A DNA stretch of 64,000 nucleotides from Lentzea tibetensis. GTDB lineage: Bacteria > Actinomycetota > Actinomycetes > Mycobacteriales > Pseudonocardiaceae. Made by a program: the position numbers and the translations under genes. Positions 1 through 64,000 of the stretch are shown here, one piece after another. Within the stretch, counting starts at the first letter, position 1. Every line of letters starts with the position of its first letter. The notes beneath the pieces are model-generated. The model had not been told where the DNA came from. It did not search any database and was given only the letters and a program-made list of their open reading frames with translations. The stretch covers positions 106,845 through 170,844 of the forward strand of contig NZ_VOBR01000019.1 of the NCBI RefSeq assembly GCF_007845675.1, given 5' to 3'.

Positions 1-455
1 TTCGCGACCGAGTTCCACTGGTCGACGGCGTACGCGCCGGCCAGGGTGCCGGGCTCGACGGGGAGTGCGGAGAGCTCGAAGTGCCTGCGCCACACCAGCA
101 GGGGCCTGAGCAGCCAGCGGTCCAGTTCGAGCAGCGGCTGGTCGGTGTAGACCGAGAGCGGGATGTCCAGGCAGCGGTCAGCGTCGATGCGGGCCATCCG
201 GATGCCGCGTTCGGCCAGTGCGATGGAGAGCTCGTTCATCTCCATGTCGGCCGCGCGGGCGAGCACCAGGACGCACGGTTGGGGGCTGCCGTCACCCTCG
301 TCGACCATGCCGAGGCGGTGGACCTGCTCCTGGAAGTCGAGACACTTCGGCGGGGACCGGAAGAGGTAGTCCTGTCCCTGCAGCAACAACGGTCTGGCAG
401 CTTCGGACGGGGCGTCGCCTCCGCTTGGTCCCCGCCCTTCAGCTGACCTGGTCAA
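1..455 (-). CDS. ATP-grasp-like peptide-modifying ligase (N-terminal part, truncated by window edge)
   Basis: The reading frame runs off the left edge. A TTG at 455 overlaps the TGA of the upstream 40-codon gene, which suggests translational coupling; an in-frame ATG at 308 is the alternative start. From that ATG a beta strand (CVLVLARAADMEMNEL), an acidic turn (RIDAD) and a VWRRHFE segment resemble the pre-ATP-grasp domain of RiPP ATP-grasp ligases (MvdD/TgmB type), where a W-x-R motif sits in the same place. The ATP-binding core would lie outside the window, so the family call is inference. The stretch between TTG 455 and ATG 308 is also open and reads plausibly, so the true start is unsettled. 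Confidence 0.45.
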   Translation of the reverse strand, partial: MTRSAEGRGPSGGDAPSEAARPLLLQGQDYLFRSPPKCLDFQEQVHRLGMVDEGDGSPQPCVLVLARAADMEMNELSIALAERGIRMARIDADRCLDIPLSVYTDQPLLELDRWLLRPLLVWRRHFELSALPVEPGTLAGAYAVDQWNSVA

Positions 456-574
456 TCGTCCTTCTTGCTGCGGAAACACTTCCCTGCGTTGGCGTACTCG
501 GCGGCGTACTGCGCCAACGCGGGGTCCTCGATCTCACCGCGACGAAGCTGTGCGGCCAGCTCCTCGAGAGACAT
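452..574 (-). CDS. Small 40-residue peptide, candidate precursor for the adjacent ATP-grasp-like enzyme
   Basis: ATG at 574 is preceded by a good ribosome-binding site (GAGAGGTGA, about 5 nt away). The peptide begins MSLEELAAQLRRGEIEDP, is helical and acidic like a RiPP leader, and ends NAGKCFRSKKDD. The Ser/Lys and Asp residues crowded at the C terminus are the residue types that graspetide ligases join, but no known precursor motif is recognised. The stop overlaps the TTG start of the next gene. It could instead be an unrelated small regulatory protein. Confidence 0.55.
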   Translation of the reverse strand: MSLEELAAQLRRGEIEDPALAQYAAEYANAGKCFRSKKDD

Positions 575-632
575 CGGGATCACCTCTCTCCCCACACAGG
601 CGGATCACGCATTCAGGTGATGCACCAGCGGT

Positions 633-661
633 AGTCTCTGGTTCACGTTACGCAATGTCAA
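633..661 (-). promoter_or_regulatory. Promoter for the small peptide/ATP-grasp pair
   Basis: On the minus strand a perfect -35 TTGACA (661-656) is followed after 17 nt by GAGACT (638-633). This is about 55 nt upstream of the peptide ATG, consistent with a housekeeping sigma (HrdB/SigA) promoter. The next gene upstream (ndh) ends at 775 and no other start lies between. Confidence 0.55.
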
Positions 662-774
662 GGCGAGCCCAGGAGGGTTACTCCTATTGGGGGCTCAAGT
701 TACGGCACTGGGCCATAAGGGTGCCCCGCCGCTAGAGCCAAATGAGGCAGCGACGGGGCCATCACCCGCAGTGA

Positions 775-2100
775 TCAGCTCTTGACCGCGCGGTCGAACT
801 CATCCTTCGGGTCGTTGATCTGACCCAGAGCGACGACCTCACGACCGTAGAACAACGCCTGCGTCCAGTCCATGAGCACGCGGAGCTTGCGGTTCACGGT
901 CGGCACGAACGCCACGTGGTAGCTGCGGTGCATGAACCACGCGATCGCACCCTTGAAGCGCAGGCCGAACACGTCCGCGACGCCCTTGTAGAGGCCGAGG
1001 CCCGCGACCGAACCGAGGTACTTGTGGAAGTACTCCTTCGGCTCCTTGCCGCGCAGCGTCGCGATGATGTTCTTCGAGAGCAGCTTCGACTGGCGGATGG
1101 CGTGCTGCGCGTTCGGCACGCACGTCGCCGTCGGGTCCTCCTCGATGCGCGACAGGTCCGGCACGGCCGAGCAGTCACCGGCGGCCCAGACACCCGGCAG
1201 GCCCTGCACCTGCATCGCCGCGGTGCACCGGACGCGGCCGCGCTCGTCGAGCGGGAGGTCGGTGTTGCGCAGCATCGGGTTGGCCTTCATGCCGGCCGTC
1301 CAGATGATCGTGTCCGAGTCGAACTCGGTGCCGTCGTCGAGAACGACGTGGCCGCCCTCCATCGACTTCACGCGGGTGTCGAGGAAGCACTTGATGCCGC
1401 GCTCCTCGAGCCGCTCGACGGTGTACACGCCGAGCTTCGCGCTCACCTCGGGCATGATCCGGCCGGTCGCCTCGACCAGCACCCAGTTCATGTCCTCGCG
1501 CTTGAGGCCCTCGTAGTAGCGCAGCGCGTAGCGCGCCATGTCCTCGAGCTCGGCCAGGGTCTCGATACCCGCGAAGCCGCCGCCGATGACCACGAAGCTC
1601 AGCAGCCGCTTGCGCAGGTCCGGGTCGTTCGTGCTCGCCGCCTGGTCGAGGCGCGACAACACGTGGTTGCGCAGGTAGATCGCCTCGCCGATGGTCTTCA
1701 TGCCGATGCCGACCTCGGGCAGGCCGGGAATGGGCAGTGTCCGCGAGATCGCACCCAGTGCGGACACGAGCACGTCGTACTCGTACTCCTCGATGTGGCC
1801 GTCCGCGAGCTCGACGGTCACGGCCTTGCGCGCGTGCTCGATGCGGGTCGCGCGGCCGGTGACGACGTGGCAGCGGTTCAGCACCTTGCGCAGCGGCACG
1901 ACGACGTGGCGCGGCTCGATCGAACCAGCGGCCGCCTCGGGGAGGAAGGGCTGGTAGGTCATGTGCGGCTGCGGGTCGATGACAGTCACCGACGCCTCAC
2001 CGGATCGCAGTTTCTTCTGCAACCCGAGCGCGGTGTACATGCCGACGTACCCACCGCCGACGATCACGATCCGAGTGGGTTGCGACTTCACAGCAGCCAT
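775..2100 (-). CDS. ndh: Type II NADH:quinone oxidoreductase (NDH-2)
   Basis: This non-proton-pumping, membrane-associated flavoenzyme passes electrons from NADH to menaquinone. The 441-residue protein shows an FAD Rossmann motif (VGGGYVGMYTA, about 14-24), the conserved TYQPFLPEAAAG segment (48-59), a second dinucleotide motif for NADH (VIGGGFAGIE, 171-180) and the FAD-binding WAAGDC (305-310). A C-terminal region with alternating hydrophobic and basic residues (MDWTQALFYGREVV) fits the membrane-anchoring end of the family. ATG 2100 is chosen because the upstream in-frame extension has no family character. The gene stands alone. Confidence 0.9.
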   Translation of the reverse strand: MAAVKSQPTRIVIVGGGYVGMYTALGLQKKLRSGEASVTVIDPQPHMTYQPFLPEAAAGSIEPRHVVVPLRKVLNRCHVVTGRATRIEHARKAVTVELADGHIEEYEYDVLVSALGAISRTLPIPGLPEVGIGMKTIGEAIYLRNHVLSRLDQAASTNDPDLRKRLLSFVVIGGGFAGIETLAELEDMARYALRYYEGLKREDMNWVLVEATGRIMPEVSAKLGVYTVERLEERGIKCFLDTRVKSMEGGHVVLDDGTEFDSDTIIWTAGMKANPMLRNTDLPLDERGRVRCTAAMQVQGLPGVWAAGDCSAVPDLSRIEEDPTATCVPNAQHAIRQSKLLSKNIIATLRGKEPKEYFHKYLGSVAGLGLYKGVADVFGLRFKGAIAWFMHRSYHVAFVPTVNRKLRVLMDWTQALFYGREVVALGQINDPKDEFDRAVKS

Positions 2101-2242
2101 ACGCACATGGTCGCACCGAGACCCGCTTTCCCGCTCGCTCGCGAGGCCCGTTGTGACCACGGTCGCCGCGTGATGCCGAACACCCATGCCAACGACCTGC
2201 GGCGCTCCTGAAACACCTAGTGAAGACGCTGAGAGGAGCGAT

Positions 2243-2704
2243 TCAGATCCTCAGCGCGACCAGGGCCGCGACGAGTGCCGCGGAGGCCAGTCCGGCGACT
2301 TCCAGCGGCACCGGAGTCGGGCCGGACGGCAGCAATGCGGCGATTCCTGCTAGTGCCAGCGCGACGGCCTGCACCGCCGCGAATCGGCGGGCCGGAGCGC
2401 GGAGCGCGGACATCTCCACACCGGCTTTTCGAGGAATGACCACGGCCAACGCGCTGGTGACGTGGACCAGGTGCAGCAGCGGGATCAGGACGAGCACGCC
2501 GATGCGCAGCGGGTTGCCGTCGGCGAAGGTCATCACGACCGCCGCGAACGCGATCACCAGTGCCGGGGCCGCGCTCGCCGGCATGAGCACGGTGATCACG
2601 ACCAGCGCGGCGAAGATCGCCAACTGCACCAGGCCCAGCCCGTTCGCGCGGAGCACGACGCCGATCGCGAGGCACGCGACGGCCGTGACGATCCTGATCA
2701 GCAC
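2243..2704 (-). CDS. Small integral membrane protein, last gene of the MoxR/DUF58 operon
   Basis: The GTG start at 2704 overlaps the TGA of the DUF58 gene (GTGCTGA). The 153 residues hold about five hydrophobic segments, for example IVTAVACLAIGVVL and LVQLAIFAALVVITVLM. No catalytic motif is recognised. Its position at the end of a tightly overlapping operon suggests it works with the MoxR/DUF58 proteins in envelope biology; this is inference. Confidence 0.7.
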   Translation of the reverse strand: MLIRIVTAVACLAIGVVLRANGLGLVQLAIFAALVVITVLMPASAAPALVIAFAAVVMTFADGNPLRIGVLVLIPLLHLVHVTSALAVVIPRKAGVEMSALRAPARRFAAVQAVALALAGIAALLPSGPTPVPLEVAGLASAALVAALVALRI

Positions 2705-3927
2705 GTCGTCACCACCACCCCGTGCCGCGCCATCAGCGCCAGCCGGGCCCGCTGCTCGGCGGCGATGAGCGCGGTCGCCGCCACGCCCCACGGCTCCTCG
2801 GCGTCCGGGAGCAGCGGCGACGGCAGGCTGTCGACGGCCAGCACCAGGTGCCCGCGCCGCGCCGCGTGCACGGCGATCTCGGCGACGGCGTTGTCGAGGA
2901 ACGGCGAGAGCACCACGACGACCGCGCCGTACGAGATGTGCGGCAGGTACGGCCGCTGCGCCCACCCCGCGGCCCGCGCGCACACGACGAGCTGGTTGCG
3001 CAGCCGCAGCAGATGCCGCCTGCCGACGCCGGAGCGCACGTTGAGCTGCGGCCGTCCCAGGTCGACGAGCGCGACCCGGTCGCCCTGGCGCAGGTAGCTC
3101 GCCGCGAGCGACGCGGCCGTCCGCACCGCGCGGTCGAGGCTGCCGCCGGTCCGGGTGGTCGTGCCGTACTCGACGGCCGCCCACCCGGCGACGTCCTGCG
3201 CGACGTCGCTGCGCGTGTCGACCGCCAGCACGACCTCGGCGTCGGCCTCGGCGTGCCGCTCGCGGACGTGCAGGTTGCCGGTGCGCAGGCTGATCCGCCA
3301 GTCGATGCGGCGCAACCGGTCACCCGGCTGGAACGCGCGGATGTCGCGCAGCTCGGTCGAGTCGCCCGGACGCGGCGACCGGTGCGCGCCGACGAGCCCG
3401 GCGGCGCGCGGCGGCAGCGGTCCGGCCGGGAGGTACTGCAGCGGCGGCAGCACCGTGCGGCTGTGCTCGACGCCGACGACCGGCCCGTAGACGTGCAGCG
3501 CGTCCGGCCCGGCGAACAGGTGGTCCACGCGCAGGTCGACGCCGGGGCCCCAGGCATCGCGGCGGACCTCGATCGGGATCGTCCCCGCGCCGGACGGGTA
3601 AGCGCGGGTCTCGTGCGGCAGCCGGACGACGACCAGCTCGGTGTCGGTGGCCGGGTCGATGTCCGCCGCGGTGTGCGCGCTTCCGGGTTCCGCCAGGCGC
3701 GGCAACGGCCGGACGGTCACGCCGGGCTCGCCGGACGGTTTGCGCGCGAAGAGGAGGCTGAGCAGCAGCGGCACGCCCATCAGCACGAGCTCCACCTCGT
3801 GCATCAGCGCGCCGGCGACCACGAAGCCGCCGCCGAGCAGCGCGGCGCGGATCAGCGCGTCGGTGGCGTGCCAGTGCGCGCCCCTGCTCGCGGCGATCGC
3901 GTCGCTGATCCGCGCATATCGACTCAT
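2698..3927 (-). CDS. DUF58 domain-containing protein (vWA-like, MoxR partner)
   Basis: The 409-residue protein has two hydrophobic segments near residues 25-60 and then the DUF58 signature, including RDIRAFQPGDRLRRIDWR and RTGNLHVRERHAE. The C-terminal half resembles a von Willebrand A fold (VVLAVDTRSD). DUF58 proteins are usually encoded beside MoxR AAA ATPases and are thought to be chaperone or metal-insertion partners. The start ATG at 3927 overlaps the upstream stop (ATGA), which indicates translational coupling. Confidence 0.88.
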   Translation of the reverse strand: MSRYARISDAIAASRGAHWHATDALIRAALLGGGFVVAGALMHEVELVLMGVPLLLSLLFARKPSGEPGVTVRPLPRLAEPGSAHTAADIDPATDTELVVVRLPHETRAYPSGAGTIPIEVRRDAWGPGVDLRVDHLFAGPDALHVYGPVVGVEHSRTVLPPLQYLPAGPLPPRAAGLVGAHRSPRPGDSTELRDIRAFQPGDRLRRIDWRISLRTGNLHVRERHAEADAEVVLAVDTRSDVAQDVAGWAAVEYGTTTRTGGSLDRAVRTAASLAASYLRQGDRVALVDLGRPQLNVRSGVGRRHLLRLRNQLVVCARAAGWAQRPYLPHISYGAVVVVLSPFLDNAVAEIAVHAARRGHLVLAVDSLPSPLLPDAEEPWGVAATALIAAEQRARLALMARHGVVVTTC

Positions 3928-4865
3928 GAGCTGGGCGGACCCGGTACCTGCCCGAGCAGCTCGGTGACGATCTCGACGCCGGTGACACCGGACGTCCACG
4001 TCTCCGGGCGGAGCGTCAGCCGGTGCGCGAGCGCCGGTACCGCGCATTCCTTGACGTCCTCGGGAAGCACGTACGAGCGTCCATCCATTGTGGCCAGAGC
4101 TCGCGAGACCAGCGTCAACGCCTGCGCACCCCGTGGCGACGCGCCGACCTCGACGGCCGGGTGCTTGCGGGTCGCAACGGCCAGGTCGACGCAGTAGCGC
4201 AGCACGTCGTCGTCCACTGTGGTCTGCTCGAGCTCCTGCTGGAGCTCGGCGAGCCGGTTCTCGGCCAGTACGGGCGGGACCTCGGTCTCCTCCTGCTGGC
4301 GGGCGATGCGCCTGCGGAGGACCTCGACCTCCTCGTCGGGCGGCGGGTAGCCGATGTCGAGCCGCAGCAGGAACCGGTCGAGCTGCGCCTCCGGCAGCGG
4401 GTAGGTGCCCTCGTACTCGATGGGGTTCGCGGTAGCCAGCACGTGGAACGGCCTGGCCAGCGGGAACGTGGTGCCCTCGACGGTGACCTGGCGTTCCTGC
4501 ATGGCTTCCAGCAGCGCGGACTGGGTCTTCGGCGGCGTGCGGTTGATCTCGTCGGCGAGCAGCAGGCCGGTGAAGATCGGGCCGGGCCGGAACGTGAAGT
4601 CGCGGTCGCTCGGGTCGTAGAGGAACGAGCCCGTGACGTCCGACGGCAACAGGTCCGGCGTGCACTGCAGGCGGCGGAAGTCGAGCCGCAGCGCCTGGGC
4701 GAGGCTGCGCGCGATCAGCGTTTTTCCGAGGCCGGGCACGTCTTCCAGCAGCACGTGCCCGCCGGCGAGGATCGCGGCGAGCGCGAGCCGCAGCGACCGC
4801 TGGCGGCCGACGACGACCTTGCCGACCTCGTCGAGCACGGCCTTGGCTTCGACCTCGACACTCAC
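3924..4865 (-). CDS. MoxR family AAA+ ATPase
   Basis: The 313-residue ATPase has a Walker A (EDVPGLGKT, 41-49), Walker B (LLLADEINR, 101-109) and the downstream sensor region LATANPIEYEGTYPLPEAQLDRF typical of MoxR/RavA. The GTG start at 4865 overlaps the previous stop (GTGA), so an apparently longer N-terminal extension of this frame is a shadow of the upstream gene. MoxR ATPases act as chaperones for vWA-domain partners, here most likely the DUF58 protein encoded directly downstream. Confidence 0.92.
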   Translation of the reverse strand: MSVEVEAKAVLDEVGKVVVGRQRSLRLALAAILAGGHVLLEDVPGLGKTLIARSLAQALRLDFRRLQCTPDLLPSDVTGSFLYDPSDRDFTFRPGPIFTGLLLADEINRTPPKTQSALLEAMQERQVTVEGTTFPLARPFHVLATANPIEYEGTYPLPEAQLDRFLLRLDIGYPPPDEEVEVLRRRIARQQEETEVPPVLAENRLAELQQELEQTTVDDDVLRYCVDLAVATRKHPAVEVGASPRGAQALTLVSRALATMDGRSYVLPEDVKECAVPALAHRLTLRPETWTSGVTGVEIVTELLGQVPGPPSS

Positions 4866-5212
4866 TCGGTTCTCCTCAGCATCTCGGTCAGCTCGTCGGG
4901 CGGCGGCAGCGCGTCGACGTCGATGCCGAGCTTGCGCAACCTCGGCTGGATCCGTTCGCGGAAGCGGACTTCGTCGTCCGCGGCCTGCGCGAGCCTGGTC
5001 GCGAGCGTGCTGGCCTGGACGCTCGCGATCGCGCTCGGCGGGTCCGGCGGCGGCTGCCACACGACGTCCGTCGCGCGCGGCAGGTAGCTCGCGAGCAGCG
5101 CCAGCGCGGCGGGTGGGACGGCGAGTGCGGTGGCCCACAAGGGATTCGCGCCGAACCGCCACAGCACCAGCCCGGTGACCACGGCGGTGGCGAGCACGAT
5201 GAGCGTTCTCAC
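4862..5212 (-). CDS. Small membrane protein of the MoxR operon
   Basis: The 116-residue protein begins with two hydrophobic helices (LIVLATAVVTGLVLWRF and ATALAVPPAALALLASYL), followed by a charged cytoplasmic tail. It overlaps its neighbours by 4 nt at each end (ATGA at the start, GTGA at the end), so it belongs to the operon. No family is recognised, but a small two-helix protein at this position is common in actinobacterial MoxR/DUF58/DUF4129 clusters. Confidence 0.75.
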   Translation of the reverse strand: MRTLIVLATAVVTGLVLWRFGANPLWATALAVPPAALALLASYLPRATDVVWQPPPDPPSAIASVQASTLATRLAQAADDEVRFRERIQPRLRKLGIDVDALPPPDELTEMLRRTE

Positions 5213-5799
5213 GCGAGCTCCCCGATGATCCGCTCCAGCTCGCGCTCGGCCTTCTCGGCGTGCTGCTTCGTGATGGCTTCTTCGCTGAACCGCGCGCGTT
5301 GGTACAGCTCGCGCAGTGCCGTCGCGTCCGTCGGCAGGTTCGTCGTGAACTCGGTCGGCGTCAGGTGCGGCTCACGGGGCTGTGCTTCCTCGAGCTTCAG
5401 CCACGCCGCGATCACCGCGTCCTTCGGCTCCCGGTTGGCCCGCAGCTCGATCAGCGCGCGTTCGGCGTGCTGCCGGAAGCTCGGCGGCGCGGGCGTCTCC
5501 TGTTCGACGATCTCCACGCCCCGCTCCCCTTTGGCGCGCCCGCGGGTGAAGCTGACGGCGAACGCCATGCCGATCAGTCCGAACAAGACGAACCCGATGA
5601 GCACGCTCATCAGGATCAGGAACGGGATGCCGCTGCCCTCGGTCGACACCTCGACCTGCCCGATCCCGGACGCCGGCGCCCCCGTGTCGCGGACGTCCGG
5701 CTCGACGGGCGGTGGCTGGAAGGTCACCGGCGACGTGCCGCGCGCGGCGATGACGACGAGCAGCAGCGCCCCCACCACCACGACGGCCCGCGTCCTCAT
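5209..5799 (-). CDS. DUF4129 domain-containing membrane protein
   Basis: The N-terminal helix (VVVVGALLLVVIAARG), a second TM segment (FLILMSVLIGFVLFGLIGMAFAV) and the C-terminal domain with AVIAAWLKLEE, TPTEFTTNL and ARFSEEAI match DUF4129 proteins, which accompany MoxR/DUF58 operons. ATG 5799 starts directly before the signal-like helix; ATG 5814 is also in frame, five codons upstream. Neither has a strong ribosome-binding site. It is the first clearly related gene of the operon and its stop overlaps the next start. Confidence 0.8.
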   Translation of the reverse strand: MRTRAVVVVGALLLVVIAARGTSPVTFQPPPVEPDVRDTGAPASGIGQVEVSTEGSGIPFLILMSVLIGFVLFGLIGMAFAVSFTRGRAKGERGVEIVEQETPAPPSFRQHAERALIELRANREPKDAVIAAWLKLEEAQPREPHLTPTEFTTNLPTDATALRELYQRARFSEEAITKQHAEKAERELERIIGELA

Positions 5800-5814
5800 C
5801 GCACCAGCATGCAA

Positions 5815-6585
5815 CTACCAGGGGAACATCGGGAAGTCCTCGCCGCACCGGCGCGTCTGCTCTTCGTGCCGGTCCTCCCAGAACTCGAACCTCCACCCCG
5901 GCCAGCACGCCGCCAGCTCCTCGACCGTGCCGAGCAGTGGTGCGAGCGTCCAGACGCCGACCTCGCGTTCGTCCACGTCGATGTGCACGCCGGACTCCGG
6001 GCCCGTGTCGCTCTCGCCGTGCCTTTTGCGTCCGGGCGCGGGAGCGAGCCCGCCGGCCAGGTCGACCAGCTTCGGCCCCGCCCACGGCAGGTCGCAGTGC
6101 TGCGCGCTCACCAGGTACCCGCGCAGGGTGCCACCTGCGCGGATCGTGATCACGAAGTCGCCGTCGTCCGGGTACTCCAGCAGGTGCTCGTTGACCAGCC
6201 TCTCGATCGGCTCCCGCTCGGTCCGCACCCGCTTCCGATCGACACCGACGTACGCGGCCACGTCCTCGACGCCGCCGTACGCCCAGCGGATCTCCCAGCC
6301 CGGCCACGCTTCTGCCAGCTCGTGGAGCCAGGTCTTCCTGTTCGTGACGCCCCCGTGGTGCCAGGTGAAGAGAAGCAGGAACCTGCGCGGGACGTCGATC
6401 AGCACCGCACCCTCGCACCAGACGTCGTCCAGCCAGGCCGCGTCGGCGCGCTGCTCACGAACGAACTCGATCGCGGAGTCCGGACCGTCCAGGAAGTTCC
6501 GGTCGATGGTCAACGCACCCCATTGGGAGTGGAAGAGCTCGTAGCCGTTCTCGCCGACCAGCACGTAGTTCGCTCGGTCACCCAT
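5815..6585 (-). CDS. Hypothetical protein, 256 residues
   Basis: This is a Trp-rich soluble protein (GDRANYVLVGENGYELFHSQW at the start; PGWEIRWAYGG and CWPGWRFEFWED as an internal pair) with no signal peptide. The two PGW-rich segments suggest an internal duplication. No family is recognised. It lies immediately upstream of the DUF4129 gene on the same strand, without space for a promoter if ATG 5814 is used there, so it may be the first gene of that transcript. Confidence 0.7.
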   Translation of the reverse strand: MGDRANYVLVGENGYELFHSQWGALTIDRNFLDGPDSAIEFVREQRADAAWLDDVWCEGAVLIDVPRRFLLLFTWHHGGVTNRKTWLHELAEAWPGWEIRWAYGGVEDVAAYVGVDRKRVRTEREPIERLVNEHLLEYPDDGDFVITIRAGGTLRGYLVSAQHCDLPWAGPKLVDLAGGLAPAPGRKRHGESDTGPESGVHIDVDEREVGVWTLAPLLGTVEELAACWPGWRFEFWEDRHEEQTRRCGEDFPMFPW

Positions 6586-6628
6586 GGTCGGCCAATGTGG
6601 CCCTGCTCGGCGGCCCGGTCAACATCGG

Positions 6629-6634
6629 TAGGGT
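6629..6634 (+). promoter_or_regulatory. -10-like TAGGGT, 6 nt before GTG 6641
   Basis: TAGGGT followed by 6 nt and then the GTG of the 143-residue gene fits the TANNNT spacing of leaderless actinobacterial transcripts. No Shine-Dalgarno sequence is visible before that GTG. Confidence 0.35.
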
Positions 6635-6640
6635 TCTCCG

Positions 6641-7072
6641 GTGGCTCTGACGATGGACCTTGACGAGCACCAGCTCAGACAGCACGAATGCGGTTGCTGC
6701 CAGGAGGCGGTCGAGCGAACGTGGAACTTCGTCCGCCGCGACAACGTCGCGCACGCCGTGTACTTCGCGACCTGCTACCACCACCGCGACCAGCCGCACG
6801 AGGCGTGGATCGACGCCATCTTCGGTTCCTGGGGCGCGGACTCGTTCGACGACCACGTGACGTTCGGCTGCCGGGTCGGCCCGGTGGCGAACAGCCCGGA
6901 GCCCGCGGCCACGCTGGTCCAGGCGTGCCAGGACGGGTCGGGCCGCGAGATCCACGGCGTGCTGCTGTCCCGCGAGGAGGGCCTGGTCCACCCGCGGCTG
7001 CCGGAGTTCTGGGACGTCGTCGACTTCGTGCTGGCCAACGACCCCGCGGTCAACGCCCACCTGCACCGCTGA
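6641..7072 (+). CDS. Hypothetical protein, 143 residues
   Basis: The product contains a CGCC pair and several His residues (HECGCCQEAVERTWNF, CYHHRDQPHEAW), so metal binding is possible but unproven. It shows no membrane segment and no recognised family. GTG 6641 is favoured over ATG 6653 because a -10-like box lies 6 nt upstream. It is divergent from the 256-residue gene and convergent with the uracil-DNA glycosylase gene, whose stop abuts its own. Confidence 0.65.
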   Translation: MALTMDLDEHQLRQHECGCCQEAVERTWNFVRRDNVAHAVYFATCYHHRDQPHEAWIDAIFGSWGADSFDDHVTFGCRVGPVANSPEPAATLVQACQDGSGREIHGVLLSREEGLVHPRLPEFWDVVDFVLANDPAVNAHLHR

Positions 7073-7732
7073 CTACAGCCCAGCGCACTCCTTGGCCCTC
7101 GTCAGCACGTCCTGGAGCATCTCCTGGGTCAGCCGGCCGGTGAAGGTGTTCTGCTGGCTCACGTGGAAGCAGCCGAACACGCGCAACCCGGCGACCTCCA
7201 CCTCGACGCCGTGCCCGAACTTGGGCCGCGGCCGCGGGTTCCCCAGCACGGGCAGGAACGCGTCCCACCCGAACGCCCCGAGCACGACCACGGCCTTCAG
7301 GGTGGGCCGCAGCAGCGCCAACTCCTGCTCCAGCCACGTCCGGCAGTTGTCGCGCTCTGAAGGGGTCGGCTTGTTGGCGGGCGGCGCGCAGTGCACGGGC
7401 GCGGTGATCCGCACCCCGGACAGCTCCAGCCCGTCGCCGATGTGCGTGGCCGTCGGCTGGGACGCGAGTCCGACCTCGAACAGAGCCCGGTACAGGAAGT
7501 CCCCCGATCGGTCACCGGTGAACATCCGCCCGGTCCGGTTGGCCCCGTGCGCGGCGGGCGCGAGGCCGACGATCAGCAGAGACGCGTCCATCGGGCCGAA
7601 CCCCGGCACCGGACGGCCCCAGTAGGTCTCCGAGCGGAACGCCGCGCGCTTGACGCGGGCGACCTCCTCCCGCCACGCCACCAGGCGCGGGCAGGCGCGA
7701 CACGCCGATATTCGTTCGTCGAGTTCCGTAAT
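7073..7732 (-). CDS. Uracil-DNA glycosylase, family 5-like (UdgB)
   Basis: The enzyme excises uracil and related damaged bases. The protein begins near the iron-sulfur cysteines CRACPRL (C11, C14) and carries GLAPAAHGANRTGRMFTGD (56-74), the family-5 active-site signature, plus a GxFHVSQQNTFTGRL C-terminal motif. No ATG, GTG or TTG lies in frame before CRAC until deep inside the divergent gene. An ATT at 7732 with GGGAG four nt upstream is the best candidate start, giving 219 residues. The product is secure; the start is not. Confidence 0.82.
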   Translation of the reverse strand: MTELDERISACRACPRLVAWREEVARVKRAAFRSETYWGRPVPGFGPMDASLLIVGLAPAAHGANRTGRMFTGDRSGDFLYRALFEVGLASQPTATHIGDGLELSGVRITAPVHCAPPANKPTPSERDNCRTWLEQELALLRPTLKAVVVLGAFGWDAFLPVLGNPRPRPKFGHGVEVEVAGLRVFGCFHVSQQNTFTGRLTQEMLQDVLTRAKECAGL

Positions 7733-7734
7733 GT
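7729..7734 (+). promoter_or_regulatory. -10-like TAATGT, 7 nt before ATG 7742
   Basis: TAATGT ends 7 nt before the carboxypeptidase ATG and no Shine-Dalgarno sequence precedes the gene, which suggests leaderless transcription. The box overlaps the proposed ATT start of the divergent glycosylase gene. Confidence 0.4.
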
Positions 7735-7741
7735 CGCTCCC

Positions 7742-9196
7742 ATGTCCGAGGAAGAAAAGGCCGAGCCGACCCCTCCGCCCGCTGACGATCTCGTCACCAC
7801 CCAGCACAGCATCACCGTCAAGCGCCGCAAGTTGAACTACACCGCGACGACCGGGCGCGTCGTGCTGCGCGAAGAGGTGCTGACCGACGGTGCGTTCGAC
7901 GGGCACAAGCCGAAGGCCGAGGTGTTCGTCACCTCGTACACGCTCGACGGCGCGGACCCGGCGAAGCGGCCGGTGACGTTCGCGTTCAACGGCGGGCCCG
8001 GCTCGTCCAGCGTGTGGCTGCACCTCGGGTTGCTGGGGCCGCGGCGGGTGCTGTCCGGCGACGTCGGCGACATGGTGCCGCCGCCGTACGGGATCGGCGA
8101 CAACCCGGAGACGTTGCTCGCCGACAGCGACCTGGTGTTCATCGACCCGGTGTCCACGGGGTACTCGCGTGCCGCGAAGGGCGAGAAACCCGGTGCGTAC
8201 CACGGGTTCCAGGGCGACATCGAGTCCGTCGCCGAGGTGATCCGGCTGTGGACGTCGCGCAACGGCAGGTGGATGTCGCCGAAGTTCCTGTGCGGCGAGT
8301 CGTACGGCACGCTGCGCGCGGCCGGCCTCGCCGAGCACCTCCAGTCGCGGCACGGCATGTTCCTCAACGGACTCATGCTCATCTCGTCCGTGCTGGACTT
8401 CGCGACGCTCGAGTTCAACGAGGGCCACGACCTCGGCTACTCGCTCTACCTGCCGACGTACACCGCGATCGCGCACTACCACGGCAAGATCGACGGCACG
8501 CTGCCGGAAAGGCTCGCCGAGGCCGAGGAGTACGCGTCGCGCGACTACCCGTGGGCGCTCGGCCGCGGGTCGCGACTGTCCACTGAGGAACGACAGGAGG
8601 CGGTCGCCAAGGTAGCCGCGCTGACCGGCCTGTCCGAGGACTACGTGGACCGGGTCAACCTGCGCGTCGAGCACATCCGCTTCTACACCGAGCTGCTGCG
8701 CGCCGAGCGGCGGACGGTCGGCAGGCTCGACGGCCGTTTCTCGGGCTGGGACAACGACTACGGCCGCGAGCAGCTGTCCGAGGACCCGTCGTTCTCCGCG
8801 ATCATGGGTCCCTACACCGCCGCGCTCAACCACTACGTGCGCACCGAGCTGGAGTACGAGAACGACCTGCCGTACGAGATCATCTCGCGCGCGGTGCACC
8901 CCTGGTCGTACAAGGAGTTCGAGGGCGCACACGTCACCGTGGCCGGCAAGCTCGCCGCCGCCATGCGGGCGAACCCGCACCTCAAGGTGCACGTGGCGTT
9001 CGGCCACTACGACGGCGCCACGCCGTACTTCGCGGCCGAGCACATGATCGCGCACCTCGCGATCCCCAAGGAACTGCACGAGAACATCGAGTCGGCCTAC
9101 TACCCGGCAGGCCACATGATGTACGTGCACGAGCCGTCCAGGGTCCAGCAGTCCGCCGACCTCGCGAAGTTCGTCAAGGCGTCCTCGAACGTCTAG
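7742..9196 (+). CDS. Serine carboxypeptidase-like protein (peptidase family S10)
   Basis: This 484-residue alpha/beta-hydrolase-fold peptidase has the S10 oxyanion region NGGPGSSS (83-90), the nucleophile motif GESYG (Ser187), an aspartate in GHYDGATP (Asp424) and the catalytic His in AGHMMY (His458). There is no signal peptide, so a cytoplasmic peptidase or esterase is likely, as for other actinobacterial members. The gene stands alone, is divergent from the glycosylase gene by 9 nt and ends just before a palindromic repeat. Confidence 0.87.
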   Translation: MSEEEKAEPTPPPADDLVTTQHSITVKRRKLNYTATTGRVVLREEVLTDGAFDGHKPKAEVFVTSYTLDGADPAKRPVTFAFNGGPGSSSVWLHLGLLGPRRVLSGDVGDMVPPPYGIGDNPETLLADSDLVFIDPVSTGYSRAAKGEKPGAYHGFQGDIESVAEVIRLWTSRNGRWMSPKFLCGESYGTLRAAGLAEHLQSRHGMFLNGLMLISSVLDFATLEFNEGHDLGYSLYLPTYTAIAHYHGKIDGTLPERLAEAEEYASRDYPWALGRGSRLSTEERQEAVAKVAALTGLSEDYVDRVNLRVEHIRFYTELLRAERRTVGRLDGRFSGWDNDYGREQLSEDPSFSAIMGPYTAALNHYVRTELEYENDLPYEIISRAVHPWSYKEFEGAHVTVAGKLAAAMRANPHLKVHVAFGHYDGATPYFAAEHMIAHLAIPKELHENIESAYYPAGHMMYVHEPSRVQQSADLAKFVKASSNV

Positions 9197-9205
9197 CGCG
9201 TCCAC

Positions 9206-9258
9206 TTGATGAGGGGAGCTTTCATCAAGCTGAGGTTGATGAAAGCTCCCCTCATCAA
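9206..9258. repeat. Palindromic repeat element, copy 1
   Basis: Two perfect 23-bp inverted arms (9206-9228 and 9236-9258) flank a 7-nt spacer GCTGAGG. Each arm begins TTGATGA and ends TCATCAA. The element lies between convergent genes and could form a bidirectional terminator hairpin. A related copy with the same spacer sits at 10275-10339. Confidence 0.9.
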
Positions 9259-9270
9259 GGTTGGGCAGGC

Positions 9271-10236
9271 TTACGCAACGCCCGCGGCCCTCATTTGGAC
9301 CGGTGGGCGCGGACGGTCGGACGCAACCCGATATCCGGCACGAATCTCCGCGACCACCGCGTCTGGGTCGTCACGGAGCCGCGCGGGTGAGGTCTGCAGG
9401 ACGACTACGCCCGACGCCATGTACCTGGCGTTGCGACTCAAGGTATTCGCGTACTCGTCGCGCCCGGAGTGGTACTGGTACGAGTCGATCTCCCAGGCGA
9501 ATGCGACCTCATCGCACCAGAAGTCAGGCATCCCGATGAACTCACCGGTGGCGCTGAACAGCGGCACATTGCAGTGCGGCGAAGGCAGGCCGGTTCCGCG
9601 CCAGACCTGGAGCGCGTCGGCTTCCGCAACCGAGCGGACACCGAAGTCGATCTCGTTGAGAACTCGGCGAGGCAGCGCTGTCCCACGTTTGGTGCCCGTG
9701 TCCAGCTCACGACGAAGCTCGAACGGATCAGCCAGCTTCTTGTGCGCCGCCTCGATCAGGATCGACCTGACCGTGTTCCGGTTGCGCACGCGTCGGACCC
9801 CGTCGAGTACCGCCCGCTCTGGCGGGGCCAGTGGGACGCCGTCTCGCATCCATGGTGTCGGGAAGGACTTCGTCCGCTCAACCACCGCGAACCCCGAGCT
9901 CAACACTTTGTAGTTGTGGGGCAGCAGCAGGTGGATGAAACCTACGTCTGGTGGGGTACGAAGGCCGTAGAGACGTGCAGCCTCGAATCCGGTGACGAGC
10001 GCGTCATGGCGGGCATGCAGGAGCGCGGCCTCGATGCGCTGCCGGACCGTCGGCTGTGACCTCGCGAGCAGGACGATGCCAGGCAACAGGTGCAGCCACC
10101 TCCCGCCTGGCTGGCACTGCTGGTAAGTCGTCGTCTGGGAAACGCCCAGTTGCTCCAGCGTGCTCGCTCTGATCACGCCGAAGCGGCTGTGCGCCCACAG
10201 CTCTTCCTGCTCGACCACCCAGCTCCCACGATCCAT
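9271..10236 (-). CDS. AbiEi-type antitoxin-like N-terminal domain with C-terminal DUF559 (Vsr-like) domain
   Basis: The 321-residue protein has an N-terminal winged-helix-like region (FGVIRASTLEQLGVS followed by RLHRLLPGI-type residues, here WLHLLPGIVLLA), as in AbiEi_4 antitoxin domains. Its C-terminal part (GMPDFWCDEVAFAWEIDSYQYH, then DDPDAVVAEIRAGY) matches DUF559, a PD-(D/E)XK-related fold; the PDFW and EID residues occupy the catalytic positions. Such proteins are common in actinobacteria and are often single genes without a visible AbiEii partner, as here. Third codon positions carry more A and T than in neighbouring genes, and palindromic repeats flank it, which suggests acquisition. 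ATG 10236 is preferred; GTG 10260 is possible. Confidence 0.75.
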   Translation of the reverse strand: MDRGSWVVEQEELWAHSRFGVIRASTLEQLGVSQTTTYQQCQPGGRWLHLLPGIVLLARSQPTVRQRIEAALLHARHDALVTGFEAARLYGLRTPPDVGFIHLLLPHNYKVLSSGFAVVERTKSFPTPWMRDGVPLAPPERAVLDGVRRVRNRNTVRSILIEAAHKKLADPFELRRELDTGTKRGTALPRRVLNEIDFGVRSVAEADALQVWRGTGLPSPHCNVPLFSATGEFIGMPDFWCDEVAFAWEIDSYQYHSGRDEYANTLSRNARYMASGVVVLQTSPARLRDDPDAVVAEIRAGYRVASDRPRPPVQMRAAGVA

Positions 10237-10274
10237 GACACTGAGCATGCACCCGACCACCGACAGTTTCGGGT

Positions 10275-10339
10275 TCGTGGTTGATGAGGGGAACTTTCAT
10301 AAAGCTGAGGTTGATGAAAGCTCCCTTCATCAACCACGA
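10275..10339. repeat. Palindromic repeat element, copy 2
   Basis: Inverted arms of 29 nt (10275-10303 and 10311-10339) with three mismatches surround the same GCTGAGG spacer as copy 1, in the same orientation. It lies between the stop of the lipoprotein gene and the start of the AbiEi/DUF559 gene, where it could also terminate the lipoprotein transcript. Confidence 0.88.
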
Positions 10340-10346
10340 CCAGGGG

Positions 10347-10805
10347 CTAGGGCGTCCACTTCGTGTCGAAGCAGTTCGCCGAGACGTAGTCACGGGCCAG
10401 GTCGCCGTTGCCCGCGGCGGCCTGGCGCGCGGCGTCGCGCACGTACTCGCGGCCGGCCGCGTCGGCCTCGGGCGGGTACCGCGTCACCACGTCGGTCATC
10501 GCGGCCAGAGAAGCCGCGACAGCGGCCGCATCGCCGCGCTGGACGGCCAGGTCCCACGAGCGGTACCAGGCGCAGGTGTTGACGACGGCCAGCGTCTGCC
10601 GCGACTGGCCGGGCGGTGCCTGCTCCCCGGCGGGCGGGCCGGTGAGCTTGATCAGCGCGTCCAGGTCGGGCGTCACGTCAGCAGGCCACTTCATCAACGG
10701 ATACTGCGCCCGGATCTCAGCGGGGTAATCGAGAACGGGCGGTGCGGCCGACTGGGCGGTTCCGCACCCCGCCAGCAACAGCAGCAAGAAACAGAAATAC
10801 CTCAT
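10347..10805 (-). CDS. Hypothetical lipoprotein, 152 residues
   Basis: ATG 10805 begins a short lipoprotein signal (RYFCFLLLLLAGC) with a lipobox cysteine at about residue 14, so the mature protein is probably anchored to the outer face of the membrane. Two further cysteines (TCAWYRSW and NCFDTKW) could form a disulfide. The mature domain is helical and is not recognised. It lies 28 nt downstream of the secreted 128-residue gene on the same strand, so the two may be co-transcribed. Confidence 0.72.
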   Translation of the reverse strand: MRYFCFLLLLLAGCGTAQSAAPPVLDYPAEIRAQYPLMKWPADVTPDLDALIKLTGPPAGEQAPPGQSRQTLAVVNTCAWYRSWDLAVQRGDAAAVAASLAAMTDVVTRYPPEADAAGREYVRDAARQAAAGNGDLARDYVSANCFDTKWTP

Positions 10806-10833
10806 CGGCCGCACCCGTTCAGTCGAAGAGAAT

Positions 10834-11220
10834 TCAGTTGATGTTCCACCACACGTTGCCGTTCCACGTGTCCGTGGAATTGCTGCCGTAGCTCTTCGCG
10901 GAAAGGCAGAAAACGGTGCTCGCGCGGAAGTTGGACCCGATGCGGACGCGGGGCGTCGGGTCGGCGTTCTGCAGGCGCACCTCGGAGCCCTCGGCACCAC
11001 CTGCGCAGCGGCGCCACTTCACGCCGATCTCAGGACCGTCGGTCTTGTTGACGTAGATGTTGGTGCCACCAACGGTGACGGTCCGCTGTGTTGTGTAGTT
11101 GACCCACGCGCCCTTGCGCAGGTTTCCGGAAATACCGGACGACGACGCGCTTGCCGGAAGTGCGGTCGCGAACAGCGCCGCAATAACACCGAGCACCAGG
11201 AGAACGAGCTTCTTCTTCAT
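10834..11220 (-). CDS. Secreted small protein, 128 residues
   Basis: A classical Sec signal (KKKLVLLVLGVIAALFATALPASA) precedes a mature domain of about 100 residues rich in Asn, Gly, Thr and Trp, with two Cys (RRCAGG and FCLSAK) that could form one disulfide. It ends in WNGNVWWNIN. No family is recognised; the all-beta look suggests an extracellular binding protein. A strong ribosome-binding site (GGGGAGG) lies 6-7 nt before the ATG. Confidence 0.75.
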   Translation of the reverse strand: MKKKLVLLVLGVIAALFATALPASASSSGISGNLRKGAWVNYTTQRTVTVGGTNIYVNKTDGPEIGVKWRRCAGGAEGSEVRLQNADPTPRVRIGSNFRASTVFCLSAKSYGSNSTDTWNGNVWWNIN

Positions 11221-11325
11221 CGCCTACCTCCCCAGGAATGGGTGATCGAACGCGATGAAAGGTAGTCAGCGCGAAGAAGTGCGCATACCGCCGTAAGAGC
11301 AGCGACTAACAAGATCTAGAGCTAC

Positions 11326-11340
11326 TTGGTTAGTAACCAA
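11326..11340. promoter_or_regulatory. Palindrome upstream of the secreted-protein gene, possible operator
   Basis: TTGGTTAGTAACCAA is a perfect 15-nt palindrome in an AT-rich pocket about 105 nt upstream of the secreted-protein start. It may be a repressor site. No partner regulator is encoded nearby. Confidence 0.35.
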
Positions 11341-11374
11341 CTAGTCCGAAGGAGTGACGGCAAGCCACCGAGAG

Positions 11375-11405
11375 AGTGGGGCCGCACACGGTGAACGGCC
11401 CCACT
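11375..11405 (-). terminator. Terminator of the opp operon
   Basis: A perfect 10-bp GC-rich stem (AGTGGGGCCG with CGGCCCCACT) and an 11-nt loop lie 8 nt downstream of the oppF stop. There is no U-tract, as is common in actinobacteria. Confidence 0.75.
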
Positions 11406-11412
11406 GCATCAC

Positions 11413-12408
11413 TCAGACGACGGCGCGCTCCTCCGCGAAGTGACATGCCGACGGGTGGTCGGCCACGCGCACCTCGAGTGCGGGCACCTCCGTGGCGCAG
11501 ATGTCCTGCGCCTTCCAGCACCTCGTGCGGAACCGGCAGCCCGACGGCGGGTTGAGCGGCGACGGCACGTCACCGGTCAGCCGGATCACGTCACGCCGCC
11601 CGCGCATCGTCGGGTCCGGCACGGGCACCGCGGACAGCAGCGCCTGCGTGTACGGGTGCGTCGGGTGCTCGTAGATCTGCTCCTCGGTGCCGATCTCGAC
11701 CATCTTGCCGAGGTACATCACCGCGACGCGGTCGGACAGGTGCCGCACCACGGACAGGTCGTGCGCGATGAACACGTACGACAGCCCGAACTCGGTCTGG
11801 AGGTCACCGAGCAGGTTCATCACCTGCGCCTGGATGGAGACGTCCAGCGCCGACACCGGCTCGTCGCACACGATCACCTTGGGCCGCAACGCCAGCGCAC
11901 GCGCGATGCCGATGCGCTGCCGCTGGCCGCCGGAGAACTGGTGCGGGTAGCGGTTGATGTGCTCCGGGTTCAGCCCGACGACGTCGAGCAGCTCCCGCAC
12001 CTTCTGCGCCCGCGAGCCCTTCGGCGCCACCTCGGGGTGGATCTCGAACGGCTCGCCGATGATGTCGCCGACCGTCATGCGCGGGTTCAGCGACGTGTAC
12101 GGGTCCTGCAGCACGATCTGGATGTTGCGCCGCAACCGCCGCAACGCCGGACCGCGCATCTTGAACATGTCCTCGCCCTCGAACAACGCGGCGCCGGACG
12201 TCGGTGGCTCCAGGCGCATCAGCACCTGGGCCAGGGTGGACTTGCCGCAGCCGGACTCGCCGACCACGCCGAGGGTCTCGCCCTTCAGCAGGTCGAACGA
12301 CACGCCGTCGACGGCGCGCACCTGACCGACCGTCGACTTGAACAGCACGCCTCGCGTGACCGGGAAGTGCTTGACCAGATCACGAACTTCCAGGATCGCC
12401 TCAGCCAC
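11413..12408 (-). CDS. oppF: Oligopeptide/dipeptide ABC transporter ATP-binding protein (OppF type)
   Basis: This 331-residue ATPase energises peptide import with OppD. It has Walker [10 protein letters not shown] (50-58), signature [15 protein letters not shown], Walker [13 protein letters not shown] and the C-terminal oligopeptide-transporter extension with the cysteine cluster [14 protein letters not shown], which in related proteins can bind an iron-sulfur cluster. It is the last gene of the operon, overlaps oppD by 8 nt and is followed by a terminator. Confidence 0.93.
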
Positions 12409-13378
12409 CGACGACCTCCTCAGCGAAGTGGCACGCGCTCGAATGGCCGAGCCCCAGGTTGTGCTGCCGCGGCACGTCGACCCGGCAGACGTCCTGCACC
12501 CGCGCGCACCGGGGGTGGAACGGGCAGCCGGACGGGATCCGCATCAGGTTCGGCGGCAGTCCCTTGATGGTGTTCAGCTCGGTGCCCTTCTGGTCCAGCC
12601 TGGGCATCGAGGCCATCAACGCCTCGGTGTACGGGTGGCCCGGCGAGCGGAACAACGTCACCGCGTCCGCCTGCTCGACGATCCGGCCCGCGTACATGAC
12701 CGCGATCCGGTCCGCGACCTCCGCGACGACACCGAGGTCGTGGGTGATCAGGATCATGCCCATCTTGCGGTCCCGCTGGATCTCGGCCAGCAGGTCCATG
12801 ATCTGCGCCTGCACCGTCACGTCGAGCGCGGTGGTCGGCTCGTCCGCGATGAGCACCTCGGGGTCCAGCGCCAGCGACATCGCGATCATCGCGCGTTGCC
12901 GCATACCGCCGGAGAACTGGTGCGGGTACTCGCGAACCCGTTGCGCCGCATGCGGAATCTTCACCAGGTCGAGCAGCTCGATGGCGCGCTTGCGCGCATC
13001 AGCCCTGCTCATGCCGCGGCGGACCCGCAGCTGCTCCTCGATCTGGAATCCCACCGTGAACACGGGGTTCAGCGCGGACAACGCGTCCTGGAAGACCATC
13101 GCGATGCCGGACGCGCGGGTCTCGCGACGCGCTTCGGCAGCCATCGTCAGCAGGTCCTCGTCGTGGAACCGCACCGCGCCCTTGGTGACGAACGCGGGCG
13201 GCGAGTCCAGGATGCCCATGACCGCCTGCGCGGTCACCGACTTGCCCGAACCCGACTCACCCAGAACCGCGAGGGTCTCCCCGGCGTCGACGTGGTAGCT
13301 CACGCCGTTGAGCACGCGCGCGACGCCGTCACGCGTGCGGAACTCGACGTGCAGGTCCTCGACCTCGAGCAAAGCCAC
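12401..13378 (-). CDS. oppD: Oligopeptide/dipeptide ABC transporter ATP-binding protein (OppD type)
   Basis: The 325-residue ATPase has Walker [10 protein letters not shown] (40-48), a Q-loop followed by [18 protein letters not shown], signature [17 protein letters not shown], Walker [13 protein letters not shown] and the C-terminal motif [16 protein letters not shown] typical of OppD/DppD. It pairs with OppF as the asymmetric ATPase dimer of a peptide importer. The gene starts 5 nt after the oppC stop. Confidence 0.93.
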
Positions 13379-13383
13379 TCAAC

Positions 13384-14316
13384 TCACCTGAGCTTCGGGT
13401 CGAGAGCCTCACGCACCGCGTCGCCCAGCATCACGAAGGCGAGCACGGTCACGGTGAGGAAGGCGGACGGGAACAGCAGGGCGTGCGGCGCGACGCGGAT
13501 GTAGTCCTTCGCGTCGTTGATCATCACGCCCCACGAGACGACCGGGTTGCGCAGGCCGACGCCGAGGTACGACAGCGTCGCCTCCGCGCCGATGAACGCG
13601 CCGAGCGCGATCGTCGAGTACACCAGCACGGGCGCGAGGCAGTTGGGCAGCATGTGCCGCACGATGATCCGGGTGGGACTCGCACCCAGTGCCCGCGCGG
13701 CCTTGACGTAGTCCTGCTGCTTCGCGGTGATCGCGGCGGACCGCATGATCCGCATCGCCACCGGCCACGACAACGCCGCGATGGACAGCACCACCAGCGA
13801 GATGATGCGCACCGCGCCGCCCTGACCGGCCGTGTTGAGCGAGGTCAGGATGACGATCGCGCCGAGCACGAACGGGATGCCGACGAAGATGTCCGACACG
13901 CGCGACAGGACCGCGTCGAGCCAGCCGCCGTAGAACCCGGACAGGATGCCCAGCACCGAGCCCAGGATCACGACGCCGATCGTGGCGAGCAGGCCGACGA
14001 GCAGCGACGCCCGCGTGCCGTAGATCGCCCGCGCGTAGACGTCGTAGCCCTGCTGGTCGTAGCCGAACCACGCCTCGCCCGACGGTGGCTTGCGGCTGCG
14101 CGACAGCATGCCCAGGTTCGGGTCCGCGTGCGCGAACAGGCCGGGGAAGATCGCGATCAGCAGCACCAGCGTGATGATCGCGATGGAGATCCAGAACAAC
14201 GGGCGCACGCGCAGCTCGCGCCACGCGTCGCCCATGAGGCCGCGGGGCTTGCCCAGCGTGGCGCCGCCACCGGCCTCTGCGACCGCCTCAGAAGTCGCGG
14301 ACGTGGGGTCACTCAT
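13384..14316 (-). CDS. oppC: Oligopeptide ABC transporter permease (OppC type)
   Basis: The 310-residue protein has a cytoplasmic N terminus and six TM helices, beginning FWISIAIITLVLLIAIFPGLF. It has the permease EAA loop in AARALGASPTRIIVRHMLPN, the ATPase contact. ATG 14316 overlaps the end of oppB by 8 nt, so the longer frame upstream is not used. Substrates are probably oligopeptides, although peptide specificity cannot be read from the permease. Confidence 0.92.
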   Translation of the reverse strand: MSDPTSATSEAVAEAGGGATLGKPRGLMGDAWRELRVRPLFWISIAIITLVLLIAIFPGLFAHADPNLGMLSRSRKPPSGEAWFGYDQQGYDVYARAIYGTRASLLVGLLATIGVVILGSVLGILSGFYGGWLDAVLSRVSDIFVGIPFVLGAIVILTSLNTAGQGGAVRIISLVVLSIAALSWPVAMRIMRSAAITAKQQDYVKAARALGASPTRIIVRHMLPNCLAPVLVYSTIALGAFIGAEATLSYLGVGLRNPVVSWGVMINDAKDYIRVAPHALLFPSAFLTVTVLAFVMLGDAVREALDPKLR

Positions 14317-15232
14317 AGCGAATCCTCGGGTCGAGCACGGCGTAGAGCATGTCAACCAGCAGGGTCATCAGCAGGTACACCAGCACCAGCAGCGTGACCA
14401 GGCCGGTGACCATCACGCCTTCCTTGGTCTGGATGGACTTGTAGATGAGCCCGCCGATGCCGGGCACGTTGAAGATGCCCTCGGTCACGATCGCGCCGCC
14501 CATGAAGGCGCCGAGGTCCGTGCCGAGGAAGGTGATCACCGGGATCAGCGAGTTGCGCAGCATGTGCACGCCGACGACGCGGCTCTGCGGAAGGCCCTTC
14601 GCGAACGCGGTGCGCACGTAGTCCGCCCGGCGGCTCTCCGAGATGCTCGCGCGTGTCAGTCGCGCGACGTAGGCCATCGAGAGCGACGCCAGCACGAAGC
14701 CGGGGACTATGAGGTCGGTGAACCCGGTGCCCTTGATCGTCGGCGAGATCCAGCCCAGCTGGATGCCGAACACGAGCTGCACCACCGAACCGGTGACGAA
14801 CACCGGGATCGAGATGAGGAACAGCGTCGACACCAGCACCAGGCTGTCCAGGAAGCCCCGGTTGCGCAGGCCGCTCACGATGCCAGCGGAGATGCCGATG
14901 ATCGCCTCGATGATCAGCGCGACGATGGCGAGCCGGACGGTGACCGGGAACGTCGCGGCGATGCGGTCCGCGACCTCGGTGCCGGAGAACGTCTTGCCGA
15001 AGTCGCCCTGCAGCAGGTTGAGGATGTACTTGCCGTACTGGACGAGTAGTGGATCGTCCATGTTGAACTGAGCGCGCATGGCCTGCACGTACTGTTCCGG
15101 GCACTCGCGCTCGCCGCACTTGCCGGCGAACGGGTCACCGGGTACGGCCCACACGAGGGCGTAGATCAGAAACGTCGTCCCGAGGAACACCGGGATCATT
15201 TGCAGCAGCCTGCGCAGCACGTAGCGGCCCAC
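14309..15232 (-). CDS. oppB: Oligopeptide ABC transporter permease (OppB type)
   Basis: The 307-residue permease opens with the typical MGRYVLRRLLQMIPVFLGT and carries six TM helices and an EAA-type loop (AFAKGLPQSRVVGVHMLRN). The extracellular loop after TM1 includes a Cys pair (KCGERECPEQY), seen in some actinobacterial homologues. A GGGAG ribosome-binding site precedes the ATG. The gene is 72 nt downstream of oppA, separated by a hairpin. Confidence 0.93.
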   Translation of the reverse strand: MGRYVLRRLLQMIPVFLGTTFLIYALVWAVPGDPFAGKCGERECPEQYVQAMRAQFNMDDPLLVQYGKYILNLLQGDFGKTFSGTEVADRIAATFPVTVRLAIVALIIEAIIGISAGIVSGLRNRGFLDSLVLVSTLFLISIPVFVTGSVVQLVFGIQLGWISPTIKGTGFTDLIVPGFVLASLSMAYVARLTRASISESRRADYVRTAFAKGLPQSRVVGVHMLRNSLIPVITFLGTDLGAFMGGAIVTEGIFNVPGIGGLIYKSIQTKEGVMVTGLVTLLVLVYLLMTLLVDMLYAVLDPRIRYE

Positions 15233-15250
15233 AGAGAACTCCCTATCGCG

Positions 15251-15290
15251 CCGAGCCGGCCCGCGGCGGGAACTCCGCGGACCGGCCCGG
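15251..15290 (-). terminator. Intercistronic hairpin between oppA and oppB
   Basis: A 16-bp stem with two G-U wobbles (15275-15290 with 15251-15266) and an 8-nt loop lies between the oppA stop and the oppB ribosome-binding site. In binding-protein operons such hairpins stabilise the upstream mRNA or act as partial terminators, giving more OppA than permease. Confidence 0.65.
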
Positions 15291-15304
15291 CTGAGCGCCG
15301 ACTA

Positions 15305-16936
15305 TCAGCTGACCTCGACGGTCGCCATGTCCAGCCAGCGGAACGGGTCCATCTTGGCCACCTTCAGGCGCGACGACTTGCCCGCGATCGTCTTCTGGGT
15401 CCACAGCGGGATCACCGGCATGTCCTCGGCCATCAGCTTCTCGCCCTCCTGGTACAGGCGGTTGGCGTCTGCCGTGGACGTGGCCTTGTCCGCCTCGGCC
15501 CACTTCGCGTCGACGGCCGGGTTCGTGTAGAGGCCGTCGTTGGAAGAAGCGTCGGTCTTGTACAGCGGGTTGAGCCAGTTCTCGATCGACGGGTAGTCGG
15601 CGATCCAGCCCGCGCGGTACATGCCGGTCATCTCGTGCGCGTTGACCTTCTGGCGGAACTCCGCGAAGGAGGTCGACGGGGCGAAGGCGCACTCGAGGCC
15701 GATGGCGTTCTTGATGCTGTTGCAGGCCGCCTCGGCCCACTCCTTGTGCCCGCCGTCCGTGTTGGACTGCAGCGTGATCGCACCCTTGTAGCCCGACTTG
15801 GTCAGGTACTCCTTGGCCTTGGCCGGGTCGAACTTGCAGTACTCACCGCACTGGTCCTTCTTGTACCCGTCGGTCAGCGGGTGGACCCAGCCGTCGGCCG
15901 GGATGCGGGAGCCCTCGAAGATCTTCTGCGTGATCTCCTCGCGGTTGATCGACATGGAGATCGCCTTGCGCAGGTCCGCGTTCTTGTACGCGTCGACGTA
16001 CAGCGGGAACGAGATCGTCTGCAGCTGCAGCGTCGACTTCTCGACCACGCGGTCACCGAGGTCGCCCTCGTACTTCTTGCCCGCGAGCGCGGACGGCGGG
16101 AGCTCGTCGATGAAGTCCAGGCTGCCGGACACGATGTCGGCGTAGGCCGACTCACGGCTCTGGTAGACCTTGAACTTCAGGTCCTTGAACTTCGGCTTGT
16201 CGCGACCCTGGTAGTCGTCGTTGCGGGTCACGTTGATCTCGGTGCCGACCTGGCGCGAGGTCCACTTGAACGGGCCGTTGCCGACCGGGGCCTCTTCGTA
16301 CTTCTTCTGGTCGGTGAAGAAGACCTCGGGCATCGGCGAGAAGACCTCGTAGCCCAGGGTCACCGGGAACACCGAGAACGCCTCGGAGAGCGTCACCTCG
16401 AAGGTGTTGTCGTCGACGACCTTGAGGCCGCTCATGTCCTTGACCGCGGGCTCCGGCGCCTTCTGCGGGCCGTCAGCGCCGTCCGGGTCCTTGGGGTGCA
16501 CCTCGGCGTAGCCCTGGATCTGCGACATGAAGCTCGCGCCCTGGGTCGCGTTCGGGCCGTAGGCGGTCCAGTTCCACGCCTTCACGTAGCTCGACGCCGT
16601 CACCGGGGTGCCGTCGTGGAACTTCCAGCCCTTCTTGAGCTTGATCGTGAAGACCTTGGAGTCCTTGGTCTCGATCGACTCGGCCATCGCGTTCTCAGGC
16701 TTCGCGTCGTCGGCGCTGTACTCCACCAGACCGGTGAAGAGCGCGTCCAGGACGTGACTACCGCCGACCTCGGTGGTGTTACCGGGGACCAGCGGGTTCT
16801 CGGGCTCGGTGTTGAACACCGTGATCGCGGCGTCGTTGTTGGTCGCGGCCTGATCGCCGCCACCGCCACAACCCGCCGCTACCACGGCCACCGCGGCCGA
16901 GAGGGCCACGACAGAAGCCGTGCGTGATCGCGACAT
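15305..16936 (-). CDS. oppA: Oligopeptide ABC transporter substrate-binding lipoprotein (OppA type)
   Basis: This 543-residue lipoprotein captures peptides outside the membrane. It has a signal with lipobox VAAGC (Cys23) and SBP family-5 features: LDALFTGLVEY, KKGWKFHDGTPVTASSYV and FDPAKAKEYLTKSGY. ATG 16936 is selected because GGGAGG lies 5-6 nt upstream; a codon four residues earlier lacks such a site. It is the first gene of the opp operon. Confidence 0.92.
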   Translation of the reverse strand: MSRSRTASVVALSAAVAVVAAGCGGGGDQAATNNDAAITVFNTEPENPLVPGNTTEVGGSHVLDALFTGLVEYSADDAKPENAMAESIETKDSKVFTIKLKKGWKFHDGTPVTASSYVKAWNWTAYGPNATQGASFMSQIQGYAEVHPKDPDGADGPQKAPEPAVKDMSGLKVVDDNTFEVTLSEAFSVFPVTLGYEVFSPMPEVFFTDQKKYEEAPVGNGPFKWTSRQVGTEINVTRNDDYQGRDKPKFKDLKFKVYQSRESAYADIVSGSLDFIDELPPSALAGKKYEGDLGDRVVEKSTLQLQTISFPLYVDAYKNADLRKAISMSINREEITQKIFEGSRIPADGWVHPLTDGYKKDQCGEYCKFDPAKAKEYLTKSGYKGAITLQSNTDGGHKEWAEAACNSIKNAIGLECAFAPSTSFAEFRQKVNAHEMTGMYRAGWIADYPSIENWLNPLYKTDASSNDGLYTNPAVDAKWAEADKATSTADANRLYQEGEKLMAEDMPVIPLWTQKTIAGKSSRLKVAKMDPFRWLDMATVEVS

Positions 16937-16988
16937 GCGTCCTCCCACCTCGTGGCGACGCCGCGGGTTCGCGAGCGCGCCCTAACCA

Positions 16989-17006
16989 GGGAGGGCAAAC
17001 CCTCCC
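16989..17006. terminator. Short hairpin upstream of oppA
   Basis: GGGAGGG and CCCTCCC flank a 4-nt loop. It lies about 100 nt downstream of the ppx stop and 53 nt before the oppA start. It may end the ppx transcript or be a regulatory element in the oppA leader. Confidence 0.45.
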
Positions 17007-17104
17007 AAAACGTGAGAGGACGTTAACCGGGTGCCACATGGAGCCACACGGCGAACCGGGTTACAAAGTCGTCACGATCGGCTCAATTCAGCCTTAAGTG
17101 TCGC

Positions 17105-18061
17105 TCAGACCAGGGAAAACGCTATCCCGTCGAGGATGTCGTGCTCGCTCGCGACGAGGCCCGAAATGCTTGCGCGCGCAGCGAGTTCTTCTGCGAGTGT
17201 GCGCACGACTACGGCGCCGCCGCAGATGACGTCGACCCGGCCCGGATGCATCGAGCCGATCGCCATCCTTTCGTTGTGGGACATGTGCAGCAACCTGTCC
17301 ACGACGTCGTGCACCTGGTCGAGTGACATCCGGGCGAGGTGGATGCGCTCCGAGTCGTACTCGGGGAGGTCCTGCGCGATCGCGGCGAGCGTGGTGATCG
17401 TGCCCGCGACACCGATCCAGGTGCTCGCCTTCGCGACCGGGACGGTCTCGAACGCCACCGCCAGCGCGTCGCGCACGATGCTCGCCGCTTCGTCGATCTC
17501 CGCCGCGGACGGCGCGGTTCCGGCCTTTGTGGACTCGGCGAAGCAGCGCTCGGTCAGCCGGACGCAGCCGACGTCGACCGACCGGCCCGCCTCCATCTCG
17601 AGGCCGCTGCCGAGCACCAGCTCGGTCGAGCCGCCGCCGATGTCCGACACGAGGAAAGGGCCTTCCTCGGGCTCCATGTCCGCGACGGCGCCGACGTAGG
17701 ACAGTCGCGCCTCCTCGTCGCCGGTGATCACCTCGGCGGGTGCACCGAGGATCTCCTCGGTCATCGAGAAGAAGTCGTCGCGGTTGCTCGCGTCGCGCGT
17801 CGCGGAGGTCGCGACCATGCGGGCGCGCTCAACTCCCTTGCGCCGCAACACGGTCGCGTACTCCAGCAGCGCGGTGCGGGTGCGCGCGATCGCCTCGGGC
17901 GCGAGCTGCCCCGTCGCGTCGACGCCCTGGCCGAGCCGGACGATCTTCATCTCGCGGTGCACGTCGCGCAGCCACGCGGTGCCGTCGTCGCGCGCGGTCA
18001 CGTCCGCGACGAGCAGCCTGATCGAGTTCGTACCGCAGTCGATGGCGGCAACCCGCGCCAT
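17105..18061 (-). CDS. ppx: Exopolyphosphatase/guanosine pentaphosphatase family protein (Ppx/GppA)
   Basis: The 318-residue protein has the ASKHA phosphate-1 motif (AAIDCGTNSIRLLVADV, 5-21) and the second phosphate-binding motif (VSDIGGGSTELVLG). This is the short, N-terminal-domain-only form found in mycobacteria. Such enzymes hydrolyse polyphosphate or pppGpp; the exact activity is not readable. ATG 18061 has GGAG 5 nt upstream; GTG 18067 is the alternative. It lies downstream of the ftsB/DUF501 group, as in mycobacteria. Confidence 0.9.
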   Translation of the reverse strand: MARVAAIDCGTNSIRLLVADVTARDDGTAWLRDVHREMKIVRLGQGVDATGQLAPEAIARTRTALLEYATVLRRKGVERARMVATSATRDASNRDDFFSMTEEILGAPAEVITGDEEARLSYVGAVADMEPEEGPFLVSDIGGGSTELVLGSGLEMEAGRSVDVGCVRLTERCFAESTKAGTAPSAAEIDEAASIVRDALAVAFETVPVAKASTWIGVAGTITTLAAIAQDLPEYDSERIHLARMSLDQVHDVVDRLLHMSHNERMAIGSMHPGRVDVICGGAVVVRTLAEELAARASISGLVASEHDILDGIAFSLV

Positions 18062-18124
18062 GATCACTCCGTACTTTCTTGGCCGCTCCTCCGGAGACGG
18101 CGGCGAGGGTCGGCCGGGCGGTGA

Positions 18125-19456
18125 CTAGCTCGGGGTCGTGGAGGTCAGCGAGCTCGGCGAACGCGACGAACTACCGGTCGACGAGGTGCTGCTCGACGTG
18201 TCGCCCGACGGGGTGTTCGTGGACGGCGTGTTGGCCGGCGGCGTGTTCGCGGGCGGGTTGCTGGTCGAGGCCGCGCTGCTCGACGACGAGGAGCTCGAGG
18301 TGCTCGACGAGGACGACGAGGACGGCGGCGTGCTCGTCGGGCAGGTCGGGATGACCGGGCCGGACGGGCTCGTCGTCGGGGTCGACGTGGTCGTCGAGGT
18401 GCTCGTGGAGGTCGGCGTCGACGTGGTCGTCGTCGGGCACAGCGGCGTGCTGGTCGATGGCGGGGTGCTCGACGACGGAGGCGTCGAGCTGGGCGGCGTC
18501 GACGACGGAGGCGTGGTCGGCGTGGTGCTGGGCGGGGTCTGGCCCGGCGGCACGGTGTCGTCGTCGGTCGACGGCAGGCTCGGCAGCGCGTCCACGTTCT
18601 CCGCGTACGCCTCGGCCCACTCCAGCACCTCGCGGACGTACGCGTCCGAACGGTTGTAGCGGAACACGGCGGCCGCGCGCTGGGTCGGGTTGCGCATGTC
18701 GCCGCCCGCCGCGCACAGGTACTTGCCCGCGCCGACCGTGGCGTCGTAGATGTTGTTGGGGTTGGTCTCGCCGTCGTTGTTGGCGTCCGCGCCCGAGCCC
18801 GCCCAGGTGGACGGGAGGAACTGCATCGGGCCGACCGCGCGGTCCCAGGCCTTGTCGCCGTCGTACTTGCCCGCGTCGGTGTCCTTGACCGCGAGGAAGC
18901 CGAGCGAGCCGTCCAGCACCGGGCCGAGGATGGGTGACGTCGTGTCGCCCTTCGCGTTGACCTTGCCGCCGCGCGCGTGGCCGGACTCGATGCGGCCGAT
19001 CGCGGCCAGCAGCGGCCAGTCGAGGTGGCAGTTCGGCTTGAGCTCGGCGAGCTGGTCCTCGGCCTGCATGTACGCGTCCAGCATCACGCCGGGGATGCCC
19101 AGCTTGCCGTCGGGGACGTTGTCGATGCCGTCGTCGAGGTCGTCGAGACCGCCCTCGAGGTCGCGGAGCAGCTCGGCGCCCAGCTCGTCGGTCTCGGGGA
19201 GCCTGCCGCCCGCGCCGAGCCCGTCACCGCGGGACAACGCGGCGTAGATGTCCGCGGGGCCGAGGGGGCCTGCCGCGATGTCCGAGCGACCGGCGACGTT
19301 CACCCAGTCGATCATGGTGGTGCCGGTGATGATGGCCGGGGCGAGCATGGCTGCCAACGCCGCCGCGGCAAAGCCGCGCTGACGCGGCGACATGACGGCG
19401 GGAGCCGACGTCAGCCTCGTCTTGCGCTTGCCTCGCCGCTTGCTGGGCATAGCCAC
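18125..19456 (-). CDS. Lytic transglycosylase with long Ser/Thr/Pro tail
   Basis: This 443-residue exported enzyme probably cleaves peptidoglycan glycan strands. An N-terminal basic stretch and a TM/signal anchor (GFAAAALAAMLAPAIITG) precede an MltB/SLT-like domain with catalytic Glu in AIGRIESGHAR, the AVGPMQFLPSTW motif and NNIYDATVGAGKYLC. Residues from about 300 to the end are almost only Ser, Thr and Pro, with one CP pair. They form a wall-spanning, possibly glycosylated linker. GTG 19456 is chosen because AGGTGAG lies 6 nt upstream. A second transglycosylase is at 25769-26608. Confidence 0.87.
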   Translation of the reverse strand: MAMPSKRRGKRKTRLTSAPAVMSPRQRGFAAAALAAMLAPAIITGTTMIDWVNVAGRSDIAAGPLGPADIYAALSRGDGLGAGGRLPETDELGAELLRDLEGGLDDLDDGIDNVPDGKLGIPGVMLDAYMQAEDQLAELKPNCHLDWPLLAAIGRIESGHARGGKVNAKGDTTSPILGPVLDGSLGFLAVKDTDAGKYDGDKAWDRAVGPMQFLPSTWAGSGADANNDGETNPNNIYDATVGAGKYLCAAGGDMRNPTQRAAAVFRYNRSDAYVREVLEWAEAYAENVDALPSLPSTDDDTVPPGQTPPSTTPTTPPSSTPPSSTPPSSSTPPSTSTPLCPTTTTSTPTSTSTSTTTSTPTTSPSGPVIPTCPTSTPPSSSSSSSTSSSSSSSSAASTSNPPANTPPANTPSTNTPSGDTSSSTSSTGSSSRSPSSLTSTTPS

Positions 19457-19638
19457 GGATTACTCACCTCTCGTGCGTGAATCGCGGCGTGCCGTTACTC
19501 CGTTACGGCGAACGCCCCCTCGTCGGCCACCACCCACCCTGCCCGAAAGAAACGGCAGTGTCACGAGGACTTGTGTACCGAAGACGGAGTGAAGCCCCAG
19601 TACGGTTCCATTCACAGTTGACACAACGGGAATCGCGC

Positions 19639-20118
19639 TCACGCGCAGTCGCCGGAAGGCCACGAGTCACGCAGCATCTCGAGCGCCTCGTCGCCGAACG
19701 GGTTGACCCCCGGCCCCTTCGCCAGCGCGTGCGCCACGTGCACGTGCAGGCACTTGACGCGGGTCGGCATGCCGCCCGCGGTCACCTGGGTGCCGAGCGA
19801 CTCGATGGCGTCCCGCTCGGCCAGGTACGACTCGTGCGCGCGCTGGTACGCCGCCGAGAGTTCCTCATCTTCGGCGAGCCGGGCTTCCATCTCCTTCATC
19901 CGCCCGGTGCCCTCGAGCGTGCTGACCAACGAGTTCAGCTTGGGGCAGGTCAGGTAGTAGAGCGTCGGGAACGGGGTGCCGTCCGGCAGCCTCGGCGCCG
20001 TCTGGACGACCGACGGGTGGCCGCTGGGGCAGCGCGCCGCGATCTCGCGCGTCCCGCGCGGCGCGCGGCCCAGCTGCTTCGCGACCGTCTCGAGGTCCTC
20101 CGCCGTTGGCGTCGTCAC
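19639..20118 (-). CDS. DUF501 domain-containing protein
   Basis: The 159-residue protein matches DUF501 (RAPRGTREIAARCPSGHPSVV, FPTLYYLTCPKLN, GGMPTRVKCLHVHVAHALA), an actinobacteria-wide family of unknown function (Rv1025 in M. tuberculosis). It carries several Cys and His residues that might bind metal. The GTG start overlaps the stop of the ftsB-like gene (GTGA), so it is co-translated with the division protein. Confidence 0.88.
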   Translation of the reverse strand: MTTPTAEDLETVAKQLGRAPRGTREIAARCPSGHPSVVQTAPRLPDGTPFPTLYYLTCPKLNSLVSTLEGTGRMKEMEARLAEDEELSAAYQRAHESYLAERDAIESLGTQVTAGGMPTRVKCLHVHVAHALAKGPGVNPFGDEALEMLRDSWPSGDCA

Positions 20119-20606
20119 TTGTGCGTCACCGATTCCCACAGTTGCTCGTACCAAGACCTGTTCGCCGCGGGCTTGCCCGACGGCCTCTCCTCTTCCGTCT
20201 TGCGGTCCGCGTCACCCGGCAGCTGGACCACGTAGGGCGTCTCCCCCGGCCGCACGAAGTGCAACCGGGTCCGCGCCTCGATCTCGACCTGCGCCGGGTC
20301 GCTCAGCTGCTGCTTGCGCTGCTCCAGCGCGGCCACGTCGGTGCGCAGCTTCTCCTGCTGCTGCGTCACTTCGCGGAGCTCGTCGCGCTGGGACAGGTAG
20401 GTGCGCAGCGGGACCGCGATGCTCAGCGCCAGTGCGCACAGCACCATCGCGAACATCGCGGCCCGCCGCGTTCCGGTCATGCCGAATGCGCCGCCCGTGC
20501 CGGCTCCCGGCCGTTGCGGTGCCTTCGGTCGTGGCGACTTGCGAGCGCGCTCGGGCCTGGCCTCGCCTTCGCGACGAGGCCTCCGGGTGTGACCGCGCTC
20601 AGCCAC
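20115..20606 (-). CDS. Septum formation initiator family protein (FtsB/DivIC-like)
   Basis: The 163-residue bitopic protein has a basic cytoplasmic tail, one TM helix (AAMFAMVLCALALSIAVPL, about 50-68) and an extracellular coiled coil (LSQRDELREVTQQQEKLRTDVAALEQ). This is the architecture of FtsB/DivIC, which links FtsQ and FtsL in the divisome. The conserved ARTRLHFVRPGE follows the coil. GTG 20606 lies 1 nt after the eno stop, so translation is likely coupled to enolase. The order eno-ftsB-DUF501 is conserved in actinobacteria. Confidence 0.87.
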   Translation of the reverse strand: MAERGHTRRPRREGEARPERARKSPRPKAPQRPGAGTGGAFGMTGTRRAAMFAMVLCALALSIAVPLRTYLSQRDELREVTQQQEKLRTDVAALEQRKQQLSDPAQVEIEARTRLHFVRPGETPYVVQLPGDADRKTEEERPSGKPAANRSWYEQLWESVTHK

Positions 20607-20607
20607 C

Positions 20608-21903
<1,296 letters not shown>

Positions 21904-21935
21904 CTATTTCTGCTGCGTCTCGTCTCGGCCTGAGC

Positions 21936-23159
21936 CTACTTGGACGGGCTGACCGGCAGGTGTTTGACACCGTTCTGGAAGTTGGACCTCAGGCGCGTTG
22001 GCTCTCCGTTCATCTCCAGTTGGTGCGGGAGGTCACAGACAGCGGCGAAGAGCGCTCTCATCTGCGTGCGCGCCAGGTGGGCGCCGAGGCAGAAGTGCGG
22101 GCCGTGTCCGAAACTCAGGTGTTCCGCTTCTCGTCTGGTGATGTCGAACGCGTCCGGGTTCGTGTAGACGGTCTCGTCGCGGTTGGCGCTGGAGAACCAC
22201 ACGACGACCTTGTCGCCGCTCTTGATCCGCTGGCCGCCCAGCTCGGTGTCCTGTGCCGCGGTGCGGCGGAAGTGCATCACCGGGGTCCACCAGCGGAGCA
22301 TCTCCTCGACGGCGCCTGGGAGCAGGTCTCGGTCGTTCCGTAGTCGCTCGTACTGCTCGGGGTGTCGCATCAACGCGATCATGCCGCCGGGGATGCCGTT
22401 GCGGAGCGTCTCGTTGCCCGCGACCGAGAAGAGCCAGAACAGGTTCTCGAACTCCTCGATGGTGATGTCCTCGCGCATGAGGTTGCTCATCACGTCGTCA
22501 CCGGGGTGCCGCCGCTTGTGCTCGCCGAGCGCGTGGGCGTACGCGTACAGGTCCGGCATGCCGTTCCTGGCGCGCGGGTCGCGGCCGTCGTCCGGTCGCT
22601 GTTCGAGCGCCTTCTTCGCCATGTCCGTCATGCCGGTGGTGTCGCTGCTGCTGAACGCGTACTCGTCGTCCTGGAAGCCGATCACCCGGTTGCTCCAGTC
22701 GAAGAGCAGCTTGCGGTCCTGGTGCGGCACGCCGAACACCTCGGCGAGCGTCAGCAGCGGCAGGTCCGCGACGTCGTGGGCGAAGTCGCCGGTCATGGTG
22801 TCGATCGTCGATCGCGCGAACTGGGTGATCCGCTCTTCCAACCTGGCGATCGTCTTGGGGGTGAACGCCCTGGTCAGCATGCCCCTGAGCCGGGTGTGCA
22901 CCGGCGGGTCCTGGTTGAGCATCATCTGTCGGACATAAGCCAGGTCGTCCGGCCGCGGGTCACGGATCTGGGTCGCGCCGCGATGTGAGGAGAAGACCTT
23001 CGGGGTGCGCAGGACCGTCCGGACCTCGGCGTGCCGCATGACCGACCAGAAGTCACCGGTCCGCACAACGGGCTGTTTCCTCAGTCGGGTGAGTGCGCCG
23101 TGGGGCACTCCGGCGGTATACGTGTCCGGATCGACGATGACCTCGGCATCGGTGGGCAT
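21936..23159 (-). CDS. Cytochrome P450
   Basis: The 407-residue monooxygenase has the heme signature FGHGPHFCLGAHLAR (Cys357), ExxR in EEMLR and an I-helix SVAGNETLRNGI similar to the AGNET motif of mycobacterial CYP124/125/142 enzymes that oxidise fatty acids or sterols. The substrate cannot be assigned. No ferredoxin gene is adjacent. It lies 41 nt upstream of eno on the same strand and is divergent from the hydrolase at 23175. Confidence 0.92.
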   Translation of the reverse strand: MPTDAEVIVDPDTYTAGVPHGALTRLRKQPVVRTGDFWSVMRHAEVRTVLRTPKVFSSHRGATQIRDPRPDDLAYVRQMMLNQDPPVHTRLRGMLTRAFTPKTIARLEERITQFARSTIDTMTGDFAHDVADLPLLTLAEVFGVPHQDRKLLFDWSNRVIGFQDDEYAFSSSDTTGMTDMAKKALEQRPDDGRDPRARNGMPDLYAYAHALGEHKRRHPGDDVMSNLMREDITIEEFENLFWLFSVAGNETLRNGIPGGMIALMRHPEQYERLRNDRDLLPGAVEEMLRWWTPVMHFRRTAAQDTELGGQRIKSGDKVVVWFSSANRDETVYTNPDAFDITRREAEHLSFGHGPHFCLGAHLARTQMRALFAAVCDLPHQLEMNGEPTRLRSNFQNGVKHLPVSPSK

Positions 23160-23174
23160 GGAGAGGATTCTGGC

Positions 23175-23876
23175 GTGGTGCACGTGGAACGCGGTGGGGA
23201 CGGACCTCTGCTCGTGCTGTTGCACGGCCTCGGCGCGACCGGCGAGGTGTGGCGCGACGTCGTGCCGCACTGGCCGGGCAGCTGGCTCGTGCCGGACCTG
23301 CCGGGCCACGGCCGCTCGGCCCCGATGTCCCGCTACTCGTTCGGCTCGTTCGCGGCGGCCGTCGCGGCGGCGATCCCGCCGTCCGGTCAGGTGGCGGTGA
23401 TCGGCCACTCGCTGGGCGGCGTCGTCGGCCTGGCGCTCGCGAGCGGCTGGTTCGGCGTGTCCGTGTCGTCGGTCGTCGGCGTCGGGATCAAGGTCCGCTG
23501 GTCCGAGCCCGAACTGGAGAAGGCCGCGTCGTTGGCCGCTCGGCCGGCTCGGGTGTACGAGACCCGCGAGGAGGCGGTGGAACGGGCCTCCAAGGTGGCG
23601 GGCGTGCGCCTGCTCGACGGCGTGACCGAAGTGGACGGCGGCTGGCGGATCTCGTTGGACGAGAAGGCCTTCGCCGTAGGCGCTCCGGACATGCGGAGCC
23701 TGTTGCGCGCGTGCACCGCCCGCGTCACCCTCGCGGCCGGCGAGTACGACCCGATGGGCCCGCCGCAGCACCTGTCGTCGTTCGTCCCGGACCCGTACGT
23801 GCTGGCAGGCGAGGGCCACAACGTGCACGTCGAGTCACCGGCCGCGCTGGTACCCCTGCTGGACAAGCTGCGCTGA
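23175..23876 (+). CDS. Alpha/beta hydrolase
   Basis: The 233-residue hydrolase has an oxyanion HG motif (LLHGLG, 16-21), the nucleophile elbow GHSLGG (Ser79), the acid in AAGEYDP and the His in GEGHNVHVE. It is shorter than average, with a small cap domain. GTG 23175 is supported by AGAGGA 7 nt upstream. It is divergent from the P450 gene, with only 15 nt between starts, and 1 nt before the DMT transporter gene. Esterase or lipase-like activity is likely; the substrate is unknown. Confidence 0.85.
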   Translation: MVHVERGGDGPLLVLLHGLGATGEVWRDVVPHWPGSWLVPDLPGHGRSAPMSRYSFGSFAAAVAAAIPPSGQVAVIGHSLGGVVGLALASGWFGVSVSSVVGVGIKVRWSEPELEKAASLAARPARVYETREEAVERASKVAGVRLLDGVTEVDGGWRISLDEKAFAVGAPDMRSLLRACTARVTLAAGEYDPMGPPQHLSSFVPDPYVLAGEGHNVHVESPAALVPLLDKLR

Positions 23877-23877
23877 C

Positions 23878-24774
23878 GTGCGCATACCCCCGTGGTTCGC
23901 CGCTCTGACGGTGTTCGTCTGGGCGTCGGGCTACCCCGTCGGCGCGCTCGGCGTGGCCGTCGCACCCCCGTTCCTGCTGACCGCGATCCGCTTCCTGATC
24001 GCCGCGGCCTTGATGGCGTTGATCGCCTTCTTCGGCCGTGCCGCCTGGCCGCGCGGCTGGGCACTCGTGCACACGGCGGTGGCCGGCCTGCTGATCCAGG
24101 CGTTCCAGTTCTCCGGCGTCTACCTGGGACTGCGCCTCGGCGTTCCGGCGAGCGTCACGGCTCTGGTGATCTCGTGCACCCCGGTCCTGACCGCCGTGGT
24201 CGCCGCACGGGTCTTCCGCACCCGCATCGGCGTGGCCCAACTGGTCGGCCTGGTCTTGGGCGTAGCAGCGGTGGTGCTGTCTCTGGGCGACCGCCTGACC
24301 GCCACCGACTCGGGCGCGGTGTTCACGATCTTCGGCATGCTCGCGTTCGTGGCGGGCAGCGTCTACCAGCAACGCTTCTGCCGTGACATCGACGTCCGCA
24401 CGGGCAGCGCCGTGCAGCACTTCGTGTCCGTGCCCGTGGTCGCACTGATGGCGCTGGCGTTCGAGTCCGGCGGCGTGACCGACTGGTCGCAGTTCTGGCT
24501 GGCGATGACCTGGCTGGTGCTCGTGAACTCGATGGGCGGCGCGACGCTGTTCCTGGTCGGCATCCGCATGGGCGGCGCCGCGCGCATCACCACGCTGTCC
24601 TGTCTGGTGCCGTCCGTGACGGCGTTGATCGCCTGGCCGCTGCTGGGCCAGGGCATCACCCCCGGCGTGGTCGCGGGCCTGGTACTCGGCTCGATCGCCT
24701 GCTGGCTGGGGACGTCCACACCATCGAGTCGTGTCATCCGGACGGCAGTCGAAGAACCAGCCAACGATGGGTAA
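23878..24774 (+). CDS. EamA/DMT family transporter
   Basis: The 298-residue protein has ten predicted TM helices in two EamA repeats (WFAALTVFVWASGYPVGALG; FTIFGMLAFVAGSVYQ) and the AAVVLSLGDRL half-end motif. DMT proteins export amino acids or small metabolites; the substrate is unknown. It follows the hydrolase gene with a 1-nt gap, so the two form an operon. Confidence 0.87.
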   Translation: MRIPPWFAALTVFVWASGYPVGALGVAVAPPFLLTAIRFLIAAALMALIAFFGRAAWPRGWALVHTAVAGLLIQAFQFSGVYLGLRLGVPASVTALVISCTPVLTAVVAARVFRTRIGVAQLVGLVLGVAAVVLSLGDRLTATDSGAVFTIFGMLAFVAGSVYQQRFCRDIDVRTGSAVQHFVSVPVVALMALAFESGGVTDWSQFWLAMTWLVLVNSMGGATLFLVGIRMGGAARITTLSCLVPSVTALIAWPLLGQGITPGVVAGLVLGSIACWLGTSTPSSRVIRTAVEEPANDG

Positions 24775-24777
24775 CTT
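24772..24777 (+). promoter_or_regulatory. -10-like TAACTT, 7 nt before ATG 24785
   Basis: TAACTT is followed by 7 nt and the ATG of the TPR gene, with no Shine-Dalgarno sequence. The spacing matches that before ATG 7742 and GTG 34001 and suggests a leaderless transcript starting inside the end of the transporter gene region. Confidence 0.4.
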
Positions 24778-24784
24778 TGATCGA

Positions 24785-25162
24785 ATGACGGACAGCACCT
24801 TCGACGCCTTCCGCCGAGCCGAGGCGCTGCTGGCCGAGCGCCGACCGCTGGAGGCGTTGCGCGAACTCCGCACCGTGCTCGAGGAAGCACCGGATGCCCC
24901 CAGCGTGCAACTGCTGGCGGGCCGCGCATACCTGAGCTCAGCCCAACTCCAACGCGCCGAGGCGGCGTTCCGCAAGGTGCTGGACCTCGACCCCAGCGAC
25001 CACTACGCGCGGTTCGCTCTCGGCCGCACCCTGCAACGGCAGAGCCGGTTGCCGGAGGCGTTGGCGCAGCTGCGGATGGCCGCTGCCATGAACCCCTCGC
25101 CCGAGTACCAGGAAGCGCTGGGCGAAGTCGCCGCGCGGATCGCCGTGGAGCGCGACCGCTGA
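24785..25162 (+). CDS. Tetratricopeptide repeat protein
   Basis: The 125-residue soluble protein holds about three TPR units (FRRAEALLAERRPLEALREL, GRAYLSSAQLQRAEAAFRKVL, GRTLQRQSRLPEALAQL) with typical Ala/Leu/Pro spacing. TPR proteins mediate protein-protein contacts; the partner is unknown. ATG 24785 (MTDSTF) is preferred over ATG 24767 because of the -10-like box 7 nt upstream. Confidence 0.8.
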   Translation: MTDSTFDAFRRAEALLAERRPLEALRELRTVLEEAPDAPSVQLLAGRAYLSSAQLQRAEAAFRKVLDLDPSDHYARFALGRTLQRQSRLPEALAQLRMAAAMNPSPEYQEALGEVAARIAVERDR

Positions 25163-25700
25163 CCCGCCGGTGTCCGCGCGCCCGGCTCGTGGGCCGGTGC
25201 GCGCACACCTCGGTCGGCTCGGCTTGGCCGCGCGCTGGCTGAGGTGTCAGGGCACGCCGGGAATTGGGCGTGTCGACGTACCGGCCTAATTGGCTGCGCT
25301 TGGCTGCCGGTGACGGACCACGCCGACCACTCGCCGCTGGGCCCAGCTTCGCCGGGTACGACACGCCCCCAGCCCTGCCGGGCCGCTTGCTCGCGGCCGC
25401 GCTCACGCGGGCGTCCCCCGCACGCGAGACCCTCCGAATCCATGCTCGCAGCCAGCACCGACATTCCCTGGCCTCGAAGCCACACCAACCACGAAACCGG
25501 GTACGGAAGCCCGCGACTTCTACGGCGCTGTGTTGCCCCTGCGAGCGAAGCGACGCCAGCGCACCAAGCAACCCACCACGAAACCGGCAGGTACCAAAAG
25601 AAAAGAGCGCCCGCCGCACTCCCAACCCCCGCACTGCCAACCGGGCGCGGCCCCCGAGCCAAAACCGGCAGCCAAATGATCCCAAGCATCCGAAGGGCCG
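25163..25700. other. Gene-free stretch
   Basis: This stretch of about 540 bp holds no frame with family-like protein sequence on either strand. Open frames exist only because of GC composition, and their residue content (runs of Arg, Gly and Trp with no hydrophobic core) is not protein-like. It contains an A-rich patch near 25597-25607. It precedes the long hairpin at 25701. Confidence 0.6.
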
Positions 25701-25759
25701 GGGGTGGGGAGGTTCTCGCTGATCAGGCTGCGCCTGATCAGCGAGGACCTCCCCACCCC
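25701..25759 (-). terminator. Long hairpin between convergent genes
   Basis: Arms of 27 nt (25701-25727 and 25733-25759) match with a single wobble and enclose a 5-nt loop. Each arm contains the palindrome TGATCA. It lies 9 nt from the stop of the transglycosylase gene and very likely terminates it. Confidence 0.8.
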
Positions 25760-25768
25760 ACCACCACT

Positions 25769-26608
25769 TCACCCCAAACTGGCACGGGCATAAGCATCAG
25801 CCCCAGAAAACACGTTCCGCCCGTACTCGACAGAGTTGTTGTAGGACATGACGGCCTGCCACCACCCACCCCCGGTCCCAACGTCCCGCCCCCCGGCACA
25901 CAGGTACCGAGCAGCGGTCAACGCGGCATCGTCGATGTTCTGCGGATCAGCGGGCAGCCCATCCCCCGCGGCCCGCTGAGCCCACCGGTTCCACGTACCG
26001 GGGATGAACTGCATGGGCCCGACGGCCCGATCCCACTCGGTGTCCCCGTCGAACCGCCCACCGTCGGTGTCGCGAATCGCCCGGACGCCGGGCGACCCGT
26101 TGAGCGGAATCCCGATGATCGGCTTGCTGGGTATGCCGGAGTCCTGCAGCCGCGCCCCGAAGATGCTCCCGTGGTGCGACTCGACGCGTCCGATGCCGGC
26201 GAGCGTGGCCCACGAGATGCGGCAGGCGGGCGCCTGCGACTGCATGATCACGTCGGCCTGTGCGTAGGCCCGCAGGGCGCGCACGGGGATGTCCGTTTTC
26301 CCCGCGACCCGCCGGGCCCACTCCTCGACCGGGTCGACGGTGGCGCCCGGTGGTGGGGCGGCGGGTGCTTGGGCGGCGCCAGGGGCGGCGGCGCCCGGAG
26401 CGACGTCCTGCAGGGGAACGAGGAACGGGGGCGGCCCGATCGGGTCTGCTGAGCGGCGCGCCAGTGAGCCGAGCGCCCAGGCACCGCCCCCGACGAACCC
26501 GATCAGGAGCAGCACGAGCGCAACGCGGCCGGCCAGGTTGCCGGCACGTCTACGTGCGCGAACAGGCGGAACGACGGCGGGCTCCTTCGGCGGCGAGGGG
26601 AGGACCAC
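25769..26608 (-). CDS. Lytic transglycosylase (membrane-anchored)
   Basis: The 279-residue enzyme has an N-terminal TM anchor (VALVLLLIGFVGGGAWALG), a Pro/Ala linker (about 70-95) and an MltB-like domain with catalytic Glu in GIGRVESHHG and AVGPMQFIPGTW, NNIDDAALTAARYLC-like residues and SYNNSVEY. It probably cleaves peptidoglycan. Together with the transglycosylase at 18125 it corresponds to the LpqU position between eno and mazG in mycobacteria. GTG 26608 is the start; no strong ribosome-binding site is visible. Confidence 0.88.
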   Translation of the reverse strand: MVLPSPPKEPAVVPPVRARRRAGNLAGRVALVLLLIGFVGGGAWALGSLARRSADPIGPPPFLVPLQDVAPGAAAPGAAQAPAAPPPGATVDPVEEWARRVAGKTDIPVRALRAYAQADVIMQSQAPACRISWATLAGIGRVESHHGSIFGARLQDSGIPSKPIIGIPLNGSPGVRAIRDTDGGRFDGDTEWDRAVGPMQFIPGTWNRWAQRAAGDGLPADPQNIDDAALTAARYLCAGGRDVGTGGGWWQAVMSYNNSVEYGRNVFSGADAYARASLG

Positions 26609-26662
26609 TTCACCAGGCTAGCGCGCAGATGTGATGAAACCGCCGCTCTGGCGGCTGGACAC

Positions 26663-26681
26663 CGAGGGGAGCCTTACCTAA
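26663..26681 (+). promoter_or_regulatory. Iron box (IdeR/DmdR operator) of the efeUOB operon
   Basis: The 19 bases match the inverted-repeat consensus of IdeR/DmdR sites at 15 of 19 positions (GAGCCTTACCTAA half). A -10-like TATCTT follows at 26695-26700, so the repressor would cover the promoter. The site explains iron-dependent control of the iron-uptake genes directly downstream. Confidence 0.75.
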
Positions 26682-26717
26682 ATTCAGGCTGCCCTATCTT
26701 AAGAAGAAGGTGGCGAA

Positions 26718-27542
26718 ATGTTGTTCAACAATGCTCTGATCGGGCTACGAGAAGGTCTCGAAGCCGCGCTCGTCGTGAGCATTCTCGTCGCCTTCCTGGT
26801 CAAGACCGACCGGCGCCACGCGCTCAGGTGGGTGTGGGTCGGCGTCGGCACGGCCGTCGTGCTCAGCGTCGCCTTCGGGGCCCTGATCACCTTCTCCGCG
26901 GCGAACATGACCTTCGAGCAGCAGGAGGCGTTCGGCGGCGGCATGTCGATCATCGCGGTCGCGTTCGTCACCGGAATGATCTTCTGGATGCGCAAGGCCG
27001 CTCGGACGATTGCCGCCGAGCTGCGCGGGAAAATGGACAACGCGCTCAAAATCGGACCCGCCGCCGTGGTCGTCGTGTCCTTTTTGTCCGTCGGCCGGGA
27101 AGGGCTGGAAACGGCCGTCTTCTTCTACGCGAGCGTCCAGAGCGCCGGTGTCGGCACGACGCAGCCGCTGATCGGGTTCCTCGTCGGCATCGCCGTCGCG
27201 GTCGCGCTGGCGTGGCTGCTGTACGCGGGCGCGATCCGGTTCGACCTCGGCAAGTTCTTCAAGGTCACCGGTGTCCTGCTGGTCTTCGTCGCCGCGGGTG
27301 TCCTGTCCTACGGCATCCACGACCTCCAGGAAGCCGCGATCCTGCCGGGCCTGGGCGACCTGGCGTTCGACATCACCGAGACGCTCCCCGAGGCGTCCTG
27401 GTACGGCGCCCTGCTGAAGGGCGTCTTCAACTACTCGCAGCAAACGAGCTGGCTGCAGGCGATCGCATGGGTGTCGTACGTCGCGATCGTGCTCCCGCTG
27501 TTCCTCATCCGGCCACGCGTCCGCGTCGCCGCAGCCAACTGA
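26718..27542 (+). CDS. efeU: Iron permease EfeU (FTR1 family)
   Basis: This 274-residue integral membrane protein imports iron with EfeO and EfeB. Both FTR1 signatures REGLE are present (11-15 and 127-131), each followed by hydrophobic TM segments; about seven TMs are visible. The Glu residues bind ferric iron during transport. GGTGG lies 4 nt before the ATG. It is the first gene of an operon behind an iron box. Confidence 0.94.
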   Translation: MLFNNALIGLREGLEAALVVSILVAFLVKTDRRHALRWVWVGVGTAVVLSVAFGALITFSAANMTFEQQEAFGGGMSIIAVAFVTGMIFWMRKAARTIAAELRGKMDNALKIGPAAVVVVSFLSVGREGLETAVFFYASVQSAGVGTTQPLIGFLVGIAVAVALAWLLYAGAIRFDLGKFFKVTGVLLVFVAAGVLSYGIHDLQEAAILPGLGDLAFDITETLPEASWYGALLKGVFNYSQQTSWLQAIAWVSYVAIVLPLFLIRPRVRVAAAN

Positions 27543-27553
27543 CAGGAGTGATC

Positions 27554-28669
27554 GTGCGCAAGGCACTCGTCATCATCGGTTCCCTGGCACTGCTGACCGC
27601 GTGCTCCGGCAACGGCACCCAGGACGCGAGCGGCGCCATCGCCGTCGAGGCGACGGACGACGCCTGCAAGGTCGCGCGGACGAGCGCGGGCACCGGCAAC
27701 GTCACGTTCGAGGTGACGAACAAGGGCACCAAGGTCACCGAGTTCTACCTGTACGCCGAGGGCGACCGCATCCTCGGCGAGGTCGAGAACATCGGGCCCG
27801 GCCTCACCCGCAAGCTGATCGTCGAGGTCGGCGAGTCCGGCAAGCTCCAGACCGCGTGCAAGCCCGGCATGAAGGGCGACGGCATCCGCGGCGAGTTCAC
27901 CGTCACCGGCGACGCCAAGAAGGCCACCGACGCGGACGCCCAACTCGCCGAGGCCACCAAGAGCTACCAGCGCTACGTCAACTCGCAGGCCGACCAGCTG
28001 CTGGTGAAGACCGAGGAGTTCGTCAACGCCGTCAAGGCGAAGAAGGTCGACGAGGCCAAGGCGCTGTTCCCGATCTCGCGCATCTACTGGGAGCGCATCG
28101 AGCCGGTCGCGGAGAGCTTCGGCGACCTCGACCCGAAGATCGACGGCCGCGAGGACGCGATCGAGCCCGGCACCGAGTTCACCGGCTTCCACCGCCTGGA
28201 GAAGGACCTCTGGGTCGACGGACTCAAGGACGACTCACCCAAGATCGCCGACCAGCTGCTGGTCGACGTCAAGGACATCGTGAACAAGGCGAAGACCGTC
28301 GAGCTCAACCCGACGCAGCTCGCCAACGGCGCCAAGGAACTGCTCGACGAGGTCGCCACCGGCAAGATCACCGGTGAGGAGGACCGCTACTCGCACACCG
28401 ACCTGTGGGACTTCCGGTCCAACGTGGACGGTTCGCAGGCCGCCGTCGCCGCGCTGCGCCCGGTGATCGCCGCGAAGGACGCCGCGCTCGCGACGTCGCT
28501 CGACGAGAAGTTCAAGGCACTGGACGAGGCGCTGGAGAAGCACCGCAAGGGCGACGGCTTCAAGCTGTACACCGAGCTGACCCCGGACGAGATCAAGGCG
28601 CTGGCCGAGACCCTCGACGCACTGGGCGAGCCGGTCAGCAAGGTCGCAGAGGTGGTGACGTCCAAGTGA
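27554..28669 (+). CDS. efeO: Iron uptake lipoprotein EfeO
   Basis: The 371-residue lipoprotein has lipobox LLTAC (Cys17), an N-terminal cupredoxin-like domain (about 25-120) and the M75 imelysin-like domain carrying the HxxE iron-binding motif (HRLE, 213-216). It delivers iron to EfeU. GTG 27554 is chosen since AGGAG lies 5 nt upstream, although an earlier GTG is in frame two codons before. Its stop overlaps the efeB start. Confidence 0.93.
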   Translation: MRKALVIIGSLALLTACSGNGTQDASGAIAVEATDDACKVARTSAGTGNVTFEVTNKGTKVTEFYLYAEGDRILGEVENIGPGLTRKLIVEVGESGKLQTACKPGMKGDGIRGEFTVTGDAKKATDADAQLAEATKSYQRYVNSQADQLLVKTEEFVNAVKAKKVDEAKALFPISRIYWERIEPVAESFGDLDPKIDGREDAIEPGTEFTGFHRLEKDLWVDGLKDDSPKIADQLLVDVKDIVNKAKTVELNPTQLANGAKELLDEVATGKITGEEDRYSHTDLWDFRSNVDGSQAAVAALRPVIAAKDAALATSLDEKFKALDEALEKHRKGDGFKLYTELTPDEIKALAETLDALGEPVSKVAEVVTSK

Positions 28670-29916
28670 CCGCCAACCTCCCCCGCCGCAGGCTGCTGGG
28701 ACTCGCGGGCGCAGGCGCTGCGCTCGCGGGTGCCGGCGCCGCCGTCGGCGCGTTCGCGAGCAACCGCCCCGACCCGGAGATCGAGAACCTCTCCGCGGCC
28801 AAGGTCCCGTTCCACGGCGCCATCCAGGCGGGCATCACCACCCTCGCGCAGGACCACATGCACTTCGTGGCGCTGGACGTGAAGACGACCAAGCGCGAAG
28901 AACTCGTCGCACTGCTGAAGGAGTGGACGAAGGCCGCCGAGCGGATGACGTCCGGGCTCGAGGCCGCGGAGAACGGCGCCGTCGGCGGCCACATCCAGGC
29001 ACCGCCGAAGGACACCGGTGAGGCGCTGGACCTGGCGGCGTCCGCGCTGACGCTCACCATCGGCTTCGGGCCCTCGTTGTTCGACCAGCGGTTCGGCATC
29101 GCGGACCAGAAGCCGGAAGCGCTGATCGACCTGCCGCTGTTCCCGCTCGACGACCTGGACCCGTTGCGCAGCAACGGAGACCTGTGCATCCAGGCGTGCG
29201 CGAACGACCCGCAGGTCGCCGTGCACGCGATCCGCAACCTGGTGCGCATCGGCTTCGGCAAGGTCGCGGTGCGCTGGTCGCAGCTCGGCTTCGGCCGCAC
29301 GTCGTCCACGACCCGCGCGCAGACGACGCCGCGCAACCTGTTCGGGTTCAAGGACGGCACGCGCAACCCCAAGGCCGAGGACACCGACCTGCTGCGCGAC
29401 CACGTGTGGGTGCCCAAGGGCGAAGGGCCCGAGTGGCTGGCGGGCGGCACGTACCTGGTGACCCGCCGGATCCGGATGCACATCGAGATCTGGGACCGCA
29501 CGTCGCTCTTCGAGCAGGAGCAGATCGTCGGCCGCACGAAGGGCGAGGGCGCGGCGCTCGGCCAGACCAAGGAGTTCGACGAGCCCGACCTGAACGTCAA
29601 GGGCGCGGAGGCAATCCCGGTCATCGGCGAGGTAGCGCACATCCGGCTCGCTTCACCGGAATCCCTCGGTGGGGCGCGGATCCTGCGGCGCGGCTACAAC
29701 TTCACCGACGGCAGCGACGGGCTCGGTCACCTCGACGCCGGGCTGTTCTTCATCGGCTTCAACAGGGACTCGCGCAAGGCGTACGTCCCGATGCAGCAGG
29801 CGCTGTCCTCGAAGGACGAGATGATGGAGTACGTGGAGCACACCGGTTCCGCGCACTTCGCGATCCCGCCCGGTGTCCGCGAAGGCGGCTACTGGGGAGA
29901 CACGCTCTTCAAGTAG
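28666..29916 (+). CDS. efeB: Deferrochelatase/peroxidase EfeB (DyP type, Tat-exported)
   Basis: The 416-residue heme peroxidase has a twin-arginine signal (PRRRLLGLAGAG, 6-17) for folded export, the DyP motif GFKDGTRN (227-234), and the heme-binding His and Arg in the RMHIEIWDRT region. EfeB oxidises ferrous iron or extracts iron from heme outside the cytoplasm and is encoded with EfeU and EfeO. The GTG start overlaps the efeO stop (GTGA). Confidence 0.94.
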   Translation: MTANLPRRRLLGLAGAGAALAGAGAAVGAFASNRPDPEIENLSAAKVPFHGAIQAGITTLAQDHMHFVALDVKTTKREELVALLKEWTKAAERMTSGLEAAENGAVGGHIQAPPKDTGEALDLAASALTLTIGFGPSLFDQRFGIADQKPEALIDLPLFPLDDLDPLRSNGDLCIQACANDPQVAVHAIRNLVRIGFGKVAVRWSQLGFGRTSSTTRAQTTPRNLFGFKDGTRNPKAEDTDLLRDHVWVPKGEGPEWLAGGTYLVTRRIRMHIEIWDRTSLFEQEQIVGRTKGEGAALGQTKEFDEPDLNVKGAEAIPVIGEVAHIRLASPESLGGARILRRGYNFTDGSDGLGHLDAGLFFIGFNRDSRKAYVPMQQALSSKDEMMEYVEHTGSAHFAIPPGVREGGYWGDTLFK

Positions 29917-29923
29917 AGGCCGC

Positions 29924-29960
29924 GGGCGGCCGGGGTCGCAATGACTACCCCGGCCTGCCC
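29924..29960 (+). terminator. Terminator of efeUOB
   Basis: A 9-bp perfect stem (GGCCGGGGT with ACCCCGGCC), extended by GGGC/GCCC with one bulge, and a 10-nt loop start 8 nt after the efeB stop. Confidence 0.75.
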
Positions 29961-30025
29961 ACGGCTACCGATGGCCCAGCTCCGCGGGGCGGAAGTCGGC
30001 GGAGCGGGCGGAAGAAGGCGCAGCC

Positions 30026-30062
30026 GCGGCCGGCCGGGCAGTCGGGGAGCCCGGCCGGCCGC
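30026..30062 (-). terminator. Terminator of the TM/Ser-Thr-Pro protein gene
   Basis: A perfect 14-bp GC-only stem (30026-30039 with 30049-30062) with a 9-nt loop lies 3 nt beyond the stop of the minus-strand gene. It is also oriented to back up the efe terminator. Confidence 0.75.
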
Positions 30063-30064
30063 GA

Positions 30065-30781
30065 CTACTGACCAGCCACCGACGGCGCGGAAGGGGCTGG
30101 GGTCGAGGTCTCGACCGGAGCCGACGGCTCCAGCGAGGGCTCAGGAGCCGGAGACGGCGTCGGCGACGGGGTCTCCGAACGCGGGCACGGCGTGCTCGTC
30201 GCAGGCACCTCGGTCGTCGGCGGTTCCGCGGGCTCGGACGTCACCGGCGGCTCCGCGGGAGCCGACGACGGCGGCGAAGGCGGCTGGGTGACCGACGACG
30301 AAGCCGACGAAGCGGGGGGTTGCGTCGGCTCCAGCTCGGTCGGCTCACCCGGCACCTGCGGCGCCGACGTCGACGTCGGGGACTCGTTGCGCCCGGTCGG
30401 CTGCGGCCGGGACGTCGAGGAGTCCGAAGTGGACGTCGCGGGCAGCGTGGTCGTGCTCACCCGGCTCGTCGTGGCGAACAGCGCGCCGCGCATGTCCTTG
30501 CGCTGCGCTCCCACGACAACGGTTTCCAGCGTGTTGGTGGGCGTCTCCAACGGCTCCGTCCACCACATGCTGGTCTTCGTCGGCCGCGCGGGCGCCGGTG
30601 CGCCGAGAGGGCTGTCCTCCGGCGATCCGGTCAGCGCGATCAACGCGAACATCCCGCCAAGTGCCAGGAACGGCACGATGACGACTGCTCCGAAACATCC
30701 GCGCCCACTGCGCGGCTCGTCACGATGACTCACTGCTCCCACCCCCGAACGACGACCAATTCCATCTTGTTGATCGTCCAC
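30065..30781 (-). CDS. Membrane-anchored protein with Pro/Ser/Thr-rich extracellular tail
   Basis: The 238-residue product has a short charged N terminus, one TM helix (FGAVVIVPFLALGGMFALIAL, about 30-50) and a tail composed almost entirely of Pro, Ser, Thr, Ala and Glu, ending SAPSVAGQ. No enzyme domain is present. It may be a wall-spanning or surface-exposed protein. The GTG start is uncertain: 30781 gives the full frame, while a GTG near 30736 is closer to a GGGAG sequence. Confidence 0.6.
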   Translation of the reverse strand: MDDQQDGIGRRSGVGAVSHRDEPRSGRGCFGAVVIVPFLALGGMFALIALTGSPEDSPLGAPAPARPTKTSMWWTEPLETPTNTLETVVVGAQRKDMRGALFATTSRVSTTTLPATSTSDSSTSRPQPTGRNESPTSTSAPQVPGEPTELEPTQPPASSASSSVTQPPSPPSSAPAEPPVTSEPAEPPTTEVPATSTPCPRSETPSPTPSPAPEPSLEPSAPVETSTPAPSAPSVAGQ

Positions 30782-30827
30782 AAGGAACGGTGCGTGACAG
30801 TTCTTTAGTCACACATCCGGGTGGTCC

Positions 30828-33800
30828 CTACAGCGGAGGCAACTCCGGAGGGTGAGCAGCCGGCCGTTGTGAAAGAGCTTCAAGTACCAGCTCAACGGCC
30901 TTTTCGAGCTGCGGATCGCGCCCGGCAGCGCGGTCCTGAGGCGTGATCACGACCTCGACGTCCGGGTCGACGCCGTGGTTCTCCACTCCCCAGCCGTGCC
31001 CGGAGAACCACGTGGCGTACCTCGGTTGGGTGACGAGAGTGCCGTCCACCAGGGTGTAGCGCATGTCGATGCCGATGACGCCACCCCACGTGCGGGTGCC
31101 GACGACCGGCCCGATGCCGAGCTCCTTGATGGCCACGTTGACGATGTCGCCGTCGGATCCGGCGAACTCGTCCGCGATCGCGACGACCGCGCCGCGCGGC
31201 GCGTCCTGCGGGTAGCTCTCGGGTGCGGTGAACCCGCGCGCGACCGACCAGCCGATGACCTTGCGGCCCAGCTTCTCGATCACCAGCTCGGACGTGTGCC
31301 CGCCCGCGTTCTCCCGCACGTCCAGCACGAGCCCGTCCTGCTGCACCTCCACCCGCAGGTCGCGGTGCAGCTGCGCCCAACCGGCGCCCATCATGTCCGG
31401 CACGTGCAGGTAGCCGACGCGACCGCCGGACAGCTCGCGCACGCGCGCCCGCCGGTCGGCGACCCACGCGTGGTACCGCAGCGGGCCCTCGTCGTCCAGC
31501 GGCACGACGACCACGCGCCGCAGCTCACCGCCACCGCCGGGCCGCACGGTCAGCTCGACCGGCTTGCCCGCGGTGCCGACCAGCAGCGGTCCTGGCCCCA
31601 GCAGTGGCTCGACGTGCCGTCCGTCGACGGCGACCAGCGCGTCACCCGCGCGCACCGCGACACCCGGCGCGGCCAGCGGCGACCGCGCGTGCGGGTCGGA
31701 CGTCTCGCCGGGGATGACCCTCTTGACCAGCCACGACCCGTCGTCGATCCGCTCGAGGTCGGCGCCGAGCATGCCCTGCTTGCGCGCCGAGTCGGACCGG
31801 CCGCCGCTGCCGTAGACGTAGGCGTGCGACGTGCCGAGCTCGCCCTGCACCTCCCACAGCAGGTCGACGAGGTCGTCGTGGCTGCCGAGCTGGTCGACGA
31901 GCGGCCGGTAGCGCTCCAGCACGCCCACCCAGTCGACGCCGCCCATGTCCGTGCGCCAGAAGTGGTCGCGCATCAGCCGACCGGTCTCGGCGTACGCCTG
32001 CCGCCACTGCTGGCCGGGGTCGACGACGACGCGGATGCGCGCGAGGTCGATCTCCACGTAGTCGCTGGAGTCCTCGTCGGCCTTGCTGTCGGTCGGCACG
32101 ACGCGCAGGTCACCGCGGTCGTCGAGGATCATCCGCTGACCGTCACCGCTGACCGCGAACCCGTCGACGCCGTCGGCGAGCACCTCGGCCTTCAGCTTGG
32201 TGAGGTCGAACCGCTCCAGCACCGTGCGCGGCGGCCGCGCGTCCGGCGAGGCCAGGTTGTCGCCGAGCACGCCGACGAGCGGGCGGCGCAGCCACAGCAC
32301 CCCGCCCTTGGCCGTGCGCAACGACGCGTAGTGCGCCGCGGGCACCGGGATCGGCACGACCCGGTCGGCGAGCCCGTCGAGGTCGACCTTCGTGGCGGGC
32401 GTGCCGTCCTCGTCGTCCTTCTTCTCCTTGTCGTCGTCACCGCCGACCGAGCGGCCCTTCTGCTGCGGGTCGAACGGCGACGGCGTCGTCGCGGCGAGCG
32501 GCACCAGGTGCGGGCGGCAGCCGGTCGGGAACGACAGGTCGAACACGTGCGCGTCGTACACCGGGTCGAAGCTGCGCACGCTCAGGAACGCCAGGTACTT
32601 GCCGTCGTCGGTGAACGACGGCGAGAAGTCGGTGAACCGCAGCGGCGTCACGTCCACGATGGACAGGTCGGTCGTGTTGACCATCCTGATGTGCCGCAAC
32701 GGACTCGGACCGGGGTGCGACCACGCGAGCCACGCCGAGTCGGGCGAGAACGCGAGGTTCGTGACGTTCGCGTTGGCGCCGGTGACGACCTCGCGCACCT
32801 CGCCGGACGACACGGACACCATCAGCAGCCTGCCGTCGTGCGTGGCGACCGCGACGCGGCTGCCGTCCGGCGACACGACGTGCGAGAGGACCCGCCCGAG
32901 CTGCCCGACCGCGATGCGCCGCGGCGTGTTGCCCGGCTCGACGCCCCCGACCGGCGAGATCTCCAGCGCCTCCTCGCCCTCGACGTCGGTGACCCACACG
33001 ACGTGGTCGGTCTCCCCCACCACGCGCGGCAGCCGGGCCCGCACGTCGGAACGCTCGGTCAGCGCGCGCACCGGGCCGTCCTTGTGCGTCACCCAGTGCA
33101 CGGTGCCCTGCACCTCGACGGCGCTCGCGCGGCCGGTGTGGTCCGGGCAGACCGAGTCGACGTTCCCGCTGGCGCGCAAGCGCTTGGGCTGCCTGCCGGT
33201 GCGCGGCCCGCCGAGCCGGATGTCGAGCTTGCGCGACTCGCCGTCCGCCAGCAGCCACACCTCACCCGCGTGCTGGTAGACGATCCGCTGCCCGTCCGTC
33301 GTCGCCGCTCGGGCGTAGAACTCCTGCTCCGTCAGGCGTTGCAGGTCGGTGCCGTCCGGGTTGACCGAGTAGACGCTGCCGACGCCGTCGTGGTCCGACA
33401 GGAACGCGATGCGCCCGTCGACCCACATCGGGCTGTTGAGCGAGCTGGTCAGCTCCGGCAGCAGCCGGGCGAACTCGCCGTCGCCCGACGCGTCCACCCA
33501 CAGCTTGCCCGCCGCACCACCTCGGTACCGCTTCCACCACGCGGGGTCGTGGCCGTAGACGCTCGTGACGACGACCGCGCCGTCCGGGCCGAACGCCACG
33601 TCGCCGACCCAGCCGAACGGCAGCACCTCAGCCGGTCCGCCGTCCACCGGGATCGCGTGCGCGTGCTTGCGGTTCGTGTTCGCCTGCCCGGCCGCGGTGG
33701 TCGCGAGAACGCGCCCGTCCGGGGTCCAGCCGCGCACGCCCGTCGTGTAGCTGCCCCAGTACGTCAGCCGCTGGGACGGGCCGCCCTCCACCGGCGCGAC

Positions 33801-34001
33801 GCGCACCTCGTAGGCGCCGTCGACGCTCGACGTCCAGGCGAGCTGGGTGCCGTCCGGCGAGATGCGCGGGTGCCGCGCGGGCACCTGGTCGGCCGAGATG
33901 CGCCACGCCCTGCCGCCGTCGATCGGGGCCAGCCACACGTCGTCCTCGGCAACGAACGTCACGAGGTCGCCGTGCAGGTGCGGGAACCGGAGATAGGTCA
34001 C
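30828..34001 (-). CDS. Tricorn protease
   Basis: This 1,057-residue peptidase degrades short peptides downstream of larger proteases. It has a six- plus seven-bladed beta-propeller region (repeated SPDG motifs, about 1-660), a PDZ-like segment and an S41-type catalytic domain. The tetrad is recognisable: Ser725-His726 in ELGTSHAY, nucleophile Ser949 in EFAGSDGD and Glu1007 in WGVENHG. An acidic/basic insert (DDDKEKKDDEDG) interrupts the propellers. The start is GTG 34001, without a Shine-Dalgarno sequence but with a -10-like box 7 nt upstream. The gene stands alone. Confidence 0.93.
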   Translation of the reverse strand: MTYLRFPHLHGDLVTFVAEDDVWLAPIDGGRAWRISADQVPARHPRISPDGTQLAWTSSVDGAYEVRVAPVEGGPSQRLTYWGSYTTGVRGWTPDGRVLATTAAGQANTNRKHAHAIPVDGGPAEVLPFGWVGDVAFGPDGAVVVTSVYGHDPAWWKRYRGGAAGKLWVDASGDGEFARLLPELTSSLNSPMWVDGRIAFLSDHDGVGSVYSVNPDGTDLQRLTEQEFYARAATTDGQRIVYQHAGEVWLLADGESRKLDIRLGGPRTGRQPKRLRASGNVDSVCPDHTGRASAVEVQGTVHWVTHKDGPVRALTERSDVRARLPRVVGETDHVVWVTDVEGEEALEISPVGGVEPGNTPRRIAVGQLGRVLSHVVSPDGSRVAVATHDGRLLMVSVSSGEVREVVTGANANVTNLAFSPDSAWLAWSHPGPSPLRHIRMVNTTDLSIVDVTPLRFTDFSPSFTDDGKYLAFLSVRSFDPVYDAHVFDLSFPTGCRPHLVPLAATTPSPFDPQQKGRSVGGDDDKEKKDDEDGTPATKVDLDGLADRVVPIPVPAAHYASLRTAKGGVLWLRRPLVGVLGDNLASPDARPPRTVLERFDLTKLKAEVLADGVDGFAVSGDGQRMILDDRGDLRVVPTDSKADEDSSDYVEIDLARIRVVVDPGQQWRQAYAETGRLMRDHFWRTDMGGVDWVGVLERYRPLVDQLGSHDDLVDLLWEVQGELGTSHAYVYGSGGRSDSARKQGMLGADLERIDDGSWLVKRVIPGETSDPHARSPLAAPGVAVRAGDALVAVDGRHVEPLLGPGPLLVGTAGKPVELTVRPGGGGELRRVVVVPLDDEGPLRYHAWVADRRARVRELSGGRVGYLHVPDMMGAGWAQLHRDLRVEVQQDGLVLDVRENAGGHTSELVIEKLGRKVIGWSVARGFTAPESYPQDAPRGAVVAIADEFAGSDGDIVNVAIKELGIGPVVGTRTWGGVIGIDMRYTLVDGTLVTQPRYATWFSGHGWGVENHGVDPDVEVVITPQDRAAGRDPQLEKAVELVLEALSQRPAAHPPELPPL

Positions 34002-34008
34002 GTGATCG

Positions 34009-34014
34009 ACGTTA
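34009..34014 (-). promoter_or_regulatory. -10-like TAACGT, 7 nt before the tricorn GTG
   Basis: On the minus strand TAACGT is followed by 7 nt and GTG 34001. No ribosome-binding site is present, so a leaderless tricorn mRNA is likely. Confidence 0.4.
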
Positions 34015-34116
34015 GCCGGTGACACGTTCGAGTGGCCTTGGCTCGCGCTGGATAACACCGAACGTAATTGATCGATCACCCAGATGTTTCGCATCACCCG
34101 AGATTGGAGGTTCACC

Positions 34117-34626
34117 ATGTCCAGACGAAGATTCACAGTCACGGCCACCGTGGTGGTCGCCTTGCTCGTGCCAGCGATACCCGCCGCCGCGGCAGACACC
34201 CCCGCCATCGTCGTGTGCCACGGCGTGACCACGACGACCTTCGACCCGCCGCTCACCCCGACCCCGCAGGCCGTCGACCGCACGACGACCGAGGAACTGC
34301 TGTGCGAACCCGTGTCCGGCATGCCGTTCACCGGCAGTCGCACGGCGAAGGTCAGGGCGACGCTGTCCTGCCCCGCACTGGCCGAAGCTCCGGGACCGCA
34401 GACGTTCCGCTACACCTGGGACACTCTGCACCCGCCGAACTTCAGCGTGATCAAGTCGTACGGCTACCCCGGTGACCTCAGGACCTCGCGTGCCGGCGTC
34501 GTGATCAGCGGCCGGTACAAGAACTACAGCTACATCCAGGTGACCGACACGGCCCCGCCCAGCTGCGCCAGCAACGGCATCGCGGAAACCACCACCCGCT
34601 CGACCGCCACGTTCCTGTCCCCCTGA
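34117..34626 (+). CDS. Secreted hypothetical protein, 169 residues
   Basis: A signal peptide (RRRFTVTATVVVALLVPAIPAAAA) precedes a mature domain with four Cys (VVCHG, LLCEP, LSCPA, PSCASNG), probably two disulfides. No family is recognised. GGAGG lies 6 nt before ATG 34117, which rejects the earlier in-frame ATG at 34084. It is divergent from the tricorn gene and convergent with mazG. Confidence 0.75.
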   Translation: MSRRRFTVTATVVVALLVPAIPAAAADTPAIVVCHGVTTTTFDPPLTPTPQAVDRTTTEELLCEPVSGMPFTGSRTAKVRATLSCPALAEAPGPQTFRYTWDTLHPPNFSVIKSYGYPGDLRTSRAGVVISGRYKNYSYIQVTDTAPPSCASNGIAETTTRSTATFLSP

Positions 34627-34627
34627 C

Positions 34628-35557
34628 TCAGGAAGGCCAGAACCGTCGCCAGTCAGCGGGGGTGAGGATGTCGAGTCCTTCGGCGCGCGCCTTGGACTCG
34701 GCATCGCGGACGTTGGCTGCGAACCTGCGACACACGGCGCGAAGCTCGGTCTCCGGGTCCTCACCCGCGAGCTTCGCCAACGCGGTCACCGCGAACAACG
34801 TGGTTCCGGTGTCGTCGCCCTCGGGCAGCAGGTCGACCGGGAAACCCGCGCGCTTGACGCGTTGCACGAGCTTGGCCGCCAGGGCGACCGCAGGCTGGCC
34901 GAGTGCGACACCGTCCACACTGGACTCGCGCTTCTTCTCGACCTGCTTGAGCTCCTCCCAGCGGTGCTGCTGGGAGGTCGCGTCGTGCACGGCCGGATCG
35001 TGGCCCTCGAAGACGTGCGGGTGGCGTCCGACGAGCTTGGCGACCAGATCGGTTGCCACATCGTCGATGTCGAAGGAATCAGCGTGCTCAGCCGCCACTC
35101 GGGCGTGGAACAGCACCTGGAGCAGGACGTCGCCGAGCTCCTCGCGCATCGCGGCGCGATCGCCGTCCTCGATGGCCTCCAGCAGCTCGAAGGTCTCCTC
35201 GAGCAGGTACTGGCGCAGCGACAGGTGGTCCTGCTCGGCGTCCCACGGGCAGCCGCCGGGCGAACGGAGCCGGTCCATCACGGCCGCCGCGTCGAGCAGG
35301 CCCGCACCGGCGGGCTCGGGCGTCCGGATCACCACGGCGTCCGGGTAGGCGTCCGGCTCGGTCGTGAGCACCACCGAGCCGTCCGGAAGATCAGCGGGGA
35401 CCGGGCCGTCGACGCCCAGCGGCTCCCAGAAGTCCAGCGGCACGCCCGCGCCCGCGTAGACAGCGGGCGCGGAACGCAACGCGGACAGAGCGGCGGCCGG
35501 AAGGACGGCGTCCAGCCGCTCGCTCAGCAGGACAACAGTGATCCCAGAAGAAGTCAC
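34628..35557 (-). CDS. mazG: Nucleoside triphosphate pyrophosphohydrolase MazG
   Basis: The 309-residue protein has an extended N-terminal region, then the MazG domain: RSPGGCPWDAEQDHLSLR, the metal-binding EETFELLEAIED and EELGDVLLQVLFHA. It hydrolyses (d)NTPs to monophosphates, cleaning aberrant nucleotides or lowering (p)ppGpp precursors. The GTG start overlaps the stop of the SurA-like gene, and the order mfd-SurA-like-mazG follows the same strand as in other actinobacteria. Confidence 0.92.
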   Translation of the reverse strand: MTSSGITVVLLSERLDAVLPAAALSALRSAPAVYAGAGVPLDFWEPLGVDGPVPADLPDGSVVLTTEPDAYPDAVVIRTPEPAGAGLLDAAAVMDRLRSPGGCPWDAEQDHLSLRQYLLEETFELLEAIEDGDRAAMREELGDVLLQVLFHARVAAEHADSFDIDDVATDLVAKLVGRHPHVFEGHDPAVHDATSQQHRWEELKQVEKKRESSVDGVALGQPAVALAAKLVQRVKRAGFPVDLLPEGDDTGTTLFAVTALAKLAGEDPETELRAVCRRFAANVRDAESKARAEGLDILTPADWRRFWPS

Positions 35558-36492
35558 GGCGCGGTGGACTTGCGGGCCACCGCGACGAAGCCCGCCTTCT
35601 CCTCGCCGTTCGGGGCGACGGCCATGACGGCCGGGTCCCACTCACCGAAGCGCGGGTTGACCTTGATCTGCAGGTCGTCGGCGACCAGCTGCGTCATCCG
35701 CAGGCCGGTGTCACCGAGGACGCGCGGGTTCAGCTCCTCGGCGGAGGCACTGCTGGACGCCTTGCCGTCGGTCTTGCGCTCGCGGATGAACGCGACCATC
35801 CACTCGGCGTTGGCCGGGTCCGGCAGGAACGCGACGACCGTGCCGGGCTTGGTGCCGAACAGCAGCGTCGGGCCCTGCGACGGCGTCTCGGACGTGCGCA
35901 CGACCTTGCCCAGCTCGGCGAGGCGCGCACCGTCGGCGCTCTTGGGTGCGTCGCGCACGAACTCGGCCATCTTGTCCGGGTTCGCCGCGACCTCCTTCGC
36001 CTTGGCGATCGCGTCGCGACCGTCCTTGGTGTAGAAGAAGTCGATCTTGACCTCGAGCTTGTCGATGTAGCGGCGACCCAGCTCGGTCTGGATGAGCGTG
36101 TCGCGCACGAAGTCGCGGATCGTGGCCACGTCGTGGATGTTGTTCTGCGCCGCGGTCTCGGCACCGCCCGCGTTCTCCAGCGTCTTGTCCACCTCGGTCT
36201 CGTCGACCGTGATGCCCTCCTGCTGGGCCGCGCGCTTGAGCAGCTCGTGGCGCACGAGGTCCGTGACGATGGCGCTGGCGACCTGTGCGAGCTTGCCCTG
36301 CTCCTGGAGCTTCCTCGCCTCCGGCTCGGTCCTCAGCACGGTGTCCAGCCGCTGCTGCACGACCTCGAGCGGGATCGAGGTGTCACCGATGATCACGGCC
36401 GATCCGGCCTGCGAGGGCCCCGTGCCGCAGCCCGCCAGAAGCAGGCCGACAGCGGCCCCGAGCAGCGAGAAACGCTTCAGAACAGTGCTCAC
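35554..36492 (-). CDS. SurA N-terminal domain-like lipoprotein (parvulin-related chaperone)
   Basis: The 312-residue lipoprotein has lipobox LLLAGC (Cys22) and a helical SurA_N-like domain (VVQQRLDTVLRTEPEARKLQ, VRHELLKRAAQQEGITV). No clear parvulin catalytic residues are seen, so a chaperone role outside the membrane is more likely than isomerase activity. GTG 36492 gives the signal directly, with GAGAGGG about 9 nt upstream. It lies between mfd and mazG and is probably co-transcribed with both. Confidence 0.8.
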   Translation of the reverse strand: MSTVLKRFSLLGAAVGLLLAGCGTGPSQAGSAVIIGDTSIPLEVVQQRLDTVLRTEPEARKLQEQGKLAQVASAIVTDLVRHELLKRAAQQEGITVDETEVDKTLENAGGAETAAQNNIHDVATIRDFVRDTLIQTELGRRYIDKLEVKIDFFYTKDGRDAIAKAKEVAANPDKMAEFVRDAPKSADGARLAELGKVVRTSETPSQGPTLLFGTKPGTVVAFLPDPANAEWMVAFIRERKTDGKASSSASAEELNPRVLGDTGLRMTQLVADDLQIKVNPRFGEWDPAVMAVAPNGEEKAGFVAVARKSTAP

Positions 36493-36506
36493 GAACAAGT
36501 ACCCTC

Positions 36507-39500
36507 TCACGCCGGGGTGACGGGGCTCACGGGAGTCCCCGCAAGCGACTCCAGGAACTTCTGGCACCAGTCCAGCAGCTCTTGATCACGCAGCTGCGGT
36601 GCGCCCATTCGGCCGCCAGCCGCTCCTTCGGTCGGCCTAGGCACGGTCACGGTGCCGACCGCCGCCTTGTAGACCGCCTTCGGGAACAACCTGCGCAGGC
36701 GCACCATCTGCGACTCGCGCAGCTCCAGCTTCCCGAACCGGATGTTCTGCCCCATCGTGATGACCTCGGTGACGCCGTGCGCGCGGCACGCGTGCCGGAA
36801 CCGGGCCACGCCCAGCAGCCGTTCGACCGGCTCCGGCGGCGTGCCGTAGCGGTCCTTCAGCTCGTCCCACACGGACTGGAGCGCACCGGCGTCCGGCGCG
36901 GCCGCGATCTTGCGGTACGCCTCGAGCCGCAGCCGTTCACCCGGCACGTACTCGTGCGGGATGTGCGCGTCGATCGGCAGATCGACGCGGACCTCGGCCA
37001 TCTCGTCCTCGGCGTCCGACTCGGCGCCGGCGTGCCTGCGGAACGCCTCGACGGCCTCGCCGACCAGCCGCACGTACAGGTCGAAGCCGACGCCCGCGAT
37101 GTGCCCGGACTGCTCGGCGCCCAGGATGTTGCCCGCGCCGCGGATCTCCAGGTCCTTCATCGCGACGGCCATGCCCGCGCCCAGCTCGGTGTTCTGCGCG
37201 ATCGTCGCGAGCCGGTCGTGCGCGTGCTCGGTGAGCGGGGCCTCCGGCGGGTACAGGAAGTACGCGTACCCGCGCTCGCGGCCGCGGCCGACGCGGCCGC
37301 GCAGCTGGTGCAGCTGGGCGAGGCCGAGCAGGTCGCCGCGTTCGACGATCAGCGTGTTCGCGTTCGAGATGTCCAGTCCGGTCTCGACGATCGTCGTGCA
37401 GACCAGCACGTCGTACTCGCGTTCCCAGAAGCCCTGGATGAGGTGCTCGAGCTTGTCCTCGTTCATCTGCCCGTGCCCGGTGACGACGCGGGCCTCCGGC
37501 ACGAGCTCGCGGATGCGCTTCGCGGCCTTCTCGATCGTCGAGACCCTGTTGTGCACGTAGAAGACCTGGCCGTCGCGCATCAGCTCGCGGCGGATCGCGG
37601 CGCCGACCTGCCGGTCGTCGTACCCGCCGACGTAGGTGAGGATCGGGTGCCGTTCCTCGGGCGGGGTGAGGATCGTGGACATCTCGCGGATGCCCGCGAG
37701 CGACATCTCCAGCGTGCGCGGGATCGGCGTCGCGGACATGGTGAGCACGTCGACGTGCGTGCGGAGCGCCTTGATGTGCTCCTTGTGCTCCACGCCGAAG
37801 CGCTGCTCCTCGTCCACGATCACGAGGCCGAGATCCTTGTACCGCACCGTTTTCTGCAGCAGCCGGTGCGTGCCGATGACGATGTCGACCGCGCCGTCGG
37901 CGAGCCCGGCGATCACCTGCTCGGACTCACCGGGGTCGGTGAACCTGCTGAGCCCCTTGACGTTCACCGGGAACGCGCGCATGCGTTCGGTGAACGTGTT
38001 GAGGTGCTGCTGCGCGAGCAGCGTCGTCGGCACGAGCACGGTGACCTGCTTGCCGTCCTGCACCGCCTTGAACGCCGCGCGGACCGCGATCTCCGTCTTG
38101 CCGTAGCCGACGTCACCGCAGATGACGCGGTCCATCGGCACGGACCGCTCCATGTCCGCCTTGACCTCGTCGATGGCGGCCATCTGGTCCTGCGTCTCGG
38201 TGAACGGGAACGCGTCTTCCAGCTCGCGCTGCCACGGGCTGTCCAGCGCGAACGCGTGGCCGGGCGCGCTCTGCCGCGCCGCGTAGAGCTGAACCAGCTC
38301 GGCCGCGATCTGCTTGACCGCCTTGCGCGCCTTGGACTTCGTGTTCTTCCAGTCGCTGCCGCCGAGCTTGTTCAACGTCGGCAGCTCGCCGCCTACGTAC
38401 CTGCTGACCTCGTCGAGCTGGTCGGTCGGCACGAACAACCGGTCGCCCGGCTGGCCGCGCTTGCTGCTGGCGTATTCGAGAACGAGGTACTCGCGCGTCG
38501 CACCGGCGACCGTGCGCTGCACCATCTCGACGTACTTGCCGATGCCGTGCTGCTCGTGCACGACGAAGTCGCCCGCCCTGAGCGCCAGCGGGTCCACCGC
38601 GTTGCGCCGCTTCGACGGCATCCGCCGCATGTCCTTTGTGGACGTACCACCGCGACCGCCGGTGAGGTCGGTCTCGGTGAGCACCACGAGCGCGAGGTCC
38701 GGGATGACGAACCCGTCCTCCAGCGCACCGCGCGCGACGGTGACCAGGCCGCCCTGCGGCGGGTCGACGAGCCCCTTGTCCGCCAGCGTCGCGGGCACGT
38801 CGGCCTCCGCGAGCTGCTCCACCGCGCGCTGCGCCGTACCGGCACCGGGCACGACGAGCACCGCGGCGCCACCGGTCGCGGTGTGCGCGCGCAGGTCCGC
38901 GAACGCCCGGTCGATGTCGCCCTGGTAGGCCTCGACGGGCTTGTAGTCGAGCCGGACGACGTCGCCGGCCTCGGTGGTGAGCTGGCTGAGCGTCCACCAC
39001 GGACGGTTCTTCTCCCGCGCGGACTCGGCGACCTCGGCGAGGCTCCGGTACGCGGACGCGCCGAGGTCGATCGGCGCCTTGCCGCCACCGGCCGCGGCCA
39101 TCCACGAGGCCTCGAGGAACTCCTGCCCGGTGCGCACCAGGTCGTGCGCACGCGTGCGGATCTTCTCCGGGTCGGCGAGCAGCACGTGCGTGCCCGCGGG
39201 CACGACGTCCGTGAGCAGCTCCAGCGCACCGGGGCAGAGCGCGGGGATCAGCGCCTCCATGCCCTCCGACGGGATGCCGCTCGCGATCTTGTCGAGCATC
39301 TCGACGAGGTGCGCGTCCGACTCGTGTTCGAGCGCCAGCTCACGGGCCCGGTCCTTGACCTGCTCGGTGAGCAGCAGCTCGCGGCACGGCGGCGCGACGA
39401 ACTCGTCGACCTGCTCGGGCAGCGACCGCTGGTCGGCGACCGCGAACGGCCGGATCTCGCTGACCTCGTCACCCCAGAACTCGACGCGCAGCGGGTGCTC

Positions 39501-40061
39501 GGCGGTCGGCGGGAAGATGTCGAGGATGCCACCGCGCACCGCGTACTCACCGCGCTTCTCGACCATGTCGACGCGCAGGTAGGCGTTCTCGGTGAGCCGG
39601 TGGAGCAGCTCGACGAAGTCCTGCTCCTCACCGGTCTTCAGGTGCACCGGCCGCAGGTCGCCGAGGCGCGGCGCCATCGGCTGGATGAGACTGCGCACGG
39701 TCGTCACGACGACCCGGAGCGGGTTGCCTTCCGGGTGCTTGAGCCGGCGCAGGATCTGCAGCCGCGCACCGACCGTGTCCGCGCGCGGCGACAACCGCTC
39801 GTGCGGCAACGTCTCCCACGACGGGAACAGCGCGACCTGGTCGTGCCCGATCAGGTCGCTCACGACGTTCGTCAGCTCTTCGGCCTCGCGGCCGGTCGCC
39901 GTGACCACGAGCACCGGCTGCACCGTGCTGAGGGCAGCCGTGACCAGCGGACGGGCGGCGAGAGGTCCTTCGAGCTCGAGCTCCGGCGCACCGGCCGAGT
40001 CGATCAACGTGCGGAGGGCTTTGTCGGGGAGTACGCCAGCGAGCAGGCCGAGAAGCGGCAT
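36507..40061 (-). CDS. mfd: Transcription-repair coupling factor
   Basis: This 1,184-residue ATP-dependent translocase removes RNA polymerase stalled at DNA lesions and recruits UvrA. It shows the UvrB-like N-terminal module ([15 protein letters not shown]), the RNA polymerase-interaction domain ([17 protein letters not shown]), RecG-like helicase motifs ([36 protein letters not shown]) and the C-terminal TRCF domain. Length matches the family. It lies upstream of the SurA-like and mazG genes on the same strand. Confidence 0.97.
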
Positions 40062-40230
40062 TGCCTCAGCCTATCCGGTGTTGTATTGCCGCTGCTCCGC
40101 AGACGGCGGCGAGGTCGCCGGGAAGTCGGTCGTCCGGACACCCGCTCCAGGCGCAGCCGCTCCGACCGGGCCGCAGCAACCCGGCCTACGCCGTGCAGCC
40201 CCCTGGCGGCGCGCAGGTACGTCGAGGAGT

Positions 40231-40346
40231 GGACGGTCGGGATCACCGACGTCACGCCCGTCGCGCACGCGGTGCACGATCGCGTCCGCGCCCGCGACCT
40301 GAACGGTGCGCGAGCCCTCCTGCCACCGGAGCGCCCGTACACCTGA
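40231..40346 (+). pseudogene. Possible gene remnant
   Basis: About 40 codons ending at 40346 read like a real protein C terminus (EEWTVGITDVTPVAHAV, then ARDLNGARALL), but no start codon or ribosome-binding site is in frame nearby and the upstream part turns into composition-driven residues. This may be a decayed gene. The rest of the 40,062-40,382 interval holds nothing recognised. Confidence 0.2.
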
Positions 40347-40382
40347 CGGAACCTTCACGCCGCCGGGCGCGTACTTATAGGT

Positions 40383-41522
40383 ATGCGCGCACTCCTCGTA
40401 GTGGTGATGCTGGTTGCCGGTTGCTCGACGGGCGCGGGCGGCAGCGTGCCGACGAGAGAGCTGCCACCACCGTCCTCCGAAACGGAAACGGCCGCCCCGA
40501 AGAGCGCGAGCCTCAAGGTCGAGGAGGTCACCGGAGGTCTCGAGCACGGTTGGGACATCGGCTTCCTCCCGGACGGCTCGCAGCTGGTCTCCGAACGCGT
40601 CGCCAGGTTCACCCTGGTCAAGAACGGCCAGAAGACCGAGGTGGACGCCGACCTGTCGAACGTCGCCGTGCGCGGCGAGGGCGGCCTGCTGGGCCTGGTC
40701 GTGCACCCGGACTTCGCCCAGTCCGGCGAGTTCACCGCGTGCTTCAACACCGACCAGGACGTGCGGCTGGTGACGTTCCGCCTGCAGGGCAGCAAGGCGA
40801 CGCGGGTGAAGGACCTGCTCACCGGACTGCCGTCGAACCGCAGCGGCAGGCACTCCGGCTGCCGCCCGACGCTCGCGAACGACGGGAGCCTGCTGGTCGG
40901 CACGGGTGACACGGCGAACGGGCGGTTCGCGCAGGACCGGACGAACCTCGGCGGCAAGCTGCTGCGGATCTCGCTCGACACGGGTGAAGGCGTGCCCGGC
41001 AACCCGTTCATCACCTCGCAGAACGCCAACGAACGCCGCATCTACACCTTCGGCAACCGCAACGTGCAGGGCGTGGCGGTGCGGCCGGGCACCGAGCAGG
41101 TCTTCATGACCGAGCACGGGCCGGACGTCGACGACGAGGTCAACCTGGTGCAGGCGGGCGGCAACTACGGCTGGGACCCGTCGCAGGGCGGCACGGTCGG
41201 CGGGTACGACGAGAGCGTGCCGATGACCGACACCAAGCGGTTCCCGGACGCGGTGCCCGCGCTGTGGTCGTCGGGCAAGCCGACCGAGGCGATCTGCGGT
41301 GCGGCGTTCTTCGACGGGATGCTCGCCGTGCCCGCGTTGAAGGGCTCGAAGCTGATGTTGTTCACCGTGGACGACGCGGGCAAGGTCACGTCCGTCGCGG
41401 TGCCCGCCGAGCTGGACGACAAGTACGGCAGGCTGCGCGCGGCCCGCACCGCGCCGGACGGCTCGCTGTACGTCACGTCGTCCAACGGCAAGGACGACAA
41501 GCTGTTGCGCATCACGCGATGA
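40383..41522 (+). CDS. PQQ-dependent sugar dehydrogenase-like lipoprotein
   Basis: The 379-residue lipoprotein (lipobox MLVAGC, Cys14) has the soluble-glucose-dehydrogenase/GSDH beta-propeller features: GWDIGFLPDG, ERVARF, GEGGLLGLVVHPDF, HSGCRPTLANDGSLLVGTGD, GNRNVQGVA, EHGPDVDDEVNLVQAGGNYGW. These motifs hold the PQQ and catalytic His (HPDF and EHGP regions). It probably oxidises sugars outside the membrane; whether PQQ is made by this organism is not shown here. The stop overlaps the next start (ATGA). Confidence 0.87.
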   Translation: MRALLVVVMLVAGCSTGAGGSVPTRELPPPSSETETAAPKSASLKVEEVTGGLEHGWDIGFLPDGSQLVSERVARFTLVKNGQKTEVDADLSNVAVRGEGGLLGLVVHPDFAQSGEFTACFNTDQDVRLVTFRLQGSKATRVKDLLTGLPSNRSGRHSGCRPTLANDGSLLVGTGDTANGRFAQDRTNLGGKLLRISLDTGEGVPGNPFITSQNANERRIYTFGNRNVQGVAVRPGTEQVFMTEHGPDVDDEVNLVQAGGNYGWDPSQGGTVGGYDESVPMTDTKRFPDAVPALWSSGKPTEAICGAAFFDGMLAVPALKGSKLMLFTVDDAGKVTSVAVPAELDDKYGRLRAARTAPDGSLYVTSSNGKDDKLLRITR

Positions 41523-42361
41523 CGTACGACGTGGTGATCCCGACGGCCGGGGATCGGCGGCAGACGCTCGAGAAGTGTCTGGCGTCCGTGCGCGAACAGC
41601 ACCCGCCACCGCAGCGGATCATCGTGGTCAACTCGGGCGGCGAACTGGACGTCGAGGGCTGCGAGGTCGTCGAGTCACCGCGCCGGTCGGCGTCGGCGCA
41701 GCGCAACCTCGGCGCGGCCGCGGCCACGGCGGACCGGCTGGTGTTCCTGGACGACGACGTCGTGCTGGAACCGGACACCGCGGCCCAGCTGTGCGCGGTG
41801 CTGAGCGAAGACGTTCTGGCGTCCGGTGGTGTGGTGACCGGAGCGGTGGAGTTCGGGGAACGCACATGGCGGTCGTACCTGCACGCGCTGCTGGGCCACA
41901 CGCACATCGCGTTGCGGCCGCGGGAACGCGGCTCGGTCTTCAAGGCGTCCGGCTGCGTGAGCCTGGTGCCGGCACCAACGTCCCCTGTGGACACCGAGTT
42001 CCTGCTCGGCGGACTGCTGGCGTGCTGGCGGAAAACCGCGCTGGACGTGCCGTTCGCCGACCTGTGCGACGGGTACGAGGACCTGGACTTCTCCGACCGG
42101 GTCAGCCGGATCGGCCGGATGATCCAGACGCCGGCGGCGAAGGCGCACCACCTGGACGCGCCGATGTCCCGGGACACCTACCAGGAAGGCTTCCCCGCGG
42201 CCTACTTCCACTGGCACGCAAGGGAACCCGGCCTCGTCGGCTCGACGTGGTGGGTGGTCGCGCACCTCACCTACGCGCTGCGGATCCGTCGTGACGCGGG
42301 CCCGTACCTGCGCGGCTGCGCGGACACCGTGCGCAGGCTGTGGCGCGAGCAGTCCTGGTGA
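41519..42361 (+). CDS. Glycosyltransferase family 2
   Basis: The 280-residue GT-A protein has the N-terminal nucleotide-binding strand (DVVIPTAGDR), the metal-binding FLDDDVVLEP and the acceptor-site YEDLDFSDR in place of the usual ED motif. There is no TM segment. The acceptor is unknown. ATG 41519 overlaps the stop of the sugar dehydrogenase gene, so they are co-translated. Confidence 0.85.
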   Translation: MTYDVVIPTAGDRRQTLEKCLASVREQHPPPQRIIVVNSGGELDVEGCEVVESPRRSASAQRNLGAAAATADRLVFLDDDVVLEPDTAAQLCAVLSEDVLASGGVVTGAVEFGERTWRSYLHALLGHTHIALRPRERGSVFKASGCVSLVPAPTSPVDTEFLLGGLLACWRKTALDVPFADLCDGYEDLDFSDRVSRIGRMIQTPAAKAHHLDAPMSRDTYQEGFPAAYFHWHAREPGLVGSTWWVVAHLTYALRIRRDAGPYLRGCADTVRRLWREQSW

Positions 42362-42365
42362 CGAA

Positions 42366-42977
42366 CTAGCGGCGGGTGCGCAGGCGGGGCTTGGGATCCA
42401 TGGCGGACAAGCCCTTCCAGGCGAGGTTCACCAGGTGCGCGGCGACCTCGTCCTTCTTGGGCTTGCGCACCTCGAGCCACCACTGACCGGTCAGCGCGAC
42501 CATGCCCACGAGCGCCTGCGCGTAGAGCGCGGCGAGCTTGCGGTCGTAGCCCTGGCGGGCGAAGTGCACGCTGAGGATGTGCTCGACCTGCGAGGCGATG
42601 TCGTTCAGCAACGACGAGAACGTGCCGGTCGACGACGCGACCGGTGAGTCGCGCACGAGGATCCGGAAGCCGTCCGTGGAACCCTCGATGTAGTCCAGCA
42701 GCGCGCAGGCGGCCTGCTCGAGGAGCTCGCGCGGGTGACTGCCGGACAAAGCGGACACGATGTGGTCCATCAGCCGCTGCATCTCGCGGTCGACGACCAC
42801 CGCGTAGATGCCTTCCTTGCCACCGAAGTGCTCGTACACAACGGGTTTCGAGACTCCCGCGCGGTGCGCGATCTCCTCGATCGAGGTGACCTCGAAACCC
42901 TTCTCGGCGAACAGGGCCCGAGCGACGTCAAGTAGCTGCTCGCGCCGCTCCTTGCCTGTCATTCGGACCCTGGTCAC
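42366..42977 (-). CDS. TetR/AcrR family transcriptional regulator
   Basis: The 203-residue repressor has the N-terminal helix-turn-helix (FAEKGFEVTSIEEIAHRAGVS, then KPVVYEHFGGKEGI) and an all-helical ligand domain. It sits in the Rv1019 position between glmU and mfd of mycobacteria. It lies 18 nt downstream of the desaturase gene on the same strand, so it probably controls lipid desaturation; ligands of such regulators are often acyl-CoAs. GTG 42977 has a -10-like box 6 nt upstream; ATG 42962 is the alternative. Confidence 0.87.
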   Translation of the reverse strand: MTRVRMTGKERREQLLDVARALFAEKGFEVTSIEEIAHRAGVSKPVVYEHFGGKEGIYAVVVDREMQRLMDHIVSALSGSHPRELLEQAACALLDYIEGSTDGFRILVRDSPVASSTGTFSSLLNDIASQVEHILSVHFARQGYDRKLAALYAQALVGMVALTGQWWLEVRKPKKDEVAAHLVNLAWKGLSAMDPKPRLRTRR

Positions 42978-42983
42978 CGAACC

Positions 42984-42989
42984 AGCCTA
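42984..42989 (-). promoter_or_regulatory. -10-like TAGGCT, 6 nt before the TetR GTG
   Basis: TAGGCT plus 6 nt precedes GTG 42977, consistent with a leaderless transcript. A degenerate sequence related to the desaturase operator (GCAACGTA) overlaps it, so autoregulation is possible. Confidence 0.35.
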
Positions 42990-42995
42990 CGTTGC

Positions 42996-43937
42996 TTACT
43001 TCTTGACGCTGATCCTGGCCAGTCGCTGCTCGCTCGGCCAGCGGACGTTGGTCGCCCAGCCGAACTTCTCGAACACCCAGATCAGTCGCGCGGACGTGTC
43101 GATCTGACCGCGCTTCACGCCGTGCCGCGCGGACGTCGGGTCGGCGTGGTGCAGGTTGTGCCACGACTCGCCGAACGACAGGATCGCCAGCGGCCAGAAG
43201 TTCGCCGACTTGTCGCGCGCCGCGAACGGGCGCTCGCCGACCATGTGGCAGATCGAGTTCACGGACCAGGTCACGTGGTGCAGGAACGCGACGCGGACCA
43301 GACCGGCCCAGAAGAACGCCGTCACGCCGCCCCAGACGGACCAGGTGATCAGGCCGCCGAGGATGCCGGGCGCCACGAGCGAGATCGTCGTCCACAGCAC
43401 GAAGAGCTTGTCGACCCAGACGAGGTCCTTGTCGGCCAGCAGGTCAGGGGCGAAGCGCTTGTGGTTCGTCTTGTCGCGGTCGAACAGCCAGCCCGTGTGC
43501 GCGTGCCAGAAGCCCTTGGCGAGCGCCTTGGGCCCGGTGCCGAAGAGCCACGGCGAGTGCGGGTCGCCCTCGCGGTCGGAGAACGCGTGGTGACGACGGT
43601 GGTCGGCGACCCAGTCGATGACCGGTCCCTGCAGCGCCATGCTGCCCGCGATCGCGAGCCCGATCTTCAGCGCGCGGTTGGCCTTGAACGAGCCGTGCGT
43701 GAAGTACCGGTGGTAACCGATCGTCACGCCGAGCCCGGACAGGTAGTAGAAGGCGACGAACAGAGCAACGTCCACCCAGCCCAGTCCCCACCCCCAGGCG
43801 AACGGAACTGCCGCCAGCAGTGCCAGGAACGGCACGATGACGAAGACGTAGACGCCGAGCTGCTCGGCGTGTCCGCGCTGGCCGTCGAAAATCGGCTTTG
43901 GGCCTTGGTCTGTAGACCGGTCCATCGTCGTGGTCAT
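42996..43937 (-). CDS. Fatty-acid delta-9 desaturase (acyl-CoA/lipid desaturase)
   Basis: This 313-residue membrane di-iron enzyme introduces a double bond into acyl chains. The three His boxes are present: HRYFTH (76-81), HRRHH (113-117) and HNLHH near residue 262, with four TM segments. The arrangement matches bacterial stearoyl-CoA-type desaturases (DesC/DesA3-like). Paired palindromes lie upstream, and the TetR gene follows on the same strand, which suggests feedback control of membrane lipids. Confidence 0.92.
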   Translation of the reverse strand: MTTTMDRSTDQGPKPIFDGQRGHAEQLGVYVFVIVPFLALLAAVPFAWGWGLGWVDVALFVAFYYLSGLGVTIGYHRYFTHGSFKANRALKIGLAIAGSMALQGPVIDWVADHRRHHAFSDREGDPHSPWLFGTGPKALAKGFWHAHTGWLFDRDKTNHKRFAPDLLADKDLVWVDKLFVLWTTISLVAPGILGGLITWSVWGGVTAFFWAGLVRVAFLHHVTWSVNSICHMVGERPFAARDKSANFWPLAILSFGESWHNLHHADPTSARHGVKRGQIDTSARLIWVFEKFGWATNVRWPSEQRLARISVKK

Positions 43938-43974
43938 ACGGGATACCTCGGGGGGTTTCGGGGGCTGTCCTACC

Positions 43975-44001
43975 TACGCAACCGTAACTTACGCAAGCGT
44001 A
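43975..44001. promoter_or_regulatory. Paired operator-like palindromes upstream of the desaturase
   Basis: TACGCAACCGTA (43975-43986) and TACGCAAGCGTA (43990-44001) form two near-palindromic 12-mers whose centres are 15 bp apart, 38 nt upstream of the desaturase start. They look like a tandem site for the adjacent TetR regulator. Confidence 0.6.
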
Positions 44002-44077
44002 GGTTAGGCCACCCTTGTCCACCAGACCTCAGCTCCAAAATCACGGCCACTTCTCAGGAAACTGCGATGATTCACAG

Positions 44078-45202
44078 ATGAGGAAGCGCAAGATCGTCAA
44101 GCTGGCGATCACCTCCGTGCTCGTGCTGCTCCTGCTGGTCACAGCGGGTCTGGGAGCGGTCGGCTGGTACTACAGCGGCGAGCTGCTCGAACCGGAGGAA
44201 GTGGTCAAGCGCTACCCCGAGACGGCGCTCGGAACCGACGGCAAGAACGTGGTGCTCGCTGAGTCCAAGCTCACTGCGCTGCGCGGCACCTTCGGCGTCG
44301 TGTGGGACAACGGCACCGCCAAGGTCGGCGACGTCGCGAAGGTCGCCAACGGGAAGGTCCAGCGCCCGCTGCTGGAGGGCTCGGCGCCGCCGGACGGCAC
44401 GAAGGTCCGCATCGAGACCGACGTCTACGAGGGCGACCCGAAGACGTCGCTCGGCCTCGACTACACCGAGGTGCAGGTGCCGACCGAGCTGGGTGACGCG
44501 CCCGCGTGGCTGGTGCGCGGCACCGCGCCGACCTGGGTCATCACCGTGCACGGCAGGGGCGCGTCCAGGGAGGAGGCGCTGCGGGTAGTGCCGCAGCTGC
44601 ACGAGGCGGGCCTGTCGGTCCTGTCCATCACCTACCGCAACGACGTGGGCGCGCCGAAGTCGCCGGACGGGCTGTACCACCTGGGTGACACGGAGTGGCG
44701 CGACGTCGAGTCCGCGATCCGGTACGCGCAGGGCGAGGGCGCGGCCAAGGTGATCCTCTACGGCTGGTCGATGGGCGGCGCGATCGTCGGCCAGACGCTC
44801 ACCAGGTCGTCGCTGGCCACCGCGGTCTCCGGGGTCGTGCTCGACTCCCCCGTCACGAACTGGTCGAAGACGCTCGACCTCCAGGCCGAGAACCGCGGCG
44901 TGCCGACGTTCCTCACGCCGGTCGCCGAGCTGGTGTCCGGCTGGCGGACGGGTATCGATTTCGACAGGTTCGACCTGCTCGAGCAGCCGCCCGCGATCAA
45001 ACCGCCGACGCTGCTGATCCACGGCAGCGCGGACGGCACGGTGCCCGCGCAGGCCTCGCGCGACCTCGCGGTGGCGGCGGGGCGGCTGAGCTGGCCGATC
45101 CAGTACGTCGAGATCCCCGGCGCCGACCACACTTCGGGATGGAACGTCGCGACCGACACCTACAAGAGCGCACTCGGTGACTTCCTCACCAGGACGAATT
45201 AG
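44078..45202 (+). CDS. Membrane-anchored alpha/beta hydrolase
   Basis: The 374-residue protein begins with a TM/signal anchor (LAITSVLVLLLLVTAGLGAVGWYY), then a long linker and a hydrolase domain with VHGRGA (oxyanion), GWSMGG (nucleophile Ser), acid in HGSADGTVP and His in PGADHTSGW. The active site would face outside. It resembles DUF1749/alpha-beta hydrolase family members often called BAAT- or dienelactone-like; the substrate is unknown. It is divergent from the desaturase gene. Confidence 0.85.
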   Translation: MRKRKIVKLAITSVLVLLLLVTAGLGAVGWYYSGELLEPEEVVKRYPETALGTDGKNVVLAESKLTALRGTFGVVWDNGTAKVGDVAKVANGKVQRPLLEGSAPPDGTKVRIETDVYEGDPKTSLGLDYTEVQVPTELGDAPAWLVRGTAPTWVITVHGRGASREEALRVVPQLHEAGLSVLSITYRNDVGAPKSPDGLYHLGDTEWRDVESAIRYAQGEGAAKVILYGWSMGGAIVGQTLTRSSLATAVSGVVLDSPVTNWSKTLDLQAENRGVPTFLTPVAELVSGWRTGIDFDRFDLLEQPPAIKPPTLLIHGSADGTVPAQASRDLAVAAGRLSWPIQYVEIPGADHTSGWNVATDTYKSALGDFLTRTN

Positions 45203-45204
45203 CT

Positions 45205-45228
45205 CACCGTCGTGATCTGACTACGGTG
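45205..45228 (+). terminator. Weak hairpin after the hydrolase gene
   Basis: CACCGT and ACGGTG enclose 12 nt just after the hydrolase stop. The stem is short, so this is a possible terminator only. Confidence 0.35.
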
Positions 45229-45317
45229 CGAACAGCCGCCAGTTGAGTGGTCGTGCGACACGTTGACCATTACTCATGACAACATGTGTGACGCACGGGC
45301 GAGGACCCCTCGCCCGT

Positions 45318-45388
45318 TCCGCCATGGTGTAAAGGCAGCACCTCGGATTTTGGTTCCGATGGTCCAGGTTCGAATCCTGGTGGCGGAG
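45318..45388 (+). tRNA. tRNA-Gln(UUG)
   Basis: The 71-nt sequence folds into a cloverleaf: acceptor TCCGCCA/TGGCGGA, anticodon stem TCGGA/TCCGA with loop TTTTGGT (anticodon TTG), T arm CCAGG-TTCGAAT-CCTGG and discriminator G. The 3' CCA is not encoded. Position next to glmU matches the tRNA-Gln of other actinobacteria. Confidence 0.95.
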
Positions 45389-45423
45389 CAGGAAGACTGC
45401 ATTGATCTCCGTCTTGGGGAGGT

Positions 45424-47100
45424 GTGACGCTGCCCGAGGAAGCGGTCGACGAGCAGGGCAACGTGGGCCACCGGTTGCACGAGATGTCCGACGCGTGGCT
45501 GGTGGGTCGCGCGAACGAACTCGTCGCCGTGGCCCAGAGCAGCCATCTCCAGGACCAGCTGGAGGCCACCGCCGAAGTCGACGACATCCTCGAGGAAGCG
45601 CAGGGCCGCGGTGAGCCGCGGATCGTCGCGCAGCTGCTCAGAGCGGCCGCGATCGTCCGGCTCGTCACCCCCGGCCTGGTCGACCTGGCCGACCCGCAGC
45701 TCGACGAGCTGCTCACCCACACCCGCCGCCACGGCCTGCTCGTGCTGGAGGCCGACGCGCGGGCGTTGCGCGGCCGCCGGTTCCTGCTCGGCAACGCGGA
45801 GGACAAGGCGTTGACCGAGGTCGCGGCCGGTCTCGCGATGCTGGACGAGGACCTCGCGCCGGACCCGGTGATCGACAAGCGCACGTGGGACCAGATGCTC
45901 GCGTCCGCGCTGCAGAACATGAGCCTCGTGCTCACCCAGCTCGGCGTCTACGAGCTGGCGGACGACGTGCTGGCCCGCGCGCACAACGCGCTGTGGGAGA
46001 GCGGCCAGCCGCACCAGATCTTCGTGCACCTGCTCAACCGCACCCGGCTCACGATCGGGTGGGGTTTGCGCCTGGAGCGGGTCAACGAGCACGAGAAGGC
46101 GCAGGGCCAGTTCGACACCGCCGCCGGGCTCGCCGAGGCGGCCGAGGTGCCGTTCCGGCAGTCGCTGCACCCCGGCAGGCGCGACCTGACCGCGGCCGAG
46201 CAGGTGCCGATCCTGGGCGCCGCGCGGGCGCTGGCCGGCCCGTCCGGCGACCACCTCGACCGGCTGTGGTCGTTGCGCGGGCTGTCGATGTACGCCCGCG
46301 AGCTGATCATCGTGGCGATCGCGCTGGCCAGGTGCCTGGTCGTGGACAACCGCCAGGACGACGCCCTCAAGGTCCTCTCGGACACCCGGACGCAGATGGA
46401 GCACGACACGTCCGAGCCGACGCTGCTGCTCTCCCTGGAACGCGAGTACGCGCAGCTGTCCGGTGCGCACACGACCAGCGCGCTGCAGGCGTACAACCGG
46501 GCGCTGGAGAACGAGCTGTGGCAGATGCGCGAGTCGCGCGTCGCCACCCTGAACACCCGCCGCGAGCACGAGCGGCTGACGCGGGCGCACGGCGCCATCG
46601 CGCAGCAGGCCATGCAGGACCCGCTGACCGGACTGCCGAACCGGCGGGCGCTCGACGAGAAGATGGCCGAGCTCATCACCGGCCAGACCTACCCGCTGTC
46701 GATCGCGCTGGTGGATCTCGACGGGTTCAAGGGCGTGAACGACAAGTACTCGCACGCCGAGGGTGACGATGTGCTCAGGGTGATTGCGAGCACACTTCGC
46801 CAGGCGTTGCGGGGTGACGACATGGTCGCCAGGTACGGCGGCGACGAGTTCGTCGTACTCCTTCCGGGTGCTCCTCTGTCGGCTGCCGAGGCGGCGCTCG
46901 GCAGGGCCGTGGATGCCGTGGCGCACCTGCCTCTGGACCTCTCACGTGGGGTGACGCTGTCCGTCGGCGTGATCTCGTTGCGACCGCGCGAAACCTCGAA
47001 CCAAGCCCTGTCCAGGGCCGACTCGGCGATGTACGTGGCGAAGCGCCAGGGCGGCTGCCAGGTCGCCGCTGTGGCGGGAGACGCCGCCGAAGAGGCTTAG
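45424..47100 (+). CDS. Diguanylate cyclase (GGDEF) with N-terminal helical repeats
   Basis: The 558-residue protein probably makes cyclic di-GMP. About 380 N-terminal residues are helical and TPR-like (ADDVLARAHNALWESGQ), followed by a coiled segment and a GGDEF domain with DPLTGLPNRRAL, active-site GGDEF (472-476) and an inhibitory I-site RGDD (463-466) exactly five residues upstream. No TM segment is visible, so a cytoplasmic sensor is inferred. The start GTG 45424 is weakly supported (GGGGAGG lies very close). It follows the tRNA gene. Confidence 0.87.
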   Translation: MTLPEEAVDEQGNVGHRLHEMSDAWLVGRANELVAVAQSSHLQDQLEATAEVDDILEEAQGRGEPRIVAQLLRAAAIVRLVTPGLVDLADPQLDELLTHTRRHGLLVLEADARALRGRRFLLGNAEDKALTEVAAGLAMLDEDLAPDPVIDKRTWDQMLASALQNMSLVLTQLGVYELADDVLARAHNALWESGQPHQIFVHLLNRTRLTIGWGLRLERVNEHEKAQGQFDTAAGLAEAAEVPFRQSLHPGRRDLTAAEQVPILGAARALAGPSGDHLDRLWSLRGLSMYARELIIVAIALARCLVVDNRQDDALKVLSDTRTQMEHDTSEPTLLLSLEREYAQLSGAHTTSALQAYNRALENELWQMRESRVATLNTRREHERLTRAHGAIAQQAMQDPLTGLPNRRALDEKMAELITGQTYPLSIALVDLDGFKGVNDKYSHAEGDDVLRVIASTLRQALRGDDMVARYGGDEFVVLLPGAPLSAAEAALGRAVDAVAHLPLDLSRGVTLSVGVISLRPRETSNQALSRADSAMYVAKRQGGCQVAAVAGDAAEEA

Positions 47101-47145
47101 TCTGGTCGTCGCACGTCGACAACCAGCCTGTTAGGGAGAGCATTG

Positions 47146-48615
47146 ATGCTCGAGGGCGGAGTCAGCACGATCGTCTTGGCGGCGGGTGAGGGAACCCGCA
47201 TGCGCTCGACGACACCGAAGGTGCTGCACCGGATCGCCGGACGAACGTTGGTGGAACACGCGGTTCGCGCCGCGGCGGGCACCGACCCCGATCACCTGGC
47301 CGTCGTGGTCGGGCACGGGCGCGAGGCGGTGACAGCGCACCTCGACGAGCTGGCGCTGGCACTCGGCCGCAAGGTCACGACAGCCGTGCAGGAGCAGCAG
47401 AACGGCACCGGTCACGCGGTGGGCTGCGGTCTCGCCGAGCTGCCGTCGGACCTGGGCGGGACGGTGCTGGTCACCTACGGCGACGTCCCCATGCTCGACA
47501 CCACGACCCTGCGCGCGCTGCTCGCCGAGCACTCGGAGCAGGGCAACGCGGTGACCGTGCTGACCGCCGTGCTGGAGAACCCGACCGGCTACGGCCGGAT
47601 CGTGCGCTCCGCCGAGGGCGCGGTGCTGCGGATCGTGGAGCAGAAGGACGCTTCTGCCGAAGAGCAGGCCATCACCGAGATCAACTCGGGCGTCTACGCG
47701 TTCGACGCGGCGGTGCTGCGCGACGGCCTGTCCCGGCTGTCGACCGACAACGCGCAGGGCGAGCTGTACCTGACCGACGTGCTCGGCATCGCGAACGCCG
47801 ACGGCCGCCGCGTGGGCGCGCTGGTCGCGTCCGACCGCTGGGTCACCGAGGGCATCAACGACCGCGTGCAGCTGGCCGCCGTCGGCGCCGAGCTCAACCG
47901 GCGCATCGTCGACGGCTGGATGCGTTCGGGCGTCACGTTCGTCGACCCCACCTCGGCGTGGATCGACGCGGACGTCCAGCTCGGCCAGGACGTCCTAGTG
48001 GAGCCGAACGTGCAGCTCCGCGCGGGCACGACGATCGGCGCGAACGCCACGGTCGGCCCGGACACGACGCTGTCGGGCGTGACCGTCGGTGCCGGCGCGA
48101 AGGTCGTCCGCACGCACGGCAGCGACTCGGTGATCGGGGAGGGCGCCTCGGTCGGCCCGTTCGCGTACCTGCGGCCCGGCACCAACCTCGGCGCGAAGGG
48201 CAAGATCGGCACCTTCGTCGAGGTCAAGAACTCGGAGATCGGCGCGGGCAGCAAGGTGCCGCACCTCTCCTACATCGGCGACGCGACCATCGGTGAGCAG
48301 TCGAACATCGGTGCCGCGAGCGTCACGGTCAACTACGACGGCGTGAAGAAGCACCGCACCGTCATCGGCGACCACTGCCGCACCGGCTCGGACAACATGT
48401 TCGTGGCTCCGGTGACGGTCGGCGACGGCGTCTACACGGGCGCGGGCACGGTCGTGCGCCGCAACATCCCGCCGGGTGCACTGGCGGTCTCCGGCGGTCC
48501 GCAGCGCAACTTCGACGACTGGGTCATCTCCCGCAGGCCCGGCTCCGCCGCGGCTCAGGCGGCAGAAGCGGCCAAGGCGCAGCAGAATGCCGAGACAACA
48601 GAGGAAGGTCGCTGA
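47146..48615 (+). CDS. glmU: Bifunctional UDP-N-acetylglucosamine pyrophosphorylase/glucosamine-1-phosphate N-acetyltransferase
   Basis: This 489-residue enzyme makes UDP-GlcNAc for peptidoglycan. The N-terminal uridyltransferase domain has LAAGEGTRMRS and TPKVLH with GTGHAV; the C-terminal left-handed beta-helix has hexapeptide repeats, ASVTVNYDG and KHRTVIGDH for acetyl transfer. ATG 47146 has AGGGAGAG 5 nt upstream. The gene precedes prs with a 2-nt gap. A Lys/Ala-rich tail of about 30 residues is typical for actinobacteria. Confidence 0.97.
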   Translation: MLEGGVSTIVLAAGEGTRMRSTTPKVLHRIAGRTLVEHAVRAAAGTDPDHLAVVVGHGREAVTAHLDELALALGRKVTTAVQEQQNGTGHAVGCGLAELPSDLGGTVLVTYGDVPMLDTTTLRALLAEHSEQGNAVTVLTAVLENPTGYGRIVRSAEGAVLRIVEQKDASAEEQAITEINSGVYAFDAAVLRDGLSRLSTDNAQGELYLTDVLGIANADGRRVGALVASDRWVTEGINDRVQLAAVGAELNRRIVDGWMRSGVTFVDPTSAWIDADVQLGQDVLVEPNVQLRAGTTIGANATVGPDTTLSGVTVGAGAKVVRTHGSDSVIGEGASVGPFAYLRPGTNLGAKGKIGTFVEVKNSEIGAGSKVPHLSYIGDATIGEQSNIGAASVTVNYDGVKKHRTVIGDHCRTGSDNMFVAPVTVGDGVYTGAGTVVRRNIPPGALAVSGGPQRNFDDWVISRRPGSAAAQAAEAAKAQQNAETTEEGR

Positions 48616-48617
48616 CC

Positions 48618-49604
48618 GTGGTGAACCCGATGATGGCCGGCACACCCAAGAAGAACCTGATGCTGTTCGGGGGCCGTGCTTACCCCGAGCTGACCGAAGA
48701 GGTCGCCAAGCACCTCAACGTGACGGTGACCCCGCAGTCGGCGTACGACTTCGCCAACGGCGAGATCTTCGTCCGCTTCGAGGAGTCGGTCCGCGGCTGC
48801 GACGCCTTCGTGATCCAGTCGCACACGGCGCCCATCAACCAGTGGCTGATGGAACAGCTGATCATGGTCGACGCGCTGAAGCGGGCCTCCGCCAAGCGGA
48901 TCACCGTGATCATGCCGTACTACCCGTACGGCAGGCAGGACAAGAAGCACCGCGGCCGCGAGCCGATCAGCGCCCGCCTGGTGGCGGACCTGTTCAAGAC
49001 CGCAGGTGCGGACCGCCTCGTGTCCGTCGACCTGCACACCGCGCAGATCCAGGGCTTCTTCGACGGCCCGGTCGACCACCTGTGGGCGATGCCGCTGCTG
49101 GCCGACCACATCCGCGACAAGTACGCGGACCGCGACATCACCGTCGTCTCCCCCGACTCTGGCCGCACCAAGCTGGCCGAGAAGTGGGCGGACACGCTGG
49201 GCGGCGCGCCCATCGCGTTCATCCACAAGACCCGCGACCCGCTGCGTCCCAACGAGGTCGTGTCGAACCGCGTGGTCGGCAACGTGAAGGACCGGCTCTG
49301 CATCGTGATCGACGACATGGTCGACACGGGCGGCACCATCGCCGGTGCGGTCAAGCAGCTGCTGGACGAGGGCGCGTCGGACGTGGTCATCGCCGCCACG
49401 CACGGCATCCTGTCCGGCCCGGCGACCGAGCGCCTCGAGAACTCCGGCGCCCGTGAGGTCGTGTTCACCGACACGCTGCCCATCCCCTCGGAGAAGCGCT
49501 CCCCGAAGATGACCGTCCTCTCGATCGCGCCGCTGCTCGCGCGCGTGATCCAGGAGGTCTTCGAGGACGGGTCCGTCACCTCGCTGTTCGACGGCAACGC
49601 CTGA
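48618..49604 (+). CDS. prs: Ribose-phosphate pyrophosphokinase
   Basis: The enzyme makes PRPP from ribose 5-phosphate and ATP for nucleotide, His and Trp synthesis. The 328-residue protein has FANGEIFVRFEESVRG, the flexible-loop GRQDKKHRGREPIS region with HRG, VSVDLHTAQIQGFFD and the PRPP-binding CIVIDDMVDTGGTI. GTG 48618 is 2 nt after the glmU stop. It ends before a strong terminator, so glmU-prs form the operon. Confidence 0.97.
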   Translation: MVNPMMAGTPKKNLMLFGGRAYPELTEEVAKHLNVTVTPQSAYDFANGEIFVRFEESVRGCDAFVIQSHTAPINQWLMEQLIMVDALKRASAKRITVIMPYYPYGRQDKKHRGREPISARLVADLFKTAGADRLVSVDLHTAQIQGFFDGPVDHLWAMPLLADHIRDKYADRDITVVSPDSGRTKLAEKWADTLGGAPIAFIHKTRDPLRPNEVVSNRVVGNVKDRLCIVIDDMVDTGGTIAGAVKQLLDEGASDVVIAATHGILSGPATERLENSGAREVVFTDTLPIPSEKRSPKMTVLSIAPLLARVIQEVFEDGSVTSLFDGNA

Positions 49605-49616
49605 CGTTCGTTCGCA

Positions 49617-49651
49617 GAGAGCCGCTCCGATCACCGGTCGGGGCGGCTCTC
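49617..49651 (+). terminator. Terminator of glmU-prs
   Basis: A 14-bp stem with one wobble (49617-49630 with 49638-49651) and a 7-nt loop follows the prs stop by 13 nt. Confidence 0.8.
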
Positions 49652-49719
49652 CCGCGTTGACCGTGTTCGCCCTGCTCAGGCGGGCGGGAACCCCCTGTTT
49701 TCGTTCGGGTACCCCCCGA

Positions 49720-49749
49720 TTGGTGTTGGCCTGAGGGGAGGCCTACACT
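49720..49749 (+). promoter_or_regulatory. Promoter of rplY
   Basis: TTGGTG (49720-49725) and TACACT (49744-49749) are spaced by 18 nt. Transcription would start near 49756, giving a leader of about 165 nt before the rplY GTG. Confidence 0.55.
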
Positions 49750-49755
49750 GGTCGG

Positions 49756-49921
49756 GTTGCCTCGGCGAGGGCGAGCATCACGCTCGGCGTGATCGACGCG
49801 GCGGCTTGATGCCGCGCGTGTTCTACGTTCCGCGCTGCTCGCCGCCGCAGCCACCCGCAGCTGAAGAATCTTGTGCTTCCCGCCCGACGTACAAGGCCAG
49901 ACCTGTAAGGAGAGCCCCACC
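49756..49921 (+). promoter_or_regulatory. Long structured 5' leader of rplY
   Basis: The leader contains a perfect hairpin ATCACGC-TCG-GCGTGAT (49777-49793) and a second GCGGC-TTGAT-GCCGC (49801-49815). The ribosome-binding site AAGGAGAG follows near 49907. Such length and structure suggest translational feedback by L25 or another ribosomal protein; no known motif is recognised. Confidence 0.45.
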
Positions 49922-50524
49922 GTGTCCGAGGTCCGTCTCGCCGCTGAGCAGCGCACCGAATTCGGCAAGGGCGCAGCCCGCCGTACCCGTCGCGCCGGCA
50001 AGATCCCCGCGGTGCTCTACGGCCACGGTTCCGACCCGAAGCACCTGGCCCTGCCGGCGCTCGAGTTCGCCCGTGTCGTCCGCGAGCACGGTCACAACGC
50101 AGTCCTCACCCTCGCCATCGGTGGCGAGAACGAGCTTGCGCTGACCAAGACCGTCACCACCCACCCCCTCAAGAACTACATCGAGCACGTCGACCTCCTC
50201 CTCGTCCAGCGGGGCGAGAAGGTCACCGTCGACATCCCCGTCGTCGTCACCGGCGAGGCTCAGTCGGGCACCCTGGTCAACCAGGAGGTCATGACGGTCT
50301 CCGTCGACGCCGAGGCGCTCCACATCCCCGACCAGATCGAGGTCTCGATCGACGGTGCCGCTCCCGGCACCCAGATCCACGCCTCCGACCTGACGCTGCC
50401 GTCCGGCGTCACGCTCGCCGTCGACGGCGACGCGCTGATCGTGGCCGTCAACGACGCCCCGACCGCCGCGCAGCTCGAGGGCGAGGAGACCACCTCCGAG
50501 GCTCCGGCCGACGACGAGAGCTGA
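49922..50524 (+). CDS. rplY: 50S ribosomal protein L25/general stress protein Ctc
   Basis: The 200-residue protein binds 5S rRNA. It has the L25 N-terminal domain (EQRTEFGKGAARRTRRAGKIPAVLYG) and a C-terminal Ctc/TL5-like domain (VTVDIPVVVTGEA, LHIPDQIEVSI) with an acidic tail of 30 residues. GTG 49922 follows AAGGAGAG by 7 nt. A strong terminator comes after the stop. Confidence 0.95.
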   Translation: MSEVRLAAEQRTEFGKGAARRTRRAGKIPAVLYGHGSDPKHLALPALEFARVVREHGHNAVLTLAIGGENELALTKTVTTHPLKNYIEHVDLLLVQRGEKVTVDIPVVVTGEAQSGTLVNQEVMTVSVDAEALHIPDQIEVSIDGAAPGTQIHASDLTLPSGVTLAVDGDALIVAVNDAPTAAQLEGEETTSEAPADDES

Positions 50525-50547
50525 GCCCATCACGTCGGGCAGGTCTG

Positions 50548-50586
50548 ACGGCTCGCCACCCCCGGACTCCGGGGGTGGCGAGCCGT
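50548..50586 (+). terminator. Terminator of rplY
   Basis: A perfect 18-bp stem (50548-50565 with 50569-50586) with a 3-nt loop ACT follows the rplY stop. Confidence 0.88.
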
Positions 50587-50603
50587 TCCTTCGTCCGACG
50601 CAG

Positions 50604-51086
50604 GTGCGCACAGCCACCTTCCGCACCGTCCGCAAGGGCTACTCCCCGGACCAGGTGCACCAGGTGCTGCACATCGCGGCGGACGCCCTCGCCGGGCGGA
50701 TCAAGTTCCACCCGGACCACGTGCGCACCGCCGTGTTCAAGGTCGTGCCGAACGGCTACGACCAGAAGCAGGTGGACGAGTTACTGGCGCTGCTGGAGCA
50801 CCAGCTGCGCAACGGGATCGTCCCCCCGACGGGCATCGAGACCGGCGAGAAGCTGCTCGCCGTGAAGATCCCCCGCGGGGCGAACGGATACGATCGCGGT
50901 GAAGTCGACGCCTTCCTCGCCCGCGCCGCGGCCAATCTGGACGGCCGGGGCAAGATGACCGCGAACGAGGTCAGGAACTCCCGGTTCAGCACCACGTCCG
51001 GCCTGATGAACCGCGGGTACCAGGTGCGGGCCGTCGATGCGTTGCTGGACGACATCGAGCAGGAGTTGCGGTTCCGTGGACGATGA
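50604..51086 (+). CDS. DivIVA-repeat protein, four repeats
   Basis: The 160-residue protein is a tandem array of four DivIVA-like units of about 40 residues with the core GYxxxxVDxLL/F ([49 protein letters not shown]). This is the domain that targets Wag31/DivIVA to curved membranes. The long coiled coil of true DivIVA is absent. It ends RFRGR, like the larger paralogue at 53352. The stop overlaps the pth start by 11 nt. It is known as a DivIVA-domain repeat family; its function is not established. Confidence 0.8.
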
Positions 51087-51645
51087 GCTGGCCCTCGTTG
51101 TCGGGCTGGGCAATCCGGGTCCCAGGTACGAAGGCAACCGCCACAACATCGGCTTCCTCGTGCTCGACGAGCTCGCCGGCCGGGTCGGCGGAAAGTTCAA
51201 GGCGCACAAGGCGGGCGCCGAGATCCTCGAGGGCAGGCTCGCAGGCAAGCGGGTCGTGCTCGCCAAGCCGCGCAGCTTCATGAACCTGTCCGGCGGCCCC
51301 GTCGCGGGCGCCATGAAGTTCTTCAAGATCGAGCCGGCCAGCGTGATCGTGGTCCACGACGAGCTGGACCTGCCGTTCGCCACGATCCGGATGAAGCTCG
51401 GCGGCGGCGACAACGGCCACAACGGACTCCGCTCCATCACGAAGTCGTTGGGCACCAAGGACTACCTGCGCGTCCGCTTCGGCGTCGACCGCCCGCCGGG
51501 CCGCATGGACCCGGCGGACTACGTCCTCAAGGACTTCTCCACCGTCGAGCGCAAGCAGCTCGCCTTGGAGATCGACACCGCCGCCGACGCGGTGGAGGCG
51601 TTGCTCGCCTACGGGCTGGAAGCCGCGCAGAACAAGTTCCACTAG
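51076..51645 (+). CDS. pth: Peptidyl-tRNA hydrolase
   Basis: The 189-residue enzyme recycles peptidyl-tRNA. It has [18 protein letters not shown] with catalytic His23, [11 protein letters not shown] and [20 protein letters not shown] with the conserved Asp, plus [11 protein letters not shown] 51076 lies inside the end of the DivIVA-repeat gene (11-nt overlap). The stop overlaps that of the convergent acyl-AMP ligase gene by 4 nt. Confidence 0.96.
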
Positions 51646-53252
51646 ACGAGCGCGGCGGCCGCCGAACGGCGAAGCTTGCCCGACGGCGTCTTCGGCAACG
51701 TGCCCGGCGGCTGGACGACGACCGCGAACGGCCGCAGTCCCACGGCGTCCACGACGCGCGCGGCGATCTGCTTCGTCAGGTCGCGCACGGCGTCCTCGTC
51801 GTCCGCGAGGCGCGACTCCACGACGACGGCGAAGCGTTCGCGCTGCGTCCCGGCGTCGAGCCGCACGGCGACGGCGTTGCCCGCGCGCACGCCCTCGACG
51901 GAGCACGCGGCGCGTTCGACGTCGGTCGGGTAGATGTTGCGGCCGCCCATGATGATCACGTCCTTGCGGCGTCCGCAGACGACGACCTGACCGTCCACGA
52001 CGTAACCGATGTCGCCGGTGTTGAGCCAGCCGTCGGCGTCCTGGGTCGCGAGCGGGCCGTCGACGGTCAGGTAGCCGGGTGTGACGGCCGCGCCGCGCAC
52101 CCTCAGTTCGCCGACCTCGCGTTCACCGAGCAGCTTGCCGTCGTCGTCCACCACCTCGACCTCCAGGCCCGGCAGCGGCGGTCCCAGCAGCGGGAACGCA
52201 CGTCCCTCCGGCGACGGCACGGCCCGGTGCTCGGTTTCGAGCGCGTCGGCGTCCACGACGTCGACGGTCAGCCCGGTGAACAGCGGCGCGAACGCGACGC
52301 CGAGCGTGGCCTCAGCCATGCCGTAGGCGGCGAGGATCGACTCAGGCCGCAGCCCGAACCGGGCGCCCGCGTCGGTGAACAGCTTCACGGCGGCCGGGTC
52401 GATGGGCTCCGCGCCGTTCAGCGCGAGCCGCATCGTGGACAGGTCGAACGTGTCCGTCGAGCTGGCCAGGCGGCGGGCGACGATCGCGTAGGCGAAGTTC
52501 GGCGCCGCGGTGATCGTGCCCTTGTGCCGGGTGATGAGGTCCGCCCACAGCGTCGGGCGGGACAGGAAGTCGACCGGGGTGACCTTGACCAGTTCGAGCC
52601 CGAACAGCATCGGCACGGTGAGGAAGCCCACCATGCCCATGTCGTGGAAGAGCGGCAGCCACGACACCATCACGTCGTGCTCCGGGTCGAGGCCCGCGGC
52701 GACCCTCATGCCCAGGGCGTTCGACATGAGGTTTCCGTGTGTGATGCGCACGGCTTTCGGATCCGCGGTCGATCCACTGGTGAGCTGGAGCAGAGCCGTG
52801 GCATCCTCGGAGACAGGGACAGGTTCGGCGATCGGTTCGCCGTCGAGGTCGTCGATCTTGCGGTAGGCGATGCCGTGCTCGTCCAGCACGCCCGCGAGTG
52901 CGTCGAACGGGCGGCCGAGCAGCACGAGCGTCGAGCCGATCATCGACAGCACCTTGAGCGTGTCCTCGGCCCATTCGGCGAGGTCAGTGCGCGCGGTCGG
53001 CTGGTGGAGCATGGTGACGCTGCCACCGCGCAACCACGCGGCCTGGACGGCGGGTGCGATCGAAGCGGGCTCACCGGCGAGCACGGCGATGGCGGTTCCG
53101 GCAGGTACGTCGAGCGCGCCGGCGACGCGTTTGGCGTGCTCGTGCACCTCGCTCCAGGTCCTGCGGACGGGGGCGGCGGGCTCGCCCGTCGTGATACCCC
53201 GGTCGCGACCACTGGTGGCGGTCGCCAGCATCATGTCCACGAACTGACTCAT
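51642..53252 (-). CDS. Fatty acyl-AMP ligase/long-chain acyl-CoA synthetase-like protein
   Basis: The 536-residue adenylate-forming enzyme has the AMP-binding motif [28 protein letters not shown], and the [12 protein letters not shown] region and [14 protein letters not shown] typical of FAAL-type ligases, plus the C-terminal [16 protein letters not shown] and the lysine in [11 protein letters not shown]. It activates fatty acids as acyl-AMP for transfer to CoA or a carrier protein. It occupies the pks16 position of mycobacteria beside pth. No carrier protein is adjacent. ATG 53252 is used. Confidence 0.87.
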
Positions 53253-53351
53253 GTTCACGGAGCCTAGTGGCGAGTGTTGCTCCGTCAGGGCGAAACACCT
53301 CGCCACCGAGCACGCGATACTCCCCGTAACAGGGGCACGAGGAGGTCATTG

Positions 53352-54617
53352 GTGGATCGGGCCGGTTACGAACAACGGCAGCACGCTGCGCCAGCTCATC
53401 CAGCACCTCTGCTCACAGCACAGGATGTCGCGCAGGTCGCGTTCCACCGCCCACCGCGCGGGGAGCGCGGCTACGACGCGGGCGAAGTCGACGCGTTCCT
53501 CGACCTCGTCGAGGACACCATGCGCGGCAAGGACTTCCTGAGCCGCGAAGACGTGCTCAAAATCAAGTTCAGCCCGGCTGGCGGCAAGGACCCCGGTTAC
53601 GACGTCAACGAGGTCAACGTGTTCATCCAGCTGGTAGCGGACACGTTGCGGTCGACTCCGCAGCGTCAGCAGAAGTCCGCACCGGCGCAGGGCGCGCACG
53701 CCACGTCGTCCCGCCTGACGCCCGCCATGCGGCTGACCCCGGAAGACGTTGCCGCCGTGCGGTTCCACAAGCCGCGAGCAGGCACGAAGGGCTACCACGA
53801 GGGCCAGATCGACGCGTTCCTCGACCGCATCGAGGCCACCCTGCGCGGCGAGGACGAGCTCACCTCGGAGGAAGTGCAGAACACCGAGTTCAGCCCCGCC
53901 GCGGCCGGGACGTACGGCTACGACGAGGAGGACGTGGACACGTTCCTCGACCTGGTCGTGGTCATGTTCGAGACCGCACCGCCACCCCGCCGTCCCGTCG
54001 CCCCGCCGCCGGTTGCGGCTCCGGTTCCGGCGCCGGTGAAGCCGGTCGCGGCCAAGGCGCCCACGCCTCCGCCGCGCAGACCGGACGGGCCGAAGCTGAC
54101 CCCGCAGGACATCCGCGACGTCGGTTTCCACCGCCCGCCCCGCGGCCGCCGCGGCTACCAGGAGTCGCAGGTGGACGCGTTCCTGGACCGCATCGAGGCC
54201 ACCATGCTCGGCAGGGACAACCTGACCGCGAAGGACATCCGCGACGCCAGGTTCAGTCGTCCGCTGATCGGCAGACGGGGCTACGACGAGTCCGAGGTGG
54301 ACGCCTTCCTCGCACGCGTCGAGAAGCAGCTGTCCGGCCCGGTGCGCTCGATTCAGCCGGTCCGCTCGTGGAAGGAGTTGCGCCAGCTCCGCATCCCCAC
54401 CGCACCACCCGGCCAGCGCGGCTACCGCATCGCCCAGGTCGACCGCATGCTCGAGGAGATCGGCGTCGCGCTGGACGGCATGCTCGGCGCGTCGTCCGAA
54501 GAGGTCGCGAAGGCCAAGTTCACGTACTCGCTGCTGACCGGCCAGGGCTACGACAGCTCGTTCATCGACGAACTGCTCCCCATGCTGGCCGCGGAGCTGA
54601 GGCGCCGGGGCCGCTGA
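53352..54617 (+). CDS. DivIVA-repeat protein, eight repeats
   Basis: The 421-residue protein contains about eight DivIVA-like repeats arranged as alternating types: [110 protein letters not shown] and QGYDSSFIDELLPML. A Pro/Ala-rich linker (about 215-245) splits the array. GTG 53352 has AGGAGGT 5 nt upstream. It ends RRRGR, like the smaller paralogue. The methyltransferase start overlaps its stop by 1 nt. Confidence 0.8.
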   Translation: MDRAGYEQRQHAAPAHPAPLLTAQDVAQVAFHRPPRGERGYDAGEVDAFLDLVEDTMRGKDFLSREDVLKIKFSPAGGKDPGYDVNEVNVFIQLVADTLRSTPQRQQKSAPAQGAHATSSRLTPAMRLTPEDVAAVRFHKPRAGTKGYHEGQIDAFLDRIEATLRGEDELTSEEVQNTEFSPAAAGTYGYDEEDVDTFLDLVVVMFETAPPPRRPVAPPPVAAPVPAPVKPVAAKAPTPPPRRPDGPKLTPQDIRDVGFHRPPRGRRGYQESQVDAFLDRIEATMLGRDNLTAKDIRDARFSRPLIGRRGYDESEVDAFLARVEKQLSGPVRSIQPVRSWKELRQLRIPTAPPGQRGYRIAQVDRMLEEIGVALDGMLGASSEEVAKAKFTYSLLTGQGYDSSFIDELLPMLAAELRRRGR

Positions 54618-54997
54618 TGAGCGCCCGTCTCGCGGCAGTGGTCTCGCAGCTGGAGGTCCGGCCGTCCGACCACGTGCTCGAGATCGGCTGCGGCCACGGC
54701 GTCGCGGCGTCCCTGATCTGCGAGATCCTCTCCGGCGGCACGCTCACCGCGGTCGACCGCTCGGCCAAGATGGTCGAGGCGGCGACCCGCCGCAACCGCG
54801 CTCACGTCGTGTCCGGCAGGGCCGAGTTCCTCGTCGCCGACCTGGAGGACCTGCGGCTCGGCGACCGCCGCTTCACCCTCGTGTTCGCGGTCCGCGTCGG
54901 ACTGTTCCACCGGGAACCCTCACAAGCCCGCGCGTACGTCGAGCCGTGGCTGGCACCGGACGCGAGGGTGCTGTCCTTCTTCGACACTCCCGGCTAG
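54617..54997 (+). CDS. Small class I SAM-dependent methyltransferase
   Basis: The 126-residue protein has the SAM-binding motif I (VLEIGCGHGVA, 20-30), an acidic motif II (TAVDRSAKM) and motif III-like residues (EFLVADLEDLRL). It is about half the length of most methyltransferases, lacking the C-terminal cap, but the core fold may be complete. Substrate unknown. It is translationally coupled to the DivIVA-repeat gene (TGATG) and overlaps the convergent DoxX stop by 3 nt. Confidence 0.78.
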   Translation: MSARLAAVVSQLEVRPSDHVLEIGCGHGVAASLICEILSGGTLTAVDRSAKMVEAATRRNRAHVVSGRAEFLVADLEDLRLGDRRFTLVFAVRVGLFHREPSQARAYVEPWLAPDARVLSFFDTPG

Positions 54998-55329
54998 AAC
55001 ACCAGCGCCGCGACCACCGGCGCCATGTACAGGAGCGGGAACGCCACGTGGCCGTACGAGCGGGCCCTCAACACCGTGATGGCGGCTCCGGTGAAGTACA
55101 GGACGAGCCCGATCCCGGCCGCGATCCCGATGACTGGCACGAACAGCCCTGCCACCAGGCCGGCCGCGCCCGCCGCCTTCGCCGCGCCGAGCCACGGCCA
55201 CCACGCGGCAGGCACGCCGTACGCGGCCAGCGGATCCACGACCCACGTTGCGCGGATGAAGATCGAGAACGCCGAGAAGGCCGCCATCGCGGCGCCGACG
55301 AGGGTGAGGACGACGTGGGTGGTGGACAT
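54994..55329 (-). CDS. DoxX family membrane protein
   Basis: The 111-residue protein has four TM helices (VVLTLVGAAMAAFSAFSIF at the start) and DoxX-like features (AAKAAGAAGLVAGLF, GLVLYFTGAAITVLRAR). DoxX proteins are linked to membrane redox and thiol stress; the role here is unknown. GAGGAG lies 5 nt before ATG 55329. The last four bases (CTAG) are shared with the end of the convergent methyltransferase gene. Confidence 0.8.
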   Translation of the reverse strand: MSTTHVVLTLVGAAMAAFSAFSIFIRATWVVDPLAAYGVPAAWWPWLGAAKAAGAAGLVAGLFVPVIGIAAGIGLVLYFTGAAITVLRARSYGHVAFPLLYMAPVVAALVF

Positions 55330-55561
55330 CTGGGCTCCTCGGTCAGGGGTGACTACACCGCACTGACCCACCAGGCTTGGCGAACGTGACCGCGCTTGGG
55401 CGTGACAGCCGTCACGCCGAGGTCGACCTGCCGCCACAGCCCACGCCGCTGCAGCTCATGCCGCGCTAGCGCAGAGGTCCCCGCCAGGGGGTCCCCTGCT
55501 TTGATTCTCCCAGCCGACACCGACAGTTCCGGTGCCGAATGCGCACCAAGAGCCCGAACTC

Positions 55562-55578
55562 GCCGAAAAGAATTCGGC
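55562..55578 (-). terminator. Hairpin downstream of the ABC-F gene
   Basis: GCCGAA and TTCGGC enclose 5 nt, 7 nt beyond the ABC-F stop. The stem is short. The rest of 55,330-55,561 holds no gene; a further inverted repeat CACCG/CGGTG lies near 55,520. Confidence 0.45.
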
Positions 55579-55584
55579 AAGCGG

Positions 55585-57351
<1,767 letters not shown>

Positions 57352-57393
57352 CAAAACCTCACGACTAGACGAAACTGCCAGCCTGAAGGCTAC

Positions 57394-58584
57394 CTAGAAG
57401 GGCCAAAGCCCCTGCTCACCCGTCTCCAGAAGCCCGATCGCCCGGAACGCGGACTCCGAGAGCCCGTCGTAGCAGTACCTGTTCGGCACGCTGACCGACG
57501 CCGGGCCGGACCGGCCGAGGCTCCAGACGTGCAGCGGCACGGACCTGGGCACCGCCCGGTGCAGCGGGCCGTCGATGTCCTGCTCCCCGGTGACGACCAC
57601 GACCCGGTCGTGCCGACGGAACCACTTGCGGATGACTCGCACCACGTCGTCACGGCGCAGGAACCCGCCGCCGCGTCGCCACCGCACGATCTGCGCGTGC
57701 TCGCAGTTGCTCGCCAGCAGGTCAGCGCCCCGCTCGAACCCGGCCGCGGTGTCGATCAGCACGAGGGTGTGGCCGGGCACCCGCGGCACGGAACGGCCGG
57801 CGGGCGCCCGCACGTCGCCCAGTCCGGCCTGCTCGAGCTCGGGGAGCGAACGCAGCAGCTGGCGGTCGGTCATCGTCGGCAGCAGGACCTCCCACTCCGC
57901 CGCGGTGAGCTGCCGCTTCAGCCAGCCGTGCACCGAGACCCAGGTGATGCCCCCGTCCGCCACGGCCGCGGCGTCGAGCCGACGCGAGCGGACGGGCACC
58001 GCGGACAACGCCGCGCGAGCCCGCACGACCGCCAGCTCGGCCGGGATCTCGGCGTTGCGGCGGTACCTGCGGTCGACGGCGTAGGAGAACAACGCGGCCT
58101 GGTGGGCGTCGACCGGAGCCGGGTGCACGCGCGCGAGCACGTCGCCGAACCGGATGCTGAGTGAGGAGCCGTCGTGGGCGAGCAGCGACCGCTCGGTGTA
58201 GAGGCGGCGGACGGCGTCGGCGACCCCGCGCTTCAACGGTTTCGGCAGGGTGCGTCCGTGCCAGTGGTTCCAGTACGCCAGCAGCCAGCCCGGCTCGTCG
58301 GCCTGGCGCAGCACGGAGTCGACGACCTGCCGGGACAGACCGTGCTGACCCGCGGCACGCCGGGCAGCGACGAACTCGGCCGCACCGATGAACGCGCTGG
58401 ACACCAGGTCCGCCTCGTGCCGCACCCAGCGCAACAGCCGGGCCGTCCACTCCGGATCGTCGACGGCGCACCGGCGCACCAGCTCGACGTAACGGGCGAG
58501 GTGGGCGGCGTTGTACACGGGGTCGTCGCTGACGAGGTGCGACGCGGCGATCAGGAACAGCTCGGTCTTGGTCGATCTGCCCAC
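57394..58584 (-). CDS. TROVE domain protein (Ro60/Rsr-like RNA-binding protein)
   Basis: The 396-residue protein carries TROVE-type helical repeats (SDDPVYNAAHLARYVELVRRC, RLLRWVRHEADLVSSAFIGA) and a vWA-like C-terminal half (VLIDTAAGF, VVVVTGEQD, NRYCYDGLSESAFRAIGLL). Ro60/Rsr proteins form a ring that binds Y RNAs and misfolded RNA and help exoribonucleases. It is shorter than typical Ro60 (about 530 residues), and the DxSxS metal site is degenerate (DTAAG). GTG 58584 has GAGGGGG nearby. A candidate Y RNA lies immediately upstream. Confidence 0.8.
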   Translation of the reverse strand: MGRSTKTELFLIAASHLVSDDPVYNAAHLARYVELVRRCAVDDPEWTARLLRWVRHEADLVSSAFIGAAEFVAARRAAGQHGLSRQVVDSVLRQADEPGWLLAYWNHWHGRTLPKPLKRGVADAVRRLYTERSLLAHDGSSLSIRFGDVLARVHPAPVDAHQAALFSYAVDRRYRRNAEIPAELAVVRARAALSAVPVRSRRLDAAAVADGGITWVSVHGWLKRQLTAAEWEVLLPTMTDRQLLRSLPELEQAGLGDVRAPAGRSVPRVPGHTLVLIDTAAGFERGADLLASNCEHAQIVRWRRGGGFLRRDDVVRVIRKWFRRHDRVVVVTGEQDIDGPLHRAVPRSVPLHVWSLGRSGPASVSVPNRYCYDGLSESAFRAIGLLETGEQGLWPF

Positions 58585-58607
58585 GTTCGCCCCCTCACAG
58601 CAAAAGA

Positions 58608-58723
58608 CCACACGTGCCCCGAGATCGGAGTTGGCTCTCGGCCGGACGGGGTTTACCGACCCGCCCCGCGCCACTGACCAAGCCCGCGGAGACCCGCGAG
58701 ACCGCGCACCGGGGCACGTGTGG
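58608..58723 (-). ncRNA. Candidate Y RNA upstream of the TROVE gene
   Basis: The ends 58608-58621 and 58710-58723 are perfectly complementary over 14 bp (CCACACGTGCCCCG with CGGGGCACGTGTGG) and enclose 88 nt, the size and closed-stem shape of bacterial Y RNAs. Inside, a CGCGG-GTCT-CCGCG hairpin and a GGGGCGGG...AACCCCG stem can form. On the minus strand the RNA ends in TCTTTTGC just before the TROVE ribosome-binding site. A -10-like TACAGT lies at 58746-58751. Known Y RNAs are encoded next to rsr. No Y RNA consensus was identified, so this is structural inference. Confidence 0.5.
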
Positions 58724-58780
58724 AGCTTCCGGAGAAGCCGGGAGAACTGTAGATCGGCGGATTCGACTGCCGCAGCCGGA

Positions 58781-59749
58781 TCAAGCGTGCACCTCGGGCG
58801 GAATGGGACGCGGCGCCTCCTCGGTCGAGATGACCTTCGCACCGGGCACCGGCCCGGACGCGACGCGCACCGTCCGGCACACACCCGCTCCGGCCAGCTC
58901 GGCGGCCACGCGCACCGCGGCGTCGCTGTCCGTGCAGAGGAACGCGCACGTGGGCCCGGAGCCGGACACGATGCCCGCCAGCGCACCCGCGCTCACGCCC
59001 GCGCGCAGCGTGCGGCGCAGGTTCGGGCGCAGCGACACGGCGGCCGCCTGGAGGTCGTTGCCGAGCAGCAGGGCGAGCTGGCGCGGGTCGCCGGACGACA
59101 GGCCCTCCAGCACCGCCTCGACCTCGCCGACGCGCGGCGGGTCGCCCTCGCGGCGCAGCCGGTCCAGCTCGTCGAAGACGTCCGGCGTCGACAGGCCGCG
59201 CCGGTCGAACGCGAGCACCCAGTGGAACTGGTGTCGGGCCAGCACGGGCACGATCCGCTCGCCGCGGCCGGTGCCGAGCGCGGTGCCGCCGTACAGCGCG
59301 AACGGCACGTCCGCGCCGAGCTTCGCGGCCAGCCCGGCCAGCTCGTCACGGCTGATCTCCAGCCGCCACAACGCGGCCAGACCGACGAGCGTGGCGGCGG
59401 CGTCCGCGCTGCCGCCCGCCATGCCGCCCGCGACCGGGATGGCCTTGCGGATCACGACCCGCACCTTCGGGTCTTCCGGGTCCTTGCCGACGTGCGCGGC
59501 CAGCACCCGGACCGCGCGCCAGGCGAGGTTGGAGGCACCGGTGGGCACCGAGTCGGCGCCCTCGCCGTGCACCTCCACTCCAGGCTCGTCGGCGACCGCG
59601 ACTGTCACCTCGTCCACCAGCGACAACGCTTGGAAGATGGTGACCAGGTCGTGGTAGCCGTCCTTGCGCACGTCGCCGACAGCCAGGTGCAGGTTGACCT
59701 TGGCCGGGACGCGGACCGTGACAGGGGGTGGGACTACAGCGAGCACCAC
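58781..59749 (-). CDS. ispE: 4-diphosphocytidyl-2-C-methyl-D-erythritol kinase
   Basis: This GHMP kinase phosphorylates CDP-ME in the MEP pathway to isoprenoids. The 322-residue protein has [20 protein letters not shown], the ATP-binding GHMP motif [33 protein letters not shown] and the C-terminal [13 protein letters not shown] 59749 is the start. In mycobacteria ispE follows ksgA directly; here metNIQ lies between. Confidence 0.95.
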
Positions 59750-59802
59750 GTCAGCGTACGGGCGTTCGGGTGGTCCACACGTATCCCCTGGTCACAGTGA
59801 TC

Positions 59803-60603
59803 TCATACGGCGATGACGGAACCGGCGAAGGTCGACTTGATGTAGTCCTTCACCTGAGGCGACCCGAGCAGCTCGGCGAGCTTGCGGATCCGCTCGTCAC
59901 CCTTGAGCTCGGCCCTGGTGACCAGGCCGTTCGCGTTCGGGTTGCCCTCGGCCTCCTCCAGCGCGAGCGCGTCGGTGGCCGGCTTGAGCTGGGCGTCGAT
60001 CGCGTAGTTGCCGTTGATCACCGACGCGTCGGTGTCCTCCAGCGACCGCGGCAGCTGCGCGGCTTCGAGCGTGACGAACTGCAGGTTCTTCGGATTGTCC
60101 GAAACGTCCCGAACGGACACGTCCGCACCGGACTTGCCGAGCTTGATCAGACCGTTGGCCTCCAGCAGCCGCAGCCCGCGCGCCTCGTTCGTGGCGTCGT
60201 TGGCCAGGCCGACCTTCGCGCCGGACGGCAGGTCGCTCAACGACTTGTGCTTCTTGGAGTAGACGCCGAGCGGTTCGATGTGGACCGGCGCGATCCACTC
60301 GACCTGCGCGCCGCTCTGGCCCTTGAACGTCTCCAGGTACGGCACGGTCTGGAAGTAGTTGGCGTCGAGCGAACCGTCGACCAGCGCGGTGTTGGGCTGG
60401 ACGTAGTCGGTGAACTCGACGACCTCGATCTTGAGGCCCTTCTCGGCGGCGAGGTTCTCCGCGACGTAGCGCAGGATCTGCGCGTGCGGGACGGGCGAGA
60501 CGCCGACCTTCAGCGCGTCGGTCGACGAGGCGGTCGAGCCACCCGCGGAGCAGGCCGTGGACAACAAGAGGGCAGCCGAAATCAGGGCAGCACGAATACG
60601 CAT
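59803..60603 (-). CDS. metQ: Methionine ABC transporter substrate-binding lipoprotein (NlpA family)
   Basis: The 266-residue lipoprotein (lipobox LLSTAC, Cys18) has the NlpA features VGVSPVPHAQILRYV, FTDYVQPNTALVDGSLDANYFQTVPYLE, EPLGVYSKKHKSLSDLP and NDATNEARGLRLLEANGLI. It binds D- or L-methionine. Ribosome-binding site AAGGAA is 4-5 nt before ATG 60603. It is the last gene of metNIQ. Confidence 0.93.
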   Translation of the reverse strand: MRIRAALISAALLLSTACSAGGSTASSTDALKVGVSPVPHAQILRYVAENLAAEKGLKIEVVEFTDYVQPNTALVDGSLDANYFQTVPYLETFKGQSGAQVEWIAPVHIEPLGVYSKKHKSLSDLPSGAKVGLANDATNEARGLRLLEANGLIKLGKSGADVSVRDVSDNPKNLQFVTLEAAQLPRSLEDTDASVINGNYAIDAQLKPATDALALEEAEGNPNANGLVTRAELKGDERIRKLAELLGSPQVKDYIKSTFAGSVIAV

Positions 60604-60620
60604 TACGTTCCTTGTGAGAG

Positions 60621-61304
60621 TTAGACAGAAGCGTGCCGGCGTCGGTCGGACGCACGAGCGGCACGGGTGAAGCCGAACTGGATGACGGTGGTCAGCACCG
60701 CGAGCCACGCGACGGTGCTCCACAGGAGGCGGGCGTTGAACCGCTGGTAGCCCTCGCGGATGGCGAGGTCGCCGAGTCCGCCGCCACCGATCACACCCGC
60801 CATCGCGGAGTACCCGATCAGCGCGATCACGGTCACGCCGATCGCGTTGATCAGCGCGGGCAGCGACTCGCGGATCAGCACGCTGCGCACGATCCGCACC
60901 GTCGACGCACCGGTCGTGACGGCCGCTTCGACGACCGACACGTGCACCTCGGACAGGATGTTCTGCACGAGCCGCCCGACGAACGGGATTGCGCCGACGG
61001 ACAGCGGCACGATCACCGCGCTGGTGCCGATCGACGCGCCGACGACGAGCCGGGTGACCGACATCAGCGCGACGAGCAGCACGATGAACGGCATCGAGCG
61101 GCCGAGGTCCGTGACGAAGCTGAGCACCCGGTGCAGGTTCGCCTGCGGCCGCAACCCACCTGGCGAGGTGAGCTGCAGCCACACGCCGACCGGAATGCCG
61201 AACAGGGTTGCGATCAGGGTGGCGACGCCGACCATGTACAGCGTCTCGCCGGTGGCCTCGACGAGCCGGTTGAGCACGTCGGACCAGGGTGTCGCAGACC
61301 TCAC
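60621..61304 (-). CDS. metI: Methionine ABC transporter permease
   Basis: The 227-residue permease has five TM helices, including MVGVATLIATLFGIPVG and IPFVGRLVQNILSEV, and the EAA-like VEAAVTTGASTVRIVRSVLI motif that contacts the ATPase. GTG 61304 overlaps the metN stop (GTGA). It is followed by metQ 17 nt downstream. Confidence 0.93.
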   Translation of the reverse strand: MRSATPWSDVLNRLVEATGETLYMVGVATLIATLFGIPVGVWLQLTSPGGLRPQANLHRVLSFVTDLGRSMPFIVLLVALMSVTRLVVGASIGTSAVIVPLSVGAIPFVGRLVQNILSEVHVSVVEAAVTTGASTVRIVRSVLIRESLPALINAIGVTVIALIGYSAMAGVIGGGGLGDLAIREGYQRFNARLLWSTVAWLAVLTTVIQFGFTRAARASDRRRHASV

Positions 61305-62299
61305 GCAGCTACTCCCTGCGGACCCTTCAGCGTCCGGCGCACGACGCCACCCGCCTCGGAGATCCACTCGAGCGCCGAGTCGGCCCGCTCACCGGTGATG
61401 CCGAGGCGGAACCGCGCGACCGGCGTCTCGGCGAGCCGGGTGAGCCCGCCACCGAGCAGGTTCACCTCGACGCCGAACCGGTGCGACGCCTCGGGAAGCA
61501 GCGCGCCGACGGCAGCGAACCCGACGAGCACGACGTCCGCGACGCGGTCGAAGTTGCTCTCGTTCACCGGGTTCAGGTCGACCGCGGGCAGCAACGCGGA
61601 AGCGGTGCGGCTGTTCGAGTCGCCGATCAGGTCGAGCAGCTTGCCGTTCTCGACGACCCGCCCCTCTTCGAGCACCGCGACGTCGTCGCAGATCTTCCGC
61701 ACCACAGCCATGTCGTGCGTGACCACGAGAACAGTGACACCCAGCTCAGCACGGGCCCGGTCGAGCACCGTCAACACAGACCCGGTCGTCTCGGGGTCGA
61801 GCGCGGACGTCGGCTCGTCGGCGAGCAGCACCGACGGCCCGGCGGCGAGCGCACGCGCCACGGCGATCCGCTGCCGCTGCCCACCGGACAGCTGGTCGGG
61901 GTAACTACCGGCCTTGTCGGTGAGCCCGACGAGGTCGAGCAATTCACCAACCCGGCTGCGCCGCTGCGGTCCGGGCACGCCGGCCGACTCCAGCGGCAAC
62001 GCGATGTTGCCGGCGGCGGTCCGCTGCCGCAGCAACGAATCCCCTTGCGGCACAACACCGATCTGCCGCCGAGCGTTGCGCAGGGCAGTACCGCCGAGCG
62101 CGGTCAGGTCGGTCCCGTCCACCCGGATGGCACCGCTGTCCGGCCGCTCGAGCAACGCGACGCACCGAGCGAGCGTGGACTTGCCGGCACCGCTGGGTCC
62201 GACGACCCCGAGCACGCTGCCGGACTGGACGTCGAGGCTGACGCCGTTCAGGACAGGAATGCCCTGGAAGGACTTGGTGAGGTTCTCAACTGTGATCAC
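61301..62299 (-). CDS. metN: Methionine ABC transporter ATP-binding protein
   Basis: The 332-residue ATPase has Walker A GPSGAGKST, signature [15 protein letters not shown], Walker B VLLADEPTSALD and a C-terminal NIL-like domain (about 260-332, GITGERADSALEWISEAGG), which in MetN binds methionine and inhibits uptake. GTG 62299 has GGAG 7 nt upstream. It is the first gene of the operon and is preceded by a SAM riboswitch and a leader peptide. Confidence 0.94.
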   Translation of the reverse strand: MITVENLTKSFQGIPVLNGVSLDVQSGSVLGVVGPSGAGKSTLARCVALLERPDSGAIRVDGTDLTALGGTALRNARRQIGVVPQGDSLLRQRTAAGNIALPLESAGVPGPQRRSRVGELLDLVGLTDKAGSYPDQLSGGQRQRIAVARALAAGPSVLLADEPTSALDPETTGSVLTVLDRARAELGVTVLVVTHDMAVVRKICDDVAVLEEGRVVENGKLLDLIGDSNSRTASALLPAVDLNPVNESNFDRVADVVLVGFAAVGALLPEASHRFGVEVNLLGGGLTRLAETPVARFRLGITGERADSALEWISEAGGVVRRTLKGPQGVAA

Positions 62300-62328
62300 T
62301 GTTTCGCTCCACGAATGCGCGCGGCACC

Positions 62329-62346
62329 GCACGCCCCAGGGCGTGT
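62329..62346 (-). promoter_or_regulatory. Hairpin between the leader peptide and metN
   Basis: CACGCC and GGCGTG, with flanking G-T pairs, enclose 4 nt, about 30 nt before the metN start. It could be part of an attenuator that responds to translation of the leader peptide. Confidence 0.4.
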
Positions 62347-62408
62347 GCTGGCCGGAGTCCTGCTAGAGAAGCGTCCGAAGTGGACGACGAAGACCTAGAG
62401 AAGGCGCC

Positions 62409-62495
62409 TTAGACGAGGTGGCGACGACAGGCAGAAGCGGTACGGCGGCACTGGTCGACGACTCGCCGGCGCGTGAGCATTCGCTGCGTGTGCAC
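62409..62495 (-). CDS. Leader peptide of metNIQ (putative Cys-type attenuation peptide)
   Basis: The 28-residue peptide starts at GTG 62495 with GGAGG 6 nt upstream. It contains LTRRRVVDQCRRTASAC, matching the RRxVDxxR...SAxC pattern of actinobacterial putative leader peptides placed before sulfur-metabolism genes. Its two Cys codons could sense charged tRNA-Cys. The stop is 109 nt before metN. Confidence 0.7.
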   Translation of the reverse strand: MHTQRMLTRRRVVDQCRRTASACRRHLV

Positions 62496-62504
62496 TGTGA
62501 TCCT

Positions 62505-62592
62505 CCATCGCTCCTGGCGGTAGCACCTGCCCACATCGAGTGGGTGGTTGCTGCGACGTCGTAGAGCCAGGTCTCTCAGTCGCTCGGGATGG
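62505..62592 (-). ncRNA. SAM riboswitch (SAM-I/S-box type) of metNIQ
   Basis: On the minus strand the aptamer core is recognisable: GAGCGAC-TGAGAGACC-TGGCTCT-ACGAC-GTCGC followed by AGCAACC, a P3 hairpin CCCAC-TCGA-TGTGGG and GGTGCTACC, closed by P1 CCATC/GATGG. This fits the S-box family that binds S-adenosylmethionine and shuts down methionine uptake genes. P1 ends GATGG, which overlaps GGAGG of the leader-peptide ribosome-binding site. Subclass (SAM-I versus SAM-IV-like) is not certain. Confidence 0.82.
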
Positions 62593-62683
62593 CACTTCGA
62601 AGTGAACCCGACAGGACTAGCCGAACGCAAGCCAAAATTGGGATCGTTCGTCAGATCACACTGTTGGCCGAAGGATCAAGCGC

Positions 62684-63520
62684 TCAGACCTCGGCTATCC
62701 GGACGAAGTCTCTGACGCCCAGTTGCTCACCCCTCAGGCCGGGGTCAACCCCGGCCTTACGAAGCCTCACTTCAGCCTCAGCAGCACTACCAGCCCACCC
62801 CGCGAGCGCCGCCCGCAACGTCTTCCTGCGCTGCGCAAACGCCGCGTCCACCAGCGCAAACAGCTTCTCCCGGTCCACATCGGACACCAACTCGTCGTGC
62901 CGCGTAAATGCCACCAACGCGGAGTCGACGTTGGGCACCGGCCAGAACACGTTGCGCCCGACCATCCCGGCCTTCTTGGCCTCGGCGTACCAGGCGAGCT
63001 TCACACTGGGCACGCCGTAGATGCGACTACCAGGCGCGGCGGCCATCCGGTCCGCAACCTCGGCCTGCACCATCACCAGCCCCTTGCAGAGGGAGGGCAA
63101 CTCGGCCATGAGGTGCAGGACGACAGGTACCGCCACGTTGTACGGCAGGTTCGCAACCAACGCGGTCGGCTCCGCAGGCAGGTCACCGACCGCGACCTTC
63201 ATCGCGTCTTTGAGCACCACGCTCAACCGACCCGCCAGCTCAGGCGCCTGCTCCCGCGCGGTCTGCGGCAGCCGAGCGGCCAGCACCGGGTCGATCTCGA
63301 CCGCGACGAGCTCCTTGCAAGCGGGCAGCAACGCAAGGGTGAGCGACCCGAGCCCAGGCCCCACCTCGAGCACGACGTCCTCGGGAGACAACTCAGCCGA
63401 GGCCACGATGCGCCGCACCGTGTTGGGGTCGTGCACGAAGTTCTGCCCCAACTTCTTGGTGGGCCGGATGCCCAACTCAGCGGCAAGCCTGCGCACGTCG
63501 GCGGGTCCCAGCAAGTTCAC
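62684..63520 (-). CDS. rsmA: 16S rRNA (adenine1518/1519-N6) dimethyltransferase
   Basis: The enzyme (KsgA) dimethylates two adenines in helix 45 of 16S rRNA. The 278-residue protein has [17 protein letters not shown], the SAM-binding [14 protein letters not shown], the catalytic [14 protein letters not shown] motif and the C-terminal [19 protein letters not shown] 63520 is the start. In mycobacteria it is followed by ispE; here metNIQ intervene. Confidence 0.95.
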
Positions 63521-63566
63521 CAGGGCATTCTCTCACCACTGACGACGAACACCGCCCAACAGGGGC

Positions 63567-63710
63567 GACGCCGAAGGCGAGCCGACCAAGGCACGATGCC
63601 GAAGGCGAGCACCCCAAGCCCGCGATGCCGAAGACGAGCCGCCCCAAAGCCCGCGATGCCGAAGGCGAGCCGTCCCAAGCTTGTAGTGCCGAAGGCGCAA
63701 CAACCACAGG
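63567..63710. repeat. Five imperfect tandem repeats of 28-31 bp
   Basis: Units begin at 63567, 63595, 63624, 63655 and 63685, each around GATGCCGAAGGCGAGCC followed by CCCAAGCC. The core GCC-GAA-GGC is a small hairpin. The run lies upstream of rsmA and holds no gene. Confidence 0.75.
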
Positions 63711-63717
63711 TGGGGGC

Positions 63718-63833
63718 GGTCTCCGTACGGCGCAGGCGAAGCCCTGCCGCATTTCAGGGTGGGGGTCAAGACGTCTTTTTGTCTTGACCCCCACCCTGAA
63801 ATGTGGCTGCCTCTGGTGCGCCGTACGGAGACC
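63718..63833. repeat. Composite inverted repeat with nested stems
   Basis: Outer arms of 16 bp (GGTCTCCGTACGGCGC with GCGCCGTACGGAGACC, 63718-63733 and 63818-63833) enclose inner perfect arms of 23 bp (63750-63772 and 63781-63803), with an 8-nt loop GTCTTTTT. The short unpaired gaps of 16 and 14 nt differ. The size and structure recall a MITE or a bidirectional terminator. Confidence 0.85.
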
Positions 63834-63953
63834 GACACCACCAAGGCGACCCACTACGGAACCCAGCCCGAGGCCTCCGGTGGTGCCGGGGTCCGGGGCG
63901 GAGCCCAGGCGGGGGCAAGGGGCGGATTCGAGGGATCGTTGCAACACGCATGA

Positions 63954-64000
63954 TCAACTGGCTTCGGTCAGGAGCTTAGCCAGGCGCTCGGCTGGGGTGT
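63954..64000 (-). CDS. Truncated gene at the right edge (C-terminal 14 codons)
   Basis: The frame from the edge reads PAERLAKLLTEAS and stops at TGA 63954. This is a helix-like protein end. In mycobacteria the neighbour here is rpfB, but the residues do not show an Rpf domain, so no assignment is made. Confidence 0.4.
   Translation of the reverse strand, partial: TPAERLAKLLTEAS

Follow-up and report, generated by a model that had tools for sequence, protein, structure and literature searches.

What is the element directly upstream of the reduced TROVE (Ro60/Rsr-like) gene of Lentzea tibetensis, and does it belong together with that gene? The locus lies in a window, by which we mean the whole stretch of 64,000 nucleotides (64 kb) that was analysed, and all positions given here are those of the window. 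The first-pass annotation had proposed a candidate Y RNA, possibly of a divergent form, and, judging from the comparisons described below, the element is very likely a Y RNA that forms one cassette with the TROVE protein between ispE and an ABC-F gene. The features on which the argument rests are as follows.

58608-58723, minus strand: very likely Y RNA, 116 nt, outer stem of 14-15 bp (sequence, fold, covariance model R1)
58723-58710, minus strand: closing-stem 5' arm CCACACGTGCCCCG, 14 of 14 complementary to 58608-58621
58621-58608, minus strand: closing-stem 3' arm CGGGGCACGTGTGG, 14 of 14 complementary to 58710-58723
58705-58712, minus strand: motif CCGGUGCG, running from the 5' arm into the 5' side of the internal loop, probable Ro60-binding site (conservation)
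58619-58626, minus strand: motif GAUCUCGG, running from the 3' side of the internal loop into the 3' arm (conservation, predicted pairs)
58627-58704, minus strand: inner module with no tRNA-like domain detected, predicted three-way junction (MFE fold)
58607-58602, minus strand: UCUUUU tail directly 3' of the stem (sequence)
58590-58596, minus strand: Shine-Dalgarno-like GAGGGGG, outside the stem (sequence)
57394-58584, minus strand: reduced TROVE (Ro60/Rsr-like) gene, GTG start, 396 aa (PDB phmmer search, predicted fold)
58781-59749, minus strand: upstream neighbour and one cassette border, which we take to be ispE (GHMP kinase domains)
55585-57354, minus strand: downstream neighbour and other cassette border, presumably an ABC-F type ATPase gene, as named from its sequence (neighbour in six orthologous loci)

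The element and its fold

The complementary 14-nt ends described in the first-pass annotation are indeed present on the strand of the TROVE gene and immediately upstream of it (58723-58608), where two perfect arms enclose 88 nt, giving 116 nt in total, and the stem ends 23 nt before the GTG start at 58584. With an added G-U pair the closing stem grows from 14 to 15 bp, and the predicted fold of the whole element has an energy of -68.5 kcal/mol (z -3.17), a stability equalled by one of 200 shuffles. When the 199-nt intergenic stretch was put through 20,000 Markov shuffles, a perfect 14-nt inverted repeat arose in one of them. Over 64 kb, chance would give about 0.5 repeats of this kind, and five further places in the window hold one, so the arms alone are insufficient and it is location and conservation that carry weight. 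The other perfect inverted repeats of at least 14 nt are found at 63717-63834 and 63750-63803 (these two overlap), 9205-9259, 37380-37545 and 55785-55990.

Downstream of the stem the order is TCTTTT, GAGGGGG and the GTG codon; the T-rich end noted earlier is this TCTTTT at 58607-58602, directly after the stem, and it is partly retained in six orthologous loci. The letters of the proposed -10-like box, TACAGT, can likewise be read at 58751-58746, but a promoter function for them finds no support, as a promoter scan gave no match. A terminator scan also gave no match.

No match to the YrlA family model (RF02553) was obtained in 58500-58850 even at E<=5, and a T-arm/D-arm (tRNA-like) module was not detected inside the 116-nt RNA, in line with the divergent form that had been suspected. 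Membership of YrlA was therefore rejected for the window RNA, which has no RF02553 match and shows no tRNA-like module (a T-arm with UUCGANN loop, an acceptor-like stem and a D-arm). This RNA is instead a reduced variant outside YrlA. A decayed tRNA-like module was also considered, based on a GCGGG..CCCCG hairpin that resembles a T-arm by eye, and was rejected, the likeness of the inner part to the inner parts of 32 other RNAs being not above that of shuffles (72 of 200).

Related loci and covariation

A match to the window protein was found in 69 of 298 Pseudonocardiaceae genomes, and 44 distinct TROVE loci, the window included, were compared (the best 30 matches, one of them duplicated, and 15 chosen by place). 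A homologous RNA lies upstream of the TROVE gene in 38 of the 44 loci, or 37 of 43 without the window. Twenty-eight loci have an RNA of the long kind as identified by motif position, a covariance model (R1) adds L002, L015 and L039, and the short kind is represented by the window and six orthologous loci. At L041 and L042 a similar stem and motif can be seen with no R1 match, while no upstream RNA was found among the 44 loci at L023, L040, L044 and L045, the last two being partial protein matches, for which the stretch taken as upstream may not be the right one. L039, L041 and L042 are divergent TROVE relatives, with upstream RNAs of about 110-140 nt that have a like stem and no obvious T-arm.

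In the long class, the RNA nearest the gene contains a T-arm, an acceptor-like stem and a D-arm. Eight loci were tested against YrlA, five of which gave matches (E 2.8e-9 to 7e-5), all under the gathering score, and three of which (L002, L035 and L036, the latter two with 71-nt RNAs) gave none. Many long-class loci carry two or three RNAs in tandem, one kind being about 70-80 nt long and T-arm-less by eye; tandem Y RNAs were seen at the full-length TROVE loci L007, L011, L012, L013, L038 and L067. A further locus, L113 in genome G230 (R1 matches within G230:C2:1175446-1175861), has kept a three-RNA Y array although its TROVE gene is reduced to an N-terminal remnant, with a downstream frame that by eye resembles a fusion of an HNH fragment with an HxlR-like regulator. 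Among the papers listed by literature searches on bacterial Y RNAs, Ro60 or TROVE, none deals, by its title, with Y RNAs of Lentzea or Pseudonocardiaceae.

R1 was built from 22 of the 28 position-chosen long-class RNAs (L012, L025, L026, L027, L028 and L037 were left out), with no short-kind sequence and with the window locus excluded; the choice of RNAs by motif position builds the motif into both R1 and the stem covariation count given below. The top match of R1 in the 64-kb window is the element itself, end to end (58722-58609, minus strand, 23.2 bits, rough E ~2.1e-4), compared with 8.8 bits on the plus strand of the element and 13.6 bits for the second match in the window, which lies over a tRNA-Gln gene; the other long inverted repeats of the window are not listed. 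The model aligns the window RNA via its outer parts and skips the tRNA-like core. R1 gives the six orthologous short RNAs 22.7-31.1 bits; five of the six are missed with default filters and were recovered with filters off. The R1 maximum in the genome of L. tibetensis lies elsewhere (33.7 bits, model positions 33-115 only); the same score is reached in most genomes of the genus, presumably by a tRNA gene. Given this higher-scoring match, the 23.2 bits carry significance at the scale of the window or of the intergenic region and not at that of the genome.

The counts of GGTGCG (32 of 33 rows) and GGTGTG (one of 33) were made on rows that had been picked by this same motif, and they were not used as evidence for conservation. 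Stems were instead chosen by complementarity alone, which gave a strong stem in 35 of the 44 loci. GGTGCG stands at the inner end of the stem in 22 of these 35, the window included, with GGTGTG in a 23rd (L036); TCGG starts the 3' arm in 23 and GATCTCGG in 19, and in the remaining 12 loci the strongest stem lies elsewhere, without either motif. The inner end of the outer stem reads CCGG-UGCG / UCGG, and the stem varies by compensatory change. The 71-nt forms have a different 3' loop, with TTCTCGG, ATCCTCGG instead of GATCTCGG.

Among 26 distinct 14-nt arm pairs, taken by motif position, 88.7% of cells are paired, as opposed to at most 48.1% in slid versions, and 85 double-changed cells are still paired, whereas 2000 shuffles gave a mean of 30.8 and a maximum of 54; relatedness among loci is not removed in these shuffles. 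The 20 long-class arm pairs alone contain 42 double changes (shuffle mean 14.4, reached by 0 of 2000). Within the seven short-class orthologues alone covariation is modest, with five double changes against a shuffle mean of 1.4 (reached by 23 of 2000) and pair types not above shuffles (1690 of 2000 reach them), and 96.9% of the cells of these seven stems are paired. A MAFFT alignment (A2) of the seven orthologous RNAs misplaced the 5' arm of the window, and stems were compared by position; a covariation count with rows chosen by pairing mixed the arms of neighbouring RNAs and was discarded as biased.

The stem, whose conservation next to TROVE genes had been named at first pass as a test of the proposal, is thus conserved there with compensatory changes, and together with the internal motif, and with sister RNAs that match YrlA below its cut-off, this upholds the candidate Y RNA. 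The predicted closing stem and asymmetric internal loop (CCGG-UGCG / GAUC-UCGG) are shared with the Y RNAs that precede Pseudonocardiaceae TROVE genes, and CCGGUGCG is probably the Ro60-binding site.

A cassette reduced in both RNA and protein

The 396-aa protein has no TROVE hit in Pfam and NCBIfam even at E<=10, and these family models do not reach it. The assignment to TROVE made in the first-pass annotation nevertheless holds: a PDB sequence search (phmmer) of the protein retrieved 9l5y/9kop with an E of 1.6e-8, and the AlphaFold2 model (57394-58581, pLDDT 81.9) has only Ro60/Rsr structures as its top PDB matches, so that search and model together confirm a TROVE gene, whose protein is predicted to have the TROVE fold (HEAT repeats and a vWA-like domain). 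The MIDAS motif DxSxS is absent, its place being taken by LIDTAAG, whereas the three long-class proteins compared keep it (VDTSYSM, VDRSGSM and VDTSASM). These three also have 44 alignment columns before the vWA domain (272-301 and 307-320 of alignment A1) that are absent in the window, and the six reduced orthologues lack columns 217-301 and more of A1. A region GRxxPKPxKRGxxDA is the same in all ten protein rows compared.

The RNA and TROVE cassette lies between ispE and the ABC-F gene in seven of the 24 Lentzea genomes in which ispE could be placed; ispE adjoins it in all seven, and ispE, TROVE and ABC-F genes share one direction. In 15 cassette-free genomes the ABC-F gene is 0-170 nt from ispE, and the slot contains neither RNA nor TROVE gene. 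In three of the Lentzea genomes (L126, L134 and L139) a long, almost perfect hairpin whose arms resemble GACCGCACGCGGGG occupies the empty slot after ispE, perhaps as a terminator or a repeat.

The genome of L. tibetensis (105 contigs, 98.7% complete) gave one TROVE match, the window gene, and no canonical TROVE gene was found in it; a canonical Y RNA was found there neither with the YrlA model (best E 0.07) nor with R1. A canonical TROVE/Y RNA locus lies beside sdaA in another genome (G222), and in the stretch examined beside sdaA in L. tibetensis, rsr, the DedA-like gene and the paired RNA motifs were not found. The spaced pattern CCGGTGCG..GATCTCGG occurs at 13 places in the genome, with 15 contiguous outer pairs at the window place and 4-7 at the other twelve. 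A genus-wide DNA search with the intergenic region as query yielded numerous weak matches and did not turn up a second copy, and a protein scan of genome contigs found no relative with the window protein alone and five loci, all in Lentzea, with a protein alignment.

Arranged by size, the loci form a graded series: canonical loci have a protein of about 500 aa or more and an RNA of about 150 nt with a tRNA-like core; the window has 396 aa and a 116-nt RNA, with no MIDAS motif and no tRNA-like core detected; and the six short orthologues have TROVE proteins of 314-334 aa and 71-nt RNAs, the two that were folded having a hairpin instead of the core. The 116-nt form is present in one genome only. 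Its size and its position in the tree lead us to infer that the window is an intermediate, a regain of sequence being also possible. We consider the co-reduction of RNA and protein to be the most interesting side of the finding. It may be that Ro60 and its Y RNA have shrunk together, the Lentzea cassette having retained the binding interface alone (outer stem and loop, N-terminal HEAT repeats) and shed the tRNA mimic, the metal site and some of the ring. The cassette would then be a minimal Ro60 RNP whose function is not that of the known RNA-decay scaffold, and the window a surviving intermediate between canonical and minimal forms; this proposal seems to us an even call.

Since YrlA stays under its cut-off in all 25 Lentzea genomes searched and Pfam is blind to the protein, annotation built on these models would miss the pair. 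The finding points to Y RNAs that have no tRNA-like part and are invisible to searches based on the T-arm. The graded series of shortened proteins and RNAs would also supply natural truncations in which binding is separated from the functions of the tRNA mimic and the ring, and with them that question might be put to the test without having to design mutants.

Known Ro60 systems and competing explanations

The full-length TROVE loci of Pseudonocardiaceae have the outer stem, the loop motifs and the order of RNA followed by TROVE gene in common with the window, and differ from it in often having two or three RNAs, DxSxS in the three proteins compared and another genomic slot. Sister RNAs with the same outer stem match YrlA (RF02553) below its gathering score; the window RNA differs from that family in having neither a model match nor a T-arm/D-arm module. 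In the Deinococcus Rsr/Y RNA/PNPase complex (RYPER) the Y RNA is reported to tether Rsr to PNPase and to gate substrates, and the window protein differs in lacking the MIDAS motif and the stretch before the vWA domain.

With vertebrate Y RNAs the window RNA shares paired ends and, probably by chance, a UCUUUU tail. The 3' bulge differs from the 3'-side bulge sequences of human Y RNAs, and no homology is seen beyond a short motif. PMC11277228 gives GGUCCGA as a conserved site in human Y RNAs; GGUGCGA, found in this family, agrees with it in six of seven letters and GGUGCGC of the window in five of seven, which is a resemblance only, and in the long class the pairs C-G and G-U/C are predicted beyond this site. 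In bacterial Y RNAs, according to PMC4726728, it is the lower stem that Rsr binds, and a bulged C in the stem, described as the Ro60 site, is said to be kept in bacterial Y RNAs.

By analogy with Ro60 and vertebrate Y RNAs, the N-terminal HEAT repeats may grip the RNA by its stem and loop on the ring exterior. The TROVE protein would stabilise the RNA, and the RNA would shield or steer the RNA-binding surface of the protein in the decay or quality control of structured RNA. As GGUGCGA or GGUGCGC stands where human Y RNAs have GGUCCGA, we infer that the RNA has kept its binding to the TROVE protein and that the effector side has been cut back. Since the pair lacks the tRNA-like module, MIDAS site and pre-vWA stretch, it may retain mutual binding, with its effector side lost or changed. 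The RNA may be excised from the ispE-TROVE transcript or act inside it.

Another explanation is that the element is a cis-acting leader, a structure in the 5' region of the TROVE mRNA which the protein binds in order to control its own synthesis. The gap of just 23 nt between stem and start codon, the shared direction of ispE, TROVE and ABC-F genes, the distance of about 20-40 nt (by eye) between the nearest RNA and the likely ATG in eight long-class loci, the lack of a promoter match for the RNA itself and the absence of both parts from the 15 empty slots would all fit such a leader, whereas two or three tandem RNAs would be needless for it, the Shine-Dalgarno-like site lies outside the stem and the array in G230 persists though its TROVE gene is lost save for a remnant. 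We regard a leader as unlikely, though worth keeping in mind, and it is compatible with the Y RNA reading rather than exclusive of it. Less probable still is a decaying relic, in which the cassette would be a degenerate copy of a canonical TROVE/Y RNA locus on its way out. The shortening of protein and RNA, the loss of the MIDAS motif and the weak constraint between the window and the other cassettes (pN ~0.3 and pS ~0.4 against the six orthologues) could be read in this way, but the frames are open in all seven cassette genes, pN is below pS in all 21 pairs among them, the seven stems are almost fully paired as given above, and the gene is the sole TROVE gene found in its genome.

A chance or unrelated inverted repeat, such as a DNA operator, the ends of a mobile element or a terminator of ispE, is very improbable. 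Each arm does contain the palindrome CACGTG, and the window has its five other perfect 14-nt repeats; against this, the arms change together across loci, several of which lack CACGTG, the internal-loop motifs recur with stems picked by pairing alone, the repeat arose in a single one of the 20,000 shuffles, R1 ignores the other long repeats of the window, and an intrinsic terminator would have a much shorter loop, the scan having found no such terminator. The Y RNA in a cassette with its reduced TROVE protein remains the preferred explanation. Points that count against it are the missing RF02553, promoter and terminator matches, the higher R1 score elsewhere in the genome, the short orthologues missed by default filters, the modest covariation among the seven orthologues, the different 3' loop of the 71-nt forms, the weak constraint and the agreement of GGUGCGC with the vertebrate site in five of seven letters.

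Elsewhere in the window, a SAM riboswitch (RF00162) was detected at 62502-62595 on the minus strand with 55.7 bits, and downstream of it lie frames that by eye resemble a methionine-type ABC transporter (61301-62332, 60621-61367 and one ending at 59803).
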